From the NCBI RefSeq assembly GCF_004121075.1, contig NZ_RHLN01000015.1, positions 1 to 64,000 on the forward strand: a DNA stretch of 64,000 bases, read 5' to 3'. The position numbers and the translations under genes were made by a program. Positions 1 through 64,000 of the stretch are shown one piece after another; position 1 is the first letter of the stretch, and each line of letters starts with the position of its first letter. The stretch is from Lutibacter sp. HS1-25 (GTDB taxonomy: Bacteria > Bacteroidota > Bacteroidia > Flavobacteriales > Flavobacteriaceae). Under the pieces are notes generated by a model. It ran no database searches. It saw nothing but the letters and a program-made list of their open reading frames with translations, and was not told the origin of the DNA.

Positions 1-43
1 ATACAAAATGACCGGTTTTTATACAAATCATTTAATAAAAAAA

Positions 44-64
44 CCGCCTCAGGTTATGAGACGG
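44..64. terminator. Rho-independent terminator-like hairpin left of the IS200-like gene
   Basis: Stem CCGcCTCA/TGAGaCGG with a 5-base loop and one C/A mismatch. Read on the minus strand it is followed by eight T, a good intrinsic terminator. On the plus strand the tail is weaker. It could have been the terminator of the universal stress gene before the element inserted. Alternatively it is the transcription-blocking stem that IS200 elements carry near their left end. Confidence 0.6.
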
Positions 65-97
65 CTTCTTCTTTATTCTCAATCGGGTTTAATACCT

Positions 98-111
98 CGA
101 GGCTTGCCTCG
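98..111 (+). repeat. Left-end hairpin of IS200-like element
   Basis: Perfect 6-bp stem CGAGGC/GCCTCG with a TT loop, 27 bases before the transposase ATG. It shares the core GGCTTGCC with the hairpin just after the gene. IS200/IS605 transposases recognise such subterminal hairpins, so this is probably the left-end recognition structure. The exact cleavage position cannot be fixed. Confidence 0.6.
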
Positions 112-137
112 TACGAAAAAAACAGTAATCTTTGAGC

Positions 138-593
138 ATGAGCTCAAGTATTCACATCCATAAGCGCCACAATGTTTCACTTCTTTTGTATCATCTAGTA
201 TGTTCAACAAAGTATCGTCGATTAGTTCTAAGTCCAAAAGTGGATAGGATTTTAAAAAAGACGTGTTTAGATATTCAAGATAGATACGAAATACATTTTT
301 TGGAAATAGGAACAGACAAAAACCATGTACATTTTTTAATTCAGAGCGTTCCGACCTACAGTCCAACAAAAATTGCCAGAACCATAAAAAGCATCACAGC
401 ACGGGAGATATTTTTAAAAGCACCAGGTGTAAAACGTGCCTTATGGGGTGGTTCATTCTGGGGAAGTGGTTTTTATGTTAATACGGTTGGGCGCCATGGT
501 AATGAAAAAATTATAGCGGCGTATGTAAAGAATCAAGGGCTAGAAGATGAATATGACGTTTTACATAAGGATTCACAGCTAAATTTATTCTAA
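138..593 (+). CDS. tnpA: IS200-type HUH transposase TnpA
   Basis: A single-strand DNA transposase of the Y1/HUH class (IS200/IS605 superfamily), 151 residues, which is the normal full length. Visible catalytic parts are the HUH motif H63-V-H65 within KNHVHFLIQ and the nucleophile Tyr129 within AAYVKNQG. The ATG at 138 is preferred over the TTG at 132. No tnpB/IscB gene follows, so this is the single-gene IS200 type. Small hairpins flank the gene at 98-111 and 602-622. The reading frame is intact, so the element may still be active. It sits between the end of the stress-protein gene and a hairpin at 44-64. Family call is confident; mobility is inferred. Confidence 0.9.
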   Translation: MSSSIHIHKRHNVSLLLYHLVCSTKYRRLVLSPKVDRILKKTCLDIQDRYEIHFLEIGTDKNHVHFLIQSVPTYSPTKIARTIKSITAREIFLKAPGVKRALWGGSFWGSGFYVNTVGRHGNEKIIAAYVKNQGLEDEYDVLHKDSQLNLF

Positions 594-601
594 TAATAAT
601 G

Positions 602-622
602 CCCCGTGGGCTTGCCCCGGGG
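602..622 (+). repeat. Right-end hairpin of IS200-like element
   Basis: Nine paired bases with one bulged T (CCCCG-t-GGGC, loop TT, GCCC-CGGGG), eight bases after the tnpA stop. A bulged or mismatched base in the stem is typical of IS200/IS605 end hairpins. It shares the GGCTTGCC core with the left hairpin, supporting the pair as the two ends of one element. It could also end tnpA transcription. Confidence 0.65.
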
Positions 623-678
623 ATTATTTACTTTTTTTCACTTTAAGTGATTTTGTATATTTTGTCTAAAAAATGGTG

Positions 679-1509
679 TTAAATTTTAAATGTAAGTACA
701 GGTAATTTTGCGTGGTTAGCTAAATCTTCAGTAATACTTCCTGAGAATAGGTGTGCTAAACCAGAGCGTCTATGGGTATTTATCAATATAACATCAGCAT
801 CAATTACTTTTGAAAAATTAAGTACTCCAGATTCTATAGATACATCATTATAAATGTTAAGTGTGTAATTGTTTAAATCAAAATCGTTGATAAAATTACG
901 AATAGCATCACTAGAATCTTTAGTGGTTTCAAAATTATGGATGGTATTTATTTTTAATAGGTGCAATTGCGCGTTAAAAATAGCTGTAAAATCTAAAATA
1001 TGTTGAAAAGATTCTCTAGCGTCCATATTAAAATCAGAAGCAAAAACAATATTTTCAATTTTAAAGTTTTCAATTTCTTTTTTAATTACTAAAACCGGAA
1101 CCTCAGAATTTCTAACAACTTTTTCAGTATTAGAGCCAACCAGCATTTCTTCAAGACCAGAAGTACCTTTAGATCCCATTACAATTAGGTCTACATTGTG
1201 TTTTACACTTTCATCAATAATACCATCATACGCCTTGTGAAATTGAACAGAATCTTCAATTTCAATACCTTCTAAAAAAGGAAGTTTTTTAAAGTCTTCA
1301 AATTTTTCATAGGCTCTTTTTAAAAAAAGTAGTGCCGTTGGTGTGTTGCTTGATGTGCCATAACTAGCAGGGTCAATTACTCCAACAGGAAGCTCCAGCA
1401 TATGAAGTAAAAAAATCTTAGAGTTATTAAGCTTGGCAATACTTGCGGCTACTTTTGCTGCATACTCTGCTTGTATAGAAAAATCTATGGGAACTAGTAT
1501 TCTTTTCAT
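679..1509 (-). CDS. Tandem universal stress protein (UspA family)
   Basis: A 276-residue protein with two Usp domains in tandem, probably a cytoplasmic nucleotide-binding stress protein. The N-terminal domain (about 1-147) starts KRILVPIDFS and ends with the ATP-binding loop MGSKGTSGLEEMLVGSNTEKV. The C-terminal domain (about 150-276) starts IENIVFASDF and ends NTHRRSGLAHLFSGS, where the glycine loop is less canonical, so nucleotide binding may be weaker there. It is divergent from rimP. The IS200-like element lies directly downstream, between this gene and a minus-strand terminator-like hairpin at 44-64. No exact TAnnTTTG promoter was found upstream. Molecular role beyond the family is unknown. 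Confidence 0.9.
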   Translation of the reverse strand: MKRILVPIDFSIQAEYAAKVAASIAKLNNSKIFLLHMLELPVGVIDPASYGTSSNTPTALLFLKRAYEKFEDFKKLPFLEGIEIEDSVQFHKAYDGIIDESVKHNVDLIVMGSKGTSGLEEMLVGSNTEKVVRNSEVPVLVIKKEIENFKIENIVFASDFNMDARESFQHILDFTAIFNAQLHLLKINTIHNFETTKDSSDAIRNFINDFDLNNYTLNIYNDVSIESGVLNFSKVIDADVILINTHRRSGLAHLFSGSITEDLANHAKLPVLTFKI

Positions 1510-1604
1510 AAAAACCGTATTTAGGATTTTGACATGTAGAATGTAAAGTTAATGTTTTTAAATTAAAATAAACAATGAATTTTTATCATTTCAAAAAATG
1601 TTAC

Positions 1605-1612
1605 TATATTTG
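1605..1612 (+). promoter_or_regulatory. -7 element of the rimP-nusA-infB promoter
   Basis: TATATTTG fits the Bacteroidetes sigma-A consensus TAnnTTTG exactly. It lies about 65 bases before rimP, leaving room for the leader hairpin at 1642-1662. No strong -33 TTTG is visible. Confidence 0.65.
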
Positions 1613-1641
1613 CATCGAATTTGAAACAGTTTAGAAGGTAG

Positions 1642-1662
1642 GAGGGGACAATGAGTCCCCTC
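1642..1662 (+). promoter_or_regulatory. Leader hairpin/attenuator upstream of rimP
   Basis: A perfect 8-bp stem (GAGGGGAC/GTCCCCTC) with loop AATGA is followed at once by TTTTT. It lies between the promoter at 1605-1612 and the rimP ATG at 1676, so it has the form of an intrinsic terminator inside the operon leader. No gene ends upstream on this strand apart from tnpA a kilobase away. It therefore looks like a transcription attenuator for the operon that encodes NusA, itself a termination factor. The regulatory role is inferred. Confidence 0.7.
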
Positions 1663-1675
1663 TTTTTATACTAGG

Positions 1676-2140
1676 ATGGATAAAGAAAAAGTTATAAATT
1701 TGTTGAATACCGCGCTCGAAGAGAATTTGAGCTTGTTTTTAATTGAATTAAAATTTCAAGCTGAAAACAAAATTTATGTTGAAGTTGATGGTGATAATGG
1801 TGTGTCTTTAAACGAGTGCATTAGAATTAGCAGGGTCATTGAGCATAATTTAGATAGAGAGGAAGAGGATTTTTCATTAGAAGTTACTACTCCAGACATT
1901 GCAAATCCGTTAAAAGTTAACAGACAATATAAAAAAAATATCAATCGTGTTTTAGAAATAAAACTTCACGATAATACTAAGGTTGAAGGTTTGCTTAAAG
2001 CTGTAGGCGATGATTCTATTGAATTAGAGTGGAAAGCTAGAGAACCAAAACCAGTTGGGAAAGGAAAAGTAACGGTTGTAAAAAATGCAACAATACCATT
2101 TTCAAATATTTTAGAAGCAAAAGTGAAAATAATATTTTAA
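1676..2140 (+). CDS. rimP: Ribosome maturation factor RimP
   Basis: A 154-residue protein of normal RimP length that assists assembly of the 30S ribosomal subunit. The N-terminal alpha/beta domain covers about residues 1-85, with the conserved stretch VEVDGDNGVSLNECIRISR and then VTTPDIANPLKV. The C-terminal SH3-like domain (about 90-154) carries LEIKLHDNTKVEGLLKAV. It is the first gene of the classic rimP-nusA-infB operon, with nusA starting 12 bases after its stop. It is preceded by a leader hairpin that may attenuate transcription. Confidence 0.95.
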   Translation: MDKEKVINLLNTALEENLSLFLIELKFQAENKIYVEVDGDNGVSLNECIRISRVIEHNLDREEEDFSLEVTTPDIANPLKVNRQYKKNINRVLEIKLHDNTKVEGLLKAVGDDSIELEWKAREPKPVGKGKVTVVKNATIPFSNILEAKVKIIF

Positions 2141-2152
2141 TTTAGAGAGTGC

Positions 2153-3412
2153 ATGGAAAATATAGCATTAATTGAGTCATTTTCAGAATTTAAAGGAGAT
2201 AAAAATATTGATAGAGTGACGCTTATGGCTATTCTTGAAGAGGTTTTTAGAGCTGCTTTAAAGAGGAAATTTGGGTCTGATGATAACTTTGATATAATTA
2301 TAAATCCAGATAAAGGAGATTTGGAGATATGGAGAAACAGAGTTGTTGTAGCCGATGGCATGTCGGAAGATGACAATGAAGAGATTGAGCTTTCAGAAGC
2401 ACGTAAAATTGAACCAGATTTTGAAATTGGTGAAGATGTGTCAGAAGAAGTAAAACTTATAGATTTAGGTAGACGTGCAATTTTAGCATTACGTCAAAAC
2501 TTAATTTCTAAAATTTATGAACACGATAGCACAAATACTTTTAAACAATTTAAAGATTTAGAAGGAGATATTTATAGTGCAGAGGTTCACCATATTCGCC
2601 ATAATGCTGTAATTTTATTAGATGATGAAGGTAATGAAATTGTATTGCCAAAAAGCGAACAAATTCGTTCAGATTATTTCAGAAAAGGAGATTCAGTAAG
2701 AGGAATTATTAAAACGGTTGAATTACGTGGAAATAAACCAGTTATTATCATGTCTAGAACGGCGCCTGAGTTCTTGGTTAAATTATTTGAACAAGAAATT
2801 CCTGAAGTATTTGATGGTTTAATTACCATTGAAGGTGTTGCTAGGATTCCAGGTGAAAAAGCAAAAGTAGCGGTTGATTCATATGATGATAGAATTGATC
2901 CTGTTGGAGCTTGTGTTGGTATGAAAGGATCTCGTATTCACGGTATTGTTCGTGAATTAGGTAATGAAAATATTGATGTGCTTAACTACACTAAAAATAC
3001 CCAGTTGTTTATTGCTAGAGCTTTGAGTCCTGCAAAAGTGGTTTCTATGAAAATTCACGAAGAAGAAGGAAGAGAAGATGGTAAAAAAGGACGCGTTGAT
3101 GTGTTTTTAGCGCCAGAAGAAGTATCTAAAGCCATTGGTAAAAATGGTGTAAATATTCGTTTGGCCTCACAATTAACTGGATACGAATTAGACGTTCAAC
3201 GCGAAGGTGTTGAATTGGAAGATGATGTTGAATTAACCGAGTTTTCAGATGAAATAGAAGCTTGGGTAATCAATGAATTTAAAAACATTGGTTTAGATAC
3301 AGCTCGCAGCGTACTAGACAAAGATGTATCAGAACTTGTAAAGTTAACCGATTTAGAGGAGGAAACTATTTTAGAGGTTCAAAAAATATTAAGAGAAGAA
3401 TTTGAAGATTAA
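2153..3412 (+). CDS. nusA: Transcription termination/antitermination factor NusA
   Basis: NusA binds RNA polymerase and nascent RNA and controls pausing, termination and antitermination. In 419 residues the sequence shows the N-terminal polymerase-binding domain (about 1-125), an S1 domain (about 130-200), and two KH domains, KH1 with GMKGSRIHGIV near residue 255 and KH2 with IGKNGVNIRLA near 327. An acidic C-terminal tail carries one helix-hairpin-helix-like segment (LDTARSVLDKDVSELVKLT). It lacks the two full C-terminal acidic repeats of the E. coli protein, which is usual outside Proteobacteria. It is the second gene of the operon, with infB 39 bases downstream. It may regulate its own operon through the hairpin at 1642-1662 (inference). 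Confidence 0.96.
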   Translation: MENIALIESFSEFKGDKNIDRVTLMAILEEVFRAALKRKFGSDDNFDIIINPDKGDLEIWRNRVVVADGMSEDDNEEIELSEARKIEPDFEIGEDVSEEVKLIDLGRRAILALRQNLISKIYEHDSTNTFKQFKDLEGDIYSAEVHHIRHNAVILLDDEGNEIVLPKSEQIRSDYFRKGDSVRGIIKTVELRGNKPVIIMSRTAPEFLVKLFEQEIPEVFDGLITIEGVARIPGEKAKVAVDSYDDRIDPVGACVGMKGSRIHGIVRELGNENIDVLNYTKNTQLFIARALSPAKVVSMKIHEEEGREDGKKGRVDVFLAPEEVSKAIGKNGVNIRLASQLTGYELDVQREGVELEDDVELTEFSDEIEAWVINEFKNIGLDTARSVLDKDVSELVKLTDLEEETILEVQKILREEFED

Positions 3413-3451
3413 TCTTTAAAATTCAAAAATAATAGGCTTAAAATTAATTAT

Positions 3452-6379
3452 ATGGCTGACGACAAAACATTGAGATTAAACAAAGTATTACGAGAATTAA
3501 ACATTTCGTTAGATAGGGCTGTTGAGCATTTAGCTAACAGTGGTATTGAAATTGAAGCAAGACCAACAACAAAAATATCTAATGAAGAATATGAAGTTTT
3601 ACTTGATGGTTTTCAAACAGATAGAAGTAAAAAAGCAGCTTCAAAAGAAGTAGGTGAAGAAAAACGCAAAGAAAAAGAAGCGTTGAGAATTGCCTCTGAA
3701 GAAAAGGCTGAAAAACATCGTTTGGATGAGGAAGCAAAAAAAGAAGTTGTAAAAGCCAAAGCTGATAAGCTAGAAGTAAAAACTGTTGGTAAAATTGATA
3801 TTGAGCCAAAAAAAGTTGAACCAAAAGTAGAACCAAAAATTGAGCCGAAGGTTGAACAAAAAGTTGAGCCAAAAGTTGAACCTAAAATAGAGGTTGAAAA
3901 GCCTGTTGTTGAAAAAATTCAAGAAAAGCCTGTAGCTCAAGTTGTTAAAGAAGAAGTGGTGCCAGAGCCAGTGGTTGTGAAAAAAGATGTTGAAGTTAAG
4001 AAAGAGCCTGTAAAAGCTGAGCCTAAAGTAGTTGCTGAGGTTAAAAAAGAAGAAGTTAAAACAACTGAAAAGCCTGTGAAAGAGATTAAATCTCAAGAGG
4101 TAACTAAGCCTGTAGAGAAGGTTCAAACAAAGGAAAAACCTGTAGATCAGCCAGTTGAAGAGCCTTCTGAACCTCAAACCATTCAAACGCAATATAAAGT
4201 TTTGTCTGGTCCAAAAATTATGGGTGAAAAAATTGACTTAAAGCAATTTGAGAAAAAACCTAAGCCTAAAAAAGTTGATTCTGCTAAAAAAGAATCTGCT
4301 GATGATGCTAATAAAAAGAAACGTCGTAGAATAAAGAAAGCACCTATTCAAGGTGAAAGAAAACCATATGCTAACGGATTACCAGGAGCAGCAGGTCAAA
4401 ATAAAGGAGCAGCAGGAAGAGGGCCTCAACGTGGTGGACCAAGAAAACCAATTGTTAAAGAAGAACCATCTGAAGCAGATGTTCAAAAACAAGTTAGAGA
4501 AACCTTAGAAAAACTTCAAGGGAAATCTAAAAAAGGTAAAGGAGCAAAATATAGAAGAGATAAAAGAGATTTACACCGTCAACAATCTGAAATCGATCAA
4601 GAGCTTCAAGCAGCTGAAAGCAAAATACTTAAAGTTACAGAATTTGTTACTGTAAGTGAAATAGCTACCATGATGGATATTCCAGTAACCAATATTATTT
4701 CTACTTGTATGACATTGGGAATGATGGTGACTATGAACCAGCGTTTAGATGCTGAGACATTGACAATTGTTGCTGAAGAATTTGATTATACAGTTGATTT
4801 TGTTGGAGCTGAAGTTGAAGAGTCGATTGAAGAGCATAAAGATACTGAGGAAGAATTAGAACCAAGAGCCCCAATTATTACGGTAATGGGACACGTAGAT
4901 CACGGTAAAACTTCATTGTTAGATTATATTCGTGAAGAAAATGTAATTGCAGGAGAATCGGGTGGTATTACACAACATATTGGTGCTTATGGTGTTCAAC
5001 TTAAAAATGGTCAAAAAATTGCATTTTTAGATACACCAGGTCACGAGGCTTTTACAGCGATGAGAGCTCGTGGTGCTCAGGTAACAGATTTAGTTATTAT
5101 TGTTGTTGCAGCTGATGATGACGTTATGCCGCAAACAAAAGAAGCTATTAGCCATGCGCAAGCTGCTGGTGTGCCAATTGTATTTGCAATTAATAAAATT
5201 GATAAACCGCACGCAAATCCTGAAAAAATAAAGGAGCAACTTTCTCAAATGAATTTGTTGGTTGAAGATTGGGGTGGAAAAATTCAATCTCAAAATATTT
5301 CAGCAAAAACAGGTGAAGGTGTATCTGAATTACTTGAAAAAGTATTATTAGAGGCTGAAATGTTGGATTTAAAAGCAAATCCAAATAAAAACTCTGTAGG
5401 AACAGTAGTAGAAGCTTTATTAGATAAAGGTCGTGGTTATGTATCAACAATTTTGGTTCAAGAAGGAACATTGAAAATTGGAGATTATATGTTGGCTGGA
5501 AAACATAGCGGAAAAGTAAAAGCGATGTTTGATGAAAGAGGAAAGAGCATGAAAAGTGCAGGTCCTTCAACTCCAGTTTCAATATTAGGATTAGACGGTG
5601 CGCCGCAAGCAGGTGATAGATTTCACGTATTTGAAGATGAAAAAGAAGCAAAACAAATTGCATCAAAACGATCTCAATTACAACGTGAACAATCTGTTAG
5701 AACACAACGTCATATTACATTAGATGAAATTGGACGAAGAATTGCACTGGGAGACTTTAAAGAGTTGAACATTATATTAAAAGGTGATGTTGATGGTTCT
5801 GTGGAAGCATTAACTGATTCGTTCCAAAAATTATCTACCAGTGAGATTCAGGTAAATATTATACATAAAGGTGTAGGTGCAATTACAGAATCTGATGTTT
5901 TATTAGCTTCAGCATCTGATGCTATTATTATTGGATTTAACGTAAGACCTTCAGGAAATGCTAGAACTATTGCTGATAATGAGGAAATTGACGTAAGAAC
6001 TTATTCTATTATTTATGACGCAATTAATGATTTGCGTGATGCAATGGAAGGTATGCTGTCTGCTGAAATTAAAGAAGAAGTTACAGGTAATGTTGAGATT
6101 AGAGAGGTTTATAAAATCTCTAAAATTGGAAATATTGCTGGTTGTATGGTAACAAGTGGTAAAATATTTAGAAACTCTAAAATTAGAATTATTAGAGATA
6201 GTGTTGTAATTCATTCAGGTGAATTAACTTCTTTAAAACGATTTAAAGATGATGCTAAAGAAGTTGCTAAAGGTTACGATTGTGGTATGCAATTTAAAAA
6301 CTACAACGATATTGAAATAGGAGACGTTGTTGAAGCTTATCAAGAAGTTGAGGTTAAGAAAAAACTAAAAAGAAATTAG
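3452..6379 (+). CDS. infB: Translation initiation factor IF-2
   Basis: The GTPase that delivers initiator tRNA to the ribosome, 975 residues. A short N-terminal IF2N module (about 1-50) is followed by a long, low-complexity Lys/Glu/Pro/Val region (about 60-380) with repeated units such as PKVEPK. A second IF2N-like helix region lies near 395-450. The G domain starts near residue 472, with G1 GHVDHGKT near 479-487, then DTPGHEAF and NKIDKP. Domains II to IV follow to the C terminus. The spacer is longer and more repetitive than in E. coli, as is common in Bacteroidetes. It is the last gene of the operon and is followed by the hairpin terminator at 6405-6424. Confidence 0.97.
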
Positions 6380-6404
6380 TATCAAATAATATTGAATTAA
6401 AAAA

Positions 6405-6430
6405 GGCGTGCAATTTTGCACGCCTTTTTT
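6405..6430. terminator. Bidirectional terminator between infB and the SPOR gene
   Basis: Perfect 8-bp stem GGCGTGCA/TGCACGCC, loop ATTT, flanked by A-run and T-run (TTTTTT on plus, TTTT on minus). It lies between convergent genes and can end both transcripts. Confidence 0.9.
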
Positions 6431-6457
6431 AGTTATAAAACATAGTAATTGGTTTTT

Positions 6458-6829
6458 TTAAATTTTATCTTCTAAAACAATTGCGCCTGCATAATCTCCA
6501 TTAATAATTAATAAAACACTATCAGCTTCTAAGCGAGTTTTAAATTTACCTACATGAGTTTTCCATTCAGGTGCATTGTAAATAATATCTATGCTATACT
6601 CAGGGTAAAGAGCAGTAAAATTTTGCTTTACTTTGTAAGCATCTTTTTCATTACCATTGTATATTTGAATCTTATATACAGCTGAAGTTTTATTTTTTTC
6701 GTTATATGTTATTTTTTGGGAAATTAAATTATTGATTTTGCTTTGTTCGCTCTGCGAGTAGGAATTGTAGATTCCTAAAAACAACATTAAAACAAATGTA
6801 TATAAAGTATTTTTTGATATTTGATTCAT
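6458..6829 (-). CDS. Secreted SPOR-domain protein
   Basis: A 123-residue protein with a hydrophobic signal segment (about 7-25, cleavage probably after SYS). The rest is a single SPOR-like fold: YKIQIYNGNEKDAYKVK at the first strand and helix, and WKTHVGKFKTRLEAD in the second half. SPOR domains bind denuded glycan strands of peptidoglycan, so a periplasmic cell-wall-associated role is likely. It is a stand-alone gene, convergent with infB and divergent from the act operon. The partner is unknown. Confidence 0.8.
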   Translation of the reverse strand: MNQISKNTLYTFVLMLFLGIYNSYSQSEQSKINNLISQKITYNEKNKTSAVYKIQIYNGNEKDAYKVKQNFTALYPEYSIDIIYNAPEWKTHVGKFKTRLEADSVLLIINGDYAGAIVLEDKI

Positions 6830-6933
6830 GGTTTATTTAAATTTTTTTCAAATTTATAGTATTCTATGAATATTCAATAATAAGTCATCTTATTTAGAAT
6901 CATTATAAATTAGTATAATCTTAATTTTAACTT

Positions 6934-6963
6934 TTTGTGATTTGCTTTTAAATACTACTTTTG
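6934..6963 (+). promoter_or_regulatory. Promoter of the act (alternative complex III) operon
   Basis: A -33 TTTG at 6934-6937, an 18-base spacer, and -7 TACTTTTG at 6956-6963 (consensus TAnnTTTG). Transcription would start near 6968-6970. The TTG at 6942, which would give the longest reading of actA, lies upstream of that point and cannot be used from this promoter. This favours the ATG at 7047. Confidence 0.7.
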
Positions 6964-7046
6964 TTAAATCGTTTAAAAATGATTTAAGTCATATATTTTT
7001 ACATGAAAATATTGTACCGAACAACAATGAAAAGATTTTTTTAAGT

Positions 7047-8615
7047 ATGAAAAGTGTGAAACAACACAGTCCTTTATCAAGATTAATAATAAGTAGTCTT
7101 GCTTTCCTTTTATTTTTTTCGCTTAATTTATCGGCTCAAGAAGGTGATGCTGCTAATGGAGAGAAAATCTTCAAATCAGTCTGCGCTGCTTGTCATAAAT
7201 TAGATAAAAAGTTAGTAGGCCCTGCTTTACAGGGTGTTACTGAAAGAAGAGATCAAGATTGGTTAATTGCCTGGATTAAAGATAGTCCGGGAATGATTAA
7301 ATCTGGAGATAAATTAGCAATTCAAGTTTTTGAAGAAAACAACAGGTTGCCAATGACAGCTAATCCTCAATTGTCTGATCAAGATATTATTGATGTGTTA
7401 GCGTACACTAAAGGTGATTCTGCAGCTCCAGTTGCAGCTGCAAGTCAACAGGCTGCTGATCCAGGAGTAGAACTTGGTAAAGCTGTTTTTAAGGCAAATT
7501 GTGCAGCATGTCACAAATTAGAAGGGAAGTTAATTGGTCCTGAGCTTTTGAAAATTACAGATAAGCGTGAGTTGTCTTGGTTGAAATTATGGATTAAAGA
7601 CAATAATGCTTTAGCTGCTTCAGGTGATAAATTAGCAATTGAAGTGCAGGCAAGTAATCCTGCTGCAATGACACCTTTTCCTCAGCTTTCAGATGAGGAT
7701 ATTGACAATGTGTTAAAATACCTTGCGGTTGGTGATGTAGAGCAAGCTGTAGCTTCTTCAGCATCTTCAACAGATCAGGAAATTTTTGACAACCCTGGTT
7801 TTGGGGTGTTACCAACTTTAGCATTAACTATATTGGCATTTATACTATTGTCTGTTATAGTTGCAGCAACTACAAATAAAAAAGTTGTAGAAGGAGAAGA
7901 GTCTACTCCAAGTATGTTGAAAACAATGATTTTCAATCCATTCCTACGTTTCTTAGTGATTATTTTTGTATTGCTAGGTGGTGCTTGGATGGTGTTTGGT
8001 TATCTTTTTCAAATAGATGTTAATGAAGGGTATCAGCCAATACAGCCAATTGCTTTTTCACACGCAGTACATGCAGGTGACAATAAAATTGATTGTCAAT
8101 ATTGTCACTCTTCAGCAAAACACAGTAAAACATCTGGAATTCCTACTCTTAATGTATGTATGAATTGTCATAAGTCTATTTCAGAATATAATGGAGCGTT
8201 ATTTGGTGATTATTCAAAAGAAGATTTAGATAATGAAATTCAAAAGATTTATGATGCAGTAGGTTGGGATAAAGACAACGTAGCTTATATTGAAGGTTTT
8301 GAGCAAAAACCAATTGAGTGGGTACGCATTCATAACTTAGCTGATTTTGCTTATTACAATCACGCTCAGCACGTAACAGTTGCTGGTTTAGATTGTCAAA
8401 AATGTCATGGTCCAGTTGAAACGATGCACGAGATGAAACAATTCTCACCATTAACAATGGGTTGGTGTATAGATTGTCATAGACAAACAGAAGTTGATAT
8501 GACTGAAAATGGTTATTATAAAAATATTCACGATCAGTTATCTAAAAAATACGGTGTTGAAAAAATTACTGAAGCTCAAATGGGAGGTTTAGAATGTGGA
8601 AAATGTCACTATTAA
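7047..8615 (+). CDS. actA: Alternative complex III subunit ActA with two extra cytochrome c domains (seven CxxCH motifs)
   Basis: Multihaem cytochrome subunit of alternative complex III, which oxidises quinol and passes electrons to a c-type cytochrome or directly to the oxidase. From the ATG at 7047 (522 residues) the order is: signal peptide (1-32), a monohaem cytochrome c domain with CAACH at 46, a second with CAACH at 152, two membrane helices (about 253-275 and 296-318), then the pentahaem ActA part with CxxCH at 350, 371, 450, 474 and 517. The two N-terminal domains resemble each other and look duplicated. Canonical ActA has the pentahaem part only, so this is a fusion. The start is set by the promoter at 6934-6963 and by the signal peptide. 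Confidence 0.88.
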   Translation: MKSVKQHSPLSRLIISSLAFLLFFSLNLSAQEGDAANGEKIFKSVCAACHKLDKKLVGPALQGVTERRDQDWLIAWIKDSPGMIKSGDKLAIQVFEENNRLPMTANPQLSDQDIIDVLAYTKGDSAAPVAAASQQAADPGVELGKAVFKANCAACHKLEGKLIGPELLKITDKRELSWLKLWIKDNNALAASGDKLAIEVQASNPAAMTPFPQLSDEDIDNVLKYLAVGDVEQAVASSASSTDQEIFDNPGFGVLPTLALTILAFILLSVIVAATTNKKVVEGEESTPSMLKTMIFNPFLRFLVIIFVLLGGAWMVFGYLFQIDVNEGYQPIQPIAFSHAVHAGDNKIDCQYCHSSAKHSKTSGIPTLNVCMNCHKSISEYNGALFGDYSKEDLDNEIQKIYDAVGWDKDNVAYIEGFEQKPIEWVRIHNLADFAYYNHAQHVTVAGLDCQKCHGPVETMHEMKQFSPLTMGWCIDCHRQTEVDMTENGYYKNIHDQLSKKYGVEKITEAQMGGLECGKCHY

Positions 8616-8694
8616 TAAAAACAATAAACGATTAATAAACTTAGATAAGTAATTATTCATTTTTATAATCTTTCAATAATAAATATAAAAATCA

Positions 8695-11600
8695 ATGGCA
8701 TCAAACAAAAAATACTGGAAAAGTGTTGAAGAGCTGAACGAAACAAGCTCTATTGTTGATACGTTAAAAAATAACGAGTTTGTTGAGGAAATTCCTACTG
8801 ATGAGTTTTTAGGGAATAAAGAAAGTTTAGAAACTTCATCAACAACACGTAGAGACTTTTTAAAGTATGTTGGATTTACCACTGCAGCAGCTTCTTTAGC
8901 GGCTTGTGAAGGTCCTGTAATTAAATCGATTCCTTACATTATTAAACCAGATGATATTATTCCTGGTGTTGCAGAGTATTATGCAACAACTATGGCTGAT
9001 GGTTTTGATTTTGCGAATGTTTTGGTTAAAGTTAGAGAAGGACGTCCTATCAAAATTGAACCGAATAAAGAAGTAGGTGGAGCTACAAATGCTCGTGTAC
9101 AAGCTTCTGTACTTTCATTATATGATAGCCAACGTTTAAAAGCTCCAAAAGCAAATGGGTCAGCTATTTCTTGGGCAGATGCTAACAGTCAAATTATTTC
9201 TAAATTAAATGAAGTAAAAGAAGCTGGTTTACAAATTGCTGTTTTAACAGGAACTTGTGCAAGTCCTTCAACTAAAAAATTAATAAATTCATTAAACGAT
9301 ACTTATGGTAATGTAAATCACGTTGCCTACGATGCAGTTTCAGAATCAGCAGCGTTAGATGCGTTTGAAACCATGTACGGAACAAGAGCATTGCCTGATT
9401 ATAATTTTGAAAAGGCTGAAGTAATTGTTTCTATTGGTGCAGATTTTCTTGGAGATTGGCAAGGTGGCGGTTTTTCAGCAGGTTATGCTAAAGGTCGTGT
9501 TCCTCAAAATGGAAAAATGTCTCGTCATATCCAGATAGAATCAAACATGTCTTTAACAGGTGCAAATGCAGATAAGCGTTTAATGGTTAAACCATCTGAA
9601 CAAATAACTGCATTGGCTAGATTGTATGCTACTATAACAGGTGGAGGTGTTACTATGGAAATGACTCCATTAACTGATACAGTTTCTAATGCAGCAAAAC
9701 AATTGCAAGCCGCAGGTAGTAAAGCTGTTGTTGTAACGGGTATACAAGATAAAAGCGCTCAGTTATTAGCTTTAGCAATTAATAAAGCTTTAAATAGCGA
9801 AGTGATTGATATTAAAGCTACAAAAAATATTAGAAAAGGGAATGATGCAAGTGTGTCTCAATTAATTACAGATATGAATGCTGGATTGGTTGGTGCTGTA
9901 ATTATCAATAATTCAAACCCTGTATATACTTTACCTAATTCAGCTGAATTTGTTGAAGGATTAAAGAAAGTAAAATTATCTGTAGCATGTTCTATGCAAG
10001 ATAATGAAACAGCAAATGCTGTTCAATATGCGTTGGCTGCACCACATTATTTAGAGTCTTGGGGTGATGTTGTTATTAAAAAAGGACAATATAGCTTAAT
10101 GCAACCAACAATTAAACCGTTATTTGATACACGTCAGTTTCAAGATGTTTTATTAACATGGACAGGAAACAGCGCTTCTTATTACGACTTTTTAAAGGAA
10201 ACTTGGAATGCTGATATTTTAAACGGTACTTCTTGGAATCAAGCTTTGCACGATGGCGTTTTTGTTACCCCAGTTGAAGATATTGAAATTGCAACTTTAG
10301 AAGTTGATATGGATGCTATTTTAGGAGGATTAACGTTTACTGCTTCTGATTTTGAACTTAACTTATACACAAAAACGGGTATGGGTGATGGTCAAATGGC
10401 AAACAACCCTTGGTTACAAGAATTTCCAGATCCAATTACAAGAACTTCTTGGGATAATTATTTAACAATGTCTAAAGCAGATGCCGAAGCATTGGGAGTA
10501 ATTAATTACCATGTTGCCAACGGTGCCTTAAATGGTAGTTTAGTTGAATTGACTGTGAATGACGTTTCAGATGTGTTACCTGTTTTAATTCAACCAGGTC
10601 AAGCAAATGGATCATTAGGTTTGGCGCTTGGTTATGGAAGAAAACAAGGTTTAAAAGCTGAAATGCAAACTGGTAAAAACGGTTATCAATTTTATAAAGG
10701 ATTTAATAATTTTCAAAGTAATGTTACTTTAAAAGTAGTTGAAGGTGAGCATGAGTTTGCTTGTATTCAGTTACACAATACCTTAATGGGTAGAGGTGAT
10801 ATTATTAAGGAAACAACGATAGAAGATTATAATACTGTTGATTCAAAAGAATGGAATAAAGTTCCTGTGGTTTCAATGGATCACAAAGAAGTAGAAGCCA
10901 ATTCAGTGGATCTTTGGGAGTCGTTTGATAGAACTACGGGTCATCATTTTAATTTATCGATAGATTTAAACGCTTGTACTGGATGTGGAGCCTGTGTAAT
11001 TGCTTGTCACGCTGAGAATAATGTACCAGTTGTTGGTAAAGCAGAAGTAAGAAAATCTAGAGATATGCATTGGTTGAGAATTGATAGATATTATTCTCAC
11101 GAAGAAGATTTTGCTGGTGACGTTGAAAAGAAAGAAGCTGGTAAAGGAGTTATTGGTTATAAAGATACAATGGCTGAATTAGAACATGCATCTGAAAATC
11201 CTTCAGTGGCATTTCAACCAGTTATGTGTCAACATTGTAATCATGCGCCTTGTGAGACAGTTTGTCCTGTAGCAGCTACATCTCATAGCCGTCAAGGTCA
11301 AAATCATATGGCTTATAACCGTTGTGTAGGTACTCGTTATTGTGCAAATAACTGCCCTTATAAAGTACGTAGATTTAACTGGTTTAATTATCCAAATAAC
11401 AGTGAATTTGATTTTAACATGAACGATGATTTAGGAAGAATGGTTCTAAATCCAGATGTTACAGTGCGTTCTCGTGGTGTAATGGAAAAATGTTCTATGT
11501 GTGTTCAAATGACGCAAGCTACTATCCTAAAAGCTAAAAAAGAGGGAAGACCTGTAAAAACCAATGAATTTGAAACAGCTTGTTCGAATGCTTGTAGTAC

Positions 11601-11751
11601 AGGAGCAATGATTTTTGGTGACGTAAATCACAAAGAAGATACTGTTGCTGAATTAGTAGCGGATAAAAGAGCTTATCATTTATTAGAACATATTGGTACA
11701 AAACCAAATGTAGTTTATCATGTAAAAGTGAGAAACACACAAGAAGCATAA
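8695..11751 (+). CDS. actB: Alternative complex III subunit ActB (molybdopterin-oxidoreductase-like plus Fe-S protein)
   Basis: The large iron-sulfur subunit, 1018 residues, on the periplasmic face of the complex. A twin-arginine signal R52-R53-D-F-L-K is followed by a lipobox-like LAAC with Cys71, so it is probably Tat-exported and lipid-anchored. Residues about 75-740 resemble the molybdopterin oxidoreductase catalytic domain, which in this family has no bound cofactor. Residues about 755-990 form an NrfC/ferredoxin-type domain with Cys groups CTGCGACVIAC, CQHCNHAPCETVC, CVGTRYCANNC and CSMC plus CSNAC, for one 3Fe-4S and three 4Fe-4S clusters. The gene follows actA by 79 bases and precedes actC by 34. 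Confidence 0.93.
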   Translation: MASNKKYWKSVEELNETSSIVDTLKNNEFVEEIPTDEFLGNKESLETSSTTRRDFLKYVGFTTAAASLAACEGPVIKSIPYIIKPDDIIPGVAEYYATTMADGFDFANVLVKVREGRPIKIEPNKEVGGATNARVQASVLSLYDSQRLKAPKANGSAISWADANSQIISKLNEVKEAGLQIAVLTGTCASPSTKKLINSLNDTYGNVNHVAYDAVSESAALDAFETMYGTRALPDYNFEKAEVIVSIGADFLGDWQGGGFSAGYAKGRVPQNGKMSRHIQIESNMSLTGANADKRLMVKPSEQITALARLYATITGGGVTMEMTPLTDTVSNAAKQLQAAGSKAVVVTGIQDKSAQLLALAINKALNSEVIDIKATKNIRKGNDASVSQLITDMNAGLVGAVIINNSNPVYTLPNSAEFVEGLKKVKLSVACSMQDNETANAVQYALAAPHYLESWGDVVIKKGQYSLMQPTIKPLFDTRQFQDVLLTWTGNSASYYDFLKETWNADILNGTSWNQALHDGVFVTPVEDIEIATLEVDMDAILGGLTFTASDFELNLYTKTGMGDGQMANNPWLQEFPDPITRTSWDNYLTMSKADAEALGVINYHVANGALNGSLVELTVNDVSDVLPVLIQPGQANGSLGLALGYGRKQGLKAEMQTGKNGYQFYKGFNNFQSNVTLKVVEGEHEFACIQLHNTLMGRGDIIKETTIEDYNTVDSKEWNKVPVVSMDHKEVEANSVDLWESFDRTTGHHFNLSIDLNACTGCGACVIACHAENNVPVVGKAEVRKSRDMHWLRIDRYYSHEEDFAGDVEKKEAGKGVIGYKDTMAELEHASENPSVAFQPVMCQHCNHAPCETVCPVAATSHSRQGQNHMAYNRCVGTRYCANNCPYKVRRFNWFNYPNNSEFDFNMNDDLGRMVLNPDVTVRSRGVMEKCSMCVQMTQATILKAKKEGRPVKTNEFETACSNACSTGAMIFGDVNHKEDTVAELVADKRAYHLLEHIGTKPNVVYHVKVRNTQEA

Positions 11752-11785
11752 AAATATTATTAATAGATTATAATTAAAAAGAATT

Positions 11786-13177
11786 ATGTCGTCTCATTAC
11801 GAAGCACCTATTAGAAGACCTTTAATTGATGGAGATAAAAGCTACCACGATATTACGGTTGAAGTAGCAGCCCCAGTTGAAGGTAAAGCAAATAAATTAT
11901 GGTGGACAGCCTTTGCAATTGCACTTACAGCATTCCTTTGGGGATTGGGTTCAATTATTTACACTATTGGAACAGGAATTGGAGTTTGGGGATTAAATAA
12001 AACAGTTGGTTGGGCTTGGGATATCACAAACTTTGTTTGGTGGGTTGGTATCGGTCACGCAGGTACACTTATTTCCGCAGTACTTTTATTATTTCGTCAA
12101 AAATGGAGAATGGGTATCAACCGTTCTGCAGAAGCAATGACTATTTTTTCTGTTGTTCAAGCAGGTTTATTTCCAGTAATTCACATGGGACGTGTTTGGA
12201 ATGCACACTTTGTATTGCCAATACCTAACCAATTTGGGACACTTTGGACCAACTTTAATTCACCATTATTATGGGACGTTTTTGCAATTTCAACTTATTT
12301 GTCGGTTTCATTGGTTTTCTGGTGGACTGGTTTATTACCTGATTTTGCAATGTTACGTGATAGAGCTGTAAAACCTTTTCAAAAGAAAATTTATAGTTTA
12401 TTAAGTTTTGGATGGAGCGGTAGAGCAAAAGACTGGCAACGTTTTGAAGAGGTTTCATTGGTGTTAGCAGGTTTAGCAACTCCATTGGTACTTTCAGTAC
12501 ATACCATTGTATCATTTGACTTTGCAACTTCTGTAATTCCAGGATGGCATACAACAATTTTCCCTCCTTACTTTGTTGCTGGAGCTGTATTCTCAGGATT
12601 TGCAATGGTAAATACCTTGCTAATTATTATGAGAAAAGTTTCTAACTTAGAGGCTTATATTACATTACAACACATCGAATTAATGAATATTGTAATTATG
12701 ATTACAGGTTCTATTGTTGGATGTGCTTATATTACAGAGTTATTTATTGCTTGGTATTCAGGTGTTGAATACGAACAATATGCTTTCTTAAACAGAGCAA
12801 CGGGACCTTACTGGTGGGCATATTTATTAATGATGAGTTGTAACGTATTCTCTCCACAATTTATGTGGTCTAAAAAATTAAGACAAAGTATTACTTTCTC
12901 TTTTATCATTTCAATTGTTGTAAATGTTGGAATGTGGTTTGAGAGATTTGTAATTATAGTAACATCATTACACAGAGATTATTTACCTTCATCATGGACT
13001 ATGTTCTCTCCAACTTTTGTTGATATAGGAATCTACGTTGGAACCATCGGTTTCTTCTTTGTACTATTCTTATTGTATGCAAGAACATTCCCAGTAATAG
13101 CTCAAGCAGAGGTAAAATCTATTTTAAAATCATCAGGTGAAAATTATAAAAAATTAAGAGACAGAAATCATGAGTAA
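11786..13177 (+). CDS. actC: Alternative complex III subunit ActC (NrfD-like quinol-binding membrane protein)
   Basis: A polytopic membrane subunit of the NrfD/PsrC family, 463 residues with about ten helices. It carries the quinol-oxidation site facing the ActB iron-sulfur chain. Typical landmarks are WWVGIGHAGTLISAVLLLFRQ in an early helix (TM2) and AGLATPLVLSVHTIVSFDFA in the middle. The final 8 bases overlap the start of actD, suggesting translational coupling. Confidence 0.94.
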   Translation: MSSHYEAPIRRPLIDGDKSYHDITVEVAAPVEGKANKLWWTAFAIALTAFLWGLGSIIYTIGTGIGVWGLNKTVGWAWDITNFVWWVGIGHAGTLISAVLLLFRQKWRMGINRSAEAMTIFSVVQAGLFPVIHMGRVWNAHFVLPIPNQFGTLWTNFNSPLLWDVFAISTYLSVSLVFWWTGLLPDFAMLRDRAVKPFQKKIYSLLSFGWSGRAKDWQRFEEVSLVLAGLATPLVLSVHTIVSFDFATSVIPGWHTTIFPPYFVAGAVFSGFAMVNTLLIIMRKVSNLEAYITLQHIELMNIVIMITGSIVGCAYITELFIAWYSGVEYEQYAFLNRATGPYWWAYLLMMSCNVFSPQFMWSKKLRQSITFSFIISIVVNVGMWFERFVIIVTSLHRDYLPSSWTMFSPTFVDIGIYVGTIGFFFVLFLLYARTFPVIAQAEVKSILKSSGENYKKLRDRNHE

Positions 13178-13694
13178 TAAAGTAATACAAGCAATGTATA
13201 ACGATGATGATGTTTTAATGGACGCAGTGAAAGAAGTTCGTGCGGCACATTATCATATTGATGAAGTTTATACACCATTCCCAGTTCATGGTTTAGATAA
13301 AGCAATGGGATTAAAAGGTACACGAATTGCAATTACTGCATTTATGTACGGATGTGTTGGTTTTTCATTTGCAATTTGGATGATGAACTATATGATGATA
13401 GAACAATGGCCTCAAGATATTGGTGGTAAGCCAAGTATGAGTTTCTTTTTAAATATGCCAGCATTTATTCCTATTATGTTCGAATTAAGTGTGTTTTTTG
13501 CAGCGCATTTAATGGTAATTACATTTTATATGCGTAGTAGATTATGGCCATTTAAAGAAGCTGAAAACCCAGATCCAAGAACTACTGATGATATGTTTGT
13601 AATGGAAGTAGCTGTAGATGGTAATGAAGCTGAATTGGTTTCATTCCTTGAGAAAACTGGAACTGTAGAAATTAAAGTAACTGAAAAGCACTAA
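13170..13694 (+). CDS. actD: Alternative complex III subunit ActD (DUF3341)
   Basis: Small membrane subunit, 174 residues, with two central transmembrane helices (about 49-75 and 92-122) and the DUF3341 signature HYHIDEVYTPFPVHGLDKAMG. It overlaps actC by 8 bases and is followed after 5 bases by actE. It has no cofactor of its own and holds the complex together in the known structures of the family. Confidence 0.93.
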   Translation: MSNKVIQAMYNDDDVLMDAVKEVRAAHYHIDEVYTPFPVHGLDKAMGLKGTRIAITAFMYGCVGFSFAIWMMNYMMIEQWPQDIGGKPSMSFFLNMPAFIPIMFELSVFFAAHLMVITFYMRSRLWPFKEAENPDPRTTDDMFVMEVAVDGNEAELVSFLEKTGTVEIKVTEKH

Positions 13695-13699
13695 TTAAA

Positions 13700-14254
13700 A
13701 TGAAAAGCATTTTAAAAATAACAATTGCATTGGGTTTTATAATGACTTTAACGTCTTGTTGGACAGATAAGTCAAAAAGAAACTACCAATATATGCCAGA
13801 TATGTACAAGTCTGTTGGTTATGAGACTTATTCTCAAAACCCTAACTTTGCAAATGGAATGACTACGCAGTTACCTGCTGAAGGAAGTATTGCTCGTGGT
13901 CAAGTACCTTATGATTATCCAAATACAAATGAAGGATATGAAGATGCTAAATTAAATTCTAAAAACCCTTTAGAGGTTAACGAAGAAAATTTGGCCAACG
14001 GTAAAAAAATGTACGATATCTATTGTATTTCTTGTCACGGTCAAAATGGTGCAGGTGATGGTGTTTTAGTACAACGTGATAAGTTTTTAGGAGTTCCTAA
14101 CTATAAAGATAGAGAAATTACAGAAGGAAGTATTTACCATGTAATTATGTATGGTAGAAATATGATGGGTTCTCATGCTTCACAATTAACTGCTAAAGAG
14201 CGTTGGGAAGTAACCATGTATGTGGAACAATTAAGAACTGAATTATTAAAATAA
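13700..14254 (+). CDS. actE: Alternative complex III subunit ActE (monohaem cytochrome c lipoprotein)
   Basis: A 184-residue lipoprotein cytochrome c. The signal peptide ends in the lipobox LTSC (Cys20), and one haem motif CISCHGQNGAGDG sits near residue 109. Met residues near 150 (YGRNMMGSHA) can supply the axial ligand. In this complex the ActE haem receives electrons from ActA and passes them on to the oxidase or a soluble cytochrome. It lies between actD and actF with spacers of 5 and 28 bases. Confidence 0.93.
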   Translation: MKSILKITIALGFIMTLTSCWTDKSKRNYQYMPDMYKSVGYETYSQNPNFANGMTTQLPAEGSIARGQVPYDYPNTNEGYEDAKLNSKNPLEVNEENLANGKKMYDIYCISCHGQNGAGDGVLVQRDKFLGVPNYKDREITEGSIYHVIMYGRNMMGSHASQLTAKERWEVTMYVEQLRTELLK

Positions 14255-14282
14255 GACTTTTACTAAGATAGAAATTTATAAT

Positions 14283-15599
14283 ATGTATACCTTTTCAAGT
14301 AAATTAAAAACACTTTCTTTCGCCTTAATGATTATTGGCTTTTTAGGTGTTGCTTACGGTTTTTTAACTACACCAAGTTCAGTAGAAGATGTGAAAGTAA
14401 TGTTGCAACAAAGTCATGATGCTCATGGTTCTGAAGCTTCAGCACATGAAGTTACTGTAAATGAACATGGTTCTACACAAGCACATGAGGTTGATGCTCA
14501 TGCAGAGCATGTTTTTCATTCATTGAAAAACAAACCTTGGTCTGCTTTATATGTAGCTTTGTTTTTCTTTTTTATGATTTCATTGGCAACATTGGCTTTT
14601 TATGCTATTCAACATGCAGCACAAGCAGGTTGGCCAGTTGTTTTGTTTAGAGTTATGGAAGCAATTACTGCATATTTACCAGTTGGTGGTGTGTTATTAT
14701 TTGTGTTTTTTGTACTTTCATCATTACATTTAAATCATTTATTTGTTTGGATGGATCCAGAAGTTGTAGCTCATGATGAATTAATTCAAAATAAATCAGG
14801 ATACTTAAATGTACCTTTCTTTTTAATTAGAGCTGCTATTTATATTACAGGTTGGGTTGTATATCGCAACTATGCTCGTAAATTAACTTTAGCACAAGAC
14901 AATTCAACAGACTTAACTAATTACACTAAATTATTTAAAAGTTCTGCAGCATTTTTAGTGTTCTTTTTAGTTACAGAATCTATGATGTCTTGGGATTGGA
15001 TTATGAGTTTAGATCCACACTGGTTTAGTACCTTATTTGGATGGTATGTTTTTGCAAGTATGATTGTTTCTGCAATTACAACTATAGCTTTGGTATCAAT
15101 TTATCTTAAAGGAAAAGGATATTTAGAATTTGTAAACAATAGCCATTTACATGATTTGGCTAAGTTTATGTTCGGATTCAGTATTTTTTGGACATACCTT
15201 TGGTTTTCACAATTTATGTTAATTTGGTATGCCAATATTCCTGAAGAGATTACTTACTTTGCAACTAGATTTAACGATTATAAAATACCGTTTTTAGGTA
15301 TGTTAGGTTTAAACTTTGTGTTCCCATTTTTAATATTGATGAATAGTGATTTTAAACGTGTGCCTTGGTTTATTGTTTGTGCAGGGATCGTTATTTTATT
15401 AGGTCATTATGTAGATATTTATGTAATGATTATGCCAGCAACTGTTGGTGATCAATGGTTTTTTGGAATTTCAGAAATAAGCTCGGTATTATTGGTGTTA
15501 GGATTGTTTATATATGTTGTATTCTCGGCATTGTCGAAAGTACCTTTATTAGCAAAAGGGAATCCTTTTATCAAAGAAAGTGAACATTTTCATTATTAA
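14283..15599 (+). CDS. actF: Alternative complex III subunit ActF (second NrfD-like membrane protein)
   Basis: The second polytopic subunit, 438 residues with about ten helices, homologous to ActC. After the first helix (about 11-28) comes a periplasmic loop unusually rich in His, with eight His between about residues 42 and 80 (for example SHDAHGSEASAHEV). This might bind metal ions, but that is unproven. It closes the act operon and is followed by the terminator at 15626-15656. Confidence 0.92.
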   Translation: MYTFSSKLKTLSFALMIIGFLGVAYGFLTTPSSVEDVKVMLQQSHDAHGSEASAHEVTVNEHGSTQAHEVDAHAEHVFHSLKNKPWSALYVALFFFFMISLATLAFYAIQHAAQAGWPVVLFRVMEAITAYLPVGGVLLFVFFVLSSLHLNHLFVWMDPEVVAHDELIQNKSGYLNVPFFLIRAAIYITGWVVYRNYARKLTLAQDNSTDLTNYTKLFKSSAAFLVFFLVTESMMSWDWIMSLDPHWFSTLFGWYVFASMIVSAITTIALVSIYLKGKGYLEFVNNSHLHDLAKFMFGFSIFWTYLWFSQFMLIWYANIPEEITYFATRFNDYKIPFLGMLGLNFVFPFLILMNSDFKRVPWFIVCAGIVILLGHYVDIYVMIMPATVGDQWFFGISEISSVLLVLGLFIYVVFSALSKVPLLAKGNPFIKESEHFHY

Positions 15600-15625
15600 A
15601 ATTAAAAAATAACTATAGAAAATAG

Positions 15626-15656
15626 TCCTGAATACAATTTATTCGGGATTTTTTTT
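15626..15656 (+). terminator. Terminator after actF
   Basis: A 9-bp stem (TCCTGAATA/TATTCGGGA, one G-T pair) with loop CAATT is followed by eight T. The last T is the first base of the next promoter's -7 element at 15656-15663. Confidence 0.85.
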
Positions 15657-15663
15657 ATATTTG
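15656..15663 (+). promoter_or_regulatory. -7 element of the coxB-coxA promoter
   Basis: TATATTTG matches TAnnTTTG exactly and overlaps the end of the actF terminator. The predicted leader to the coxB ATG is only about 22 bases. It lets the oxidase be expressed separately from alternative complex III. No clear -33 TTTG is visible because that region is the terminator stem. Confidence 0.65.
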
Positions 15664-15691
15664 GAACTACTATTAACAACTAACTAAAAAA

Positions 15692-16702
15692 ATGACAGCA
15701 ATACTTTACGTTTTACTGGCAATTGTTATTGCCGTGGCCATATGGCAAGTAACAAGTATCTTTAATTTAAAAGAAGCAATAGCTACCGAAAAAGACAACA
15801 ATACGCAAGGGATTATTTTTGCGATTTTTGGAATCTTTTTTTATGGTCTAATGCTATTTTCATTTTGGAAATACTCTGTAATTTTATTACCAGATGCGGC
15901 CTCAATTGAAGGTGAAAGTTACGACACCTTGTACCTGGTAACTATGGTACTAATCTTATTTGTACAAGCCATTACACAATTTTTATTATTCTTTTTTGCA
16001 TTTAAATACCGCGGAATTAAAGGTAGAAAAGCATTGTTTTATGCTGATAGTCATAAACTTGAAATGATTTGGACAATTGTTCCTGCCATTGTTTTATCTG
16101 GAATCGTGTTATACGGATTGTCTGTTTGGAACAATGTAATGGACACTTCTGATGCTGAAAACCCTTTAATTGTTGAAGTTTATGCCAAACAATTTCAATG
16201 GGAAGCACGTTATGCTGGTGAAGACAATGAATTAGGTTTGGCCAATGTTCGTAATATTAAAGGCATCAATACTATGGGTGTTGATATGACAGATAAAAAT
16301 GCTTTAGATGATGTTCCTGTAAGAGAATTACGTTTGCCTAAAGGAAGAAAAGTAATCTTTAAATTTCGTTCTCAAGATGTATTGCACTCAGCTTTTATGC
16401 CTCACTTTAGAGCACAAATGAACTGTGTTCCTGGGATGATAACTCAGTTTGCATTTACACCTAGTATGACCACTGAAGAAATGAGATTGAATGATGAAAC
16501 CATTGCAAAAGTGGAAGGTATCAACAAAATTAGAGCCGAAAAAGGGGAAGATCCTTACGAATTTGATTATTTACTTTTATGTAATAAAATTTGTGGTGCT
16601 TCGCATTATAATATGCAAATGAAAATTATTGTTCAGGAAGAAGCCGAATTCAATGCTTGGTTGAAAGATCAAAAAACAATGGCGCAAGTTGTTGTTCAAT
16701 AA
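15692..16702 (+). CDS. coxB: Cytochrome c oxidase subunit II (CuA)
   Basis: The CuA-bearing subunit that takes electrons from cytochrome c, 336 residues. The N-terminal region has three hydrophobic segments (about 1-18, 45-70, 85-110) and a fourth at about 125-148, one or two more than the usual two. The cupredoxin domain carries the CuA ligands His232 (LHSAFMPHFRAQ), Cys297, Cys301, His305 and Met308 (CNKICGASHYNM). No fused cytochrome c domain is present, so it is aa3-like rather than caa3-like. Its transcription unit with coxA starts at 15656. Subunits III and IV are not in the window. Confidence 0.95.
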   Translation: MTAILYVLLAIVIAVAIWQVTSIFNLKEAIATEKDNNTQGIIFAIFGIFFYGLMLFSFWKYSVILLPDAASIEGESYDTLYLVTMVLILFVQAITQFLLFFFAFKYRGIKGRKALFYADSHKLEMIWTIVPAIVLSGIVLYGLSVWNNVMDTSDAENPLIVEVYAKQFQWEARYAGEDNELGLANVRNIKGINTMGVDMTDKNALDDVPVRELRLPKGRKVIFKFRSQDVLHSAFMPHFRAQMNCVPGMITQFAFTPSMTTEEMRLNDETIAKVEGINKIRAEKGEDPYEFDYLLLCNKICGASHYNMQMKIIVQEEAEFNAWLKDQKTMAQVVVQ

Positions 16703-16736
16703 AAACTAACTATACTACTACTAACAAAATATAATT

Positions 16737-18488
16737 ATGTCAGATCATCATCATAAAGAAACATTTATAACTAAATACGTATTTAGTCAAGATCATAAAA
16801 TGATTTCTAAACAGTACTTGGTAACAGGTATTTTTATGGGAATAATAGGGGTGTTTATGTCTATGTTATTCCGTTTGCAAATTGCTTGGCCAGAACATTC
16901 ATTTTCTATTATTGAAGCGTTTTTAGGACACCATCAAGATGGAGGTGTAATGTCACCAGATATTTACCTTGCTTTGGTTACCATTCACGGAACAATCATG
17001 GTGTTTTTTGTATTAACAGCTGGTTTAAGTGGAACGTTTAGTAACCTTTTAATTCCATTACAAATTGGAGCTCGTGATATGGCATCTGGTTTTTTAAATA
17101 TGGTTTCATATTGGTTGTTCTTTTTATCGAGTGTAATTATGGTATTGTCTTTGTTTATTGAAGCAGGTCCTGCTTCAGCTGGATGGACAATTTACCCACC
17201 ACTGAGTGCCTTGCCACAAGCAATTCCTGGATCTGGATTGGGTATGACAATGTGGTTGGTTTCTATGGCTATTTTTATTGCATCATCATTAATAGGTGCC
17301 TTAAACTATATTGTAACGGTATTAAATTTAAGAACTGTTGGAATGAAAATGACAAGATTGCCTTTAACAATTTGGGCTTTCTTTATCACTGCAATTATTG
17401 GTGTGGTTTCTTTCCCAGTATTGTTATCTGCAGCTTTATTGTTAATTTTTGATAGAAGTTTTGGAACGTCATTTTATTTATCAGACATTTTTATTCAAGG
17501 TGAAGTATTACATTACCAAGGTGGATCGCCAGTTTTGTTTGAACATTTATTTTGGTTCTTAGGTCACCCTGAAGTTTATATTGTATTGTTACCTGCATTG
17601 GGTATTACTTCTGAAATTATTTCAACAAACTCTAGAAAACCAATTTTTGGATACAGAGCCATGATTGGGTCTATTATTGCAATCGCATTTTTGTCAACCA
17701 TTGTTTGGGGTCACCATATGTTTGTATCGGGTATGAATCCTTTCTTAGGGTCTGTATTTACTTTTACAACCTTATTAATTGCGATTCCTTCAGCAGTAAA
17801 AGCATTTAATTACATTACCACACTTTGGAAAGGAAATTTACAAATGAATCCTGCGATGTTATTTTCAATCGGATTGGTTTCAACATTTATTTCTGGTGGA
17901 TTAACAGGGTTGGTTCTTGGAGATAGTGCATTAGATATTAATGTTCACGATACGTATTTTGTTGTTGCGCATTTTCACTTGGTAATGGGTGTATCTGCAA
18001 TTTACGGAATGTTTGCAGGTGTATATCACTGGTTTCCTAAAATGTATGGTAGAATGATGAATAAAACTTTGGGTTACTGGCACTTTTGGTTAACGGCTGT
18101 TGCTGCTTATGGTGTTTTCTTCCCAATGCATTTTATTGGTTTGGCAGGTTTACCTCGTAGATATTATGCAAATACTGCTTTTCCATTATTTGATGATGTT
18201 GCCGATGTTAATATTGTTATTACGATGTTTGCAATTTTAGGTGGTGCGGCACAGATCATTTTCTTAGCAAACTTTTTTATAAGTATTTATAAAGGTAAAA
18301 AAGCAACTCAAAACCCTTGGAAGTCTAACACTTTAGAATGGACGACTCCTGTAGAGCACATTCACGGAAACTGGCCTGGTGAAATACCAGCTGTACACCG
18401 TTGGGCTTATGATTATAGCAAACCTGGTTATGATGAAGATTATGTTTGTCAAACCACACCTTTAAAAGATGGGGAAGACCCAACATAA
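16737..18488 (+). CDS. coxA: Cytochrome c oxidase subunit I (haem a-a3/CuB)
   Basis: Catalytic subunit of the proton-pumping terminal oxidase, 583 residues with about twelve helices. CuB and haem ligands are visible: HPEVY (with the cross-linked Tyr), WGHHMF, and HDTYFVVAHFHLVMG for haem a3 and haem a. It is 34 bases behind coxB and followed by a strong terminator. With ActABCDEF upstream, this gives a complete quinol-to-oxygen route that bypasses the bc1 complex. Confidence 0.97.
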   Translation: MSDHHHKETFITKYVFSQDHKMISKQYLVTGIFMGIIGVFMSMLFRLQIAWPEHSFSIIEAFLGHHQDGGVMSPDIYLALVTIHGTIMVFFVLTAGLSGTFSNLLIPLQIGARDMASGFLNMVSYWLFFLSSVIMVLSLFIEAGPASAGWTIYPPLSALPQAIPGSGLGMTMWLVSMAIFIASSLIGALNYIVTVLNLRTVGMKMTRLPLTIWAFFITAIIGVVSFPVLLSAALLLIFDRSFGTSFYLSDIFIQGEVLHYQGGSPVLFEHLFWFLGHPEVYIVLLPALGITSEIISTNSRKPIFGYRAMIGSIIAIAFLSTIVWGHHMFVSGMNPFLGSVFTFTTLLIAIPSAVKAFNYITTLWKGNLQMNPAMLFSIGLVSTFISGGLTGLVLGDSALDINVHDTYFVVAHFHLVMGVSAIYGMFAGVYHWFPKMYGRMMNKTLGYWHFWLTAVAAYGVFFPMHFIGLAGLPRRYYANTAFPLFDDVADVNIVITMFAILGGAAQIIFLANFFISIYKGKKATQNPWKSNTLEWTTPVEHIHGNWPGEIPAVHRWAYDYSKPGYDEDYVCQTTPLKDGEDPT

Positions 18489-18510
18489 TAGTGAAAAATT
18501 AAAATATATA

Positions 18511-18543
18511 AAAAACCTTTCTAAATATTAGAAAGGTTTTTTT
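18511..18543 (+). terminator. Terminator after coxA
   Basis: Stem CCTTTCTAA/TTAGAAAGG with loop ATA, preceded by an A-run and followed by seven T. Confidence 0.9.
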
Positions 18544-18566
18544 ATGCAAATCAATAATTTTTTCAA

Positions 18567-18591
18567 AATAAAAAAGCACCTGAAAAGGTGC
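18567..18591 (-). terminator. Minus-strand terminator after the J-domain gene
   Basis: Stem GCACCT/AGGTGC with a 4-base loop. On the minus strand it is followed by a T-run and lies 27 bases after the stop of the J-domain/KTSC gene. Confidence 0.8.
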
Positions 18592-18617
18592 CTTCGAAAT
18601 TATTCAAACAAATATAA

Positions 18618-19064
18618 TTAAGCCATAACGGTAGCTTTTTTAGATTTTCTATAGGTGTAAGAATTAAAAATATTTCTTCTACCAAAGTTACTCATCGATT
18701 TGCTGTTAATAAACTTTAAAAATAGATTTTTATTCACGCCAAAATACTCATATGTAGTTCCATCGGTAAATGTAACCTCTAATAACATACTTTTATGATG
18801 ATAATCGGCAACTTGTGATTGTGTAATTGTTGTTGTGTATTCTTCTAAATTAGATTCTTTTGTTTCAGGAGCAATACTAACTAAAAAGTGATAGGCTTCA
18901 ATTATGCGTTTACTAACTTCATCAGCTTCATCCTTTTTATCTTGATCCAAAAACTTATCTGGATGCCACTCTTTTACAAGTTCTCTATATGTAGTTTTTA
19001 AGGTTTTTAAATTTATTGCTCCTTCAACCTTATATAACTTTTTAAATTCATTAATACGCTTCAT
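18618..19064 (-). CDS. J-domain protein with C-terminal KTSC domain
   Basis: A 148-residue two-domain protein. Residues about 5-65 form a DnaJ J-domain with the essential HPD motif (WHPDKF), so it can stimulate an Hsp70. Residues about 85-140 match the KTSC domain (LLEVTFTDGTTYEYFGV, then a conserved Ser-Asn-Phe-Gly segment), a small domain often linked to nucleic-acid enzymes. It has no zinc or client-binding domain, so it is not DnaJ itself. It is monocistronic, with a -7 element at 19088-19095. The client is unknown. Confidence 0.8.
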   Translation of the reverse strand: MKRINEFKKLYKVEGAINLKTLKTTYRELVKEWHPDKFLDQDKKDEADEVSKRIIEAYHFLVSIAPETKESNLEEYTTTITQSQVADYHHKSMLLEVTFTDGTTYEYFGVNKNLFLKFINSKSMSNFGRRNIFNSYTYRKSKKATVMA

Positions 19065-19263
19065 TTCTCCATTTTTAATTAAGGGCGCAAAAATAGAATT
19101 TATTATTGGATAACAATGTAAAAACTTGATTATTTAATTGTTTGATAACCAAATGATAACGAATTGTGCTTTAAGTCTAAATTAACGGGGTTTATTAGCT
19201 TAATCAGTTTATAAATAACCCCCGATTAATTTTTATTTCAAAATGAAAAATTTATAAAAAGAA
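19065..19263. other. Intergenic region, 199 bases, no gene seen
   Basis: Holds the promoter of the J-domain gene at its left end and, near 19184-19226, two GC-rich patches (ACGGGG and CCCCCG) about 30 bases apart that can pair imperfectly. These may form the terminator of the FemAB gene, but the stem has mismatches and no clear T-run. No reading frame of note. Confidence 0.4.
19088..19095 (-). promoter_or_regulatory. -7 element of the J-domain gene
   Basis: Minus-strand TATTTTTG fits TAnnTTTG and would give a leader of about 20 bases. Confidence 0.55.
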
Positions 19264-20367
19264 TTAATTACTTAACTCGTGCATTTTAAATAAGTCATAA
19301 ACTTCGCTATTAAATGGGTAATCCCAACAACCCATTCTATGAAAAAGATCTCCTCCAAATCCTTTTTTGTACACATGGATGCCTCTTAAAGGATGTTTTT
19401 GATTTAAATTTGGCGCCGATCCAAACATGTCATATTGCGTACAGCCCCAATTTTTGGCTATTTTTAGCGATTCCCATTGAAGGGCGTAACTAGCCATCAT
19501 ATTTTTATTTTTTGATGAAGAGGCTCCATATAAATAAGTTCCTCGTTTATTTGATAAAACTAAAAACATGGAAGCTAAAAATTTTCCTTTATAATCGGCC
19601 ATAAGCATTTTTACGCTTACTCCATTTTTAGAATTGTCTTGATTTTTTAAGATTGATGAAAAATAAGCAATTGTTTGAAGTGGTAAACCTTGACGTAATG
19701 CCGTTTCTTTGTATAAATTGTACCAGCTTTCTATATGTTCAATACCGTATTCTTTTACTTTAATACCTTTTTTAGCTGCGTTTTTAACATTGTATCGAGT
19801 ATTATAGCGCATATTTTTAAGAAGCTCCTTTTCGTCCAATGATAGGTCTAAGAAAAAGGTGTTTTTTGGAAGTACATCATTCGGACTTTTTTGTAAGTTC
19901 CAATTTTCGGTTTTAAAATTAACTCTAAATTCTTGTACTTGACTTTGAGGCGGGCCAATCCAATTGCCATTTTCATCAAAATATTCTTCATCAACCGACC
20001 ATTGATTTTTCCACATTAAATCATATCGAATAAAAACACAATTATCGGGTAATTCAGGTTTTAAAGCTTCAGATAAGTTTTCTAGAAAAACACCGTGATT
20101 TTCAAAATCTGGTTCAATTTTTGGCCCATAAGGTACATAGGCAAAACACTGCTCTCCATCAATACTTTTTATTAGCACCAAAATATCGTCTTTTATTTCT
20201 GTTGCTGAATTCACAGAATTGAATAACAACTCTTTAGAAACTGTTAGTTCAAAACCTAATGGAATGTAGCCTTGTTTGCTTTTTAATCGCCCCCAAAAAG
20301 GTGTTTGAGGTAAAATATGTGTTGGTTTAAGCGCTTCTAGATCCTTTTTCTTTATGCTACAAATCAT
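19264..20367 (-). CDS. FemAB-family aminoacyltransferase (peptidoglycan bridge-type)
   Basis: A 367-residue cytoplasmic enzyme of the FemX/FemAB branch of the GNAT superfamily, which transfers amino acids from aminoacyl-tRNA to lipid II. Family-like segments are ILPQTPFWGRLKSKQG at the N terminus, FIRYDLMWKN at the end of the first half, NTRYNVKNAAKKGI in the middle, and YDMFGSAPN with HPLRGIHVYKKGFGG near the C terminus. Flavobacterial peptidoglycan usually has no long bridge, so the real acceptor may differ. It is a single gene, divergent from ruvB. Confidence 0.85.
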   Translation of the reverse strand: MICSIKKKDLEALKPTHILPQTPFWGRLKSKQGYIPLGFELTVSKELLFNSVNSATEIKDDILVLIKSIDGEQCFAYVPYGPKIEPDFENHGVFLENLSEALKPELPDNCVFIRYDLMWKNQWSVDEEYFDENGNWIGPPQSQVQEFRVNFKTENWNLQKSPNDVLPKNTFFLDLSLDEKELLKNMRYNTRYNVKNAAKKGIKVKEYGIEHIESWYNLYKETALRQGLPLQTIAYFSSILKNQDNSKNGVSVKMLMADYKGKFLASMFLVLSNKRGTYLYGASSSKNKNMMASYALQWESLKIAKNWGCTQYDMFGSAPNLNQKHPLRGIHVYKKGFGGDLFHRMGCWDYPFNSEVYDLFKMHELSN

Positions 20368-20383
20368 CAGAATAAAATTTCTG

Positions 20384-20391
20384 CAAAACTA
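20384..20391 (-). promoter_or_regulatory. -7 element of the FemAB-family gene
   Basis: Minus-strand TAGTTTTG fits TAnnTTTG, 16 bases before the ATG, which implies a leader of about 10-12 bases. Confidence 0.55.
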
Positions 20392-20471
20392 AAAAAATCA
20401 TTTTTTTATCTAAAATTTTACAGTATTAATTTTAATTATTCATTTTTCAATTAATAATTATTTTACTTCAT

Positions 20472-20479
20472 TATCTTTG
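20472..20479 (+). promoter_or_regulatory. -7 element of ruvB, implying a leaderless mRNA
   Basis: TATCTTTG fits TAnnTTTG exactly, and its last base is only six positions before the ruvB ATG. With the usual spacing, transcription starts at or within a base or two of the start codon. Confidence 0.6.
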
Positions 20480-20484
20480 TTTTT

Positions 20485-21507
20485 ATGAATGAAAACCTGA
20501 ATCCTGATAAAAACCATTTTTCTTCTGAAGAATTAGACGTTGAAAAAAAATTACGTCCACTTACCTTTAATGATTTTACAGGGCAGGAACAAGTTTTAGA
20601 AAATTTAAAAATATTTGTTGAAGCTGCCAATTTACGTGGTGAAGCTTTGGATCATACTTTATTTCACGGCCCTCCAGGATTAGGAAAAACCACTTTGGCT
20701 CATATTTTAGCCAATGAATTAAACGTAGGTTTAAAAATAACTTCGGGTCCTGTATTAGATAAACCGGGAGATTTAGCGGGTTTGTTAACCAATTTAAGTG
20801 AGCGAGATGTTTTGTTTATTGATGAAATTCATCGATTAAGCCCTATTGTTGAAGAGTATTTATATTCTGCAATGGAAGATTATCGTATTGACATTATGAT
20901 TGAATCTGGTCCAAATGCACGAACGGTGCAAATAGATTTAGAACCATTTACTTTAATTGGAGCAACTACACGATCTGGGTTGTTAACAGCTCCAATGCGT
21001 GCACGTTTTGGTATTAGCAGTCGTTTACAATATTATAATACCGAATTATTGACAACCATTGTTCAGCGAAGTGCCATTATTTTAAATGTTCCAACTTCTA
21101 TGGAAGCTGCAGTTGAAATTGCAGGAAGAAGCCGAGGAACACCGCGTATTGCCAATGCGTTGTTGCGTAGGGTGCGTGATTTTGCGCAAATTAAAGGAAA
21201 TGGTACCATAACCATTGAAATTGCAAAATATGCTTTAAATGCCCTTCATGTTGATGCGCATGGTTTGGATGAAATGGATAATAAAATTCTGACAACAATA
21301 ATAGATAAGTTTAGAGGTGGCCCTGTGGGTATTAGCACCTTGGCAACTGCTGTTGGAGAAAATTCGGAAACTATTGAAGAAGTGTATGAGCCTTTTTTAA
21401 TTCAGGAAGGTTTTATTATGAGAACTCCTCGTGGACGAGAAGTTACCCATTTGGCATACAAGCATTTGGGTAGAATAAAGGCTGAAAATCAGGGAGAATT
21501 ATTTTAA
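20485..21507 (+). CDS. ruvB: Holliday junction branch migration ATPase RuvB
   Basis: The AAA+ motor of the RuvAB branch-migration machine, 340 residues, normal length. Walker A is [11 protein letters not shown], Walker B is [10 protein letters not shown], the arginine-finger region is APMRARFGI, and the C-terminal winged helix includes [13 protein letters not shown]. It is transcribed alone here, with ruvC about 14 kb away and ruvA outside the window. The promoter abuts the ATG, so the mRNA may be leaderless. Confidence 0.97.
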
Positions 21508-21515
21508 TTTCTATA

Positions 21516-21531
21516 TGTAATCTAAGTCACT
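21516..21531 (+). promoter_or_regulatory. CRP/FNR-like palindrome before the SulP gene
   Basis: TGTAA-TCTAAG-TCACT fits the CRP/FNR family pattern TGTnA-N6-TnACA in 9 of 10 half-site bases. The centre is 28.5 bases before the first T of the -7 element at 21552, that is near -41, the class II activator position. The same N6 core (TYTAAG) and spacing recur before the dioxygenase gene. Confidence 0.65.
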
Positions 21532-21551
21532 TTACACAAACTTGTTTGCTG

Positions 21552-21559
21552 TAATTTTG
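21552..21559 (+). promoter_or_regulatory. -7 element of the SulP gene
   Basis: TAATTTTG, matching TAnnTTTG, 26 bases before the ATG. There is no -33 TTTG at the right distance. The CRP/FNR-like site occupies that position. Confidence 0.65.
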
Positions 21560-21585
21560 TATTGCAACACCTATAACTCTGGAAA

Positions 21586-23319
21586 ATGAATTTTAAAAAA
21601 GCAATTCCTATTTTAAATTGGCTTCCTAACTATCAAAAAAAATGGTTAAAAGGTGATGTAATTGCGGGTGTAACAGTTAGTGTTGTACTTATTCCACAGG
21701 GATTGGCATATGCAATGATTGCCGGATTGCCACCTATTTATGGCTTATATGCAGCTTTAATACCTCCATTAATTTATACAATTTTTGGAACCTCTCGAAA
21801 TATTTCAGTTGGGCCTGTTGCAATGGATTCAATAATTGTAGCAACTGGAGTTTCTGCCATTGCAGCTGTAGGTACTGAGCAATTTATTAATTTGGCAATT
21901 TTACTGGGTTTTATTGTTGGAGTGATTCAACTTTTATTTGGGCTGTTTAAAATTGGTTTTCTAGTCAATTTTATTTCTAAACCTGTAATTAGTGGTTTTA
22001 CTTCTGGCGCAGCAGTAATTATTGCTTTAAGTCAAGTTAAATATATTTTAGGTGTTCAAATAGATAAAAGTAACGGCGTAGGTGAACTTGTGCCAGCCAT
22101 TATAAAAGTTGTTGGAAATACCAATATTTTCGATTTATTTATCGGACTTTCAACAATGGTTTTATTAATTGTTTTTAAAAAATATTTAAAAAAATTACCG
22201 GGTCCACTGGTTGTAGTTTTTATTGGAATAGTCATTGTTAAGTTTCTTGGTTTACAAGTTTTTGGAATTTCAATTGTTGGAGCCATTCCTGAAGGTCTTC
22301 CAAAGTTTACCGTTCCTAGTTTTAATTATAACACTATTATAGATTTACTGCCTTTGGCATTGACTTTGGCGATTATTGGATTTATGGAAACTTTTTCAAT
22401 TGGAAAATCAATAGAAAAAAGAGAAGACAATGCTAAGATTTCTGCAAATAAAGAGTTTACGGCTTTAGGTTTAAGCAATATAGTTGGTTCGTTTTTTTTA
22501 AGTTATATAGCAACATCAAGTTTTTCAAGATCTGCGGTAAATAATAACGCCGGAGCAAAAACGCAATTGTCGGCCATATTTTCGTCTATTATTGTCGGAT
22601 TTACATTGTTATTTTTAACGCCAGTATTTTTCTTTTTACCAAAAGCAGTAATTGCTTCAATAATTATAGTGGCTATTTTAGGTTTGGTTGATTATAAAAC
22701 GCCAGTAAATTTATGGAAATACGATAAAAAAGATGCTGTTATTTTAATAATTACCTTTTTAGTAACCATTGTTTTAGGTGTTACAGAAGGAATTTTAGCC
22801 GGCGTTATTTTATCATTAATTATGGTTATTTACAACTCAACAAAGCCACATATAGCAGTTTTAGGACGTATTCCAGGTACAAATATGTATCGAAATGTTG
22901 AGCGTTTTAAAGAAGTTCAGGTTGAAGAAGATATTTTAATTATACGATTTGATTCACAATTAAATTTTACAAATAGTTCGTATTTTGAAGATACTATTAT
23001 TGATAAGGTAAATGAAAAAGGTGATAAGCTAAAGTTAGTAATTATCAATGCCAATAGCTTAAACAATGTGGATAGTAGTGGTATTCATGTGGTAAAAGAG
23101 GTATTCTTATTTTTAAAAAATAAAAATATTGAATTGTATTTTACAGGTATGATAGGTCCTGTTAGAGACACCTTATATAAATCAGATCTGATGTCTGATA
23201 TCAAATTTGAAAATTGCTTTTTAAGCGTTCAAGCTGCAGTTGATGCCTTTGAAGCGCATAAAAATAGCAGAGAAATTGGGGGCGATAATTTTAAATATGT
23301 GCAGCAAACCAATAGTTAA
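21586..23319 (+). CDS. SulP-family anion transporter with STAS domain
   Basis: Inner-membrane SLC26/SulP transporter, 577 residues. The membrane domain (about 1-420) starts with the signature KGDVIAGVTVSVVLIPQGLAYAMIAGLPP and has about twelve to fourteen helices. The C-terminal STAS domain (about 435-560) contains the conserved VIINANSLNNVDSSGIHVV. Substrates of the family include sulfate, sulfite, bicarbonate and other anions. Here it stands at the head of a sulfide-oxidation cassette and shares its upstream regulatory site with the next gene. Movement of sulfite or sulfate made by the cassette is therefore a reasonable inference, with bicarbonate an alternative. Confidence 0.9.
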   Translation: MNFKKAIPILNWLPNYQKKWLKGDVIAGVTVSVVLIPQGLAYAMIAGLPPIYGLYAALIPPLIYTIFGTSRNISVGPVAMDSIIVATGVSAIAAVGTEQFINLAILLGFIVGVIQLLFGLFKIGFLVNFISKPVISGFTSGAAVIIALSQVKYILGVQIDKSNGVGELVPAIIKVVGNTNIFDLFIGLSTMVLLIVFKKYLKKLPGPLVVVFIGIVIVKFLGLQVFGISIVGAIPEGLPKFTVPSFNYNTIIDLLPLALTLAIIGFMETFSIGKSIEKREDNAKISANKEFTALGLSNIVGSFFLSYIATSSFSRSAVNNNAGAKTQLSAIFSSIIVGFTLLFLTPVFFFLPKAVIASIIIVAILGLVDYKTPVNLWKYDKKDAVILIITFLVTIVLGVTEGILAGVILSLIMVIYNSTKPHIAVLGRIPGTNMYRNVERFKEVQVEEDILIIRFDSQLNFTNSSYFEDTIIDKVNEKGDKLKLVIINANSLNNVDSSGIHVVKEVFLFLKNKNIELYFTGMIGPVRDTLYKSDLMSDIKFENCFLSVQAAVDAFEAHKNSREIGGDNFKYVQQTNS

Positions 23320-23342
23320 AATTTTCAGAAATTTGATTATAA

Positions 23343-23358
23343 TGTGATTTAAGTTACA
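23343..23358 (+). promoter_or_regulatory. CRP/FNR-like palindrome before the persulfide dioxygenase gene
   Basis: TGTGA-TTTAAG-TTACA fits TGTnA-N6-TnACA at all fixed positions and differs from the CRP consensus TGTGA-N6-TCACA by one base. The centre is 29.5 bases before the -7 element at 23380, again near -42, matching the site upstream of SulP. Confidence 0.7.
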
Positions 23359-23379
23359 GATAACAAAAGAACTATCTCG

Positions 23380-23387
23380 TAATTTTG
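23380..23387 (+). promoter_or_regulatory. -7 element of the persulfide dioxygenase gene
   Basis: TAATTTTG, identical to the SulP -7 element, with no -33 TTTG. The arrangement suggests activator dependence. The predicted leader is about 36 bases. Confidence 0.65.
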
Positions 23388-23428
23388 AAATACTTCAAAA
23401 AAAATAACAGAATTAAATTCCAATTATT

Positions 23429-24844
23429 ATGAAAGTAGAACAATTGTTTACGGGATGTTTGGCAGAAATGGCTTATTATATCCATTCTAATGGAGAGGCA
23501 GCAATTATTGACCCTTTAAGAGAAACCGAACCATATATTGAAATGGCGAAAGCCGATGGTGCTAAAATTAAATATGTATTTTTAACGCATTTTCATGCCG
23601 ATTTTGTATCAGGACAAGTAGATTTGGCTAAAAAAACAGGTGCAACCATTGTTTTTGGTCCAAATGCAGATCCTTCCTATGCTATTCATCAAGCAAAAGA
23701 TGGTGAGAAATTTAAAATAGGAGATTTAACACTTCAGTTAATTCACACCCCTGGCCATACAATGGAATCTTCATCGTATTTGTTAATTGATGAAAAAGGA
23801 AATAAACCTTATGTTTTTACAGGTGATTGTTTATTTATTGGTGATGTAGGTAGACCAGATTTGGCTGTTAAATCAGATTTAACTCAAGCCGATTTGGCAG
23901 GTCATTTATTTGATTCATTGCGAAATAAAATCATGACTTTGCCCGATGATATTATTGTATATCCAAATCATGGAGCAGGTTCTGCCTGTGGTAAAAACAT
24001 GAGTAAAGAAACTTTTGACACCCTAGGAAATCAAAAGAAAACAAATTATGCTTTAAGGGCAGATATGACCAAAGAAGAATTTATAAAAGAAGTTACAACT
24101 GGTTTAATGCCTCCTCCACAATATTTTGGCAATAATGTTAAAATGAATAAAGGCATTAATGTAGGTATTGATCAAATTTTACACCGAGGTACTACGCCTA
24201 TTGATGCAGACACATTTAAAGATATGAGCCAACAAGATGATATTTTGGTAATTGATACCCGAAATATGGCAGATTATAGAGATGAAGGTACTGTGCCAGG
24301 CGCTTGGTTTATTGGGTTAGATGGTACTTTTGCTCCTTGGGTTGGCGCATTGATTAGCAATATAAATCAAAAAATAATTTTTATTGCTGAAGAGGGTAGA
24401 GAACAAGAAGTAGTTACGCGTTTTTCACGTGTTGGTTACGACAATGTTTTGGGGTATTTACGTGGCGGTATTCACTCTTGGAAAGCAGCAGGGCACCAAG
24501 TTGATACGCTAGATTCTATATCTGCATCTCAATTTGCAAATAAATTAAAAGATGGAACTGCAGCAATTCCATTAGACGTTAGAAAAGAATCTGAGTATTT
24601 ATCGGAGCATGTAATTGGTGTAGAGAATTTTCCTTTAGACTATATTCATTCAAATTTTGCTGAAATAAATCCTGATAAAGAATACTTTTTACACTGCGCA
24701 GGTGGTTACCGTTCTTTAATTGCAGCATCAATTTTTAAAGCAAAAGGCGTTAAAAAAGTAACAGATGTTAGAGGTGGTTTTAAAGATATTAAAGATACTG
24801 GTGTAGCACTTACAGATTATGTTTGTCCTACAACATTATTGTAA
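23429..24844 (+). CDS. Persulfide dioxygenase-like MBL-fold protein fused to two rhodanese domains
   Basis: A 471-residue fusion. The N-terminal metallo-beta-lactamase domain (about 1-250) has the ETHE1-type iron-site motifs THFHADF, HTPGH, TGDCLFIGDVGRPDLA and YPNHGAGSACGK. This predicts oxidation of glutathione persulfide or a similar thiol persulfide to sulfite. Two rhodanese domains follow. The first (about 265-360) has IAEEGREQE where the active-site loop should carry Cys, so it is catalytically dead. The second (about 370-471) has the active loop CAGGYRS with Cys423. The active domain could pass sulfane sulfur to the dioxygenase or make thiosulfate. It has its own CRP/FNR-controlled promoter. 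Confidence 0.9.
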   Translation: MKVEQLFTGCLAEMAYYIHSNGEAAIIDPLRETEPYIEMAKADGAKIKYVFLTHFHADFVSGQVDLAKKTGATIVFGPNADPSYAIHQAKDGEKFKIGDLTLQLIHTPGHTMESSSYLLIDEKGNKPYVFTGDCLFIGDVGRPDLAVKSDLTQADLAGHLFDSLRNKIMTLPDDIIVYPNHGAGSACGKNMSKETFDTLGNQKKTNYALRADMTKEEFIKEVTTGLMPPPQYFGNNVKMNKGINVGIDQILHRGTTPIDADTFKDMSQQDDILVIDTRNMADYRDEGTVPGAWFIGLDGTFAPWVGALISNINQKIIFIAEEGREQEVVTRFSRVGYDNVLGYLRGGIHSWKAAGHQVDTLDSISASQFANKLKDGTAAIPLDVRKESEYLSEHVIGVENFPLDYIHSNFAEINPDKEYFLHCAGGYRSLIAASIFKAKGVKKVTDVRGGFKDIKDTGVALTDYVCPTTLL

Positions 24845-24983
24845 CATTTTTTTAGGTTGATTATTTTTTTAGGTCGAAGTTGAAAAATTTCATCAGAATT
24901 TATTCTTTTTTGAATTAGTTATTTCAAAAAAAACGAATAATCTCCTATATATTCTGTAAATTTATAGTAATAAAAAATCAAAA

Positions 24984-25394
24984 ATGAATCGTATTTTAAA
25001 ATTCACATTTTTAATGTTTGTATCGGTAGCTGTTTTTGGATGTAACAATTCTAAACCTTCAAAAACAATTACACAATTTGGCGAAATCAATGTTATTTCT
25101 CCAGCTGATTTTAAAGAGAAATCAGCAAATCATACAATTATTGATGTGAGAACGCCTGGAGAATTTTCAGAAGGCCATATTGAAGGAGCTATTAATATTA
25201 ATTTTTTCGATAAAAATTTTTTAGAGCAAATGGCAAAATTCAATACAAATGAACCTGTTTTTATTTATTGTAAATCAGGAAACAGATCTTCATCAGCAAT
25301 TAAAAAGATGTCAGATTTAGGATTTGTGCAAGTAAATGAATTGCAAGGCGGTATTTTAAATTGGCAAAAAAGTAACCAACCAATCATAAAATAA
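24984..25394 (+). CDS. Rhodanese-domain lipoprotein
   Basis: A 136-residue single-domain sulfurtransferase. The signal peptide ends with the lipobox VFGC (Cys20), so it is probably anchored in the periplasm. The rhodanese fold carries IDVRTPGEFSEGHIEGAINI and the active-site loop CKSGNRS with its catalytic Cys. It is followed after one base by the DUF3365 gene. The likely role is to carry sulfane sulfur outside the cytoplasm, for example that made by the sulfide:quinone oxidoreductase (inference). Confidence 0.87.
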   Translation: MNRILKFTFLMFVSVAVFGCNNSKPSKTITQFGEINVISPADFKEKSANHTIIDVRTPGEFSEGHIEGAININFFDKNFLEQMAKFNTNEPVFIYCKSGNRSSSAIKKMSDLGFVQVNELQGGILNWQKSNQPIIK

Positions 25395-25395
25395 G

Positions 25396-25962
25396 ATGTT
25401 TAAAAAAGTAATTTTTTTATCGGTTTTAATCAGTTTTTTAGCTTGTAACTCTTCTTTATCAACAAAAGAGATTGAAAATTATACTGTTAAAGGAAAAGAA
25501 ATTACTGAAGCTTCATTTTTGGAGCTAAGCAATAATTTAATGACGCAAATGAAAATGGGAGGACCTTCACAAGCCATCTCATTTTGCAATTTACAAGCCA
25601 TTCCAATTACAAATCAATTGTCCGAAAAATACAATGTGACAATCAAACGAACTTCAGATAAAATAAGAAATTTAGATAACAAATCAACCCAAAGAGAATT
25701 ACAGCTAATAGACAATTATAAAAATGAAATAGCGAAAAATGCCGAATTAAAACCAATTGTTGAAGTTGACGATGCTAAAAAAATACATTTTTACGCTCCA
25801 ATTATAGTTCAAGCAAAATGCTTGACCTGTCACGGTAAATTAAATGAGACAGTTAACGTGCAAACCGACTCAATTTTAAAATCGTTGTATCCAAATGATA
25901 AAGCATTTGGATATGAGGAAGGCGATTTGAGAGGTATTTGGAGTATTACGTTTAAAAATTAA
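25396..25962 (+). CDS. DUF3365 c-type haem lipoprotein
   Basis: A 188-residue exported protein. The signal peptide ends FLAC (Cys17), giving a lipoprotein. The body matches DUF3365 (Tll0287-like), a PAS/GAF-like periplasmic haem domain, with YAPIIVQAKCLTCHG near residues 133-147 holding one CxxCH motif and a C-terminal GYEEGDLRGIWSITF. It is one base after the rhodanese gene and five bases before the SQR-like gene, so the three are certainly co-transcribed. It could sense redox state or accept electrons in sulfide oxidation. No function is established for this context. Confidence 0.8.
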   Translation: MFKKVIFLSVLISFLACNSSLSTKEIENYTVKGKEITEASFLELSNNLMTQMKMGGPSQAISFCNLQAIPITNQLSEKYNVTIKRTSDKIRNLDNKSTQRELQLIDNYKNEIAKNAELKPIVEVDDAKKIHFYAPIIVQAKCLTCHGKLNETVNVQTDSILKSLYPNDKAFGYEEGDLRGIWSITFKN

Positions 25963-25967
25963 ATATT

Positions 25968-27425
25968 ATGGCAAAAGTAGTGGTTTTAGGGGCAGGAATC
26001 TCTGGACATACCGCTGTGTCTTATTTAAGTAAATCGCTTAAAAAAGACCACGAGGTTGTAATGATTTCTCCTAACAGTAATTTTCAATGGGTACCTTCAA
26101 ATATTTGGGTTGGTGTTGGTTTAATGACCACAGATCAGGTGAAGTTTGAGCTGGCTCCGGTGTATAAAAAAATGGGGGTAATCCATAAACAGGCACTGGC
26201 AGTTGCTATAAATCCTGAAGGTGATTTGGAACATGAAAAAGGTTTTGTAACCATAAAATATGTTTCAAAAGATAAAAAAGATATTGAAGAAAAAGTTACA
26301 TACGATTATTTGATAAATGCAACAGGCCCAAAATTAAATTTTGAGGCAACCGAAGGTTTGGGGCCTCAAAAATTTACAGAATCTGTTTGTACCTATGACC
26401 ATGCTTCTCACGCTTGGGCAAAATTGGAAGCGTCTTTAAAAAAAATGGAACAAGGCGAACCACAAACTTTTTTAATAGGTACGGGGCATCCAATGGCAAC
26501 TTGTCAAGGTGCAGCTTTTGAGTATGTTTTAAACATCGCTTTTGAAATAAATAAAAGAAAACTGAATCATTTGGCTGATTTATGGTGGATTACCAATGAA
26601 TATGAATTGGGAGATTTTGGTATGGGTGGTGCTTATGTAAAACGAAATGGATACATAACGCCTACTAAAATTTTTACCGAGTCTATTTTAAAAGAATACG
26701 GTGTTAAATGGATTAAGCAGGCCGGTGTTAAAAAAGTTGAAAAAGGAGTTGTTCATTACGAAACTTTAGATGGAAAATTAGATTCCAAAGCATTTGATTT
26801 TGCTATGTTAATTCCTGGTTTTTCAGGGGTAGATATGAATGCGTTTGACAAGCAAGGAAATGATATTACTAAAATTGTTTTTGCAGCAAATGGTATGATG
26901 AAAGTTGATGCAGATTACAATTTAAAACCATATGAAGAATGGAAAGCAAAGGATTGGCCTTTGATTTATCAAAGTTCAACTTATAAAAATATATATGCTG
27001 CCGGAATTGCATTTGCACCACCACATGCAATGTCTAAACCAATGCAAAGTCCAAATGGAACAAAAATATTTCCAACGCCACCACGTACCGGAATGCCTTC
27101 GGGTGTAATTGGTAAAATTGTGGCGCAAAATATCATTCATCAAATAAAAACAGGTAAAGACGATCATCCGCATCAGGCTTCTATGGCAAAAATGGGTGCT
27201 GCATGTATTGTGTCAGCAGGATACGGTTTTACAAAAGGACAGGCAGCTGTTATGACGGTAAAGCCAATTGTACCAGATTGGGAAACATACCCTAAATGGG
27301 GTAGAAATATAGATGATACTGTTGGTGTTGTTGGTACTGCTGGGCATTGGATGAAATTATTTATGCATTATATGTTTATTTATAAAGCAAAAGCAAAACC
27401 TTTTTGGTGGTTAATTCCTGAATAA
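25968..27425 (+). CDS. sqr: Sulfide:quinone oxidoreductase-like flavoprotein
   Basis: A 485-residue FAD enzyme of the disulfide oxidoreductase superfamily. The N-terminal dinucleotide fold is VVVLGAGISGHTAVSYL, and a second fold region follows IGTGHPMATCQGAAFEYV. Three cysteines stand out at 141 (ESVCTYD), 179 (ATCQGA) and 413 (GAACIVSAGYG), and pairs of such cysteines form the persulfide-carrying site in SQR enzymes. The C-terminal end (PFWWLIPE) after aromatic and basic residues fits peripheral membrane binding. It would oxidise sulfide to polysulfide and reduce the quinone pool that feeds ActABCDEF. The exact SQR type was not assigned, and a related flavocytochrome-like reductase is the alternative. 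Confidence 0.82.
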   Translation: MAKVVVLGAGISGHTAVSYLSKSLKKDHEVVMISPNSNFQWVPSNIWVGVGLMTTDQVKFELAPVYKKMGVIHKQALAVAINPEGDLEHEKGFVTIKYVSKDKKDIEEKVTYDYLINATGPKLNFEATEGLGPQKFTESVCTYDHASHAWAKLEASLKKMEQGEPQTFLIGTGHPMATCQGAAFEYVLNIAFEINKRKLNHLADLWWITNEYELGDFGMGGAYVKRNGYITPTKIFTESILKEYGVKWIKQAGVKKVEKGVVHYETLDGKLDSKAFDFAMLIPGFSGVDMNAFDKQGNDITKIVFAANGMMKVDADYNLKPYEEWKAKDWPLIYQSSTYKNIYAAGIAFAPPHAMSKPMQSPNGTKIFPTPPRTGMPSGVIGKIVAQNIIHQIKTGKDDHPHQASMAKMGAACIVSAGYGFTKGQAAVMTVKPIVPDWETYPKWGRNIDDTVGVVGTAGHWMKLFMHYMFIYKAKAKPFWWLIPE

Positions 27426-27437
27426 AAAATTAAAGTT

Positions 27438-27602
27438 ATGAGCACAAGTTTAGAAAAAAATATCCCGTATAGCAATATGTCTTATGGAACCGAACCAACT
27501 AAAATGGTAAAGTTTATGAGATCTTGTTTTTTAATTCAACTATTTAATTTTTTTAGATTAAATTTGAAAGTAATGAAAATAGTTGTAAAGGGTCACTCTT
27601 AA
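27438..27602 (+). CDS. Small basic protein of 54 residues in the sulfide-oxidation cassette
   Basis: A clean frame from ATG 27438 to TAA, lying 12 bases after the SQR-like stop and 22 bases before the HMA gene on the same strand. It begins MSTSLEKNIPYSNMSYGTE. The C-terminal half is hydrophobic and basic (LIQLFNFFRLNLKVMKIVVK, ending GHS), suggesting one amphipathic or membrane-associated helix. It is too short for most gene callers. Coding is supported by position, spacing and residue composition. No family or function is recognised with certainty. Confidence 0.65.
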   Translation: MSTSLEKNIPYSNMSYGTEPTKMVKFMRSCFLIQLFNFFRLNLKVMKIVVKGHS

Positions 27603-27624
27603 ATACGACTAATAAAATAAAACA

Positions 27625-27897
27625 ATGACAACAATAGAAATATTAAACTTAAAATGTGGTGGATGTGCAAATTCCATCAAAAAAGGAATTTTATCCATAG
27701 ATGGTATTGATGAGGTTTCGGTTGAGTTGGAAACTTCAAAAGTAACAGTTAACACTTCAAACGAAGATTTACTTTTAAAAGTAAAAGAAAAGTTAGCTAG
27801 TATGGGGTATCCAGAAGTTGGTGACGCCAATACAATTTTACATAAAGCGAAATCTTTTGTAAGTTGTGCAACTGGGAGAATGACTTCAGAATCTTAA
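27625..27897 (+). CDS. Heavy-metal-associated (HMA) domain protein
   Basis: A 90-residue protein. Residues 1-68 are a ferredoxin-like HMA domain with the metal- or sulfur-binding motif CGGC in LNLKCGGCANSIKKG, and the hydrophobic pattern of a CopZ-type chaperone. A short tail contains one more Cys (KSFVSCATGRM). Its place in the sulfide cassette suggests that the CxxC may handle sulfane sulfur or copper for cytochrome assembly; both are inferences. It lies between the 54-residue protein and the DUF2892 gene. Confidence 0.85.
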   Translation: MTTIEILNLKCGGCANSIKKGILSIDGIDEVSVELETSKVTVNTSNEDLLLKVKEKLASMGYPEVGDANTILHKAKSFVSCATGRMTSES

Positions 27898-27922
27898 TTA
27901 GTAATAAATAAAACCGTTTATC

Positions 27923-28132
27923 ATGAAAAAAACCGTAGGAAGTATAGATAAAATTATCAGAATAATTTTAGCCATAGCTGTTGGGTATTTTGCATACTCA
28001 GCAAGTATTGAAACGCAGTGGGTACAAATTGTACTTTATGTAGTTTCAATAATTTTACTGGTTACCGCTTTTACAGGATTTTGCCCTTTGTATTCAATAC
28101 TTAAAATAAATACTTGTAAAGTAAAAGAGTAA
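27923..28132 (+). CDS. DUF2892 (YgaP-like) membrane protein
   Basis: A 69-residue inner-membrane protein with two helices (about 10-28 and 33-52) and the family's conserved end GFCPLYSILKINTC, which holds two cysteines. DUF2892 occurs alone or fused to rhodanese (as in YgaP) and is common in sulfide-oxidation clusters. It closes the cassette and is followed by the terminator at 28159-28195. Confidence 0.85.
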   Translation: MKKTVGSIDKIIRIILAIAVGYFAYSASIETQWVQIVLYVVSIILLVTAFTGFCPLYSILKINTCKVKE

Positions 28133-28158
28133 TAAATTTAAAGTTCTTATTAAAAAAA

Positions 28159-28195
28159 TACTCAATTTGATAAATTTCAAATTGAGTATTTTTTT
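28159..28195. terminator. Terminator at the end of the sulfide-oxidation cassette
   Basis: An 11-bp stem (TACTCAATTTG/CAAATTGAGTA) with an 8-base loop, preceded by an A-run and followed by seven T. It is usable in both directions and also lies downstream of nadB on the other strand. Confidence 0.85.
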
Positions 28196-28279
28196 AAGAT
28201 AAATAAAAGGGTTATAAGAAATTAGTCTGTTTGTTGTGGTGTTACAAAATTTGCCATTAATTAAATGCCAAAATCAAAA

Positions 28280-29863
28280 CTAAACCAAATCGGCACTATA
28301 AAAACCGCCTTTATTTTCTTTTCGGTTTTTAGAAAACTGTGTAATTAAATAAGCAGTTGTAATTAGATTTCTCAATTCACATAAATCTGTTGAAAGTTCA
28401 GAATAATCGTATAAACGTTTATTGTCTTCGTACAAGCCTTTTAATCTTCGCTCAGCGCGTAATAAACGCTCGTTAGAACGCACAATTCCAACATAGTTAC
28501 TCATAATGGTCTTTACCTCATTTCTGTCGTGTGTAATTAATATTTTCTCCATGTTTTTAACTACACCACTATCATTCCATTGAGGAATATTGGTAGGGCT
28601 TTTTATTTTAGGAAAACGTTTAATTAAACTTTCAGCAGCATTGTGTGAAAATACCAACCCTTCAAGTAATGAATTTGAAGCCAATCTATTGGCTCCGTGT
28701 AATCCAGATCGGGTTACTTCACCACTTGCATATAAATTTTTGATGGAGGTTTTTCCTTTTTTACTAACATTTACACCGCCACAAATATAATGTTGAGCCG
28801 GACAAACAGGAATGTATTTTTTTCTAATATCAATGCCAAGCGACAAGCATTTTTCGGTAATATTTGGAAAATGCTTTTTAAAGGCGTTGTAATCTATATG
28901 TGTACAATCTAAATATACATTTGGAGTACCATTTTTTTTAAGTTCACGGTCTATTGCTCTTGCTACAATATCACGCGAAGCCAATTCTTCTCGATCATCG
29001 TAATTGTGCATAAAACGATCTCCGTTGTAATTTCTTAAAATAGCACCTTCACCACGTACCGCTTCAGAGATTAAAAATGCAGGATATTCGCCTGGATTGT
29101 ATAAAGCTGTTGGATGAAATTGAATAAATTCCATATCAGAAATTTCAGCTTTTGCTCTGTAAGCCATGGCAATTCCATCGCCAGTTGCAATTACAGGATT
29201 GGTAGTTGTACTATAAACCTGACCATTTCCGCCAGTAGCCAACATGGTTACTTTTGCTGAAAATGTTTTAACACAATTTTTTTTCTCATCTAAAACATAC
29301 GCGCCATAACAAGTTATTTTTCCTTTTCGTTTGGTTTGTTTTTGTTTTAATTGATGTTCTGTAATTAAATCAATTGCGTAATGGTAATTTAAAAAAGTAA
29401 TATTTTCAGTGTTTTCTACTTGTTGAAGTAATGCACGTTCAATTTCTGCTCCGGTAATATCTTTATGATGTAAAACACGATCTTGCGAATGTCCTCCTTC
29501 TCTTCCTAATGAATAGGAACCATCTTTTGTTTTGTCAAATTGTGTTCCCCATTCAATCAATTCTCGCAAACGATCTGGAGCACTTTCAACCACCATTTTA
29601 ACTACTTTTTCGTCACAAAGACCATCACCAGCAATAAGTGTATCTTCAATATGTTGTTCAAATGAATCGACTGTTTTATCCCAAACTGTTGAAATTCCGC
29701 CCTGGGCATATTTGGTATTACACTCGTTTTTTTCGTTTTTGGTAACTATAGTAACTGTGGCGTTTTTAAAGTTATTTGCGACTTTAAGTGCAAATGATAA
29801 ACCAGCAATTCCAGAACCAATAACTAAAAAATCTGTTTTGTGTATTTTTTTTTCAGCATTCAT
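28280..29863 (-). CDS. nadB: L-aspartate oxidase NadB
   Basis: First step of de novo NAD synthesis: FAD-dependent oxidation of L-aspartate to iminoaspartate, 527 residues. The FAD fold is FLVIGSGIAGLSFALKVA at residues 13-30. Family motifs are GREGGHSQDRVLHHKD, MEFIQFHPTAL and HYICGGVNV, with SGLHGANRLASNSLLEGLVF near the FAD-binding end. It is 12 bases downstream of nadA in the same operon. nadC is not in the window. Confidence 0.95.
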   Translation of the reverse strand: MNAEKKIHKTDFLVIGSGIAGLSFALKVANNFKNATVTIVTKNEKNECNTKYAQGGISTVWDKTVDSFEQHIEDTLIAGDGLCDEKVVKMVVESAPDRLRELIEWGTQFDKTKDGSYSLGREGGHSQDRVLHHKDITGAEIERALLQQVENTENITFLNYHYAIDLITEHQLKQKQTKRKGKITCYGAYVLDEKKNCVKTFSAKVTMLATGGNGQVYSTTTNPVIATGDGIAMAYRAKAEISDMEFIQFHPTALYNPGEYPAFLISEAVRGEGAILRNYNGDRFMHNYDDREELASRDIVARAIDRELKKNGTPNVYLDCTHIDYNAFKKHFPNITEKCLSLGIDIRKKYIPVCPAQHYICGGVNVSKKGKTSIKNLYASGEVTRSGLHGANRLASNSLLEGLVFSHNAAESLIKRFPKIKSPTNIPQWNDSGVVKNMEKILITHDRNEVKTIMSNYVGIVRSNERLLRAERRLKGLYEDNKRLYDYSELSTDLCELRNLITTAYLITQFSKNRKENKGGFYSADLV

Positions 29864-29875
29864 TAAAAACAGTTG

Positions 29876-30871
29876 TTATTTTGAAAGTTCTAACATGCGC
29901 TCAATAGAAACAAGTGCTTTTTTGCTTAATTCAGGGTCAACTTCAACAAAAGGCAGTTCATGTTTTAGACATAAATACAATTTTTTCATGGTATTCATTT
30001 TCATATAAAAACACTCGCTACAGTTACAGCTATCGTCTTCAACAGGAGCTGGAATCAAAATTTTACCAGGAGATTCTTGTCTCATTTTATGTAAAATACC
30101 AACTTCAGTAGCAACAATAAATGTTTTAGCTTTGCTGTTTTTTACATAATTTAATAAGCCAGAAGTAGAACCTACATATTTGGCAACTTTTAATAAATGC
30201 GCTTCAGATTCTGGGTGAGCAATAATCTCAGCACCTGGATTTTCAGCGTATAATTGTAATATTTTATCTATTGAAAAGGCTTCGTGAACCATACAAGCTC
30301 CGTCCCAAAGCAACATATCTCTACCTGTTTTTTTAATTAACCAAGCACCTAGATTTCTATCTGGAGCAAAAATAATTGGTTGATCTTTTGGTATAGAGTT
30401 GATAATTTTTTCAGCATTTGAAGAAGTACAAACAATATCGGTCAATGCTTTAATTTCTGCTGAAGTATTTACATAAGAAACCACCAAGTGATTAGGGTGT
30501 TTCTTTTTGAAAGCTGCAAATTCTGAAGGCGGACAAGAATCTGCCAAAGAACATCCTGCTTTTAAATCGGGTAACAATACTTTTTTATCTGGATTCAATA
30601 TTTTTGCAGTTTCGGCCATAAAATGTACACCTGCAAAAACAATAATATCAGCGTCTGTTTCAGCTGCTTTTTGAGCCAAAGCCAAACTATCTCCCACAAA
30701 ATCTGCAATATCTTGTATTGCATCTTCTTGGTAGTAATGTGCTAAAATAACAGCGTTCTTTTTTTTGCGAAGTTTTTTTATTTCTTTAACATAGTCAATG
30801 CTTTTTGCAGTTTCTATGTCTAAAAATCCTTTTTCTTGAATGTTTTTTTTAGCTTCTTGTAATGTGTTCAT
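29876..30871 (-). CDS. nadA: Quinolinate synthase NadA
   Basis: A 4Fe-4S enzyme that condenses iminoaspartate with dihydroxyacetone phosphate to quinolinate, 331 residues. It has the three expected cluster-cysteine regions: [24 protein letters not shown] and [22 protein letters not shown] and YVGSTSGLL are family motifs. It is first in the nadA-nadB operon. A hairpin at 30911-30938 separates it from ilvE. Confidence 0.96.
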
Positions 30872-30910
30872 AATTGGTTTTTTTTATTGGCTCAGGCCAA
30901 AAAATATACC

Positions 30911-30938
30911 AAACAATCGGAGGTAAGTCCGATTGTTT
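30911..30938. terminator. Hairpin between ilvE and nadA
   Basis: A perfect 11-bp stem (AAACAATCGGA/TCCGATTGTTT) with a 6-base loop. On the minus strand the tail is only moderately T-rich (TATATTTTTT begins five bases on). It is probably the ilvE terminator; a leader element of nadA is possible. Confidence 0.6.
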
Positions 30939-30979
30939 AAGCAGTTAATATGTTAAAATTCAATAATCCGTGTATCGTT

Positions 30980-32032
30980 TTATTTTACTTTATATCTCCA
31001 GCCAAATTTATCTTCAGCTTTATTTCTTTGAATATCTGTTAAACCTTTTTTAATAATTGAAGCATAAGTATTTTCAATTTTTGGCAATTCAAAATTTTGG
31101 TCTTTATGTGCAAATCCTAAAATTGGACTTACAACAGCTGCAGTACCTGCACCAAACATTTCTAATAATTCACCTTTTTTAGCAGCTTCAATAATTTCAG
31201 TTACTTTAATTGGTCTTACTTCAACTTTTATACCTTTGTCTTCAAGAAATTGAATGATACTTTTACGCGTAACACCATCTAAAATTCTTTCGCTGGTAGG
31301 CGCAGTTAACAAGGTATCATTTATTCTAAAAAAGACATTCATTGTACCAGCTTCTTCTAAATATTCATGGGTAGAAGCATCTGTCCATAAAACTTGCTGG
31401 TAACCTTGCTCTGCAGCTAATTTTGCAGGATAAAAAGAAGAGGCGTAATTACCTGCAGCTTTAGCAAAACCAACACCACCGTTAGCAGATCGACTGTATT
31501 TATCGGCAATTAAAACCCTAACTTCTCCGGCATAATAAGCTTGAACAGGAGAGCAAATAATCATAAATTTATATTTTGTTGATGCCGATGCCGATACGCA
31601 ATTTTCTGTAGCAATAACAAAAGGTCTAATGTATAACGAGTTTTCACCGCCTTTTTTAATCCATTGGCTGTCTAATTTTAACAATTCAGTCAATCCTTCA
31701 AAAAAGTAATCTTTTGGAAAAGCAGGCATATCTAAACGTTCTGCAGAGATATTTATACGTTTTTGATTTTCATCTGGTCTAAATAACCAAATATCATCAT
31801 TATCATCTTTGTAAGCTTTCATTCCTTCAAAAACCGCTTGTCCGTAATGAAAAACTTTTGCAGATGGATCAAACAGAATAGGTTGATAAGGTCTAATTTT
31901 AGGAGTTTGCCATTCGCCATTTTCAAAATCGCATTCAAACATGTGGTCAGTAAAAATTTGACCAAATTTTAAAGTACTAAAATCAACTTCTGAAATTTTT
32001 GATTTTGTTATTTTCTCTATATGTAAAGCCAT
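30980..32032 (-). CDS. ilvE: Branched-chain amino acid aminotransferase
   Basis: A PLP-dependent class IV aminotransferase of 350 residues that interconverts Val, Leu and Ile with their oxo acids. Family marks are the long N-terminal region typical of the eukaryote-like IlvE group, FHYGQAVFEGMKAY, the PLP lysine in GGVGFAKAAGNYASS, EEAGTMNVFF and LDGVTRKSII. It is monocistronic, with its own -7 element at 32055-32062. Confidence 0.95.
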   Translation of the reverse strand: MALHIEKITKSKISEVDFSTLKFGQIFTDHMFECDFENGEWQTPKIRPYQPILFDPSAKVFHYGQAVFEGMKAYKDDNDDIWLFRPDENQKRINISAERLDMPAFPKDYFFEGLTELLKLDSQWIKKGGENSLYIRPFVIATENCVSASASTKYKFMIICSPVQAYYAGEVRVLIADKYSRSANGGVGFAKAAGNYASSFYPAKLAAEQGYQQVLWTDASTHEYLEEAGTMNVFFRINDTLLTAPTSERILDGVTRKSIIQFLEDKGIKVEVRPIKVTEIIEAAKKGELLEMFGAGTAAVVSPILGFAHKDQNFELPKIENTYASIIKKGLTDIQRNKAEDKFGWRYKVK

Positions 32033-32321
32033 AGTAAACCGTGTTTTAATTTTGCAAAATTACTTATTTTTTTAATATGTAATTTTATTATGTTTTAAAT
32101 GTGCTGCCTTAATTTTTTAATATATTTGGGTAAAAATATTCAATTAAATAATAACAGGGAAATAAAATCACATTATTAGTGTAGTTAGTGATTGTTGTTT
32201 TGTTGTTTTTGAATAAGTTAAAATCAATGAAATTCCATATGTTGCTGAAAATCAGTAAATTGAAGTTTTTATACTTTAAAAATATCTCAAGTCAGAATTT
32301 CAAATTAAAAAATAAATATTT
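32033..32321. other. Intergenic region, 289 bases, no gene seen
   Basis: Divergent spacer between ilvE and mnmD. It holds the ilvE -7 element. The remainder is AT-rich and I see no reading frame, hairpin or exact promoter motif for mnmD. Confidence 0.5.
32055..32062 (-). promoter_or_regulatory. -7 element of ilvE
   Basis: Minus-strand TAATTTTG fits TAnnTTTG and lies 22 bases before the ATG. Confidence 0.55.
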
Positions 32322-32984
32322 TTGGAGAGAAAAGTAGTTTTAACAGCCGATGGCTCGTCAACCATCCATTTATCCGAGTGGGATGAGAATTATCATTCAA
32401 AACATGGCGCCATTCAAGAAGCCATGCATGTTTTTATAAAAAGCGGATTGTCTTTGTTTTCAGATAGTTCAATTTCGATTTTAGAAATTGGTTTTGGAAC
32501 AGGTTTAAATAGTTTTATTACTTTTTTAGAGGCTGAAAAATTAAACTTAAATGTCGATTATGTTGGAGTAGAAGCTTATCCGGTTTCTTTTGATGAAATT
32601 GATAAATTAAATTACATTTCAGAATTAAAAGCCGAAGATTTTACACAGGTTTTTAAAAATATGCATACCCAAAGTTGGGATCAAAAATCAGAGTTGTCTT
32701 CAAAATTTTTATTGACAAAAAGAAAGCAGTTTTTTCATGAAATAAATGATGAAAATAGTTTTGATTTGATTTATTTTGATGCTTTTGGTGCAAGAGTTCA
32801 GCCAGATTTATGGACTGAAGAAATATTTGAAATCATGTATAAATCCTTAAAAAAAGGAGGTGTATTGGTTACTTATTGTGCAAAAGGAAGTGTTAGAAGG
32901 GCGATGTTAAAAGTTGGGTTTTCTGTCGAAAAATTAGCTGGACCTCCAGGAAAAAGAGAAATGTTACGTGCAACAAAAAATTAA
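32322..32984 (+). CDS. mnmD: MnmD-type tRNA U34 methyltransferase
   Basis: A SAM-dependent methyltransferase of 220 residues, the stand-alone counterpart of the MnmC methylase domain, finishing mnm5(s2)U at tRNA position 34. Landmarks are LTADGSSTIHLSEWDENYHSKHGA near the N terminus, the SAM loop ILEIGFGTGLNSF, and LIYFDAFGARVQPDLWTEE. The C-terminal GGVLVTYCAKGSVRRAMLKVGF and PGPPGKREMLRA-like end complete the fold. The start is TTG at 32322: an in-frame stop lies 7 bases upstream and there is no ATG before the conserved N terminus. Confidence 0.9.
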   Translation: MERKVVLTADGSSTIHLSEWDENYHSKHGAIQEAMHVFIKSGLSLFSDSSISILEIGFGTGLNSFITFLEAEKLNLNVDYVGVEAYPVSFDEIDKLNYISELKAEDFTQVFKNMHTQSWDQKSELSSKFLLTKRKQFFHEINDENSFDLIYFDAFGARVQPDLWTEEIFEIMYKSLKKGGVLVTYCAKGSVRRAMLKVGFSVEKLAGPPGKREMLRATKN

Positions 32985-32998
32985 TTTAAAAAGTATTT

Positions 32999-33136
32999 AT
33001 GAGTCAGCAACGATTTAAAAAAGGCAAAAAACCAAATAAAATGAGATTGTTTATTTTATTGCTATTGTTAGTGTTAATAACTTATTTATGGATGCATTCT
33101 GAAAGTATTATTAGCAGTTTATTTAACAGTAAATAA
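32999..33136 (+). CDS. 45-residue single-pass membrane protein
   Basis: An ATG frame 14 bases after mnmD on the same strand. It has a basic N terminus (MSQQRFKKGKKPNKMR), one hydrophobic helix (about 17-34, LFILLLLLVLITYLW) and a short polar tail. The stop codon touches the stop of the converging glycosyltransferase gene. Composition and the mnmD spacing favour a real gene. Function and family are unknown. Confidence 0.6.
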   Translation: MSQQRFKKGKKPNKMRLFILLLLLVLITYLWMHSESIISSLFNSK

Positions 33137-34264
33137 TTATTTTTTAAAGACTCTTCCTTTCCATGTATAGCTTTTAAACGTTGAAGAAATTCCGACGTAA
33201 GTAATAAAAAAAGGATATAAAAAAGCTACTAGTAAAAAGTATTTTAGCGAATTATTGTTTATTAAAAAATCACTTGTTTTTTTAATAAGTATAAAATCAA
33301 CGATTGTTTTTTGAATGAATATTACTAAAAAATATTTCCAAAAAAACGGATTCAAAATTGCTGAAATAAAAAGCGAAAGCACTAAAAGATTGGTTGATAA
33401 AACTACAATACCAACAAACTTTGAAAAGTTGCTATTGTATGCTGTTGATTTTGAAGCCCATCTTATTTGTTGATTTAGGTATAAACTCCAGTTTTTTTCT
33501 GAATTGGTGGTGACAGTAGCTTCTGCCGATTTTAAAAATAACACTTGTTCAGGATAATTTTTTACCATTTTTTCTAATAAAAAAACATCATCACCACTAG
33601 CAATTGATGTGTTTCCTTCAAAACCATTTACATTTTTAAATGCTGTTTTTTGATAACACAAATTAGCCCCATTGCACATAAAGGATTTTTTAATTCCAAA
33701 ACTTCCAATGGTGCTGCCCATTAAACTTATAAAATTCAAATTTTGAAAATGAAATAACAACGAATTTTGTTTTTTAAATATTACAGGTGCAGCTATCAAA
33801 ACTGGGTTTTTAGCTTCAATAAACTGATTGAATAGTTGTAACCAATAAATTGACACAATACAATCTGCGTCTGTAGTAACAATCCATTCAAATTTTGAGC
33901 TTGAAATTGCGGTGTTTATGGCATCTTTTTTGGGTGAATTTGTAGTTCTATTGTTTTGTAAAAGATTGGTTTTTATATGCGGAAATTGTTGCTGAAAATT
34001 TTCAATAACTACACATGAATTGTCTTCAGAAGCATCGTTTACAAATAAAATTTCAAACAAATGTGTCGGGTAATTTAACTGCTCAAATGAATTTAGTAAT
34101 TGGGGTAAATTGGCAGTTTCATTTCTAAAAGGTACAACAACTGAAAATGTTGTTTTTGGGGGTAAATCTGTTTTTTTGATTGTTTTTAATTTTTGAAAAC
34201 CCACAAAAAAACCAATAATTAATACCGAATAAATTAAAGCAATAAATAAAAACACAATAATCAT
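33137..34264 (-). CDS. Family 2 glycosyltransferase, membrane-anchored
   Basis: A 375-residue processive-type GT2. An N-terminal helix (about 2-22) is followed by the GT-A domain with VVVPFRNE, FVNDASED, the TDADC metal-binding DxD, SGDDVFLLE and the acceptor-site QQIRWASK. Two to three helices end the protein (about 280-360). Substrate is not deducible; a lipid-linked or polysaccharide sugar transfer at the inner membrane is likely. Its ATG overlaps the stop of the upstream flippase-like gene (ATGA), so the two are translated together. Confidence 0.88.
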   Translation of the reverse strand: MIIVFLFIALIYSVLIIGFFVGFQKLKTIKKTDLPPKTTFSVVVPFRNETANLPQLLNSFEQLNYPTHLFEILFVNDASEDNSCVVIENFQQQFPHIKTNLLQNNRTTNSPKKDAINTAISSSKFEWIVTTDADCIVSIYWLQLFNQFIEAKNPVLIAAPVIFKKQNSLLFHFQNLNFISLMGSTIGSFGIKKSFMCNGANLCYQKTAFKNVNGFEGNTSIASGDDVFLLEKMVKNYPEQVLFLKSAEATVTTNSEKNWSLYLNQQIRWASKSTAYNSNFSKFVGIVVLSTNLLVLSLFISAILNPFFWKYFLVIFIQKTIVDFILIKKTSDFLINNNSLKYFLLVAFLYPFFITYVGISSTFKSYTWKGRVFKK

Positions 34265-35199
34265 AATGAATTGTTGGTTTTAAAATTTAATACAAAAATA
34301 CTTCCAATAATGGAAGGTATTGCAAAATTGAGTATCCACATAACAGTGGTTACGGTTACTACCGTTAATTGGTTTAAACCAACAAAGCCAAAAAGCCAAA
34401 TGGCAATAGAACCTTTAATAACCCAATCGAAAATGGCCAAACTTGGTATAACAGATGCCATAAAATACATACAAAAAATAAGGCTAATTAGTGTAGGGTA
34501 ATCGGTTTCAATACCCATAATTTTTAGTAAAAAGTAAAATTGATGCGAAAAAACCAAGTATCTCAAAAAAGAATAAAGAGCTGCTTTTAGGTATATTTTT
34601 TTCGAAATATTTTTTAAATAAACGCTTATTTTGTTGAGGTTTAATTGTTTTCTGAAAAAATAAATCAAGGCGAATATTAAAAAAATTAAGCCAACTTTTA
34701 AAAGGTCAATTTTCGGAATTTCAGCTTTAAAATTCTTCATAAAAAACAGAAAACCATACAAGCCAAATAAACATGTAATGGCTAACTGAATTAAGTTTCC
34801 AACCAAATTTAAAGTCATTATTTTTTTGCGTCTTCCAGCTTCAAAAAACAAGGCTTTTGCACCATATTCTCCAATTCTGTTTGGGGTTATTAAAGATACT
34901 GTTAAAGATGCTAAACTCTGCTGATAAGCTTCTAAAAAAGTGATTTTTTTTTCAACAGAAACCAATGTTTTCCACTTAAATATTTCTAAAAACCAATTTA
35001 TATCTGTTAGTAATAAAACTGAAATGATAACCCAAATTTTTGCCGAAAAAAGCTTTGAAAGCCGCTCGTTTAACTGTTGAAAAGATAAAAGTTGATTGCT
35101 AACTAATTTGGTGTACATTAAATAAAAAGCGATAACAACAATTGTTATTTTCACTATAAAAAATAGGAGTCGTTTATATTTAACAGAGATATTGTACAT
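34261..35199 (-). CDS. Lysylphosphatidylglycerol synthase/AglD-like membrane protein
   Basis: A 312-residue polytopic membrane protein of the UPF0104 (flippase-like) family, with about eight helices. Recognisable parts are the QSLASLTVSLITPNRIGEYGAKALFF segment, split here by family habit around PNRIGE, and a late helix ending VMWILNFAIPSIIGS. It lacks the catalytic domain of MprF. Coupled by a 4-base overlap to the GT2 gene, it may present or flip the lipid acceptor for that enzyme (inference). Confidence 0.78.
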   Translation of the reverse strand: MYNISVKYKRLLFFIVKITIVVIAFYLMYTKLVSNQLLSFQQLNERLSKLFSAKIWVIISVLLLTDINWFLEIFKWKTLVSVEKKITFLEAYQQSLASLTVSLITPNRIGEYGAKALFFEAGRRKKIMTLNLVGNLIQLAITCLFGLYGFLFFMKNFKAEIPKIDLLKVGLIFLIFALIYFFRKQLNLNKISVYLKNISKKIYLKAALYSFLRYLVFSHQFYFLLKIMGIETDYPTLISLIFCMYFMASVIPSLAIFDWVIKGSIAIWLFGFVGLNQLTVVTVTTVMWILNFAIPSIIGSIFVLNFKTNNSL

Positions 35200-35224
35200 T
35201 TGAATTTACAAATTAACAATAAAA

Positions 35225-35779
35225 TTGGGTTCAGAAAAAATCATATTAGGCATAGATCCAGGAACTACCATTATGGGTTTTGGACTGATAAAAGTAGTGG
35301 ATAAAAAAATGGAATTGATTGTTTTAGACGAATTAATGCTAAAAAAATACGATGACCATTATTTAAAGTTGAAATTAATTTTTGAACGAACAGTACATTT
35401 AATAGACCAATATCATCCCGATGAAATTGCAATTGAAGCGCCATTTTTTGGTAAAAATGTGCAGTCTATGTTAAAATTGGGTCGTGCACAAGGAGTCGCT
35501 ATGGCAGCTGGTTTGTCTCGTGAAGTTCCAATTACGGAGTATTCTCCAAAAAAAATAAAAATGGCTATTACTGGCAATGGAAATGCTAGTAAAGAGCAGG
35601 TTGCTAAAATGTTACAAAGTTTGCTAAAAATGAAAGAATTACCTCAAAATCTAGATTCAACCGATGGTTTGGCAGCAGCAGTTTGTCATTTTTACAACAG
35701 CGGAAAAGTTACTGTTGGTAAAAACTATACAGGTTGGGCTGCTTTTGTAAAACAAAATGAAAAAAGGGTGGTTAAATAA
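35225..35779 (+). CDS. ruvC: Holliday junction endonuclease RuvC
   Basis: Resolvase of recombination intermediates, 184 residues. The RNase H-like acidic residues are visible: Asp in ILGIDPGTTIMGFG, Glu in IAIEAPFFGKN, and the paired acidic residue in LDSTDGLAAAVCH. The start is TTG at 35225. No in-frame ATG or GTG precedes the conserved first strand, and an in-frame TGA lies 24 bases upstream. It is divergent from the flippase-like gene and convergent with the MazG-like gene. Confidence 0.94.
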   Translation: MGSEKIILGIDPGTTIMGFGLIKVVDKKMELIVLDELMLKKYDDHYLKLKLIFERTVHLIDQYHPDEIAIEAPFFGKNVQSMLKLGRAQGVAMAAGLSREVPITEYSPKKIKMAITGNGNASKEQVAKMLQSLLKMKELPQNLDSTDGLAAAVCHFYNSGKVTVGKNYTGWAAFVKQNEKRVVK

Positions 35780-35793
35780 ATATTTTAACAAAA

Positions 35794-36180
35794 TTACTTT
35801 TCAATTATTGCTAAAATATTTGGTTTAAAATAATTTGGACCTTTCATTACTTTACCATCTTCACGGTAAATTGGTTTTCCATCGGCACCTAATTTACTCA
35901 TGTTACTTCGTTGAATTTCATTAAAAACTTCTTCAATTTTGTATTGCATGCCGTGTTCTAAAATGGTGCCGCATAAAATGTACAGCATATCTCCCAAAGC
36001 GTCGGCAACTTCAACCAAATCATTGTTATTGGCTGCTTCTAAATATTCTTCATTTTCTTCAGCCATTAAATCAAAACGCAATTTTAATTTTGCTTCATCT
36101 AATTTTGCGATAGGTTTGTGTTGAATTCCCAATCCAAAGGCTTCATGAAATTCTTTTACGGCGTTTAATTTATTCTTCAT
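35794..36180 (-). CDS. MazG-like nucleoside triphosphate pyrophosphohydrolase
   Basis: A 128-residue all-alpha NTP pyrophosphohydrolase. It shows the metal-binding EExxE in LMAEENEEYLEA and the second ExxxD site in EVADALGDMLYIL. A C-terminal KLGADGKPIYREDGKVMKGPNY segment is shared with a phage- and bacteria-widespread subgroup acting on (d)NTPs or phosphoribosyl-ATP-like substrates. The stop lies 14 bases from the converging ruvC stop. Confidence 0.82.
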   Translation of the reverse strand: MKNKLNAVKEFHEAFGLGIQHKPIAKLDEAKLKLRFDLMAEENEEYLEAANNNDLVEVADALGDMLYILCGTILEHGMQYKIEEVFNEIQRSNMSKLGADGKPIYREDGKVMKGPNYFKPNILAIIEK

Positions 36181-36273
36181 TATTGTATTATAACTTTTTA
36201 ATTGTTAAAAATATTTTGGTCAGTTGCTTTCTAATGTAAGCAACGTTACTTTTATTTCTAACTAAATTTTATG

Positions 36274-36281
36274 TACTTTTG
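36274..36281 (+). promoter_or_regulatory. -7 element of the 61-residue membrane protein gene
   Basis: TACTTTTG fits TAnnTTTG, 22 bases before the ATG at 36304, supporting that small gene as real. Confidence 0.55.
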
Positions 36282-36303
36282 ATGATAAATATACACATTT
36301 AAT

Positions 36304-36489
36304 ATGTTTAGTAAAGGACAATTAATTTTTGCTGGATTTTTTATAGTTGCATTTACCATTGCTATGGTTTGGAGTTACAGAAAAGATATAAAAGTTCATA
36401 AAAAGTATTATAAAAACACGTTTTTAATTTTAATTGGTGTTTTTTTAATTATTGCTATTTTTACGTTGATTACTTTTTCTTTGCATTAA
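36304..36489 (+). CDS. 61-residue two-helix membrane protein
   Basis: Two hydrophobic segments (about 6-24 and 39-58) are joined by a strongly basic loop (YRKDIKVHKKYYKN), so both ends probably face the periplasm. It has its own promoter motif. The last four bases overlap the end of the converging potassium channel gene. It resembles small proteins commonly seen in Flavobacteriaceae. Function unknown. Confidence 0.75.
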   Translation: MFSKGQLIFAGFFIVAFTIAMVWSYRKDIKVHKKYYKNTFLILIGVFLIIAIFTLITFSLH

Positions 36490-37406
36490 TCTTCCATAGC
36501 GGTTAAAGTACTTAGTTTTTCGTGATCTAATTCAACAAAACCATCATTGTTAAAAGATGTTGGTGATGCAAATTTCACATTATATTCTAAATCTTCCTGA
36601 GTGTATGAATGAATTTGGTAAACCTTTTGAGAAAATGATTCTTCGTGATATTGAGCTAAAATATAAAATTCTATATCCAACTTTTTAATTTCAGATTCAC
36701 TCAAGTTAAACAAAGGACTTTCTTCGTCTATTTCGTGAACAATTGTCCAGGTTGTTGATAAATATTTTATGGCATTCATTTCTAAATTTAACCTATAAAA
36801 TTCCCTTTCATGTTTATTGTTAGTTGTGATTTTTGTAATTGACATTGTTAATGAAATTTCAGAATCTATCATTATACTAGTTCTATTGTTCATAAGTCTA
36901 AACATTAAAGCTTTTCGGTCATTAAAATTTCTAAAAATTATATTTTTACTAAAGCGAATGGATGCATTTGGTTTAGAAAAACGCCCATATAACAATCCTG
37001 TTATAAATGAAAATGTTAGTAAACCAATTAAAGCCTCAAAAGACGAAACAATATTTGCTAAAAGACCATGAGGTGAAATGCCACCATAGCCTACAGTTGT
37101 AATAGTTTGAGCGCTAAAAAAAAAGCCGTTTAAAAAATCTTTAAAAGTATTACCAGACAATGTGGTAATTTCTTCAATTCCAACAAGAGTGTAAATAATG
37201 CCAAAAATAATATTGATTAGCAAGTAACTGCAAAATACAAGTAGAAAAAATTTTGGCCAAGATATTTGAATTAAATAAGTGTAAGTATCTTGAAAATTAA
37301 ACTTCTTGTTTAAATGTATGATGGTTGATTCTCCTTTTTGATTAACTAAACGTTTGGCATTTATTTTTGAAGCATATCCAAATCCAGGATCTTTTATTTT
37401 ATTCAT
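36486..37406 (-). CDS. Inward-rectifier (KirBac-like) potassium channel
   Basis: A 306-residue ion channel. The order is: a cytoplasmic slide-helix region, outer helix (about 50-72), pore helix with selectivity filter TITTVGYGG, inner helix (about 117-140), and then the large IRK-type C-terminal cytoplasmic domain (about 150-300) with MFRLMNNRTSIMIDSEISL. The GYG filter gives potassium selectivity. The ATG at 37406 is preferred; a TTG three codons earlier gives a slightly longer reading. It is a single gene, convergent with the small membrane protein. Confidence 0.9.
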   Translation of the reverse strand: MNKIKDPGFGYASKINAKRLVNQKGESTIIHLNKKFNFQDTYTYLIQISWPKFFLLVFCSYLLINIIFGIIYTLVGIEEITTLSGNTFKDFLNGFFFSAQTITTVGYGGISPHGLLANIVSSFEALIGLLTFSFITGLLYGRFSKPNASIRFSKNIIFRNFNDRKALMFRLMNNRTSIMIDSEISLTMSITKITTNNKHEREFYRLNLEMNAIKYLSTTWTIVHEIDEESPLFNLSESEIKKLDIEFYILAQYHEESFSQKVYQIHSYTQEDLEYNVKFASPTSFNNDGFVELDHEKLSTLTAMED

Positions 37407-37517
37407 AAAAAACAATTAATTCTCTAAAGTAGTGAATATTTATAAATTAAAATAGGCTGTTTTAAAACCAATTTATTTCTTAAATTAGCAATGCAAAAAA
37501 AACACGCTCTTATTTAA

Positions 37518-38585
37518 ATGAGATCTTTAAAATATATATTTTTCTTTTTTTTAGCTTTAATTATTGGTGCATCTGTTTATGTTGCAACACTAGACGGTAG
37601 TTACAATATTAGCGTTTCTAGAGCTATGAAAGTGCCGGCTGAAGTTATTTTTAAAAATGTGAACAATTATAAAAATTGGGAACTTTGGAATCCTTGGCAA
37701 GAGCTTGATAAAACAACTGTAACTTCTTATCCCCAGCAAACTTCGGGTGTTGGTGCATCTTTTACTTGGACAGGTATTGGTGGATTGGGTTCTGTAAAAA
37801 CAATTTCAACAACACCTAATCAAGCTTTAATTCAGGAAATTGATTTAAGAAAAGAGCGCAAATCTGAAATGTATTGGGAGTTGTTAAAATTTAACGATAG
37901 TACAAAAGTAACTTGGGGCATAAGAGGAAATAATAATTTTAGCGAAAAAATAAATTGGTTGCTAAAAGGTGATGTTGAAATTGATATTGCCCAAAAATTA
38001 ACGCGTGGATTGGAACTGTTAAATGAAGCAGTGTTAAAAGAAATGGATGTTTACTCGATTGATTATAAGGGTGTTGTAGATTATGGTGGAGGTTATTATT
38101 TATACCAAACTGTTGCTTGTAAAAATGAAGATGCGCCAATTAAAATGACAAAAATGTTTTCGGCAATAACCAGTTACATGACCGCCAATCAGTTGTCAGC
38201 TTCAGGTAAACCGTTCACATTAAATCACCAAATAGACACTGTAAATGGTACTGTTTTGTTCTCGGCTTGTGTGCCTGTTAGAGAGCGAATTATTACAGAA
38301 GGTGATGTTTTAACAGGTTATTTAGAACCTGTTACTGCTTATAAAATTATTTTTAAAGGCAATTATAAGTTTTTACCAGCTAGCTGGCCAAATTTTTATA
38401 AAAATTTAGAAAATGATGGACATATATCTGTTGAAAAGGGACAATCTTTTGAAGTTTACACCATCAATCCAAATGACAATTTGAATCCAGCAGCATGGCT
38501 TACTGAAATTTATATTCCAATAAAAACCGATGAAGTTTTAGAGGATACAACCATCCAAAACCAACCACCTGTTTTAAATGAATAG
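37518..38585 (+). CDS. SRPBCC-fold protein with C-terminal GyrI/AraC-effector-like domain
   Basis: A 355-residue protein anchored by an N-terminal helix (about 4-21). Residues about 30-170 look like an SRPBCC/polyketide-cyclase ligand-binding domain (VPAEVIFKNVNNYKNWELWNPW). Residues about 190-345 resemble the GyrI-like effector-binding domain, beginning YKGVVDYGGGYYLYQ. Both are small-molecule cavities, and no DNA-binding domain is present. The ligand is unknown. It stands alone, with a dispersed repeat directly downstream. Confidence 0.7.
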   Translation: MRSLKYIFFFFLALIIGASVYVATLDGSYNISVSRAMKVPAEVIFKNVNNYKNWELWNPWQELDKTTVTSYPQQTSGVGASFTWTGIGGLGSVKTISTTPNQALIQEIDLRKERKSEMYWELLKFNDSTKVTWGIRGNNNFSEKINWLLKGDVEIDIAQKLTRGLELLNEAVLKEMDVYSIDYKGVVDYGGGYYLYQTVACKNEDAPIKMTKMFSAITSYMTANQLSASGKPFTLNHQIDTVNGTVLFSACVPVRERIITEGDVLTGYLEPVTAYKIIFKGNYKFLPASWPNFYKNLENDGHISVEKGQSFEVYTINPNDNLNPAAWLTEIYIPIKTDEVLEDTTIQNQPPVLNE

Positions 38586-38615
38586 TTTTACAATATTCAA
38601 TTTTTGCTCGCTGTT

Positions 38616-38711
38616 TTGGGCATTCCCTGCGGGTCGGGCTTTCCGCTATATCTTTTTTGCAATTTCACTGCGTTACATTGCAAAAAAGGATGCCGCTGCA
38701 ATCCCTAATGC
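38616..38711. repeat. Dispersed GC-richer intergenic repeat of a type seen in Flavobacteriaceae
   Basis: A stretch clearly richer in G and C than its surroundings, between converging genes. It begins near GGGCATTCCCTGCGGGTCGG and ends near GGATGCCGCTGCAATCCC. In the centre an 11-bp inverted repeat (TTTTTTGCAAT at 38653-38663 and ATTGCAAAAAA at 38677-38687) forms a hairpin, and the outer parts also pair partially. I recognise this motif pattern as recurring in flavobacterial intergenic regions. Whether other copies exist in this genome cannot be seen here. Confidence 0.6.
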
Positions 38712-38725
38712 AAAAGCAAATCAAC

Positions 38726-39289
38726 TTAAACCTGTTTATATCTAAAACAAGTTGTTATATGATCGTTTACCATTCCGGTTGCTTGCATATGCGCATAAAT
38801 AACAGTAGAACCAACAAACTTAAATCCGCGTTTTTTTAAATCTTTTGAAATTACATCTGAAAGTGCTGTTTTTGCAGGTAAATCTTTTAAATCTTGCCAA
38901 TTATTTTTAATCGGTTTTTTGTTTACAAAGTTCCAGATGTAAGTCGAAAATGAACCAAATTCTTCCTGAATTTTCATAAATGCAACAGCATTAGAAATGG
39001 TTGCTTTAATTTTTAACTTATTTCTAATAATACCAGCGTTTAAAAGCAATTCTTCAAACTTGGCTTCATTGTAATTGGCAATTTTTTTATAATCAAAATT
39101 GTCAAAAGCAGTTCTAAAGTTTTCACGTTTTCGCAATATGGTAATCCAACTCAATCCAGCCTGAAAGGTTTCTAAAATTAAAAATTCAAACAATTTGGCA
39201 TCATCATAAACAGGCACACCCCATTCTGTATCATGATACGCTATATAAAGCGGATCGTTTCCGCACCAAGCACAACGTGTTTTGTTCAT
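38726..39289 (-). CDS. tag: DNA-3-methyladenine glycosylase I
   Basis: A base-excision repair enzyme that removes 3-methyladenine, 187 residues, of normal Tag length. Family marks are the N-terminal RCAWCGNDPLYIAYHDTEWGVP (shown here in part: CAWCG and YHDTEWG), ETFQAGLSWITILRKRENFR and the C-terminal GFKFVGSTVIYAHMQATGMVNDH region. The zinc ligands (two N-terminal Cys, C-terminal His and Cys) are all present. It is monocistronic. Confidence 0.94.
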   Translation of the reverse strand: MNKTRCAWCGNDPLYIAYHDTEWGVPVYDDAKLFEFLILETFQAGLSWITILRKRENFRTAFDNFDYKKIANYNEAKFEELLLNAGIIRNKLKIKATISNAVAFMKIQEEFGSFSTYIWNFVNKKPIKNNWQDLKDLPAKTALSDVISKDLKKRGFKFVGSTVIYAHMQATGMVNDHITTCFRYKQV

Positions 39290-39374
39290 TATTAAAAAAT
39301 CAGATTACAATTTAAAAATATATTATTAACATCGGTATAATTTTTGTAAATTTAAAATACTAAAATATAAGGGC

Positions 39375-39779
39375 ATGAAAAATCTATTTTATTTTTTTAT
39401 TGTTGCTTTGTTTATTATTAGTTGCACATCTACGTCAAAAACAATTGTAAATAACAAAGCTAAACTTCCAGAAGGAGCAGTTAGAATTGCAAACGACTCT
39501 TTAGAGTACGAAATAATTATTTTTGATACAGGTTATGATTATTACTTAAAATCCATTGCAAAACCAGAGTGGTACTATTCACTAAATTATTTAGAAACAA
39601 GAAACCGTTTTTATGTTACAGAGTGGAATATAAGAGCACAAAATCCTTTAAGATACAATGCTGCAATCTATGGAAATGTTATTGATTATGATTTTAATAC
39701 CAAATACGGATTTGAGGTAAACTACAAATTGTTTAACTATTTTAAATTTGTGGAGTATAAATATAAACAGGTTTTTTAA
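39375..39779 (+). CDS. DUF6146-like lipoprotein
   Basis: A 134-residue exported protein with signal peptide and lipobox ISC (Cys16). The mature part is rich in Tyr and Asn and has the patterns DSLEYEIIIFDTGYDYYL, PEWYYSLNYLETRNRFYV and NPLRYNAAIYGNVIDYD. These recall a Bacteroidetes-specific family of small lipoproteins. No catalytic motif is visible and the function is unknown. The stop touches the stop of the converging nhaA. Confidence 0.65.
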   Translation: MKNLFYFFIVALFIISCTSTSKTIVNNKAKLPEGAVRIANDSLEYEIIIFDTGYDYYLKSIAKPEWYYSLNYLETRNRFYVTEWNIRAQNPLRYNAAIYGNVIDYDFNTKYGFEVNYKLFNYFKFVEYKYKQVF

Positions 39780-41084
39780 TTACTCTTCAATTGGTTTTAA
39801 TGTAAAACGCAAAACCAAATACCCTAAAATACCTGCAACTAAAGAGCCTATAATAACCCCCATTTTTGCAGCTGCAATTAACGCATCTTCAACATAAGCC
39901 AAATTGGCTATAAATAAAGACATTGTAAATCCCAATCCGCCTAATAAACTAACACCAAATAATTGTATAAAACTTACATTTTCGGGTAAATCTGCTAATT
40001 TAAATTTTACGGCCAAGGTTGCCAATAACATAATACCAATGGTGTTACCTAAAACCAATGCCAAAGCAATGTTTAAACTAATATGACCAAAATCTCCTAA
40101 ACCACTAAAGCTAATAACAACACCCGCATTTGCCAAAGCAAAAATTGGCATAATTAAATAAGAAACCCAACCGTGTAGAGTGTGTTCTAAGTTTTGAAGT
40201 GGCGAATATACTTTCTCAGTAATTTCTTCAATTGAATCTATGGCATGAAGCTGATCTGAACTTAATAATTCATCAGATAAAGGTTCGCTTGTTTTAAATA
40301 TTTTAAATTCTTCAGTTACCAGTCTTATATATTCTTTAATTTCTAATTTACGTTCAATAGGAATTGTAAATGCCATTAAAATACCTGCAATTGTTGGGTG
40401 TACACCAGACTTTAAAAATAAAAACCAAACGATACAACCAATTATAAAATATACATATTGAGAGTATAATTTTTTGTAGCTTAAAAAAGCTACAAAAGCA
40501 TAAATAAGCATGGCATATCCTAATAATTCCCATTGAATATTTGAACTGTAAAAAATGGCAATTACAATAACAGCCCCAATATCATCAACAATTGCAAAGG
40601 CTGTTAAAAATATTTTTAGTCCTAATGGTACACGTTTTCCTAGTAGTGTTAATATTCCCAAAGTAAAAGCAATATCTGTTGCCATAGGGATTCCCCAACC
40701 TTCAGCACCCACTTTGCCTGAATTCATAAAAGTGAATATCAACACAGGAAATAACATGCCGCCAATAGCTGCAAAAATTGGCAACGATGCTTTTCGCAGC
40801 GTTGTTAATTCTCCTGCTAAAATTTCTCTTTTAACTTCCAATCCTATAACAAAAAAGAAAATAGCCATTAAGCCATCATTTATCCAAAGTATCAATGGTT
40901 TTGAAAGATGAAAACTATTATCTGCAAAACCAATAGTAAATTTGTGATGCCATAAATCTTCGTATAAATATCCATACGACGAATTTGCCCAAAGAACTGC
41001 AAAAATGGAAACGACGAAAAGAATAATGCTAGATGATGTTTCTAATTGTATAAATTTTTTAAAAGGGTCACTAACTCGTCTCAT
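39780..41084 (-). CDS. nhaA: Na+/H+ antiporter NhaA
   Basis: An inner-membrane sodium/proton antiporter of 434 residues with about twelve helices. The key aspartate pair is present in AIVDDIGAVIVIA, along with INDGLMAIFFFVIGLEVKREI and ATDIAFTLGIL. A loop of about 50 residues near 245-300 is longer than in E. coli NhaA. It has its own -7 element at 41118-41125. The role is pH and sodium homeostasis, which fits a marine or brackish habitat but does not prove it. Confidence 0.95.
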   Translation of the reverse strand: MRRVSDPFKKFIQLETSSSIILFVVSIFAVLWANSSYGYLYEDLWHHKFTIGFADNSFHLSKPLILWINDGLMAIFFFVIGLEVKREILAGELTTLRKASLPIFAAIGGMLFPVLIFTFMNSGKVGAEGWGIPMATDIAFTLGILTLLGKRVPLGLKIFLTAFAIVDDIGAVIVIAIFYSSNIQWELLGYAMLIYAFVAFLSYKKLYSQYVYFIIGCIVWFLFLKSGVHPTIAGILMAFTIPIERKLEIKEYIRLVTEEFKIFKTSEPLSDELLSSDQLHAIDSIEEITEKVYSPLQNLEHTLHGWVSYLIMPIFALANAGVVISFSGLGDFGHISLNIALALVLGNTIGIMLLATLAVKFKLADLPENVSFIQLFGVSLLGGLGFTMSLFIANLAYVEDALIAAAKMGVIIGSLVAGILGYLVLRFTLKPIEE

Positions 41085-41117
41085 GTTTTTATTTGGATGA
41101 ATGAATTATGTAATTAG

Positions 41118-41125
41118 CAAAAATA
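41118..41125 (-). promoter_or_regulatory. -7 element of nhaA
   Basis: Minus-strand TATTTTTG fits TAnnTTTG, 33 bases before the ATG. It sits just beyond the pckA terminator. Confidence 0.55.
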
Positions 41126-41130
41126 AACAA

Positions 41131-41162
41131 AAAAAAGGTAGTAATTAAAAACCACTACCTTT
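41131..41162 (-). terminator. Terminator after pckA
   Basis: A 9-bp stem (AAAGGTAGT/ACTACCTTT) with an 11-base loop, followed on the minus strand by a T-run. It lies 45 bases after the pckA stop. Confidence 0.8.
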
Positions 41163-41207
41163 ATATCATTAATTCTTTTGCGCTATTAAAGTGTGTTTCA
41201 CATTGTT

Positions 41208-42812
41208 TTATTCTAATTGTGGTCCAGCCGAAATCAACGCTTTTGCTTGTTCATTGTCGCAATATTTTTCAAAATTATTGATATACAATCTTGCCAGTTT
41301 TTTAGCTTTTTCTTCCCAATCTGCTACACTGTTATATGTATGTCTTGGATCTAAAATATCACTAACGTTTGGTACAAATTCAGGAACTGTTAAATTTAGA
41401 TATGGTATGTTAATTGTCTTCTGTTTCTCTATAGATCCATCAAGTATTGCATCAATAATTGCACGGGTATCTTTTAATGAAATTCTTTTTCCAGTTCCGT
41501 TCCATCCAGTATTTACTAGGTAGGCTTTGGCATTGTGTTTTTTCATTTTTTCAACCAATACTTTTGAATATACTGTTGGGTGTAATGTTAAAAATGCTTC
41601 TCCAAAAGCAGGTGAAAATGATGGTTGAGGTTCTGTAATTCCTCTTTCTGTACCTGCTAATTTAGACGTAAATCCACATAAGAAATGATATTGAGCCTGG
41701 TCTTCATTTAAAATAGAAACAGGAGGTAATACACCAAAGGCATCAGCAGATAAGTAGATAATTTTACTTGCGTGACCCGCTTTTGATGGCAATACAATTT
41801 TGTTAATATGGTATATTGGGTAAGAAACTCTTGAGTTTTGTGTAATTGAATGATCGTAATAATCTACTTCACCATACTCATTAACAACTACGTTTTCCAG
41901 CAAAGCATCTCTTTTTATAGCTCTCCAAATATCAGGTTCATTGTCTTCACTTAAATCAATTACTTTGGCATAACATCCACCTTCAAAATTAAATACGCCA
42001 TTGTCATCCCAACCGTGCTCATCATCACCAATTAAATAACGTTTTGGATCGGTAGAAAGTGTTGTTTTACCTGTTCCTGATAAACCAAAGAAAACAGCCA
42101 CATCACCATTTTCGCCAACATTTGCAGAACAATGCATTGAAGCTATGCCTTTTAATGGTAAATAGTAGTTCATAATAGAGAACATTCCTTTTTTCATTTC
42201 ACCACCATACCAGGTGCCGCCAATAATTTGAACTTTTTCAGTTAAATTAAAAACAACAAAATTTTCAGAATTTAAGTCGTACTCTTTCCATTTTTTACTT
42301 ACCGTTTGTGATCCGTTCATCACAATAAAATCGGGTTCGCCAAAGGTTTCTAATTCGTGAACAGAAGGTCTAATAAACATATTTGTTACAAAATGAGCTT
42401 GCCAAGCAACTTCCATTACAAAACGCACTTTTAACCTTGTGTTTTTGTTGGTTCCACAAAAAGCGTCAACTACATATATTTTTTTAGATTTAGATAGCTG
42501 TTTTAAAACCAGTTTTTTAAGTTTTAGATAAATTTCATTGGTGGTTGGTAAATTTACTTTACCATCCCAATTAATAGTATTTTTTGTAATGTCATCTTTT
42601 ACAATGTATCTGTCTTTTGGAGATCGACCTGTAAAAACGCCTGTTTTAACAGCTACGGCACCGCTTTCTGTAATTGCGCCTTTTTCAAATCCTTTTGTGT
42701 ATGGCGAAACTTCGGCTTTGTATAATTCTTCATAGGAAGGGTTGTAAACTATTTCATGGTATCCTGTAATACCAAGGTCGTGTAACTGCTGAATAACTTT
42801 AATATTCTTCAT
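41208..42812 (-). CDS. pckA: ATP-dependent phosphoenolpyruvate carboxykinase
   Basis: Converts oxaloacetate and ATP to PEP and CO2, the entry to gluconeogenesis, 534 residues. The P-loop is [11 protein letters not shown]. Other sites are the metal-binding [10 protein letters not shown], substrate loop [23 protein letters not shown] and PFSPAF-like FSPAFGEAF. It is monocistronic with a clear terminator. With ppc at 60.7-63.3 kb the organism has both directions of the PEP-oxaloacetate exchange. Confidence 0.97.
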
Positions 42813-42967
42813 AATGAAGCTTTTATTGTTTATATTCTTATTTATTACTTAAAAATCACTTTAATTTAAATCGCTAAAAATCAGTTTTTTATTGTAATAA
42901 ATATATGGCTAAATGTTTAAGTTCACAAACAGTTTATATGCAGTTTTAAAACAAATATTACCCAAAA

Positions 42968-43333
42968 TCACTTCCTTAAAAAAGAAATCCCCATCACTAT
43001 CCAGCCTGTAATAAATAGCAAACCGCCTAAGGGAGTTACAAACCAAATAGTTTTAGCACTTACACCAAAAGTAATGGCGTATATAGAACCCGAAAAGCAA
43101 ACAATACCAGCAAAAAACAAATAGCTAATAATTTTTTTTGTTTTTATTGAAAATTGCCCATACATATTAACAATTAACAAAGCAATTATATGATACATTT
43201 GATATCTAACACCAGTTTCAAAACTTTTTAATTGAGTATCGCTTAGTGTTTCTTGTAAAGCATGTGCTCCAAAAGCACCTAATACAATTGTTATTGCTCC
43301 TAAAAAAGCAGTAATGCTTAAAATTTTATTCAT
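42968..43333 (-). CDS. DUF423 membrane protein
   Basis: A 121-residue inner-membrane protein with four helices and the DUF423 signature FLGAITIVLGAFGAHAL near the N terminus, followed by QLKSFETGVRYQMYH and WIVMGISFLRK at the end. The ATG at 43333 is chosen. A longer reading from 43429 would overlap the diverging DUF2007 gene and adds an ill-fitting hydrophobic leader. Function unknown. Confidence 0.88.
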   Translation of the reverse strand: MNKILSITAFLGAITIVLGAFGAHALQETLSDTQLKSFETGVRYQMYHIIALLIVNMYGQFSIKTKKIISYLFFAGIVCFSGSIYAITFGVSAKTIWFVTPLGGLLFITGWIVMGISFLRK

Positions 43334-43417
43334 TTTATTGAAATTTTGATGCTTAAAGATAAAATTTAAGATGCAAACAATTATAATAATTTGTATATTT
43401 AAGTAAAAATTATAGAT

Positions 43418-43651
43418 ATGAACAAACATGCAAATAATTTAGTTACTGTTTTAACAGCTAGTTTAATTCACCAAATTCACATTGCTAAAACATTACTTGC
43501 AAGTCAAGGTATTGAAAGTTATATTTTTGATGAAAATATAGCAACTACTATTGGTACTGCTTTTGTTGAAGGTTATAAATTAGAAGTAGATAGCGCCGAT
43601 TTAGAAAAGGCTAAAAAAATACTTGCTGAAATTGAAGAAGAAAATAGCTAG
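43418..43651 (+). CDS. DUF2007 family protein
   Basis: A 77-residue soluble protein with the alpha/beta pattern of DUF2007 (putative signal-transducing protein): VTVLTASLIHQIHIAKTLL, SQGIESYIFDE and VDSADLEKAKKIL. It has no membrane helix and is in the same direction as the saccharopine-dehydrogenase-like gene 44 bases on. Function unknown. Confidence 0.82.
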   Translation: MNKHANNLVTVLTASLIHQIHIAKTLLASQGIESYIFDENIATTIGTAFVEGYKLEVDSADLEKAKKILAEIEEENS

Positions 43652-43695
43652 TTTGTGTTACAACAAACAAGATCCATTCTGTTAAATTTTTGAAT

Positions 43696-45066
43696 ATGAG
43701 AAATGTTTTGGTAATTGGTGCAGGTAAGTCTTCTTCGTCTTTAATTACGTATTTACTTCAAAAATCTTTTGAAGAAGACTTGCATGTTACCGTTGCTGAT
43801 GTTTTTTTAGAACTTGCACAAAGCAAGCTTAACAAGCACAAAAATGGATCGGCCATAACTTTTGATATTCTCAATAAAACGGAACGACAAATGGCAATAA
43901 AAAATGCCAATATTGTGGTCTCCATGTTGCCTGCTCATTTACATATCAATATTGCTAAAGATTGTTTAGAATTTGGAAAAAGTTTGGTAACTGCTTCTTA
44001 CATTTCAAATGAAATGAATAGTTTGAATGATCAAGTGGTTAAAAAAAATCTTGTTTTTATGAATGAAATAGGATTGGATCCTGGTATTGACCATATGAGC
44101 GCAATGCAAGTAATAGATTCAATTAAAGAGAAAGGCGGAAAAATGCTCTTGTTTGAATCGTTTTGCGGTGGATTGGTAGCACCTGAAAGCGATGATAATT
44201 TATGGAACTATAAATTTACTTGGAATCCAAGAAATGTGGTACTTGCCGGACAAGGTGGTGTGTCTAAATTTTTACAAGAAGGAACCTACAAATACATACC
44301 GTATCACAAATTATTTAGAAGAACAGAAATTCTTCAAGTTGATGGCTATGGAAAGTTTGAAGCCTACGCTAATCGAGATTCATTAAAATACAAAAGTGTT
44401 TATGGTTTAGACAAGATACTAACACTTTACCGAGGTACAATTCGTAGAGTAGGATTTTCAAGAGCTTGGAATATTTTTGTGCAATTGGGTATGACTGACG
44501 ATAGTTATACAATTGAAAACTCAGATAAAATGAGTTACAGAGATTTTACCAATTCTTTTTTAGCATACAGTCCAAGCGATTCAGTTGAATTAAAATTACG
44601 CCATTATTTAAAAATTCCACAAGACGATGTTATTTGGGATAAATTGGTTGAGCTTGATATTTTTAATGCCAATAAAATGGTTGAACTAAAAAATGCAACA
44701 CCTGCTCAAATTTTAGAAAAAATATTAAAAGACAGTTGGACTCTTAAAAAAGATGATAAAGATATGATTGTAATGCAGCATCTTTTTGGATACCAATTAA
44801 ATGGCGAAAAACATCAAATTGTAAGCAGTATGATTTGTATGGGTGAAAACGAAACGTATACTGCAATGGCTAAAACTGTTGGCTTGCCTGTTGCTATTGC
44901 TACTTTAAAAATATTGAATGGTGAAATTACCAATCCGGGTGTGCAAATGCCAATTAAAAAGGAAGTATACCAACCTATTTTAAAAGAATTGGCTGAAAAC
45001 GGGATTGTTTTTACCGAAAAAGAAATGCCTTATTTAGGATATAATCCTGAAATAATTACAGCATAG
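43696..45066 (+). CDS. Saccharopine dehydrogenase-family protein
   Basis: A 456-residue NAD(P)-dependent enzyme. The N-terminal Rossmann motif is NVLVIGAGKSSSSLITYL, with VSMLPAHLH, NEIGLDPGIDHMSAM and the catalytic-domain segment SFCGGLVAPESDDNLWNYKF. These fit the saccharopine-reductase/lysine-degradation branch (glutamate-forming). The ATG at 43696 is used, since the upstream TTG adds only two residues. No lysine-oxoglutarate reductase is beside it, so a pathway assignment is an inference. Confidence 0.87.
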   Translation: MRNVLVIGAGKSSSSLITYLLQKSFEEDLHVTVADVFLELAQSKLNKHKNGSAITFDILNKTERQMAIKNANIVVSMLPAHLHINIAKDCLEFGKSLVTASYISNEMNSLNDQVVKKNLVFMNEIGLDPGIDHMSAMQVIDSIKEKGGKMLLFESFCGGLVAPESDDNLWNYKFTWNPRNVVLAGQGGVSKFLQEGTYKYIPYHKLFRRTEILQVDGYGKFEAYANRDSLKYKSVYGLDKILTLYRGTIRRVGFSRAWNIFVQLGMTDDSYTIENSDKMSYRDFTNSFLAYSPSDSVELKLRHYLKIPQDDVIWDKLVELDIFNANKMVELKNATPAQILEKILKDSWTLKKDDKDMIVMQHLFGYQLNGEKHQIVSSMICMGENETYTAMAKTVGLPVAIATLKILNGEITNPGVQMPIKKEVYQPILKELAENGIVFTEKEMPYLGYNPEIITA

Positions 45067-45068
45067 TA

Positions 45069-45785
45069 TTACATTTTTAAATAAAAATCTTTTACTAAAT
45101 TGATGTATTCTGAAGTGTATTGATGGCGTTCAATTTCAATGACCAATTCATTAATTATTGTTGTGTTTTCAGTGAACGAAAATTGTAAAAGACTTCTTTT
45201 TATTGGTGAATTTTCAGTTCCTTTTACACGTGTAATTCTGTTTGGAAATAACTTTTGCTGTTTGGCCAGTTCAATAAAATACGCTTCTTCTGAAAACGGA
45301 ATTATAAAAGCACAACTACCTATTTCAGACAATAATTTTGAAGTTCCTTCTAACAATTCATAGTATGTTAAACTTTCAGTATGACGCGCCATAGCTCTTT
45401 CTTCTGAAATTTCTTTGTATGTTGAAGTGTAAAATGGCGGATTGGAAATAATCAAATCGTACTCATCATCAATTTCATCAACAAATTCTTGTAAAGAAGC
45501 GTGGTAACAAAACAAACGATCACCCCAACTACTTCTTTCAAAATTATCAACGGTTTGTTCGTAAGCATCATCATTTAATTCAATAGCATCAATCACTTCA
45601 GCATTGCTTTTTTGAGCAACCATCAATGCAATCAAACCTGTTCCTGCTCCAATATCTAAAACACTAAAAACTTCCGAATTTACTTGAACCCAAGCACCCA
45701 ATAAAACGCCATCGGTTCCAACTTTCATAGCTGTTTTATCTTGTTGAATGCTAAATTCTTTAAATTGAAAAGGTTTGTTAGACAT
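45069..45785 (-). CDS. trmN6: tRNA1(Val) adenine(37)-N6-methyltransferase
   Basis: A class I SAM methyltransferase of 238 residues that methylates A37 of tRNA1(Val). Motif I is VLDIGAGTGLIALMVAQ and the N6-adenine catalytic motif is ISNPPFYTS. The N-terminal FKEFSIQQDKTAMKVGTDGVLLGAW is typical. The first 8 bases overlap the end of the upstream SDR, so it is likely transcribed with the accessory genes to its right. That is an odd partnership for a tRNA enzyme. Confidence 0.92.
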   Translation of the reverse strand: MSNKPFQFKEFSIQQDKTAMKVGTDGVLLGAWVQVNSEVFSVLDIGAGTGLIALMVAQKSNAEVIDAIELNDDAYEQTVDNFERSSWGDRLFCYHASLQEFVDEIDDEYDLIISNPPFYTSTYKEISEERAMARHTESLTYYELLEGTSKLLSEIGSCAFIIPFSEEAYFIELAKQQKLFPNRITRVKGTENSPIKRSLLQFSFTENTTIINELVIEIERHQYTSEYINLVKDFYLKM

Positions 45786-46758
45786 GTGTTTTTAATAATT
45801 TTTCAGTTAAACTCCATAAACGTTCGCCATTTTCTGGATTTGAAGCCAATTCATCAACAGGTTTTCTGCTCATTAAAAACAAATAATCAGTTGGCTTTCC
45901 TTCAATAGCTTTTGAAGCTGTCAAATATACAACAGGTGCTGCAGCTTTTTCGGGAGAATTAAAAAAAATTTTAAAAACCAATTTCATAACAGGCTGTACT
46001 AATTTTGGAGCTTCACGCGCAATATTTGAGTTTACAGGGCCTGGACATAAGGCAAAAACAGAATAATTGGTTTTATCAACATTCAATCTTCTTGATAATT
46101 CTTGAGCAAAAGTGGTCATTAATAATTTGTAATAACCATATCTTTCAACTGTTTTAGCCATTTTATGTTCTTGAAATTTACCAAAAGTATCCCATTCAAA
46201 AGCTGTTGGATTTCTATGACTTTCAGAAGAAACAAAAACAATTCTTGGAATGGTATTTCCTTCCGTATTAAAACAATTTTCTTTCAATAAACCATTCACC
46301 AAAACAAATTTTGATAAATAATTTACGGTAAACATTTCATCAAAACCAGCAGAAGTTTTTCGGGCTTCACTTACAACCACAGCAGCATTACAAATTAATA
46401 TATCAATTTTTTTAACCTTTAATTTTACTTCTGTAATTAGTTTTTTTATAGCGTTAAAATCTGATAAATCTACATATAACATTGTTACTTTATTGCTTCC
46501 AGAAGCTTTTTTAACTTCTTCTCCTTTTTCAGGAATACCGCTTCTTACTGCCATTATTACTTCAGCACCCAATGCTGCTAATTGTTTAGCAGTTGCCAAT
46601 CCCAAACCAGAGCTAGAACCTGTAATTAGTACTTTTTTACCTTGTAAATGGTCGTTTTTTGTAAGTGAGCCAACGCTTTCTCTTTTTTTAAATAAATCTA
46701 AAATACCACTTATGGTTGCCTGTAGCGGACTGTTATATTTTTTGGTTGTCTCACTCAT
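45778..46758 (-). CDS. Short-chain dehydrogenase/reductase, long N-terminal type
   Basis: A 326-residue SDR. A 40-residue extension (containing SGILDLFKKRESVGSLT) precedes the cofactor motif TGSSSGLGLATAKQLA. Next come CNAAV (the NAG site), a Ser in FVSSESHR and the catalytic pair in YGYYKLLMTTF (YxxxK). The motif and the arginine in AVRSG suggest NADP. It is closely similar to the SDR at 51852-52877, including the extension, so the two are paralogues. It is the last accessory gene before trmN6, starting on the base where the sulfotransferase gene ends. Confidence 0.87.
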   Translation of the reverse strand: MSETTKKYNSPLQATISGILDLFKKRESVGSLTKNDHLQGKKVLITGSSSGLGLATAKQLAALGAEVIMAVRSGIPEKGEEVKKASGSNKVTMLYVDLSDFNAIKKLITEVKLKVKKIDILICNAAVVVSEARKTSAGFDEMFTVNYLSKFVLVNGLLKENCFNTEGNTIPRIVFVSSESHRNPTAFEWDTFGKFQEHKMAKTVERYGYYKLLMTTFAQELSRRLNVDKTNYSVFALCPGPVNSNIAREAPKLVQPVMKLVFKIFFNSPEKAAAPVVYLTASKAIEGKPTDYLFLMSRKPVDELASNPENGERLWSLTEKLLKTHV

Positions 46759-48008
46759 TAGATGTCTAATTTTTGTTGAAATTGTTCGTATTCTTTTGTG
46801 AATTTTTGAATATAAGCCTTGTCAACACCAAAGTCTGCTAAGTTGTATTGATGAACACCGTATTTCCCTTTCGGGTTTTCGTTGTTAGATTTTTGAAAAA
46901 TAGCTTTTAATTCGGGTGAAATAATTTCGCCTCTATCGGCATAAATTTGTTCAATAGTAGCTAAAGAATCTTTTATCAATGCTTTGTATGAAATGTCTGT
47001 AAATAAGATATTCGGATTATTTTTAGAACGATATTCCAAGGCCTTTTCTAGCATAAATCCATTTTTACGAATCCAATGTTTTGCTACATTTTTTTGGGTA
47101 ACTTCTTTGCTGAACAAAATTCGAGCATATGAAACCATACTTAAAAAAGATGGAATGCATTCTTGTACGTCTCTGTGTGTCCAAATAAATTGCACATCTC
47201 CAAAATATTTTTCAGCCAATTGTAAAAACTCCAAATGATGCGGTGTTTTTAAAACCCATCGTTTTGCAGGTCGCTGCCACTGTAATAATTTTAACAACTT
47301 CACCATATACTCATAGGCAGGTGATTGGTCTGTTTTTTCTAGCCAAGCAGCATAGGTTGGTACATTCATAGTTGCTTCTGTAGTAGTGCTTAAAAATGAA
47401 ACATCTAACAACAACACATCTTCTTCAGGTGCTTCAGATTCTACAGGATGAATGGCAAAAAAACCAGGCGACATATATTTTAAGGCTTCTACGCTTGTTT
47501 TTGCAATTTTTATGCGCTCTTTTCCTGTTTTTGTATCTTCTTTTATGGGTGCAGGATTTAAAGCTTCCCAACTTAAAATAGCTCGGTTATTAGGATCAGC
47601 AGCTAACAATCTTTGCAATTTTGTGGTTCCAGTGCGTTGTAAACCTACAATTACCATACACGGATACAATTCTTGCGCTAAAATTTCAGGGTGTTTTTTA
47701 AAATAAGCTTCGGCTCTTAAGCGCACCGACAATAAATTGATAATGCGTTTGCGTGTAATAAATTGGCCAATTGGATGTAATTGCGCTTCTTCATTAATAG
47801 ATTTCAACATGACCTTTAATGGTTCTTCCCAAAAATCACCAAAATCAGATAATCCCGTAGCTTTTTGAGCTGCTTTTTTTAAGCTCTCAATTTCTAAAGT
47901 AGATTTTGTTCCTAACGGATAGGTCGATTTCCAAATACTGTTGATGGCCGTAAACCAACCAGGCTGCTGTTTGTATTGGTTTGAAGTATATGTGTTTTCT
48001 GCCTTCAT
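46758..48008 (-). CDS. Sulfotransferase-fold (Sulfotransfer_3-like) protein
   Basis: A 416-residue protein with the PAPS 5'-phosphosulfate-binding loop MVIVGLQRTGTTKLQRLLA, then WEALNPAP, the 3'-phosphate-binding region PAKRWVLKTPHHLEFL and FIWTHRDVQECIPSFLSM. The fold indicates transfer of sulfate from PAPS to a hydroxyl, but many bacterial members are unproven and some lack this activity. The ATG at 48008 lies two bases past the stop of the DUF1214 gene. An earlier in-frame ATG at 48029 overlaps that gene. Confidence 0.82.
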   Translation of the reverse strand: MKAENTYTSNQYKQQPGWFTAINSIWKSTYPLGTKSTLEIESLKKAAQKATGLSDFGDFWEEPLKVMLKSINEEAQLHPIGQFITRKRIINLLSVRLRAEAYFKKHPEILAQELYPCMVIVGLQRTGTTKLQRLLAADPNNRAILSWEALNPAPIKEDTKTGKERIKIAKTSVEALKYMSPGFFAIHPVESEAPEEDVLLLDVSFLSTTTEATMNVPTYAAWLEKTDQSPAYEYMVKLLKLLQWQRPAKRWVLKTPHHLEFLQLAEKYFGDVQFIWTHRDVQECIPSFLSMVSYARILFSKEVTQKNVAKHWIRKNGFMLEKALEYRSKNNPNILFTDISYKALIKDSLATIEQIYADRGEIISPELKAIFQKSNNENPKGKYGVHQYNLADFGVDKAYIQKFTKEYEQFQQKLDI

Positions 48009-48010
48009 AA

Positions 48011-49192
48011 TTATTTTAAGCTTTCCCATTTTACAACCTCACAATTGGGTTGAATTTCAGTTCCTACTTTATCCAATCTGTACCAACGCCAACACATGGT
48101 TCCTTCTAAATGATTGCAAGTATTTAGCCAATTTTTTAGACCAGGATTTTTATGTGCAACAATAATTTTTAGATTTCCATCGGGTTCATATTTTGCAGTG
48201 CCTTTGCTAATGCAAATAGTGTGATAACGGTAATCCAAAGATTCCATCCAATAATTGTTTAACTGAAAATTCCAGCTATCACAAACAGGTGGTTGAACTG
48301 TAATAACCAAAGCTTCGTCTTCTTTTAAATTCCAGTAACTATGGTAATAAATAATGTTTGCATCACCACCAGCAGCATTTGAAACTTTTGGGTCGAATTG
48401 TGGTAACTGATTGGGGTGCTTTTTAAAACCATTTACCCAACGTGTAAACAAAATTGGAGCGCCAGCCACAAACATAGCAGCCATTTTTAAACCTTCGTCT
48501 ATCATTTTTGGAGTGATGGCATCAGGTGATTTTCTTCCGTCCAGATTTTCAATTTTTATTTCAGCAGGAACTTCTTCAAAACGATTTAAAAAAGTTTGAC
48601 GAACCATTGCCAAGCCAGTTTCATTTTCAATTTTTAGCCAGTTTTTTCCTTGTTTTTCTTTGCTTAAAATAATCTCAAAACTACCATCTTCTTCCAATAC
48701 CAAATCTTTTCCTTCCAAAGCGCCACAAGGCGATAAACCTCCTGTAGATCCATAATTTCCATTCTGCGTAAAAAAACCAATATAATGTACTGAATTTTTT
48801 TTTCCAGTGATTTTATATTCAAAATTGCCACTAATTTGTGCGTTGAAATAATAATTGTCTGGATTATCGGCTCCCATTTTTACGGTTTCGTGTACCATTC
48901 TTTTAAAAATTGGAAATGATGGGTCTGCATATTCTACAAAAGCTTCTAATGAAACTCGGGTCAATCGGGTTAAATAGCGAATACCTTCAGCTTGATTAAA
49001 TGCATCTTGCGGAGTGCCTGCAGCTTTTAAATTGGTTCCTGCCAATTTAATTTGGTCGCAAAAATCTTCCCAAGATTTTCCAGAAACAATTCGCTGCTTA
49101 TAGATATCATCTTCAGTTTTTCCAGAAATGGTTAGTTTTATTTTTCTGAAAAAATTCGAAACATTTAAAAAGACAAAGAGTAATTTTCGCAT
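48011..49192 (-). CDS. DUF1214-domain protein
   Basis: A 393-residue protein. Residues about 265-385 match DUF1214: VTVQPPVCDSWNFQLNNYW, then YHTICISKGTAKYEPDGN and HKNPGLKNWLNTCNHLEGTMCWRWY. The N-terminal half carries DUF1254/1214-like beta-rich sequence. No signal peptide or known catalytic motif is visible. It is the first gene of the leftward unit with the sulfotransferase and SDR. In Proteobacteria and Actinobacteria, DUF1214 genes are often next to sulfotransferases and SDRs, but no function is established. Confidence 0.75.
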   Translation of the reverse strand: MRKLLFVFLNVSNFFRKIKLTISGKTEDDIYKQRIVSGKSWEDFCDQIKLAGTNLKAAGTPQDAFNQAEGIRYLTRLTRVSLEAFVEYADPSFPIFKRMVHETVKMGADNPDNYYFNAQISGNFEYKITGKKNSVHYIGFFTQNGNYGSTGGLSPCGALEGKDLVLEEDGSFEIILSKEKQGKNWLKIENETGLAMVRQTFLNRFEEVPAEIKIENLDGRKSPDAITPKMIDEGLKMAAMFVAGAPILFTRWVNGFKKHPNQLPQFDPKVSNAAGGDANIIYYHSYWNLKEDEALVITVQPPVCDSWNFQLNNYWMESLDYRYHTICISKGTAKYEPDGNLKIIVAHKNPGLKNWLNTCNHLEGTMCWRWYRLDKVGTEIQPNCEVVKWESLK

Positions 49193-49248
49193 TGGAATAA
49201 AAATGATGTATTTTTAGTTTCATTAAAAGTAAGTAAAATTTGCAAATT

Positions 49249-50067
49249 ATGAGTGATAGCACTTTTAAAAACAACTATGGTTATTGGGTAATTGTGGTAG
49301 GGTCTGCTGAAGGCTTAGGTGAGGCATATACCATTGCTTTGGCTAAAAGAAAAATGAATCTGATTTTGGTAGACAATCAGTTGAATTTACTTGAAGCAAT
49401 TTCAAAAAAAGTTGAAACAGATTTTGGTGTTAAAACTGTAAAACTTTACTTGGATTTAAAAGATGTAAATGCAGTTGAAAAAATGATGTTGGAAATTGAA
49501 AAAGTAGATTGTCGTTTGTTAATTTACAATGCAGCGTACAGTTTGGTGAAACCTTTTTTAAATCATAATGAAGTTGAATTAGACAATTATATTGATGTAA
49601 ATACCCGAACACAACTTAAATTAGCACATCAATTTTCAAAATTATTAATTTGTAAAAAACAAGCTGGGGGTATTTTATTAATGTCGTCTTTGGCAGGTTT
49701 GATTGGAATGCAATTGGTTTCAACCTATGCAGCAACAAAGGCTTTTACTTGGAATTTAGCTGAAGCTTTGCATTACGAATTGAAACCAAAAAATATTAAA
49801 GTTATGGCTTGTATTGCTGGTGCTACAGCAACTCCGGCTTATTTAAAAACAAAGCCTACTTATGGATTTATAAAGCCGCAAATTATGAGCCCAATTGATG
49901 TGGCCGAAAGTGCCTTGCAAAATTTAGGTAAAAAAGCCTTATTAATTCCTGGATTTTCAAACCGATTCAATTACTTTATTTTAACCCGTTTATTGCCTCG
50001 AAAAATGGCTGCTTCAGTAGCCAATAAAACAATGCTTACTATGTTTCAAGAGCAAAGTAACAGTTAA
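49249..50067 (+). CDS. Short-chain dehydrogenase/reductase
   Basis: A 272-residue classical SDR, similar to 3-oxoacyl or 17-beta-hydroxysteroid type enzymes. The cofactor motif is VVGSAEGLGEAYTIALAKR, then YNAAYS, the catalytic Ser in LLMSSLAGLIG and YAATKAF (YxxxK). The ATG at 49249 is preferred over an upstream TTG. It is divergent from the DUF1214 gene across a 56-base gap that must contain both promoters, so the two units are probably co-regulated. The gene converges on the EthD gene, overlapping by 4 bases. Confidence 0.85.
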   Translation: MSDSTFKNNYGYWVIVVGSAEGLGEAYTIALAKRKMNLILVDNQLNLLEAISKKVETDFGVKTVKLYLDLKDVNAVEKMMLEIEKVDCRLLIYNAAYSLVKPFLNHNEVELDNYIDVNTRTQLKLAHQFSKLLICKKQAGGILLMSSLAGLIGMQLVSTYAATKAFTWNLAEALHYELKPKNIKVMACIAGATATPAYLKTKPTYGFIKPQIMSPIDVAESALQNLGKKALLIPGFSNRFNYFILTRLLPRKMAASVANKTMLTMFQEQSNS

Positions 50068-50735
50068 CTTTTAATAATATATTCAGCAGTTAAATAAGTT
50101 TCAATGGTGCCATAATCTATAAATGATTTGGTGTCGGTATATACCAAAATCATATTTGGAATCATTTTTAAAATACCTCCAAAAAACTTGGTTGGATTTA
50201 GCAATTCAGTTTTTGTTTTGCAATGTTCTTCAACAATACCATCCCAATTTTCTTTGTTTTTTGCCCAAGGTTCTTCAACAACATTTCTATTGTAATGCGT
50301 TAGAGGATGAATTTTTAATGAAAGCGGTGTGTGGCTATTGTGCCAACGATTTATAAAAGTGTTGTAATCAATAGATTTTTTTTGGTTGAATAAAGTTAGC
50401 AGGCAAACTCCAGGTGTAGTTTCACCATCAGCCCAATTTTTATCATATGCTACAGGCAAAGCTTCAGTAACTTCAAAAAAACCGGCAAAACCAAGTTCGT
50501 TTTTAAGTTCATTAAATTGGTTATTTTCATTCGATTTTATTGAAATTGAAGCAATTTTATCTTTTTTAAATGGGATGATTGAAATTGAAGGTGGTGCTTC
50601 TTTTGTTAAAACAGCTTTTATTAAAATTGATGGGTATTTTTTGGCCAAACTATTTGTCAATTTTAGTATTCGGTTGTTAAAACCTTTGTAGCTTTCTGTT
50701 TTATCACCTCTTATTAAGCATATTGTTTTTTTCAT
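50064..50735 (-). CDS. EthD-domain (dimeric alpha/beta barrel) protein
   Basis: A 223-residue protein with two ferredoxin-like repeats. The second repeat has the EthD-type FINRWHNSHTPLSLKIHPLTHYNRNVV region (WHNSHTPL is diagnostic). EthD-like proteins occur with oxidative degradation of ethers, polyketides and aromatic compounds, usually as small accessory or decarboxylase-like enzymes. The ATG at 50735 is used. It is the only leftward gene between two rightward SDRs and is divergent from the 3-beta-HSD-like gene. Confidence 0.75.
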   Translation of the reverse strand: MKKTICLIRGDKTESYKGFNNRILKLTNSLAKKYPSILIKAVLTKEAPPSISIIPFKKDKIASISIKSNENNQFNELKNELGFAGFFEVTEALPVAYDKNWADGETTPGVCLLTLFNQKKSIDYNTFINRWHNSHTPLSLKIHPLTHYNRNVVEEPWAKNKENWDGIVEEHCKTKTELLNPTKFFGGILKMIPNMILVYTDTKSFIDYGTIETYLTAEYIIKS

Positions 50736-50810
50736 TTTCAAAACCAATTATAATCACTATTTTAGTACAGCTGATTTAGAGCAAGATACTAAAAAAAGAT
50801 TCATTTTAAT

Positions 50811-51851
50811 ATGGCAAAAAAACAACCTCATATATTTTTAACCGGAGGATCGGGGTTTATAGGAACTAGAATTGTTGAAGAATTATTAGATAAATCTTCA
50901 CCTTTAAAACCATCAAAAATTACCATTTTTGATATTCAGCCATATCAAGGAATTAAAAATGAATTGATTGAGTTTATTCAGGGTTCTGTTTGTGATTTTG
51001 AAGCATTAGAAAAAGCAAGTAAAAATGCCGATGTTGTTATTCACACCGCAGCAATTATAGATTGGGGTACAAAATCTGAACAAGAAGTTTTAAATATCAA
51101 TGTTAATGGTACTAAAAACATGATTAGAGCCTGTAAGTTAAATAATATCAATTATTTGGTTTACACAAGTTCTTTAGATGCAGTTTTTACAGGAACGCCT
51201 TTGGTTGATATTGATGAAAATCAACCGTATCCAAAAACACATCATACGGTTTATTGTGAGTCTAAAAAATTGGGAGAATTGGCTGTTTTAGAAGCGCATT
51301 CAACAACTTTAAAAACCTGTATTTTAAGACCTTCGGATGTTTATGGCGAGGCTGATCCTTATCATATAGACTCGTTAATTGATATGGCTAAAAGCGGGTT
51401 TTATGTGCGTTTGGGTAATGGAAAATCCAATTGTCAGCACGTTTATGTTGGTAATATGGCTTATGCACATGTGTTGGCGGCCAATGCATTGTGGACAAAT
51501 AACAGTAAGGTAGAAAAAGAAATCTACTTTATTACAGACGGAAAAGGTTCTAATTTTTTTAAATTTTTTGATAAAGTTGTGGAAGGTGCAGGTTACAAGA
51601 TTTTTCCAAAAAACGCTTGGATTCCTAAAACATTGGCTTATTCAATTGGAAGTCTTTCTGAAGCCACTGCCATTTTAATGCGACCAATTAAAAAATACAA
51701 CCCTAAATTTAGTCGGTTTGCAGTAATTTATACTTGTACAGATTTTACGTTTTCATCTAAAAAAGCTTCCGAAGATTTCAACTTTCATCCAAAATATTCA
51801 ACTGAAGAAGCACTTCAAAAAACAATTAAATTTTATTCAAAAAACAAATAA
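50811..51851 (+). CDS. 3-beta-hydroxysteroid dehydrogenase/isomerase-like extended SDR
   Basis: A 346-residue extended SDR. The NAD motif is IFLTGGSGFIGTRIVEELL. Further marks are VVIHTAAIIDWG, the Ser in YTSSLDAVF, YCESKKLGE (YxxxK) and RPSDVYGEADPYHID. The family oxidises 3-beta-hydroxysteroids and related sterols, and includes OleD-like and NSDHL-like enzymes, so a hydroxylated polycyclic or long-chain substrate is likely. Its stop is directly followed by the ATG of the next SDR. Confidence 0.85.
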   Translation: MAKKQPHIFLTGGSGFIGTRIVEELLDKSSPLKPSKITIFDIQPYQGIKNELIEFIQGSVCDFEALEKASKNADVVIHTAAIIDWGTKSEQEVLNINVNGTKNMIRACKLNNINYLVYTSSLDAVFTGTPLVDIDENQPYPKTHHTVYCESKKLGELAVLEAHSTTLKTCILRPSDVYGEADPYHIDSLIDMAKSGFYVRLGNGKSNCQHVYVGNMAYAHVLAANALWTNNSKVEKEIYFITDGKGSNFFKFFDKVVEGAGYKIFPKNAWIPKTLAYSIGSLSEATAILMRPIKKYNPKFSRFAVIYTCTDFTFSSKKASEDFNFHPKYSTEEALQKTIKFYSKNK

Positions 51852-52877
51852 ATGGCTCACGGACGTTTTGATAACCCAGTAGTTGCCAGTATGACTGGTA
51901 TTTTAGATATTTTTAGAAAGCAAAAACTATCAGAAAGATTGACAGATAATGATAGGATAGATGGCAAAACTTGTTTGGTTACTGGTGCAAATACAGGTTT
52001 GGGTTTTGCTATTGCAGTAGATTTAGCTAAAAGAGGTGCTAAGGTAATTATGGCTTGTAGAAGTCAAATTCCTGAAGCTGGCGAGAAAGTCAAAAAAATA
52101 TCGGGTTCAGATAATGTAGTGATGAAATATCTTGATTTAAGTAAAATTGATACAATTCATAGTTTTGTAGCCGATTTAAAAAATGAAAACATTACTTTAG
52201 ATTTTACGGTTTTAAATGCAGGAGTGGCTTTGCCTAAAGCAAAAAAAACAGCTTCGGGTTTGGATGAAATATTTTTGGTAAATTATTTATCTAATTTCAT
52301 TTTATTGAATTTATTATTGAACAATGGAATTATTCCAAATTCAACGATTTCAAAAAATAAGAAGTTAGAAGACAAGCCATCAAGAGTTATTTTTATTTCT
52401 TCAGATTCTCATCAAAAATCTTCTTTTATTGACCATGATGAATTTGGTCGTTATTTTGAGTACGGACTTAAAAAAGGGATGAATAATTACAGTTATTACA
52501 AACTGGTTTTAAATACTTTGGCTGTTGAAATTTCAAAAAGAATGAATAAGGATACAGCAAATCCAGATGTTTCATTTAATGTTATTTGCCCTGGACCAGT
52601 AAATACCAATATTGTTAGAGATGCTCCTTGGTTGATTAGAATGCTATTAAAAGGTATTTTTTCAATCTTTTTTCAATCTCCTGAAAAAGCAGCAAAAGCA
52701 GTTTCGTACATTACTATTTCTAATGATTTTGAAGGCAAAACGGCTGCTTATATGCATATGTTTAATCCAAAAGAAATGGATTATAAAATTTATATTCCTG
52801 AAGAAGGAATTAAATTATGGGAGCATTCTGTTGAAGTTTGGAAACGTGTTGATGAAAATGCCGTCTTAAATATTTAA
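51852..52877 (+). CDS. Short-chain dehydrogenase/reductase, paralogue of the SDR at 45.8 kb
   Basis: A 341-residue SDR with the same 40-residue N-terminal extension (TGILDIFRKQKLSERLT). Then follow TGANTGLGFAIAVDLAKRG, LNAGV, a Ser in FISSDSHQK and YSYYKLVLNTL (YxxxK). The C-terminal region shares SPEKAAKAVSYIT with its paralogue's SPEKAAAPVVYLT. It is fused in transcription to the preceding 3-beta-HSD-like gene (zero-base spacing). These two SDRs bound the accessory island on both sides. Confidence 0.87.
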   Translation: MAHGRFDNPVVASMTGILDIFRKQKLSERLTDNDRIDGKTCLVTGANTGLGFAIAVDLAKRGAKVIMACRSQIPEAGEKVKKISGSDNVVMKYLDLSKIDTIHSFVADLKNENITLDFTVLNAGVALPKAKKTASGLDEIFLVNYLSNFILLNLLLNNGIIPNSTISKNKKLEDKPSRVIFISSDSHQKSSFIDHDEFGRYFEYGLKKGMNNYSYYKLVLNTLAVEISKRMNKDTANPDVSFNVICPGPVNTNIVRDAPWLIRMLLKGIFSIFFQSPEKAAKAVSYITISNDFEGKTAAYMHMFNPKEMDYKIYIPEEGIKLWEHSVEVWKRVDENAVLNI

Positions 52878-52956
52878 ACAAAATTTTATAGAAATCAATC
52901 AATTTAAAATTGTAAATTATTGATATGTAGGTTTTTGAAAATTAATTTTAAAGATC

Positions 52957-52971
52957 CGACACAACATGTCG
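52957..52971. promoter_or_regulatory. Small perfect inverted repeat upstream of the SYLF gene
   Basis: CGACA-CAACA-TGTCG, in an otherwise AT-rich spacer 62 bases before the ATG. It could be an operator or a short stem. No regulator is assigned. Confidence 0.3.
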
Positions 52972-53032
52972 TATACTTAATGATCTAAACCCCATAATTT
53001 TACTTTATGTTAAAAACTAATAAAATAAAATT

Positions 53033-53614
53033 ATGAAGACAATTACAAGAAACCTATTTACGCTTATTTTAATAGGTTTTATATCAACATCAATTATTGC
53101 ACAAGAAAAAGAAAAAAAGAATAAGAAAAGTCCTGCTGAAGAAAGAGCTGAAATTGATAAAATGACCAGTAAAGCACTTGCTGAATTATACAAAGTTCAA
53201 CCGCAGGCCAGAAATGAAATTGCAAACTCAAAAGGCTATGCAGTTTTTGGTAACTTTGGTATGAACTTGTTTTTACTATCTACTGCAAATGGCGCTGGGA
53301 AAGCAGTTAGTGGAGGTAAAGCAACATATATGAAAATGTATTCAGCAGGTGTTGGAGTTGGTATAGGTGTTAAAAAATTCAATGGTATTTTTATATTTAA
53401 AACCACAAAAGCATATCAGAATTTTATAGAAGAAGGATGGCAAGGTGGCGGGCAAGCAGATGCTGCTGCAAAAGACAATAAACAAGGAGGGGCAGTTGCT
53501 GGTGCAATTAGTATTTCGCCTGATATTACGTTTTACCAAGTCACCAATAAAGGGTTAGCGGCTCAAGCTACAATCCAAGGAACTAAATATTGGAAAGACA
53601 AAGATTTGAACTAA
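53033..53614 (+). CDS. Exported SYLF-domain (Ysc84-type) lipid-binding protein
   Basis: A 193-residue protein with a signal peptide (about 1-24, cleavage after IIA). A lysine- and glutamate-rich linker and a SYLF-like domain follow: AVFGNFGMNLFLLSTANGAGKAV, then YSAGVGVGIGVKKFNGIFIF and a final glycine-rich ISISPDITFYQVTNKG. SYLF proteins bind phospholipids. In Bacteroidetes they are periplasmic or outer-membrane associated, with unknown roles. It is monocistronic with a strong terminator. Confidence 0.75.
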   Translation: MKTITRNLFTLILIGFISTSIIAQEKEKKNKKSPAEERAEIDKMTSKALAELYKVQPQARNEIANSKGYAVFGNFGMNLFLLSTANGAGKAVSGGKATYMKMYSAGVGVGIGVKKFNGIFIFKTTKAYQNFIEEGWQGGGQADAAAKDNKQGGAVAGAISISPDITFYQVTNKGLAAQATIQGTKYWKDKDLN

Positions 53615-53637
53615 AAATAGTTTTAATTGATTTATTA

Positions 53638-53683
53638 TAGATTCTTAAATATAAATTTTTATATTTAAGAATCTATTTTTTTT
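53638..53683 (+). terminator. Terminator after the SYLF gene
   Basis: A perfect 15-bp stem (TAGATTCTTAAATAT/ATATTTAAGAATCTA), 8-base loop, then nine T. Very strong by form. Confidence 0.92.
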
Positions 53684-53747
53684 TAAATAGTTTGATTATG
53701 AAGTATATTTAAGATTAAATTAGTGCTTTAAAATAAACATCTTTTTT

Positions 53748-54791
53748 TTGAAAAATAAATATGTCATAATTATTATTCTTTTTGTAGTGACGCTAATTTC
53801 TATGTCAAAAATTAGTGCGCAAAAAACTGATACCATTTATCATATAAACGGAAACATTTTAACGGGAGACTTTAAAAGTTTAGTCTATGGTGTTGTAATT
53901 TGGAAAATGGAGGGTATGGGAACTATAAATTTAGAAGAGGTTAAAATTAATACCATTATTTCAACAAAAGAATTTGAAATAAAACTGAAAAATGACCATA
54001 TTTATTTTGGTTCTTTTGGTGCATCTAAAACCAAAAGAACAACTTATATTATAGATGGCGACAAAAAGACACTTGTAAAGATTGATGATATTATTGAAGC
54101 GTATCCTATTAAAAACAATTTTTGGAGTAAAACAAGTGGTAATTTTAGTTTGGGTTTTAACTATTCAAAAGGGAGTGGTGTAGCAACTTTGGCATTTTCG
54201 GGTAATCTTAATTATAGAAAAGAAAAAAGTTTTTATAGTTTTAATTGGGATGACAATAATACTTATCAGGGTGATACCTTAAATTCAAGCTACACAAATT
54301 TTAATCTTACTTGGCAACGTTTATTAAATAATGGATTTTCTACGCAGGCAATTATTGGTGGAGGTCAAAATACCGAATTAGGAACTAAATTTCGCTGGGA
54401 GCTCGATTTGATGGGTGTTAAAGATATTTCTTATAATAGTTGGAACCGGCTATATGCTGGTACTGGATTAAGTATTACCAGGGAAAAATCTTATGGAAAT
54501 GATGGTACACAAGACGATATTGCCGGAATATTTCAGTTGGTTTGGAAAGTGTATAAATTTACCAGTCCAAAAATATGGGTAGACACAAGTATAACATACT
54601 TACCTTATTTTACTGATGGAGGCAGGTATAGAGCTTCTTTTAATTTAAATCCGAAAGTGAGTGTTTTTAGTGATAATTTTAAAGTTGGATTTAATTTTTA
54701 TTTCAATTACGATAGTGACCCACCTTCAATTGAGGCTTTCTCTACAAATGATTACGGCTTAAATTTACAATTGACTTATTATTTGCATTAG
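53748..54791 (+). CDS. DUF481-like outer membrane protein
   Basis: A 347-residue exported protein. The signal peptide is MKNKYVIIIILFVVTLISMS, ending before SAQ, and the start is TTG at 53748. The next in-frame ATG would cut the signal peptide in half. The N-terminal part (about 28-120) has short beta repeats (HINGNILTGDF, LKNDHIYFGSF). Residues about 125-347 are an alternating-polarity, aromatic-rich beta barrel ending in LTYYLH, typical of DUF481. A porin-like or scaffold role in the outer membrane is expected; the substrate is unknown. Confidence 0.78.
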   Translation: MKNKYVIIIILFVVTLISMSKISAQKTDTIYHINGNILTGDFKSLVYGVVIWKMEGMGTINLEEVKINTIISTKEFEIKLKNDHIYFGSFGASKTKRTTYIIDGDKKTLVKIDDIIEAYPIKNNFWSKTSGNFSLGFNYSKGSGVATLAFSGNLNYRKEKSFYSFNWDDNNTYQGDTLNSSYTNFNLTWQRLLNNGFSTQAIIGGGQNTELGTKFRWELDLMGVKDISYNSWNRLYAGTGLSITREKSYGNDGTQDDIAGIFQLVWKVYKFTSPKIWVDTSITYLPYFTDGGRYRASFNLNPKVSVFSDNFKVGFNFYFNYDSDPPSIEAFSTNDYGLNLQLTYYLH

Positions 54792-54818
54792 TTTGTAAAT
54801 ATTAAAGATAAATTTAAA

Positions 54819-56354
54819 TTATCCCAACCAACCTTCTCTGTCTAAACTTCTATATTGAATTGCTTCTGAAATGTGTGTTGAGTTGATATTTTCAATTCCT
54901 TCTAAATCGGCAATAGTTCTTGATACTTTTAAAATCCTGTCAAAAGCTCTGGCCGATAGATTTAAGCGTTCCATAGCAGTTTTTAAAAGTGTCATACTTT
55001 CATCATTTAAATTACAAAACTTACGAATTTGTTTTACGCCCATTTGAGCATTGTAATGAATGTTTTCGTAATCTTTAAATCGTTCAGATTGAATTTCTCT
55101 GGATTTTGTAACACGTTCTCGTATTTGTTTACTTGGTTCGCTTTGTTGTTTTTCGGTTAATTTTTCAAAGGGAACAGGATTTACTTCAATATGAATATCA
55201 ATTCTATCTAATAACGGACCAGAAATTTTACTTAAATAACGTTGCATTTCTGCAGGAGATGAGGTAACTGGTGCATCTGGATCGTTAAAATAACCACTTG
55301 GGCTAGGATTCATACTTGCTACCAACATAAAGCTACTAGGGTAAGTAACCGTAAATTTTGCACGTGAAATGGTAACCTCTCTGTCTTCTAAAGGCTGTCG
55401 CATAACTTCTAATACAGTTCGCTTAAATTCAGGTAATTCATCTAAAAATAAAACGCCATTGTGAGATAAAGAAATTTCTCCAGGTTGTGGATATTGACCA
55501 CCGCCAACCAATGCAACGTCTGATATGGTATGATGAGGTGATCTAAATGGGCGTTGACACATCAATCCTGTGTCTTTTACTCTTCCTACAACCGAATGTA
55601 TTTTGGTGGTTTCTAAAGCTTCTTGTAAGGTCATAGGTGGTAATATAGAAGGCAACCGCTTGCTTAACATTGTTTTACCACTTCCAGGAGGGCCAACTAA
55701 AATAATATTATGACCGCCAGCTGCTGCAATTTCCATAGATCTTTTTACAGATTCTTGACCTTTTACATCGGCAAAATCAAATTCGGGATTGTCCAAATTT
55801 TTGTTAAATTCTGCATGGGTATCTATTATTGTAGGCTCTAAAGTTGTTTTTCCTTCAAAAAATTCAATAACCTCTAATATGTTTTCAACGCCATAAATTT
55901 CAAGATCATTAACTATGGCTGCTTCTTTGGCATTTTGTTTGGGCAAAATAAAACCTTTAAATCCATCTTCAAGTGCTTTTATAGCTATTGGAAGCGCGCC
56001 TTTTATGGGTTGTAAGCTTCCGTCTAGCGATAGTTCACCCATAATTACATAGTCGCCAACTTTATCTGATTTTATTTGATTTGAAGCAGATAAAATTCCT
56101 ATTGCCAAAGTTAAATCATAAGCAGATCCTTCTTTTCGCAAATCGGCAGGAGCCATGTTTATGGTGATTTTTTTGCCAGGAAGATGGTAATTGTTGTTTT
56201 TTAGAGCGGCTGATATTCTATAACTACTTTCTTTTATGGCATTGTCTGGTAAGCCTACCAAATGGTAGCCAATGCCTTTGTCAATATTTACTTCAACGGT
56301 AATAGTGGTGGCTTCAACGCCAAATACGGCGCTGCCAAAAATTTTCACTAGCAT
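54819..56354 (-). CDS. comM: ComM/YifB-family Mg-chelatase-like AAA+ ATPase
   Basis: A 511-residue hexameric helicase-type AAA+ protein. In other bacteria ComM promotes branch migration during natural transformation. An N-terminal Lon-protease-like domain (about 1-165) leads into Walker A GPPGSGKTMLSKRLP, GVLFLDELPEF (Walker B) and the C-terminal Mg-chelatase region with NLSARAFDRILKVSRTIADL. The organism may therefore be competent for DNA uptake, although the other genes for that are not here. It is monocistronic. Confidence 0.92.
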   Translation of the reverse strand: MLVKIFGSAVFGVEATTITVEVNIDKGIGYHLVGLPDNAIKESSYRISAALKNNNYHLPGKKITINMAPADLRKEGSAYDLTLAIGILSASNQIKSDKVGDYVIMGELSLDGSLQPIKGALPIAIKALEDGFKGFILPKQNAKEAAIVNDLEIYGVENILEVIEFFEGKTTLEPTIIDTHAEFNKNLDNPEFDFADVKGQESVKRSMEIAAAGGHNIILVGPPGSGKTMLSKRLPSILPPMTLQEALETTKIHSVVGRVKDTGLMCQRPFRSPHHTISDVALVGGGQYPQPGEISLSHNGVLFLDELPEFKRTVLEVMRQPLEDREVTISRAKFTVTYPSSFMLVASMNPSPSGYFNDPDAPVTSSPAEMQRYLSKISGPLLDRIDIHIEVNPVPFEKLTEKQQSEPSKQIRERVTKSREIQSERFKDYENIHYNAQMGVKQIRKFCNLNDESMTLLKTAMERLNLSARAFDRILKVSRTIADLEGIENINSTHISEAIQYRSLDREGWLG

Positions 56355-56428
56355 ATTTTTTTCTTTTTTATAAAAATAGAAAAAAAATGAATGCTAATGA
56401 TAAACTATTTAGGAGTTATTTATAAAGT

Positions 56429-57463
56429 TTAAAACTTGATAAACATTTTTTTAGTTGAATCGCGTTCTACCAATTTGGTTTTGATAATTTCAGTTACAAT
56501 ATCGTCAAATGGAATTTTTTCTTCAATTTTATCAATCAATCTTTTTGCGGCAACTTTTCCAGTAGTATGTGCAAAACGATTTACACTTGTTAATGGAGGT
56601 GTGCTGTAGCGAGATAAAATTCCGTTTGTAAATCCAATAATTGAAATTTCTTGAGGAATTTTTATGTTTCTTTTGTTTAGTACTTGTGTTGTAATAGCTC
56701 CAGAAATTTCATCAATGGTAAAAATACCATCTACTTTATTTTCATCAAGCATTTTATTTATTGCATCCTTCAGATTTTCTTCATCATTGTAACGAATAAT
56801 TAAATCTTCATTAGGTATTACATCGTATTTTCGCAAAGCTTTTAAATAACCATCAACCCTAAATTTACCAATATCTAACCCTTCTGAAGTTGAAATCAAT
56901 GCAATGTTTTTACATTCAGAACGCATTAAAAAACGGGTGGCTTTATAAGCACTTTTAATGTTGTCTGTTACAACTTTATCACAATTTATTTCGGCATGTA
57001 CACGATCGTATAAAACAATTGGAGTGCCATCTTCTAAAATATTTTTGAAATGATCAAAATTTCCAATTTTTAAAGTTTCTTCAGAAATACAGGCAATAAA
57101 ACCATCAATAGTTCCATTTGACAGCATTTCCATTGTATCAACTTCTTTTTTGTACGATTCGTTGGTGATACAAGTTATAATATTATATCCTTTTTCGGTA
57201 GTAACTTCTTCAATACCTCTAAGTACTCTAGCGTAATAATAAGTTAAAATATTAGGCAATAAAATACCAATGGTTTTGGTTTTTTTATTTTGCAAACTCA
57301 AGGCCAAAGTATTTGGTTTGTACTTGTGTTCTTTGGCGTAATCCTGTATTTTTTTCTTGGTTTCTTCGCTTATTTCATAACTGTCGTTTAAGGCTTTTGA
57401 AACAGTAGAAATAGAAACATGAAGTGCCGCTGCAATTTGCTTAATTGTGATTCTCTTACTCAT
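56429..57463 (-). CDS. LacI-family transcriptional regulator
   Basis: A 344-residue regulator. The N-terminal helix-turn-helix is ITIKQIAAALHVSISTVSKALND and the hinge region is KEHKYKPNTLALSLQNKK. A periplasmic-binding-protein-like sensor follows (about 60-340: TIGILLPNILTYYYARVLRGI and ISIIGFTNGILSRYSTPPLTSV). The first 8 bases overlap the end of the acylase gene, so it is the second gene of that unit. It probably controls its own promoter; a candidate operator is at 59903-59908. The effector is unknown; LacI family members usually bind sugars. Confidence 0.9.
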   Translation of the reverse strand: MSKRITIKQIAAALHVSISTVSKALNDSYEISEETKKKIQDYAKEHKYKPNTLALSLQNKKTKTIGILLPNILTYYYARVLRGIEEVTTEKGYNIITCITNESYKKEVDTMEMLSNGTIDGFIACISEETLKIGNFDHFKNILEDGTPIVLYDRVHAEINCDKVVTDNIKSAYKATRFLMRSECKNIALISTSEGLDIGKFRVDGYLKALRKYDVIPNEDLIIRYNDEENLKDAINKMLDENKVDGIFTIDEISGAITTQVLNKRNIKIPQEISIIGFTNGILSRYSTPPLTSVNRFAHTTGKVAAKRLIDKIEEKIPFDDIVTEIIKTKLVERDSTKKMFIKF

Positions 57464-59852
57464 TATTAGTTAGTATTGTTAGTTTTGTTGAACTTGATAT
57501 GATCTCCTCTTTATTCAATTTCATTTTTCTAAAAGTTCCGTTGTTGTACATTTCAGCCTGATCTTTGTAATGTGTGCTAAACGGATTTCCAGATTGACCA
57601 GTTGGTAATATACTTACGCTATTTTCAATATCCGAAAAATCAATGATTCTTCTTGTTGATGGTCCAAGTGTAATATTGTACATTCCAAATTCTATTTTAT
57701 CAAAATCGTAACTGGTGTTATTGATAACTTCACTTGCACCGTTTAAAGGAAAAGGACCAACATTAAAATATTTTCTTAAAGCATTTACCGTTCCCAAAGG
57801 GTGTTGGTGCTCTAAAGTATGCACTTTTCCCCAAGTCCAAGTAGTCATTTCATTTCCTAATTGGTTTTCTAATGCTGCAACTGTTTCAATCAATGATTTT
57901 GATAAAATATCTTTTTTGGTTTCAATAACTTTTGAAGTAATGCTGTTATCCCACCAAATAGAGGTGTCTTTTTTAAGTTGAACAGCAATTGTACGTTTCA
58001 TTAAAGTAGTTTTTAAAAATTGGTTGAATAGTTTTTCGCCCATTTCATCTTCAAAAGTATTTTTCAAAAATAAATAAATCCATTTGTTGTAAATAGTTGG
58101 TGCAATATCGTCAATATTATTTGAACCATCCCAATGTTTTAGCACTTCAATAGCATTTTTTTCTTTTTCTGAAAATGAATTATTGTCTATAATTGAAGTG
58201 AATTCTTTAATGTTATTTAATGCAACTGTTGAAGTTACGTCGTTAATCATTGTTTCAAAAGTACTTTTATCCCAGTTGTTTTTTGGGGCTAATAATTCAA
58301 CAATTCGTTTGGCTCTGTCTTCGGGTAGGTAATAACCAGCATAATACATATTTGCAGTAGTATCTGGCTGATTGTTTGCAGAATAGACATATTCCCATGA
58401 AGGATTTTCGGCCATTGGATTTTTGCTGAAATCTAGATATTCAACAATGTCATCTTCACCAGAAGCGCCATTTAAAATTAATTTGGTGTTTACATGTGGC
58501 TTGTGCTTGTATAATTTTGCGGCTGCCCACCACGCAATATTTCCTTTAACATCTCCATACATAAAATTTAAACCAGGTGCGTGAATCATTGAAACGCCCT
58601 TTTTAACATCTTGCATTTCAGTTGCATGAGAAATTGAGTGTAATGCATTTAAAACTTGCCCTTCTAATTGTGTGTATGCCCAAAATAGCGCAATAGGGTT
58701 GCTGTCTGAAATTTCTTCAATAACATTATTTACAATTGGACCGTGTCTGGTATTTTTTACTTCAACAGTTACATCTTCATCATCTTTTATTTTGATTGTT
58801 TTTGAAGTGATTTGGTAAGTTGAATAACCTTGTGGTGTTTTGTAGCTATTTTTGTTTGAAGGGTGATTTTCTTCATTATAAAAATCCATATCATCATTTT
58901 CAAACATGGTTAAACCATAAGCATAGTTGCGATTGTGGCCCAGTAATGGAAAAGGAACACCAGCAATATAATAGCCATACATCTCATAGTTTGGTGTTGA
59001 AATATGAGCTTCGTACCATGTGCCTGGCTGCGAATATTCAATATGAGGATCGTTTGCAAAAAGCACGCTTCCTGTTGATGATTTTTTAGGTGAAACTACC
59101 CAGCTGTTGCTGCCAACAAAAGAAGGTATTGGAGACTTTTCTAGAATTTGGTCAATATTTGAAATTAAATTTTCAAAATTTTCAAGATCTTGGTTTGTTG
59201 TTTTTATAAGAGTTGAACTTGGATTTATAGCAATATCCAATGCTTTTAAATAATCAATTCCTAATTTTTTTTGAATGATACTTAAAAAAGGATCTGTTTT
59301 TTGAGCCATAGCAAAGCTAAAAGACATATAGCCTAAAATATTATATGTGTCAATGAGTTCAAATTTTTCTTTTTCAATACCAATAATTGTAAATTCAATA
59401 GGAGTAGGGCCTTTTTCAATAAATTGATTGATACCATTTAAATACGCCATTGCTAGCATATAAGCTGGTCCGTTTTTATCTAATTTTTCAATGGCTTTTT
59501 TTGAAGTTTCTTCAATGCCTAAACTCACAAAAAAATGGTCGTTTTTAAGCATGTCTTTTCCAAAAATTTCAGACAATCTTCCAGGAGCTATTCGTTTAAT
59601 TAACTCCATTTGCCACAAGCGTTCTTGTGCGTGTACATAACCTAGTGTTGTTATGGCGTCTAATTCATTTTCAGCATAAATATGCGGAATTCCAAATTCA
59701 TCATAATAAACTTGTGTTTCGTTCTCAATATTTGACAGTTTTATTTCACCAGAATAAGATGGCTTTAGATAGATAGTATACATCCACCCACTTGCTAATA
59801 TCAATGCAATTAACACAAAAATAATTAAAATGATTTTTTTTAAAATTCGCAT
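57456..59852 (-). CDS. Penicillin-acylase-family N-terminal-nucleophile hydrolase
   Basis: An exported or membrane-anchored amide hydrolase of 798 residues. An N-terminal helix (about 5-26) is followed by the acylase alpha part. The spacer leads to the autocatalytic site GSNSW, whose Ser248 becomes the N-terminal nucleophile of the beta part. Known family members cleave penicillins, acyl-homoserine lactones and other acylated amines. The ATG at 59852 is used: the longer GTG reading begins inside the -7 element at 59879-59886. It is transcribed with a LacI-type regulator. Confidence 0.88.
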   Translation of the reverse strand: MRILKKIILIIFVLIALILASGWMYTIYLKPSYSGEIKLSNIENETQVYYDEFGIPHIYAENELDAITTLGYVHAQERLWQMELIKRIAPGRLSEIFGKDMLKNDHFFVSLGIEETSKKAIEKLDKNGPAYMLAMAYLNGINQFIEKGPTPIEFTIIGIEKEKFELIDTYNILGYMSFSFAMAQKTDPFLSIIQKKLGIDYLKALDIAINPSSTLIKTTNQDLENFENLISNIDQILEKSPIPSFVGSNSWVVSPKKSSTGSVLFANDPHIEYSQPGTWYEAHISTPNYEMYGYYIAGVPFPLLGHNRNYAYGLTMFENDDMDFYNEENHPSNKNSYKTPQGYSTYQITSKTIKIKDDEDVTVEVKNTRHGPIVNNVIEEISDSNPIALFWAYTQLEGQVLNALHSISHATEMQDVKKGVSMIHAPGLNFMYGDVKGNIAWWAAAKLYKHKPHVNTKLILNGASGEDDIVEYLDFSKNPMAENPSWEYVYSANNQPDTTANMYYAGYYLPEDRAKRIVELLAPKNNWDKSTFETMINDVTSTVALNNIKEFTSIIDNNSFSEKEKNAIEVLKHWDGSNNIDDIAPTIYNKWIYLFLKNTFEDEMGEKLFNQFLKTTLMKRTIAVQLKKDTSIWWDNSITSKVIETKKDILSKSLIETVAALENQLGNEMTTWTWGKVHTLEHQHPLGTVNALRKYFNVGPFPLNGASEVINNTSYDFDKIEFGMYNITLGPSTRRIIDFSDIENSVSILPTGQSGNPFSTHYKDQAEMYNNGTFRKMKLNKEEIISSSTKLTILTNNE

Positions 59853-59878
59853 TAAAAAAGTATCTTTTTTTGTTTGCA

Positions 59879-59886
59879 CAAATATA
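59879..59886 (-). promoter_or_regulatory. -7 element of the acylase-lacI operon
   Basis: Minus-strand TATATTTG fits TAnnTTTG. It gives a leader of about 20 bases to the ATG at 59852 and excludes the GTG at 59879. Confidence 0.65.
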
Positions 59887-59902
59887 GTGAAATCTTTTAG
59901 AA

Positions 59903-59908
59903 AACGTT
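59903..59908. promoter_or_regulatory. Candidate LacI-type operator core
   Basis: AACGTT with the CG centre that LacI-family proteins bind, inside AAAACGTTAT. It is placed 17 bases upstream of the -7 element, where the -33 element should be, so binding here could block transcription. The flanks are only weakly symmetric. Confidence 0.4.
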
Positions 59909-59932
59909 ATAGTAATAAATACTTGTCTAAAT

Positions 59933-59997
59933 GTAAAAAAAACTTTACTTTTATAAAATTGTAAAATATTTTTTTGTGATATTTTAAGTTTTTTTAC
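59933..59997. repeat. Imperfect long inverted repeat upstream of the Cro-like gene
   Basis: GTAAAAAAAACTT at 59933-59945 is the near-exact inverse of AAGTTTTTTTAC at 59986-59997, with one base fewer in the T-run. The 40-base interior also contains TTTAC and GTAAAA. It could extrude as a stem or serve as a pair of sites for the regulator. Low complexity makes chance occurrence possible. Confidence 0.3.
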
Positions 59998-60017
59998 AGT
60001 AAAAAAAGTATTAAAAA

Positions 60018-60218
60018 ATGAAGAATAATTTAAAGGTAGAACGGGCTATTCACAATTTAACACAAGCCCAATTGGCTGAGGTTATTGGTGTAAGTAGGCA
60101 AACAGTAAACGCAATGGAATTATGTAAATATGTACCATCTACTGTGTTGGCTTTAAAAATATCAAAACTTTTTAAAAAGCCTGTAAGTCAAATTTTCTTT
60201 TTAGAAAAAACAGATTAA
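60018..60218 (+). CDS. Cro/CI-type (XRE) small regulator
   Basis: A 66-residue single-domain DNA-binding protein, MKNNLKVERAIHNLTQAQ onward, with the helix-turn-helix LTQAQLAEVIGVSRQTVNAME. It resembles the small YozG-like regulators that usually sit beside a membrane protein of a DUF2178-like type, but no such partner is present here. It converges on the DinB gene and overlaps its end by 4 bases. Targets unknown. Confidence 0.88.
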   Translation: MKNNLKVERAIHNLTQAQLAEVIGVSRQTVNAMELCKYVPSTVLALKISKLFKKPVSQIFFLEKTD

Positions 60219-60730
60219 AGATATTTTTCTTTAATAATTTTTAAATGGTGTATTTGGTGTCCGGCAATTATAAAACCCAAAGCTCTAACTGTCATGTCGC
60301 TTCCGTTAATAGAACCTGATAGCGTAAACATTTCTTCGGTAAAACTTTTAAATAATGAAATATTACTGTTTCTAACTTGTTCAAATTCAGTTAATAGTTC
60401 TGTAAAATCTCGTTGGTTTCCATTGGAGTTTTCAACATACCAATCTTCATCAAAAGCTTGTAAATCAGTAGCATCATTTCTTGAAAAACGCAAAGCTCTG
60501 TAACTTAAAACTCGTTCAGCATCAATAATATGCTGAACAAGTTCTTTAATTGTCCACTTATCTTCATCATATTGGTAAAGTTGTTTTTCTTCCGAAATAT
60601 TTTGAAGTGTTTTTAGTAAATCTTCTTTTGAAGAAACTAGTATTTCAAATAAATTTGCGAAACCAAGCGCCTTAATATAATTTTTATAAAAAGGCGCATA
60701 TTCGTTTTCGCTAATTTGTAAAGTAGTCAT
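60215..60730 (-). CDS. DinB-family protein
   Basis: A 171-residue four-helix protein of the DinB/YfiT metalloenzyme superfamily. Its metal-binding histidines appear as WTIKELVQHIIDAERVLSYRAL (first) and GHQIHHLKIIKEKYL (last two). Family members bind divalent metals and include thiol transferases; the reaction here is unknown. It starts 3 bases after the ppc stop, so it is probably the second gene of a ppc-dinB unit. Confidence 0.85.
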   Translation of the reverse strand: MTTLQISENEYAPFYKNYIKALGFANLFEILVSSKEDLLKTLQNISEEKQLYQYDEDKWTIKELVQHIIDAERVLSYRALRFSRNDATDLQAFDEDWYVENSNGNQRDFTELLTEFEQVRNSNISLFKSFTEEMFTLSGSINGSDMTVRALGFIIAGHQIHHLKIIKEKYL

Positions 60731-60733
60731 GTA

Positions 60734-63322
60734 TTAAGCTGAATTTCTACTTGCGTTTATGTTTCCAAATAATGAGCGAGTTACCATTTTTTCATACACT
60801 TTTATCAATTCTGGATCTGTATTTGGATCTTTTTGCAATTGTTGTATGTTGATTAACGCAAATTGTTGAATGGTTAACAAAGGCAATACAATGTTTTCAC
60901 GCATTTGAATAGAAGCTTTACCTACTTTATTGCTTTGCATTAACTCTGTATAATCGGTTAATTTTAAAATCAATCGTTTTGTAGTTAAGTATTCTTCGTA
61001 AATTATTTTCCAAAATTCACCAAACTCTTCGTCTTTTTCCATGTATTGTGTCAGTTCAAAAAATGATTTTGAAAGTGACATCATACAGTTTCCAATCAAA
61101 GTTTTAAAGAAGTCTGAACTATTGTATAAATTTTTAAGCGTGTCAAAATCACCATTGTCTTCATATTTTTTCAAAGCTGTACCAACTCCGTAAAAGCCAG
61201 GTACATTTTGTTTTAATTGACTCCAAGAACCTACAAAAGGAATGGCTCTTAAATCTGAAAAATTAAGTTCATTACCACTAGAACGTTTAGATGGGCGACT
61301 TCCAATATTTGTTTTTGCATAATATTTTAAAGTACTCATACGCTCTAAATATGGTAAAAATTTAGGGTGATTTTTAAAATCGCAATATGATTGGTAGCTG
61401 GTAGTTGCCAAATCGGACATGATTTTAGTTTCCTTATCTGTAACAATATGCTTAGAATTGCTAAATAATTCGTTTGAAATACCAGCACTTAATAATTGTT
61501 CAATGTTATATTGTGCAGCGTCTTTGGTTCCAAAATTAGAGCTAATTGTTTGTCCTTGTACCGTTAATTGAATTTCTTCATTTTCAATTGTTGGGCCTAA
61601 TGATGCATAAAACTGATGTGTTTTTCCACCACCACGTGCAGGAGGTCCTCCACGACCATCAAAGAAAATAACTTTGATACCAAATTCTCTTGCAATTTTA
61701 GTTAAGTTTTCTTTGGCTTGAAATATAGCCCAGTTTGCCATTAAGTAGCCACCATCTTTAGTTCCGTCAGAAAAACCAAGCATTATTGTTTGCTTGCTTC
61801 CACGTTCTTTTAAATGTGACATGTATGCTTCGTTTGTATATAATTTACGCATTACACCTTCAGCATTTACTAAATCGTCTACAGTTTCAAAAAGTGGAAT
61901 AATATCTGCAGTTATGTTGTGTTTAAATCCACACAAATTAAACATTGCAAATGTTTCCATTACGTTTACTGCTTTTTGGTTGTTGCTAATAATGTATCTG
62001 TTAGCTCCACGCACACCATTGTTTTGTTGTATGGTTTTTATGGCGTGTATAGATCCTAGCGTTTTTGTAACCATTTCATTTTCAAAAATGTTGATATCTA
62101 CATTGTCTTCAACTTTTGAAAGAATTGATATTTGCTCATCTTCAGTAAGTTCTAGGTAATTTTTTGGAAAAATTGTACTGCCATTATTGATTAAAGTAGT
62201 TACAATTTCACTAAATACATTGTGGTGAACTCTACTGTCTTGACGAATATCTAAAGTAGCAAAATGATAACCAAATAAGCGTACTTTGTTTATGTAATCT
62301 GTAATTTCTTCTAAGTAAATTGATTGATGTTTTGTAATTATAATTTCTCTAATTACTTTTAAACGTTCAATAAATTCATCAAGAGGAATCATAGTGTTTA
62401 AATCAGGATTCACACTATTGTCAAACAATAATTTTTCTAGTTCGTTTATGTGTTGTTCAACACCGTTAAATGTTAAACGTTTCTTTAAAATACGAATATC
62501 TTTATAGTAATTTTTAAGAATCATTTGTTTTAAACGTTTTGCAACGTTTAAGGTAATTTCAGTGGTAACAAATGGGTTTCCATCTCTATCTCCTCCAGGC
62601 CAAAAGCCTAAATTAATAATATCGTTATCGATTTCTTTTCCGTCAAAAATATTACTTTGAATGTAATTGTAAGTATTTGATACAGAGTGGTAAAACACAT
62701 TTTCTAAGTACCATATTAAACTTACGGCTTCATCAAATGGAGACGGTTTTTGGTGTTTGAAAAAAGGAGTTTTTCCTAATTGAGCTAATAATTTATTAAT
62801 TAAAAGCAGTTCGTTTTTTTCAATAGCATGGGCAAGTTCTGTGATAATTCCTAAAACAGGACCTGGATAAAATTGTGTTGGATGTGCAGTTAATACAATT
62901 CTAACTTTAAAATCTTCTAAATGCTTTTGAAGTGCTTCTTTTTTATTTTCTTGTGCTGCAGTTTCTTTGGTATTTCGCATGGTTCCAACACCATCCATGT
63001 TATTTACATCGGCAAAGGCAGCATCTTCAATTGCGTCAAATAAAACAACTTGACGTTCAATATATTGTATAAAACGAAATAATAGTTTCGTTTTTTCTTC
63101 ATCGGTTAAGTTTTGCTGATAGGCATTAAAAAAATCTTCAACAATTTCTGTTGGATTTTTTTTATTTGCAAATCCGTTTTCACATTTTTCGTGAAATAAT
63201 GGTAGTAAAACACCAGTATTTGTTATGGAATCAAACGGAAGTGAAGTAAAAATACTGTTGTAAATTTGATATTTAGACAGTACGTTTTCAGTAAAACGTG
63301 TGAATTTTGGTTGTTTATGCAT
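60734..63322 (-). CDS. ppc: Phosphoenolpyruvate carboxylase, divergent type
   Basis: Carboxylates PEP to oxaloacetate to refill the TCA cycle, 862 residues. Catalytic His147 is in LTAHPTQF (E. coli LTAHPTEI). GGDRDGNPF is intact. The glycine-rich region reads FFDGRGGPPARGGGKTH near residues 550-566, with Asp where the E. coli enzyme has an active-site His in FHGRGG, while the two Arg of the loop are kept. The C terminus ends ASRNSA rather than the usual RNTG. These changes are probably shared by a Bacteroidetes clade rather than damage. It lies upstream of dinB. Confidence 0.92.
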   Translation of the reverse strand: MHKQPKFTRFTENVLSKYQIYNSIFTSLPFDSITNTGVLLPLFHEKCENGFANKKNPTEIVEDFFNAYQQNLTDEEKTKLLFRFIQYIERQVVLFDAIEDAAFADVNNMDGVGTMRNTKETAAQENKKEALQKHLEDFKVRIVLTAHPTQFYPGPVLGIITELAHAIEKNELLLINKLLAQLGKTPFFKHQKPSPFDEAVSLIWYLENVFYHSVSNTYNYIQSNIFDGKEIDNDIINLGFWPGGDRDGNPFVTTEITLNVAKRLKQMILKNYYKDIRILKKRLTFNGVEQHINELEKLLFDNSVNPDLNTMIPLDEFIERLKVIREIIITKHQSIYLEEITDYINKVRLFGYHFATLDIRQDSRVHHNVFSEIVTTLINNGSTIFPKNYLELTEDEQISILSKVEDNVDINIFENEMVTKTLGSIHAIKTIQQNNGVRGANRYIISNNQKAVNVMETFAMFNLCGFKHNITADIIPLFETVDDLVNAEGVMRKLYTNEAYMSHLKERGSKQTIMLGFSDGTKDGGYLMANWAIFQAKENLTKIAREFGIKVIFFDGRGGPPARGGGKTHQFYASLGPTIENEEIQLTVQGQTISSNFGTKDAAQYNIEQLLSAGISNELFSNSKHIVTDKETKIMSDLATTSYQSYCDFKNHPKFLPYLERMSTLKYYAKTNIGSRPSKRSSGNELNFSDLRAIPFVGSWSQLKQNVPGFYGVGTALKKYEDNGDFDTLKNLYNSSDFFKTLIGNCMMSLSKSFFELTQYMEKDEEFGEFWKIIYEEYLTTKRLILKLTDYTELMQSNKVGKASIQMRENIVLPLLTIQQFALINIQQLQKDPNTDPELIKVYEKMVTRSLFGNINASRNSA

Positions 63323-63481
63323 ATTTTTTTAGTTATATAGCGGTAAATTTACAAAAGCTTTGTTTAAATTAAAGTATCTGTAGCCTTAATTTAACGAAAT
63401 CGATTTTTTTGTAAATTTTTTTACAGCGTGTAAATCAAATATTTTTTTTGATGAATTTTAAAATAATTAGGCTATAAAAAA

Positions 63482-63517
63482 ATGAAGTAGTAGTTTTTTT
63501 AACAATTTGAACTTCAT
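63482..63517 (-). terminator. Possible terminator after tilS
   Basis: A 7-bp stem (ATGAAGT/ACTTCAT) with a long 22-base loop, followed on the minus strand by TTTTTTT. It lies 14 bases after the tilS stop. Weak because of the loop length. Confidence 0.45.
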
Positions 63518-63530
63518 CAATTATAAGAAA

Positions 63531-64000
63531 TTAGATTTTAATTTTTAATATACTTGAAGTTGTTTTTGAAACTTTAAAACGATCGTCTAAGCGTTTACCA
63601 ATAACCCACACAATATCATTTTGAGAACACAATAACCAAGTATTTTCTTTTTCAACTAACGATAGTTTTTCGTCTTTAAAAAACTTGCTTATTTTCTTTT
63701 TGCCATTCAATCCAATTGGGTAAAAGAAATCTCCTTTTTCTTTTTTTCTGATGGTTAAAGGGAAATTAATTTTATCATAATCAATTGAAATGGTGTTTTT
63801 TTCGTCTAAAAATAATTCGTCAAAAACTTTGTTGAAATGGTTTTTAGTATCAAAAGCAATGTCAACTTTTTCAAAATTTAAAGCAATAGGTTTTGTTATT
63901 GATGAAGTGTTTTCAGCAATTTCAAAAATGCTTGTTTCTTCAGTTGAAACAATGCTAGATAAAATTAAAATATCACGATTTTTTAGCAATCTGTGTGTTT
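63531..64000 (-). CDS. tilS: tRNA(Ile)-lysidine synthase, C-terminal part (runs off the window)
   Basis: The frame is open to the window edge, so only about the last 155 residues are visible. The C-terminal substrate-recognition domain has FPLTIRKKEKGDFFYPIGLNGKKKISKFFKDEKLS and NDIVWVIGKRLDDRFKVS, typical of the TilS C domain (RxxGD, KKxSKFF, WVxGxRxD). TilS converts C34 to lysidine in the isoleucine CAU tRNA. The ATPase half with the PP-loop lies beyond position 64000. A TTG at 63989 is not a real start. Confidence 0.88.
   Translation of the reverse strand, partial: THRLLKNRDILILSSIVSTEETSIFEIAENTSSITKPIALNFEKVDIAFDTKNHFNKVFDELFLDEKNTISIDYDKINFPLTIRKKEKGDFFYPIGLNGKKKISKFFKDEKLSLVEKENTWLLCSQNDIVWVIGKRLDDRFKVSKTTSSILKIKI

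Follow-up and report, generated by a model that had tools for sequence, protein, structure and literature searches.

The Bacteroides thetaiotaomicron sulfotransferase (SULT) Bt_0416 is reported to carry out the PAPS-dependent sulfation of cholesterol (PMC12667688), and the sulfotransferase (ST) of olefin synthase (OLS)/CurM sulfonates a beta-hydroxyl group via PAPS, the sulfate then serving as a leaving group (PMC3903477). In another system, ATP-dependent dehydration relies on a 25-hydroxysteroid kinase (PMC8449060), and a listing of cholesterol catabolic genes includes Rv3529c, Rv3530c, and Rv3531c (PMC6429209). Here, a seven-gene island of Lutibacter sp. HS1-25 is compared with these systems. 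It is located in the window, i.e., the whole 64,000-nucleotide stretch that was analysed, and probably carries a PAPS-dependent sulfation module for a hydrophobic alcohol, of which SDRs would set the oxidation state.

Gene content and layout of the island

The island, its two divergent gaps, and its flanking genes are arranged as follows.

45069-45785, minus strand: left flank, methyltransferase gene on the basis of Pfam (trmN6 in an earlier note on this DNA)
45778..46758, minus strand: SDR_A, 326 aa, classical SDR (adh_short), third in the core operon
46758..48029, minus strand: sulfotransferase, 423 aa, Sulfotransfer_3 (PF13469), core gene
48011..49192, minus strand: DUF1214 protein, 393 aa (PF06742), core gene and first of the operon
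49193..49248, no strand: divergent gap of 56 bases, separating the DUF1214 operon from SDR_B
49249..50067, plus strand: SDR_B, 272 aa, classical SDR (adh_short), divergent to the core operon
50064..50735, minus strand: EthD-like protein, 223 aa
50736..50810, no strand: second divergent gap, 75 bases, separating the EthD-like gene from the 3-beta-HSD-like gene
50811..51851, plus strand: 3-beta-HSD-like extended SDR, 346 aa
51852..52877, plus strand: SDR_C, 341 aa, adh_short, paralogue of SDR_A
53033-53614, plus strand: right flank, SYLF/Ysc84 gene

All seven genes reported in the earlier note are present at these positions as open reading frames, and Pfam concurs with its family calls for the three SDRs, the sulfotransferase, the DUF1214 protein, and the 3-beta-HSD-like protein. 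The 56-base divergent gap also exists, but the earlier assumption that it must serve both arms of the island is wrong. The EthD-like gene is convergent with SDR_B, being encoded on the minus strand, and shares with the 3-beta-HSD-like gene a second divergent gap, of 75 bases, so the layout, with its two divergent gaps, predicts four transcription units. The base composition of the island is not distinct (0.29-0.33 in 2-kb bins, against 0.27-0.36 across the window), and none of its seven proteins matched a family of the PADLOC defence models (E ≤ 1e-5).

Recurrence of the neighbourhood

The earlier note had called for a search for the same neighbourhood in other genomes, and co-occurrence beyond chance was indeed found. 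Of the 233 DUF1214-encoding stretches found, the best 80 were examined. In these, the sulfotransferase directly follows DUF1214 in all 73 loci with room for it, an SDR comes third, after the sulfotransferase, in 58 of the 61 that extend far enough (its best match being SDR_A or the paralogue SDR_C), and SDR_B is divergent upstream of the core in 38 of the 74 with space there, while EthD-like and 3-beta-HSD-like genes are found in 16/80 and 13/80 loci, respectively. The core, made of DUF1214 and Sulfotransfer_3, usually with an SDR next to them, is thus near constant, and the EthD-like and 3-beta-HSD-like genes constitute a rarer second layer, whose two members are divergent neighbours in each of the 12 loci for which the gap was extracted. 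A single locus of the best 80 of 233 (L017) harbours all seven genes, and six of the seven are found in L010, L013, L020, L021, and L061. As the outer genes vary across loci, the single seven-step pathway proposed earlier is unsupported as stated.

A sample of 395 Bacteroidota genomes, chosen without regard to the module, contains DUF1214 in five genomes and the sulfotransferase in six, with all five overlapping (Fisher p 8e-11; sulfotransferase cut-off of E ≤ 1e-50, set after inspection of the list). In the sixth genome, G252, the sulfotransferase match is not accompanied by DUF1214; at E ≤ 1e-15, this holds for three genomes (G252, G357, and G420). The EthD-like protein was detected in one of the 395 genomes, the window's own.

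Adjacency is looser outside Bacteroidota. In three sphingomonad plasmid loci that were inspected (L007, L008, and L098), the pair is adjacent in one and about 4 kb apart in another, and the remaining one has no annotated sulfotransferase within 12 kb. On a Mycolicibacterium plasmid, a sulfotransferase-SDR pair adjoins a protein without DUF1214 similarity. Some distant versions of the module sit amid catabolic genes.

Regarding the divergent gaps upstream of DUF1214, an exact TAnnTTTG oriented toward this gene occurs in 23 of 35 related gaps (mean of 1.9 in shuffled sequences); the window's own 56-base gap has no exact match.

Protein families and PAPS supply

The sulfotransferase scores 109.9 bits against Sulfotransfer_3 (PF13469; Pfam cut-off of 27), and its closest solved chains are 2zq5_A and 2z6v_A, which we take to be mycobacterial structures. 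The residues of the 5'-phosphosulfate loop and of the 3'-phosphate motif are conserved: G129 to T136, H285, R286, and S294 reach 95% or more across 80 sequences, and G129, R132, G134, H285, R286, and S294 are invariant in nine sequences, with identities to the window's protein down to 24%.

The genome of Lutibacter sp. HS1-25 encodes two APS kinases, so the host can probably make PAPS. The Pfam scan revealed no PAPS-synthesis gene among the ten proteins encoded at 45069-54791. Of 92 loci, 5, each a distant version of the module and labelled as five orders, have PAPS or PAP-recycling genes nearby. L076 displays the order APS kinase-DUF1214-sulfotransferase-SDR-SRPBCC, in the same direction throughout, and L089 has an APS kinase upstream of the module; the Tsukamurella locus has CysD and CysNC, the Paraburkholderia locus CysQ-CysD-CysNC, and Novosphingobium pNL2 a CysQ gene about 4.5 kb from the module. 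These genes back the sulfation of a hydroxyl group, as suggested in the earlier note. Searches for CysC, CysN, CysD, and CysQ with a few queries (E ≤ 1e-10) yielded no match in the other 87 of 92 loci, which include all those labelled Bacteroidota, many loci being short. At the genome level, 42 of the 50 module genomes had an APS kinase (E ≤ 1e-20), compared with 48 of 148 genomes of the phylum. This comparison mixes taxa, as the control sample differs in composition and was scored on up to 23 candidates per genome, and lineages are non-independent. An APS kinase was not found in the remaining 8 of these 50 module genomes, many of which are incomplete MAGs.

The DUF1214 protein scores 38.3 bits against PF06742 as a whole protein (Pfam cut-off of 25), and 21.7 bits, below this cut-off, in the six-frame search. 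Its AF2 model has a pLDDT of 88, with residues 102-108 below 50, and its solved relative 6ans covers residues 24-393. Solved structures of this fold are 6ans (Burkholderia cenocepacia), VPA0106 (3u07), and VPA0735 (2p3y, 3vb9), the titles of which state no function; despite them, no function of the family is described in the literature, as far as searched.

The catalytic motifs, said to be intact in all SDRs, were confirmed for SDR_A, SDR_B, and the 3-beta-HSD-like protein, in which Tyr-x3-Lys and Ser are within columns conserved at 95% or more, while for SDR_C they are read from its sequence alone. SDR_C clusters with SDR_A, and is present as an additional gene next to it in L017 and L061. 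The 3-beta-HSD-like protein scores 210.7 bits against Pfam 3Beta_HSD. Its best NCBIfam models are 2-alkyl-3-oxoalkanoate reductases, closer than the listed steroid model, but its scores for these reductases (OleD, NF042422/NF042423), 154.5 and 187.2 bits, fall far short of the equivalog cut-off of 580. The sterol demethylase SdmB (NF052578) was rejected as well, at 49.8 bits where its equivalog cut-off is 600. The window's EthD candidate reaches 15.4 bits where PF07110 requires 22, and is, therefore, named EthD-like only. The family call holds for two of the three relatives scanned (22.5 bits, and 25.2 bits for L067), the other one scoring 16.0 bits. As a mark of oxidative degradation, the role given to it earlier, this protein is weak.

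Proposed function, alternatives, and known systems

In the sulfation module proposed here, a small hydrophobic molecule would receive, on its hydroxyl, the sulfonyl group that the sulfotransferase takes from PAPS. SDR_A, here together with SDR_B, SDR_C, and the 3-beta-HSD-like protein, would interconvert keto and hydroxy forms to supply the correct alcohol, and DUF1214 would work on the same intermediate, in the step that immediately precedes or follows sulfation. In some Bacteroidota, the EthD-like/3-beta-HSD-like pair may form an extra, substrate-preparing layer. We infer from sequence each of the sulfotransferase activity, the hydrophobic nature of the substrate, and the order of the steps. 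As for the sterol or terpenoid substrate suggested earlier, no squalene-hopene/oxidosqualene cyclase (PF13249, E ≤ 1e-10) was found in the window's genome, one of 51 searched, 4 of which have a match; a self-made hopanoid or sterol is, therefore, unlikely, but an external sterol is possible.

Such a module could end in plain conjugation, which is quite possible: it would make a sulfated lipid, or allow a hydrophobic alcohol that is toxic or foreign to be excreted in sulfated form, with DUF1214 binding or carrying the molecule, or preceding sulfation. Cholesterol sulfation by a PAPS-dependent SULT in B. thetaiotaomicron (PMC12667688) offers a precedent, the patchy distribution suits an accessory trait, and genes for proteins like Polyketide_cyc2 (lipid-binding type) are repeatedly close to the module, 17 of 92 loci having one at most 6 kb from DUF1214. 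Nevertheless, this leaves the 390-residue, strongly conserved DUF1214 protein unexplained as the usual partner, and no transporter was recognised in the ten scanned of the eighteen recurrent neighbour clusters. The other version is somewhat unlikely. The sulfotransferase would activate an unreactive alcohol and DUF1214 would eliminate the sulfate to form an alkene, so that PAPS would pay for dehydration, and the SDRs would act on the keto/alkene product. OLS/CurM, where the TE step releases the sulfate (PMC3903477), and the ATP-dependent dehydration served by 25-hydroxysteroid kinase (PMC8449060) are precedents. That the usual partner is full-length and has many invariant residues would suit an enzyme that acts on the sulfotransferase product, and plain conjugation is less sensible where some distant versions lie, among catabolic genes. 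However, DUF1214 has no recognisable lyase fold or motif, its standout fold matches being structural-genomics proteins without known function, and we know of no elimination chemistry for it. A PAPS-driven, oxygen-independent dehydration of alcohols to alkenes by the sulfotransferase and DUF1214, the latter as a sulfate-ester processing enzyme, extending over Bacteroidota, Acidobacteriota, Pseudomonadota, and Actinomycetota, is unlikely.

Outside these two versions, a sulfotransferase-fold protein that does not use PAPS, in a cluster of oxidoreductases that would break down sterols or terpenoids, appears improbable. Distant relatives do occur in sphingomonad catabolic clusters, one with an annotated steroid Delta-isomerase and a FadD3-type ligase, and 2zq5 and 2z6v are the nearest solved chains, with Rv3529c, Rv3530c, and Rv3531c in the cholesterol-catabolic gene list (PMC6429209). 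Against this, the PAPS-loop residues are conserved, and APS kinase, CysD/N, or CysQ lies near the module in five loci. Chance neighbours without a common pathway are highly improbable: SDR genes are common, and SDR_B, EthD-like, 3-beta-HSD-like, and SDR_C genes differ among loci, but one locus has all seven genes, five have six, and the core order is near constant.

The PAPS-dependent sulfation module remains the preferred reading, and the recurring DUF1214-sulfotransferase gene set points to an unstudied sulfation of a putative greasy alcohol. Tying a DUF1214 branch to a PAPS-dependent sulfotransferase would give it a concrete role to test, and a handle on the substrate. If sulfate is the leaving group, this would constitute a general bacterial route to remove unreactive hydroxyls without oxygen.

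Among known systems, the Tsukamurella plasmid has the gene order DUF1214-SDR-sulfotransferase, which presumably matches Rv3531c-Rv3530c-Rv3529c, Rv3529c being, we assume, a sulfotransferase. The Tsukamurella SDR is only remotely similar to SDR_A (27% over 88 residues), and the closest solved relatives of the window's sulfotransferase are of the mycobacterial type. In the Bacteroides SULT (Bt_0416) cluster, PAPS-synthesis genes lie beside the sulfotransferase, unlike in the window's island, which has no PAPS gene beside it. In OLS/CurM, the ST is a polyketide synthase domain with a thioesterase, whereas the window's sulfotransferase stands alone, with DUF1214 and SDRs. Sulfate as a leaving group would be the counterpart of the phosphorylation-elimination of anaerobic sterol side-chain oxidation. 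Set side by side by description, Bt_0416 differs in that the available part of its source (PMC12667688) mentions no DUF1214 or SDR partner, and the island resembles it as a putative Bacteroidota PAPS-type sulfotransferase module for a hydrophobic alcohol.

Gene layout and promoter element

All seven island ORFs are open in the window sequence, and their reading confirmed the tight packing described in the earlier note:

48011-49192, leftward: DUF1214 gene (core)
46758-48029, leftward: sulfotransferase gene (core), 19-base overlap with the DUF1214 gene
45778-46758, leftward: SDR_A gene (core), one base common to the sulfotransferase gene
49249-50067, rightward: SDR_B gene, starting from a 56-base gap
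50064-50735, leftward: EthD-like gene, 4-base overlap where it meets SDR_B
50811-51851, rightward: 3-beta-HSD-like gene, starting from the other, 75-base gap
51852-52877, rightward: SDR_C gene (SDR_A paralogue), in the same arm as the 3-beta-HSD-like gene

The single gap once thought to serve both arms was a misreading: as the EthD-like gene runs leftward, there are two divergent gaps, of 56 and 75 bases, and the layout predicts four transcription units. Pfam agrees with the gene-family names for all proteins but one, the EthD-like protein of the window, which scores 15.4 bits against a cut-off of 22 (two of three relatives scanned score above it).

The exact motif TAnnTTTG, the Bacteroidota -7 element, points toward DUF1214 in 23 of 35 divergent DUF1214/SDR_B gaps (e.g., at the related loci L030 and L054; shuffled mean 1.9) and toward SDR_B in one of the 35 (shuffled mean 1.0). 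The window's own DUF1214/SDR_B gap holds no exact match.

Conservation of the core and genomic setting

Scanning genome contigs for DUF1214 relatives gave 233 encoding stretches. In the best 80 of these 233, a sulfotransferase lies directly downstream of DUF1214 in 78 loci (73/73 where 1.4 kb or more is available), and the DUF1214-sulfotransferase-SDR trio occurs in 58 of the 61 where 3.6 kb or more is available, the SDR match being absent from third position in L053, L077, and L082. Within the same 80, a divergent SDR_B gene lies upstream in 38 of the 74 loci with room, an EthD-like gene is found in 16, and a 3-beta-HSD-like gene in 13, always together with the EthD-like one. The proposed seven-gene set stands for its core, which is near constant, but not for the outer genes, which vary: all seven are present in L017, and six in L010, L013, L020, L021, and L061.

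Since these loci had been selected via DUF1214, a second sample chosen independently of it was checked. Among 395 Bacteroidota genomes, DUF1214 occurs in five and the sulfotransferase in six, all five being shared (Fisher p 8e-11), at a sulfotransferase cut (E ≤ 1e-50) set after the list had been viewed; at E ≤ 1e-15, eight genomes match, three of them without DUF1214. One of the five, G349, carries the sulfotransferase on a different contig, at a contig edge, which may reflect an assembly break. The EthD-like gene occurs in one of the 395, the window's own. From these locus and genome counts, DUF1214 and the sulfotransferase form the near-constant unit, with an SDR as frequent third member and the other genes as a further layer.

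The DUF1214 gene is present in 1/38 genomes of the genus, 1/149 of the family sample, and 5/395 of the phylum sample, the window's own included each time, and island GC content resembles that of its surroundings; the island is, therefore, accessory, either gained or seldom kept. The closest DUF1214 proteins among the matches listed, from Bizionia arctica (88%) and Formosa maritima (86%), belong to islands at another genomic site, adjoining methylmalonyl-CoA mutase genes in Bizionia arctica; the Formosa maritima locus has a similar ORF layout. The neighboring SYLF/Ysc84 gene (53033-53614, plus strand) had no match at E ≤ 1e-15 in 20 other relatives searched and is thus accessory too. A Flavo-1 RNA (RF01705; 38628-38716, minus strand; 60.5 bits) is the window's only Rfam match at gathering score.

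Outside Bacteroidota, the pairing is looser. In three sphingomonad plasmid loci, the pair is adjacent (L007), about 4 kb apart (L098), or without an annotated sulfotransferase within 12 kb of DUF1214 (L008). It is adjacent on a Croceicoccus plasmid. On a Mycolicibacterium plasmid, reached via the sulfotransferase, sulfotransferase-SDR adjoins a protein without DUF1214 similarity. Acidobacteriota-type and some Bacteroidota loci (L078, L079, L081, L083-L086, L088, L091, and L093) have a five-gene version of the module, in which an additional SDR gene and an SRPBCC gene come after the core. An Alphaproteobacteria-MAG-labelled contig (L036, and L035) bears the island with a gene order almost identical to that in a Bacteroidales MAG, and is probably misbinned.

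Full-text literature searches did not find DUF1214 together with a sulfotransferase in any paper; DUF1214 was named in one. Sulfotransferase pathways are a known class of chemistry; within the reach of these searches, neither the DUF1214 partner family nor the module has been described.

Possible PAPS supply, substrate, and fate of the sulfate

The sulfotransferase loop GLQRTGTT and residues H285, R286, and S294, motifs to which we ascribe PAPS-related roles, are conserved to at least 95% across 80 sequences; in a set of nine, with identity as low as 24%, G129, R132, G134, H285, R286, and S294 do not vary. Among 92 loci, a search with a few query sequences located PAPS-synthesis or PAP-clearance genes close to the module in five; the other 87, many of them short and including all those labelled Bacteroidota, gave no match. 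In L076, APS kinase (an NCBIfam adenylyl-sulfate kinase), DUF1214, sulfotransferase, SDR, and SRPBCC genes are co-directional, and L089 has, upstream, an APS-kinase-like ORF and a gene read as TetR-type. On a Tsukamurella plasmid, a regulator gene separates cysD and cysNC from DUF1214-SDR-sulfotransferase; a Paraburkholderia plasmid shows the order DUF1214-sulfotransferase-VOC-CysQ-CysD-CysNC; and CysQ lies about 4.5 kb from DUF1214 on Novosphingobium pNL2, the CysQ matches scoring under the NCBIfam equivalog cut-off.

The window's genome encodes two APS kinases, both full-length and on contigs other than the window's (G000:C156:22082 and G000:C14:36421). APS kinase (E ≤ 1e-20) was found in 42/50 module genomes versus 48/148 phylum genomes (Fisher p 2e-10), where the 50 were hand-chosen from the 80, leaving out Acidobacteriota/Pseudomonadota loci L071-L089, the 48 is a hand count (73/148 at E ≤ 1e-3), the control scored at most 23 candidates per genome, the sets differ in taxonomy, and lineages are non-independent.

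A hydrophobic hydroxylated substrate had been suggested. In 17/92 loci, a gene whose product resembles a Polyketide_cyc2 (SRPBCC) protein, assigned by Pfam for one and by similarity for the others, is found 6 kb or less from DUF1214, which fits a hydrophobic ligand. The models nearest to the 3-beta-HSD-like protein are 2-alkyl-3-oxoalkanoate reductases, with a score far under their cut-offs. Triterpene cyclase was found in 4 of 51 genomes searched and not in the window's, making a self-made sterol or hopanoid unlikely; an external one is possible.

On balance, we favor the island being a PAPS-dependent sulfation module. That DUF1214 is the enzyme processing the sulfated intermediate seems rather improbable. 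By analogy, the sulfate could be either retained on the product or lost from it. According to PMC12667688, a Bacteroides SULT sulfates cholesterol, a precedent for retention, whereas according to PMC3903477, OLS/CurM combines sulfonation with subsequent sulfate loss, a precedent for sulfate as a leaving group. In anaerobic sterol degradation, according to PMC8449060, phosphorylation enables an ATP-dependent dehydration.
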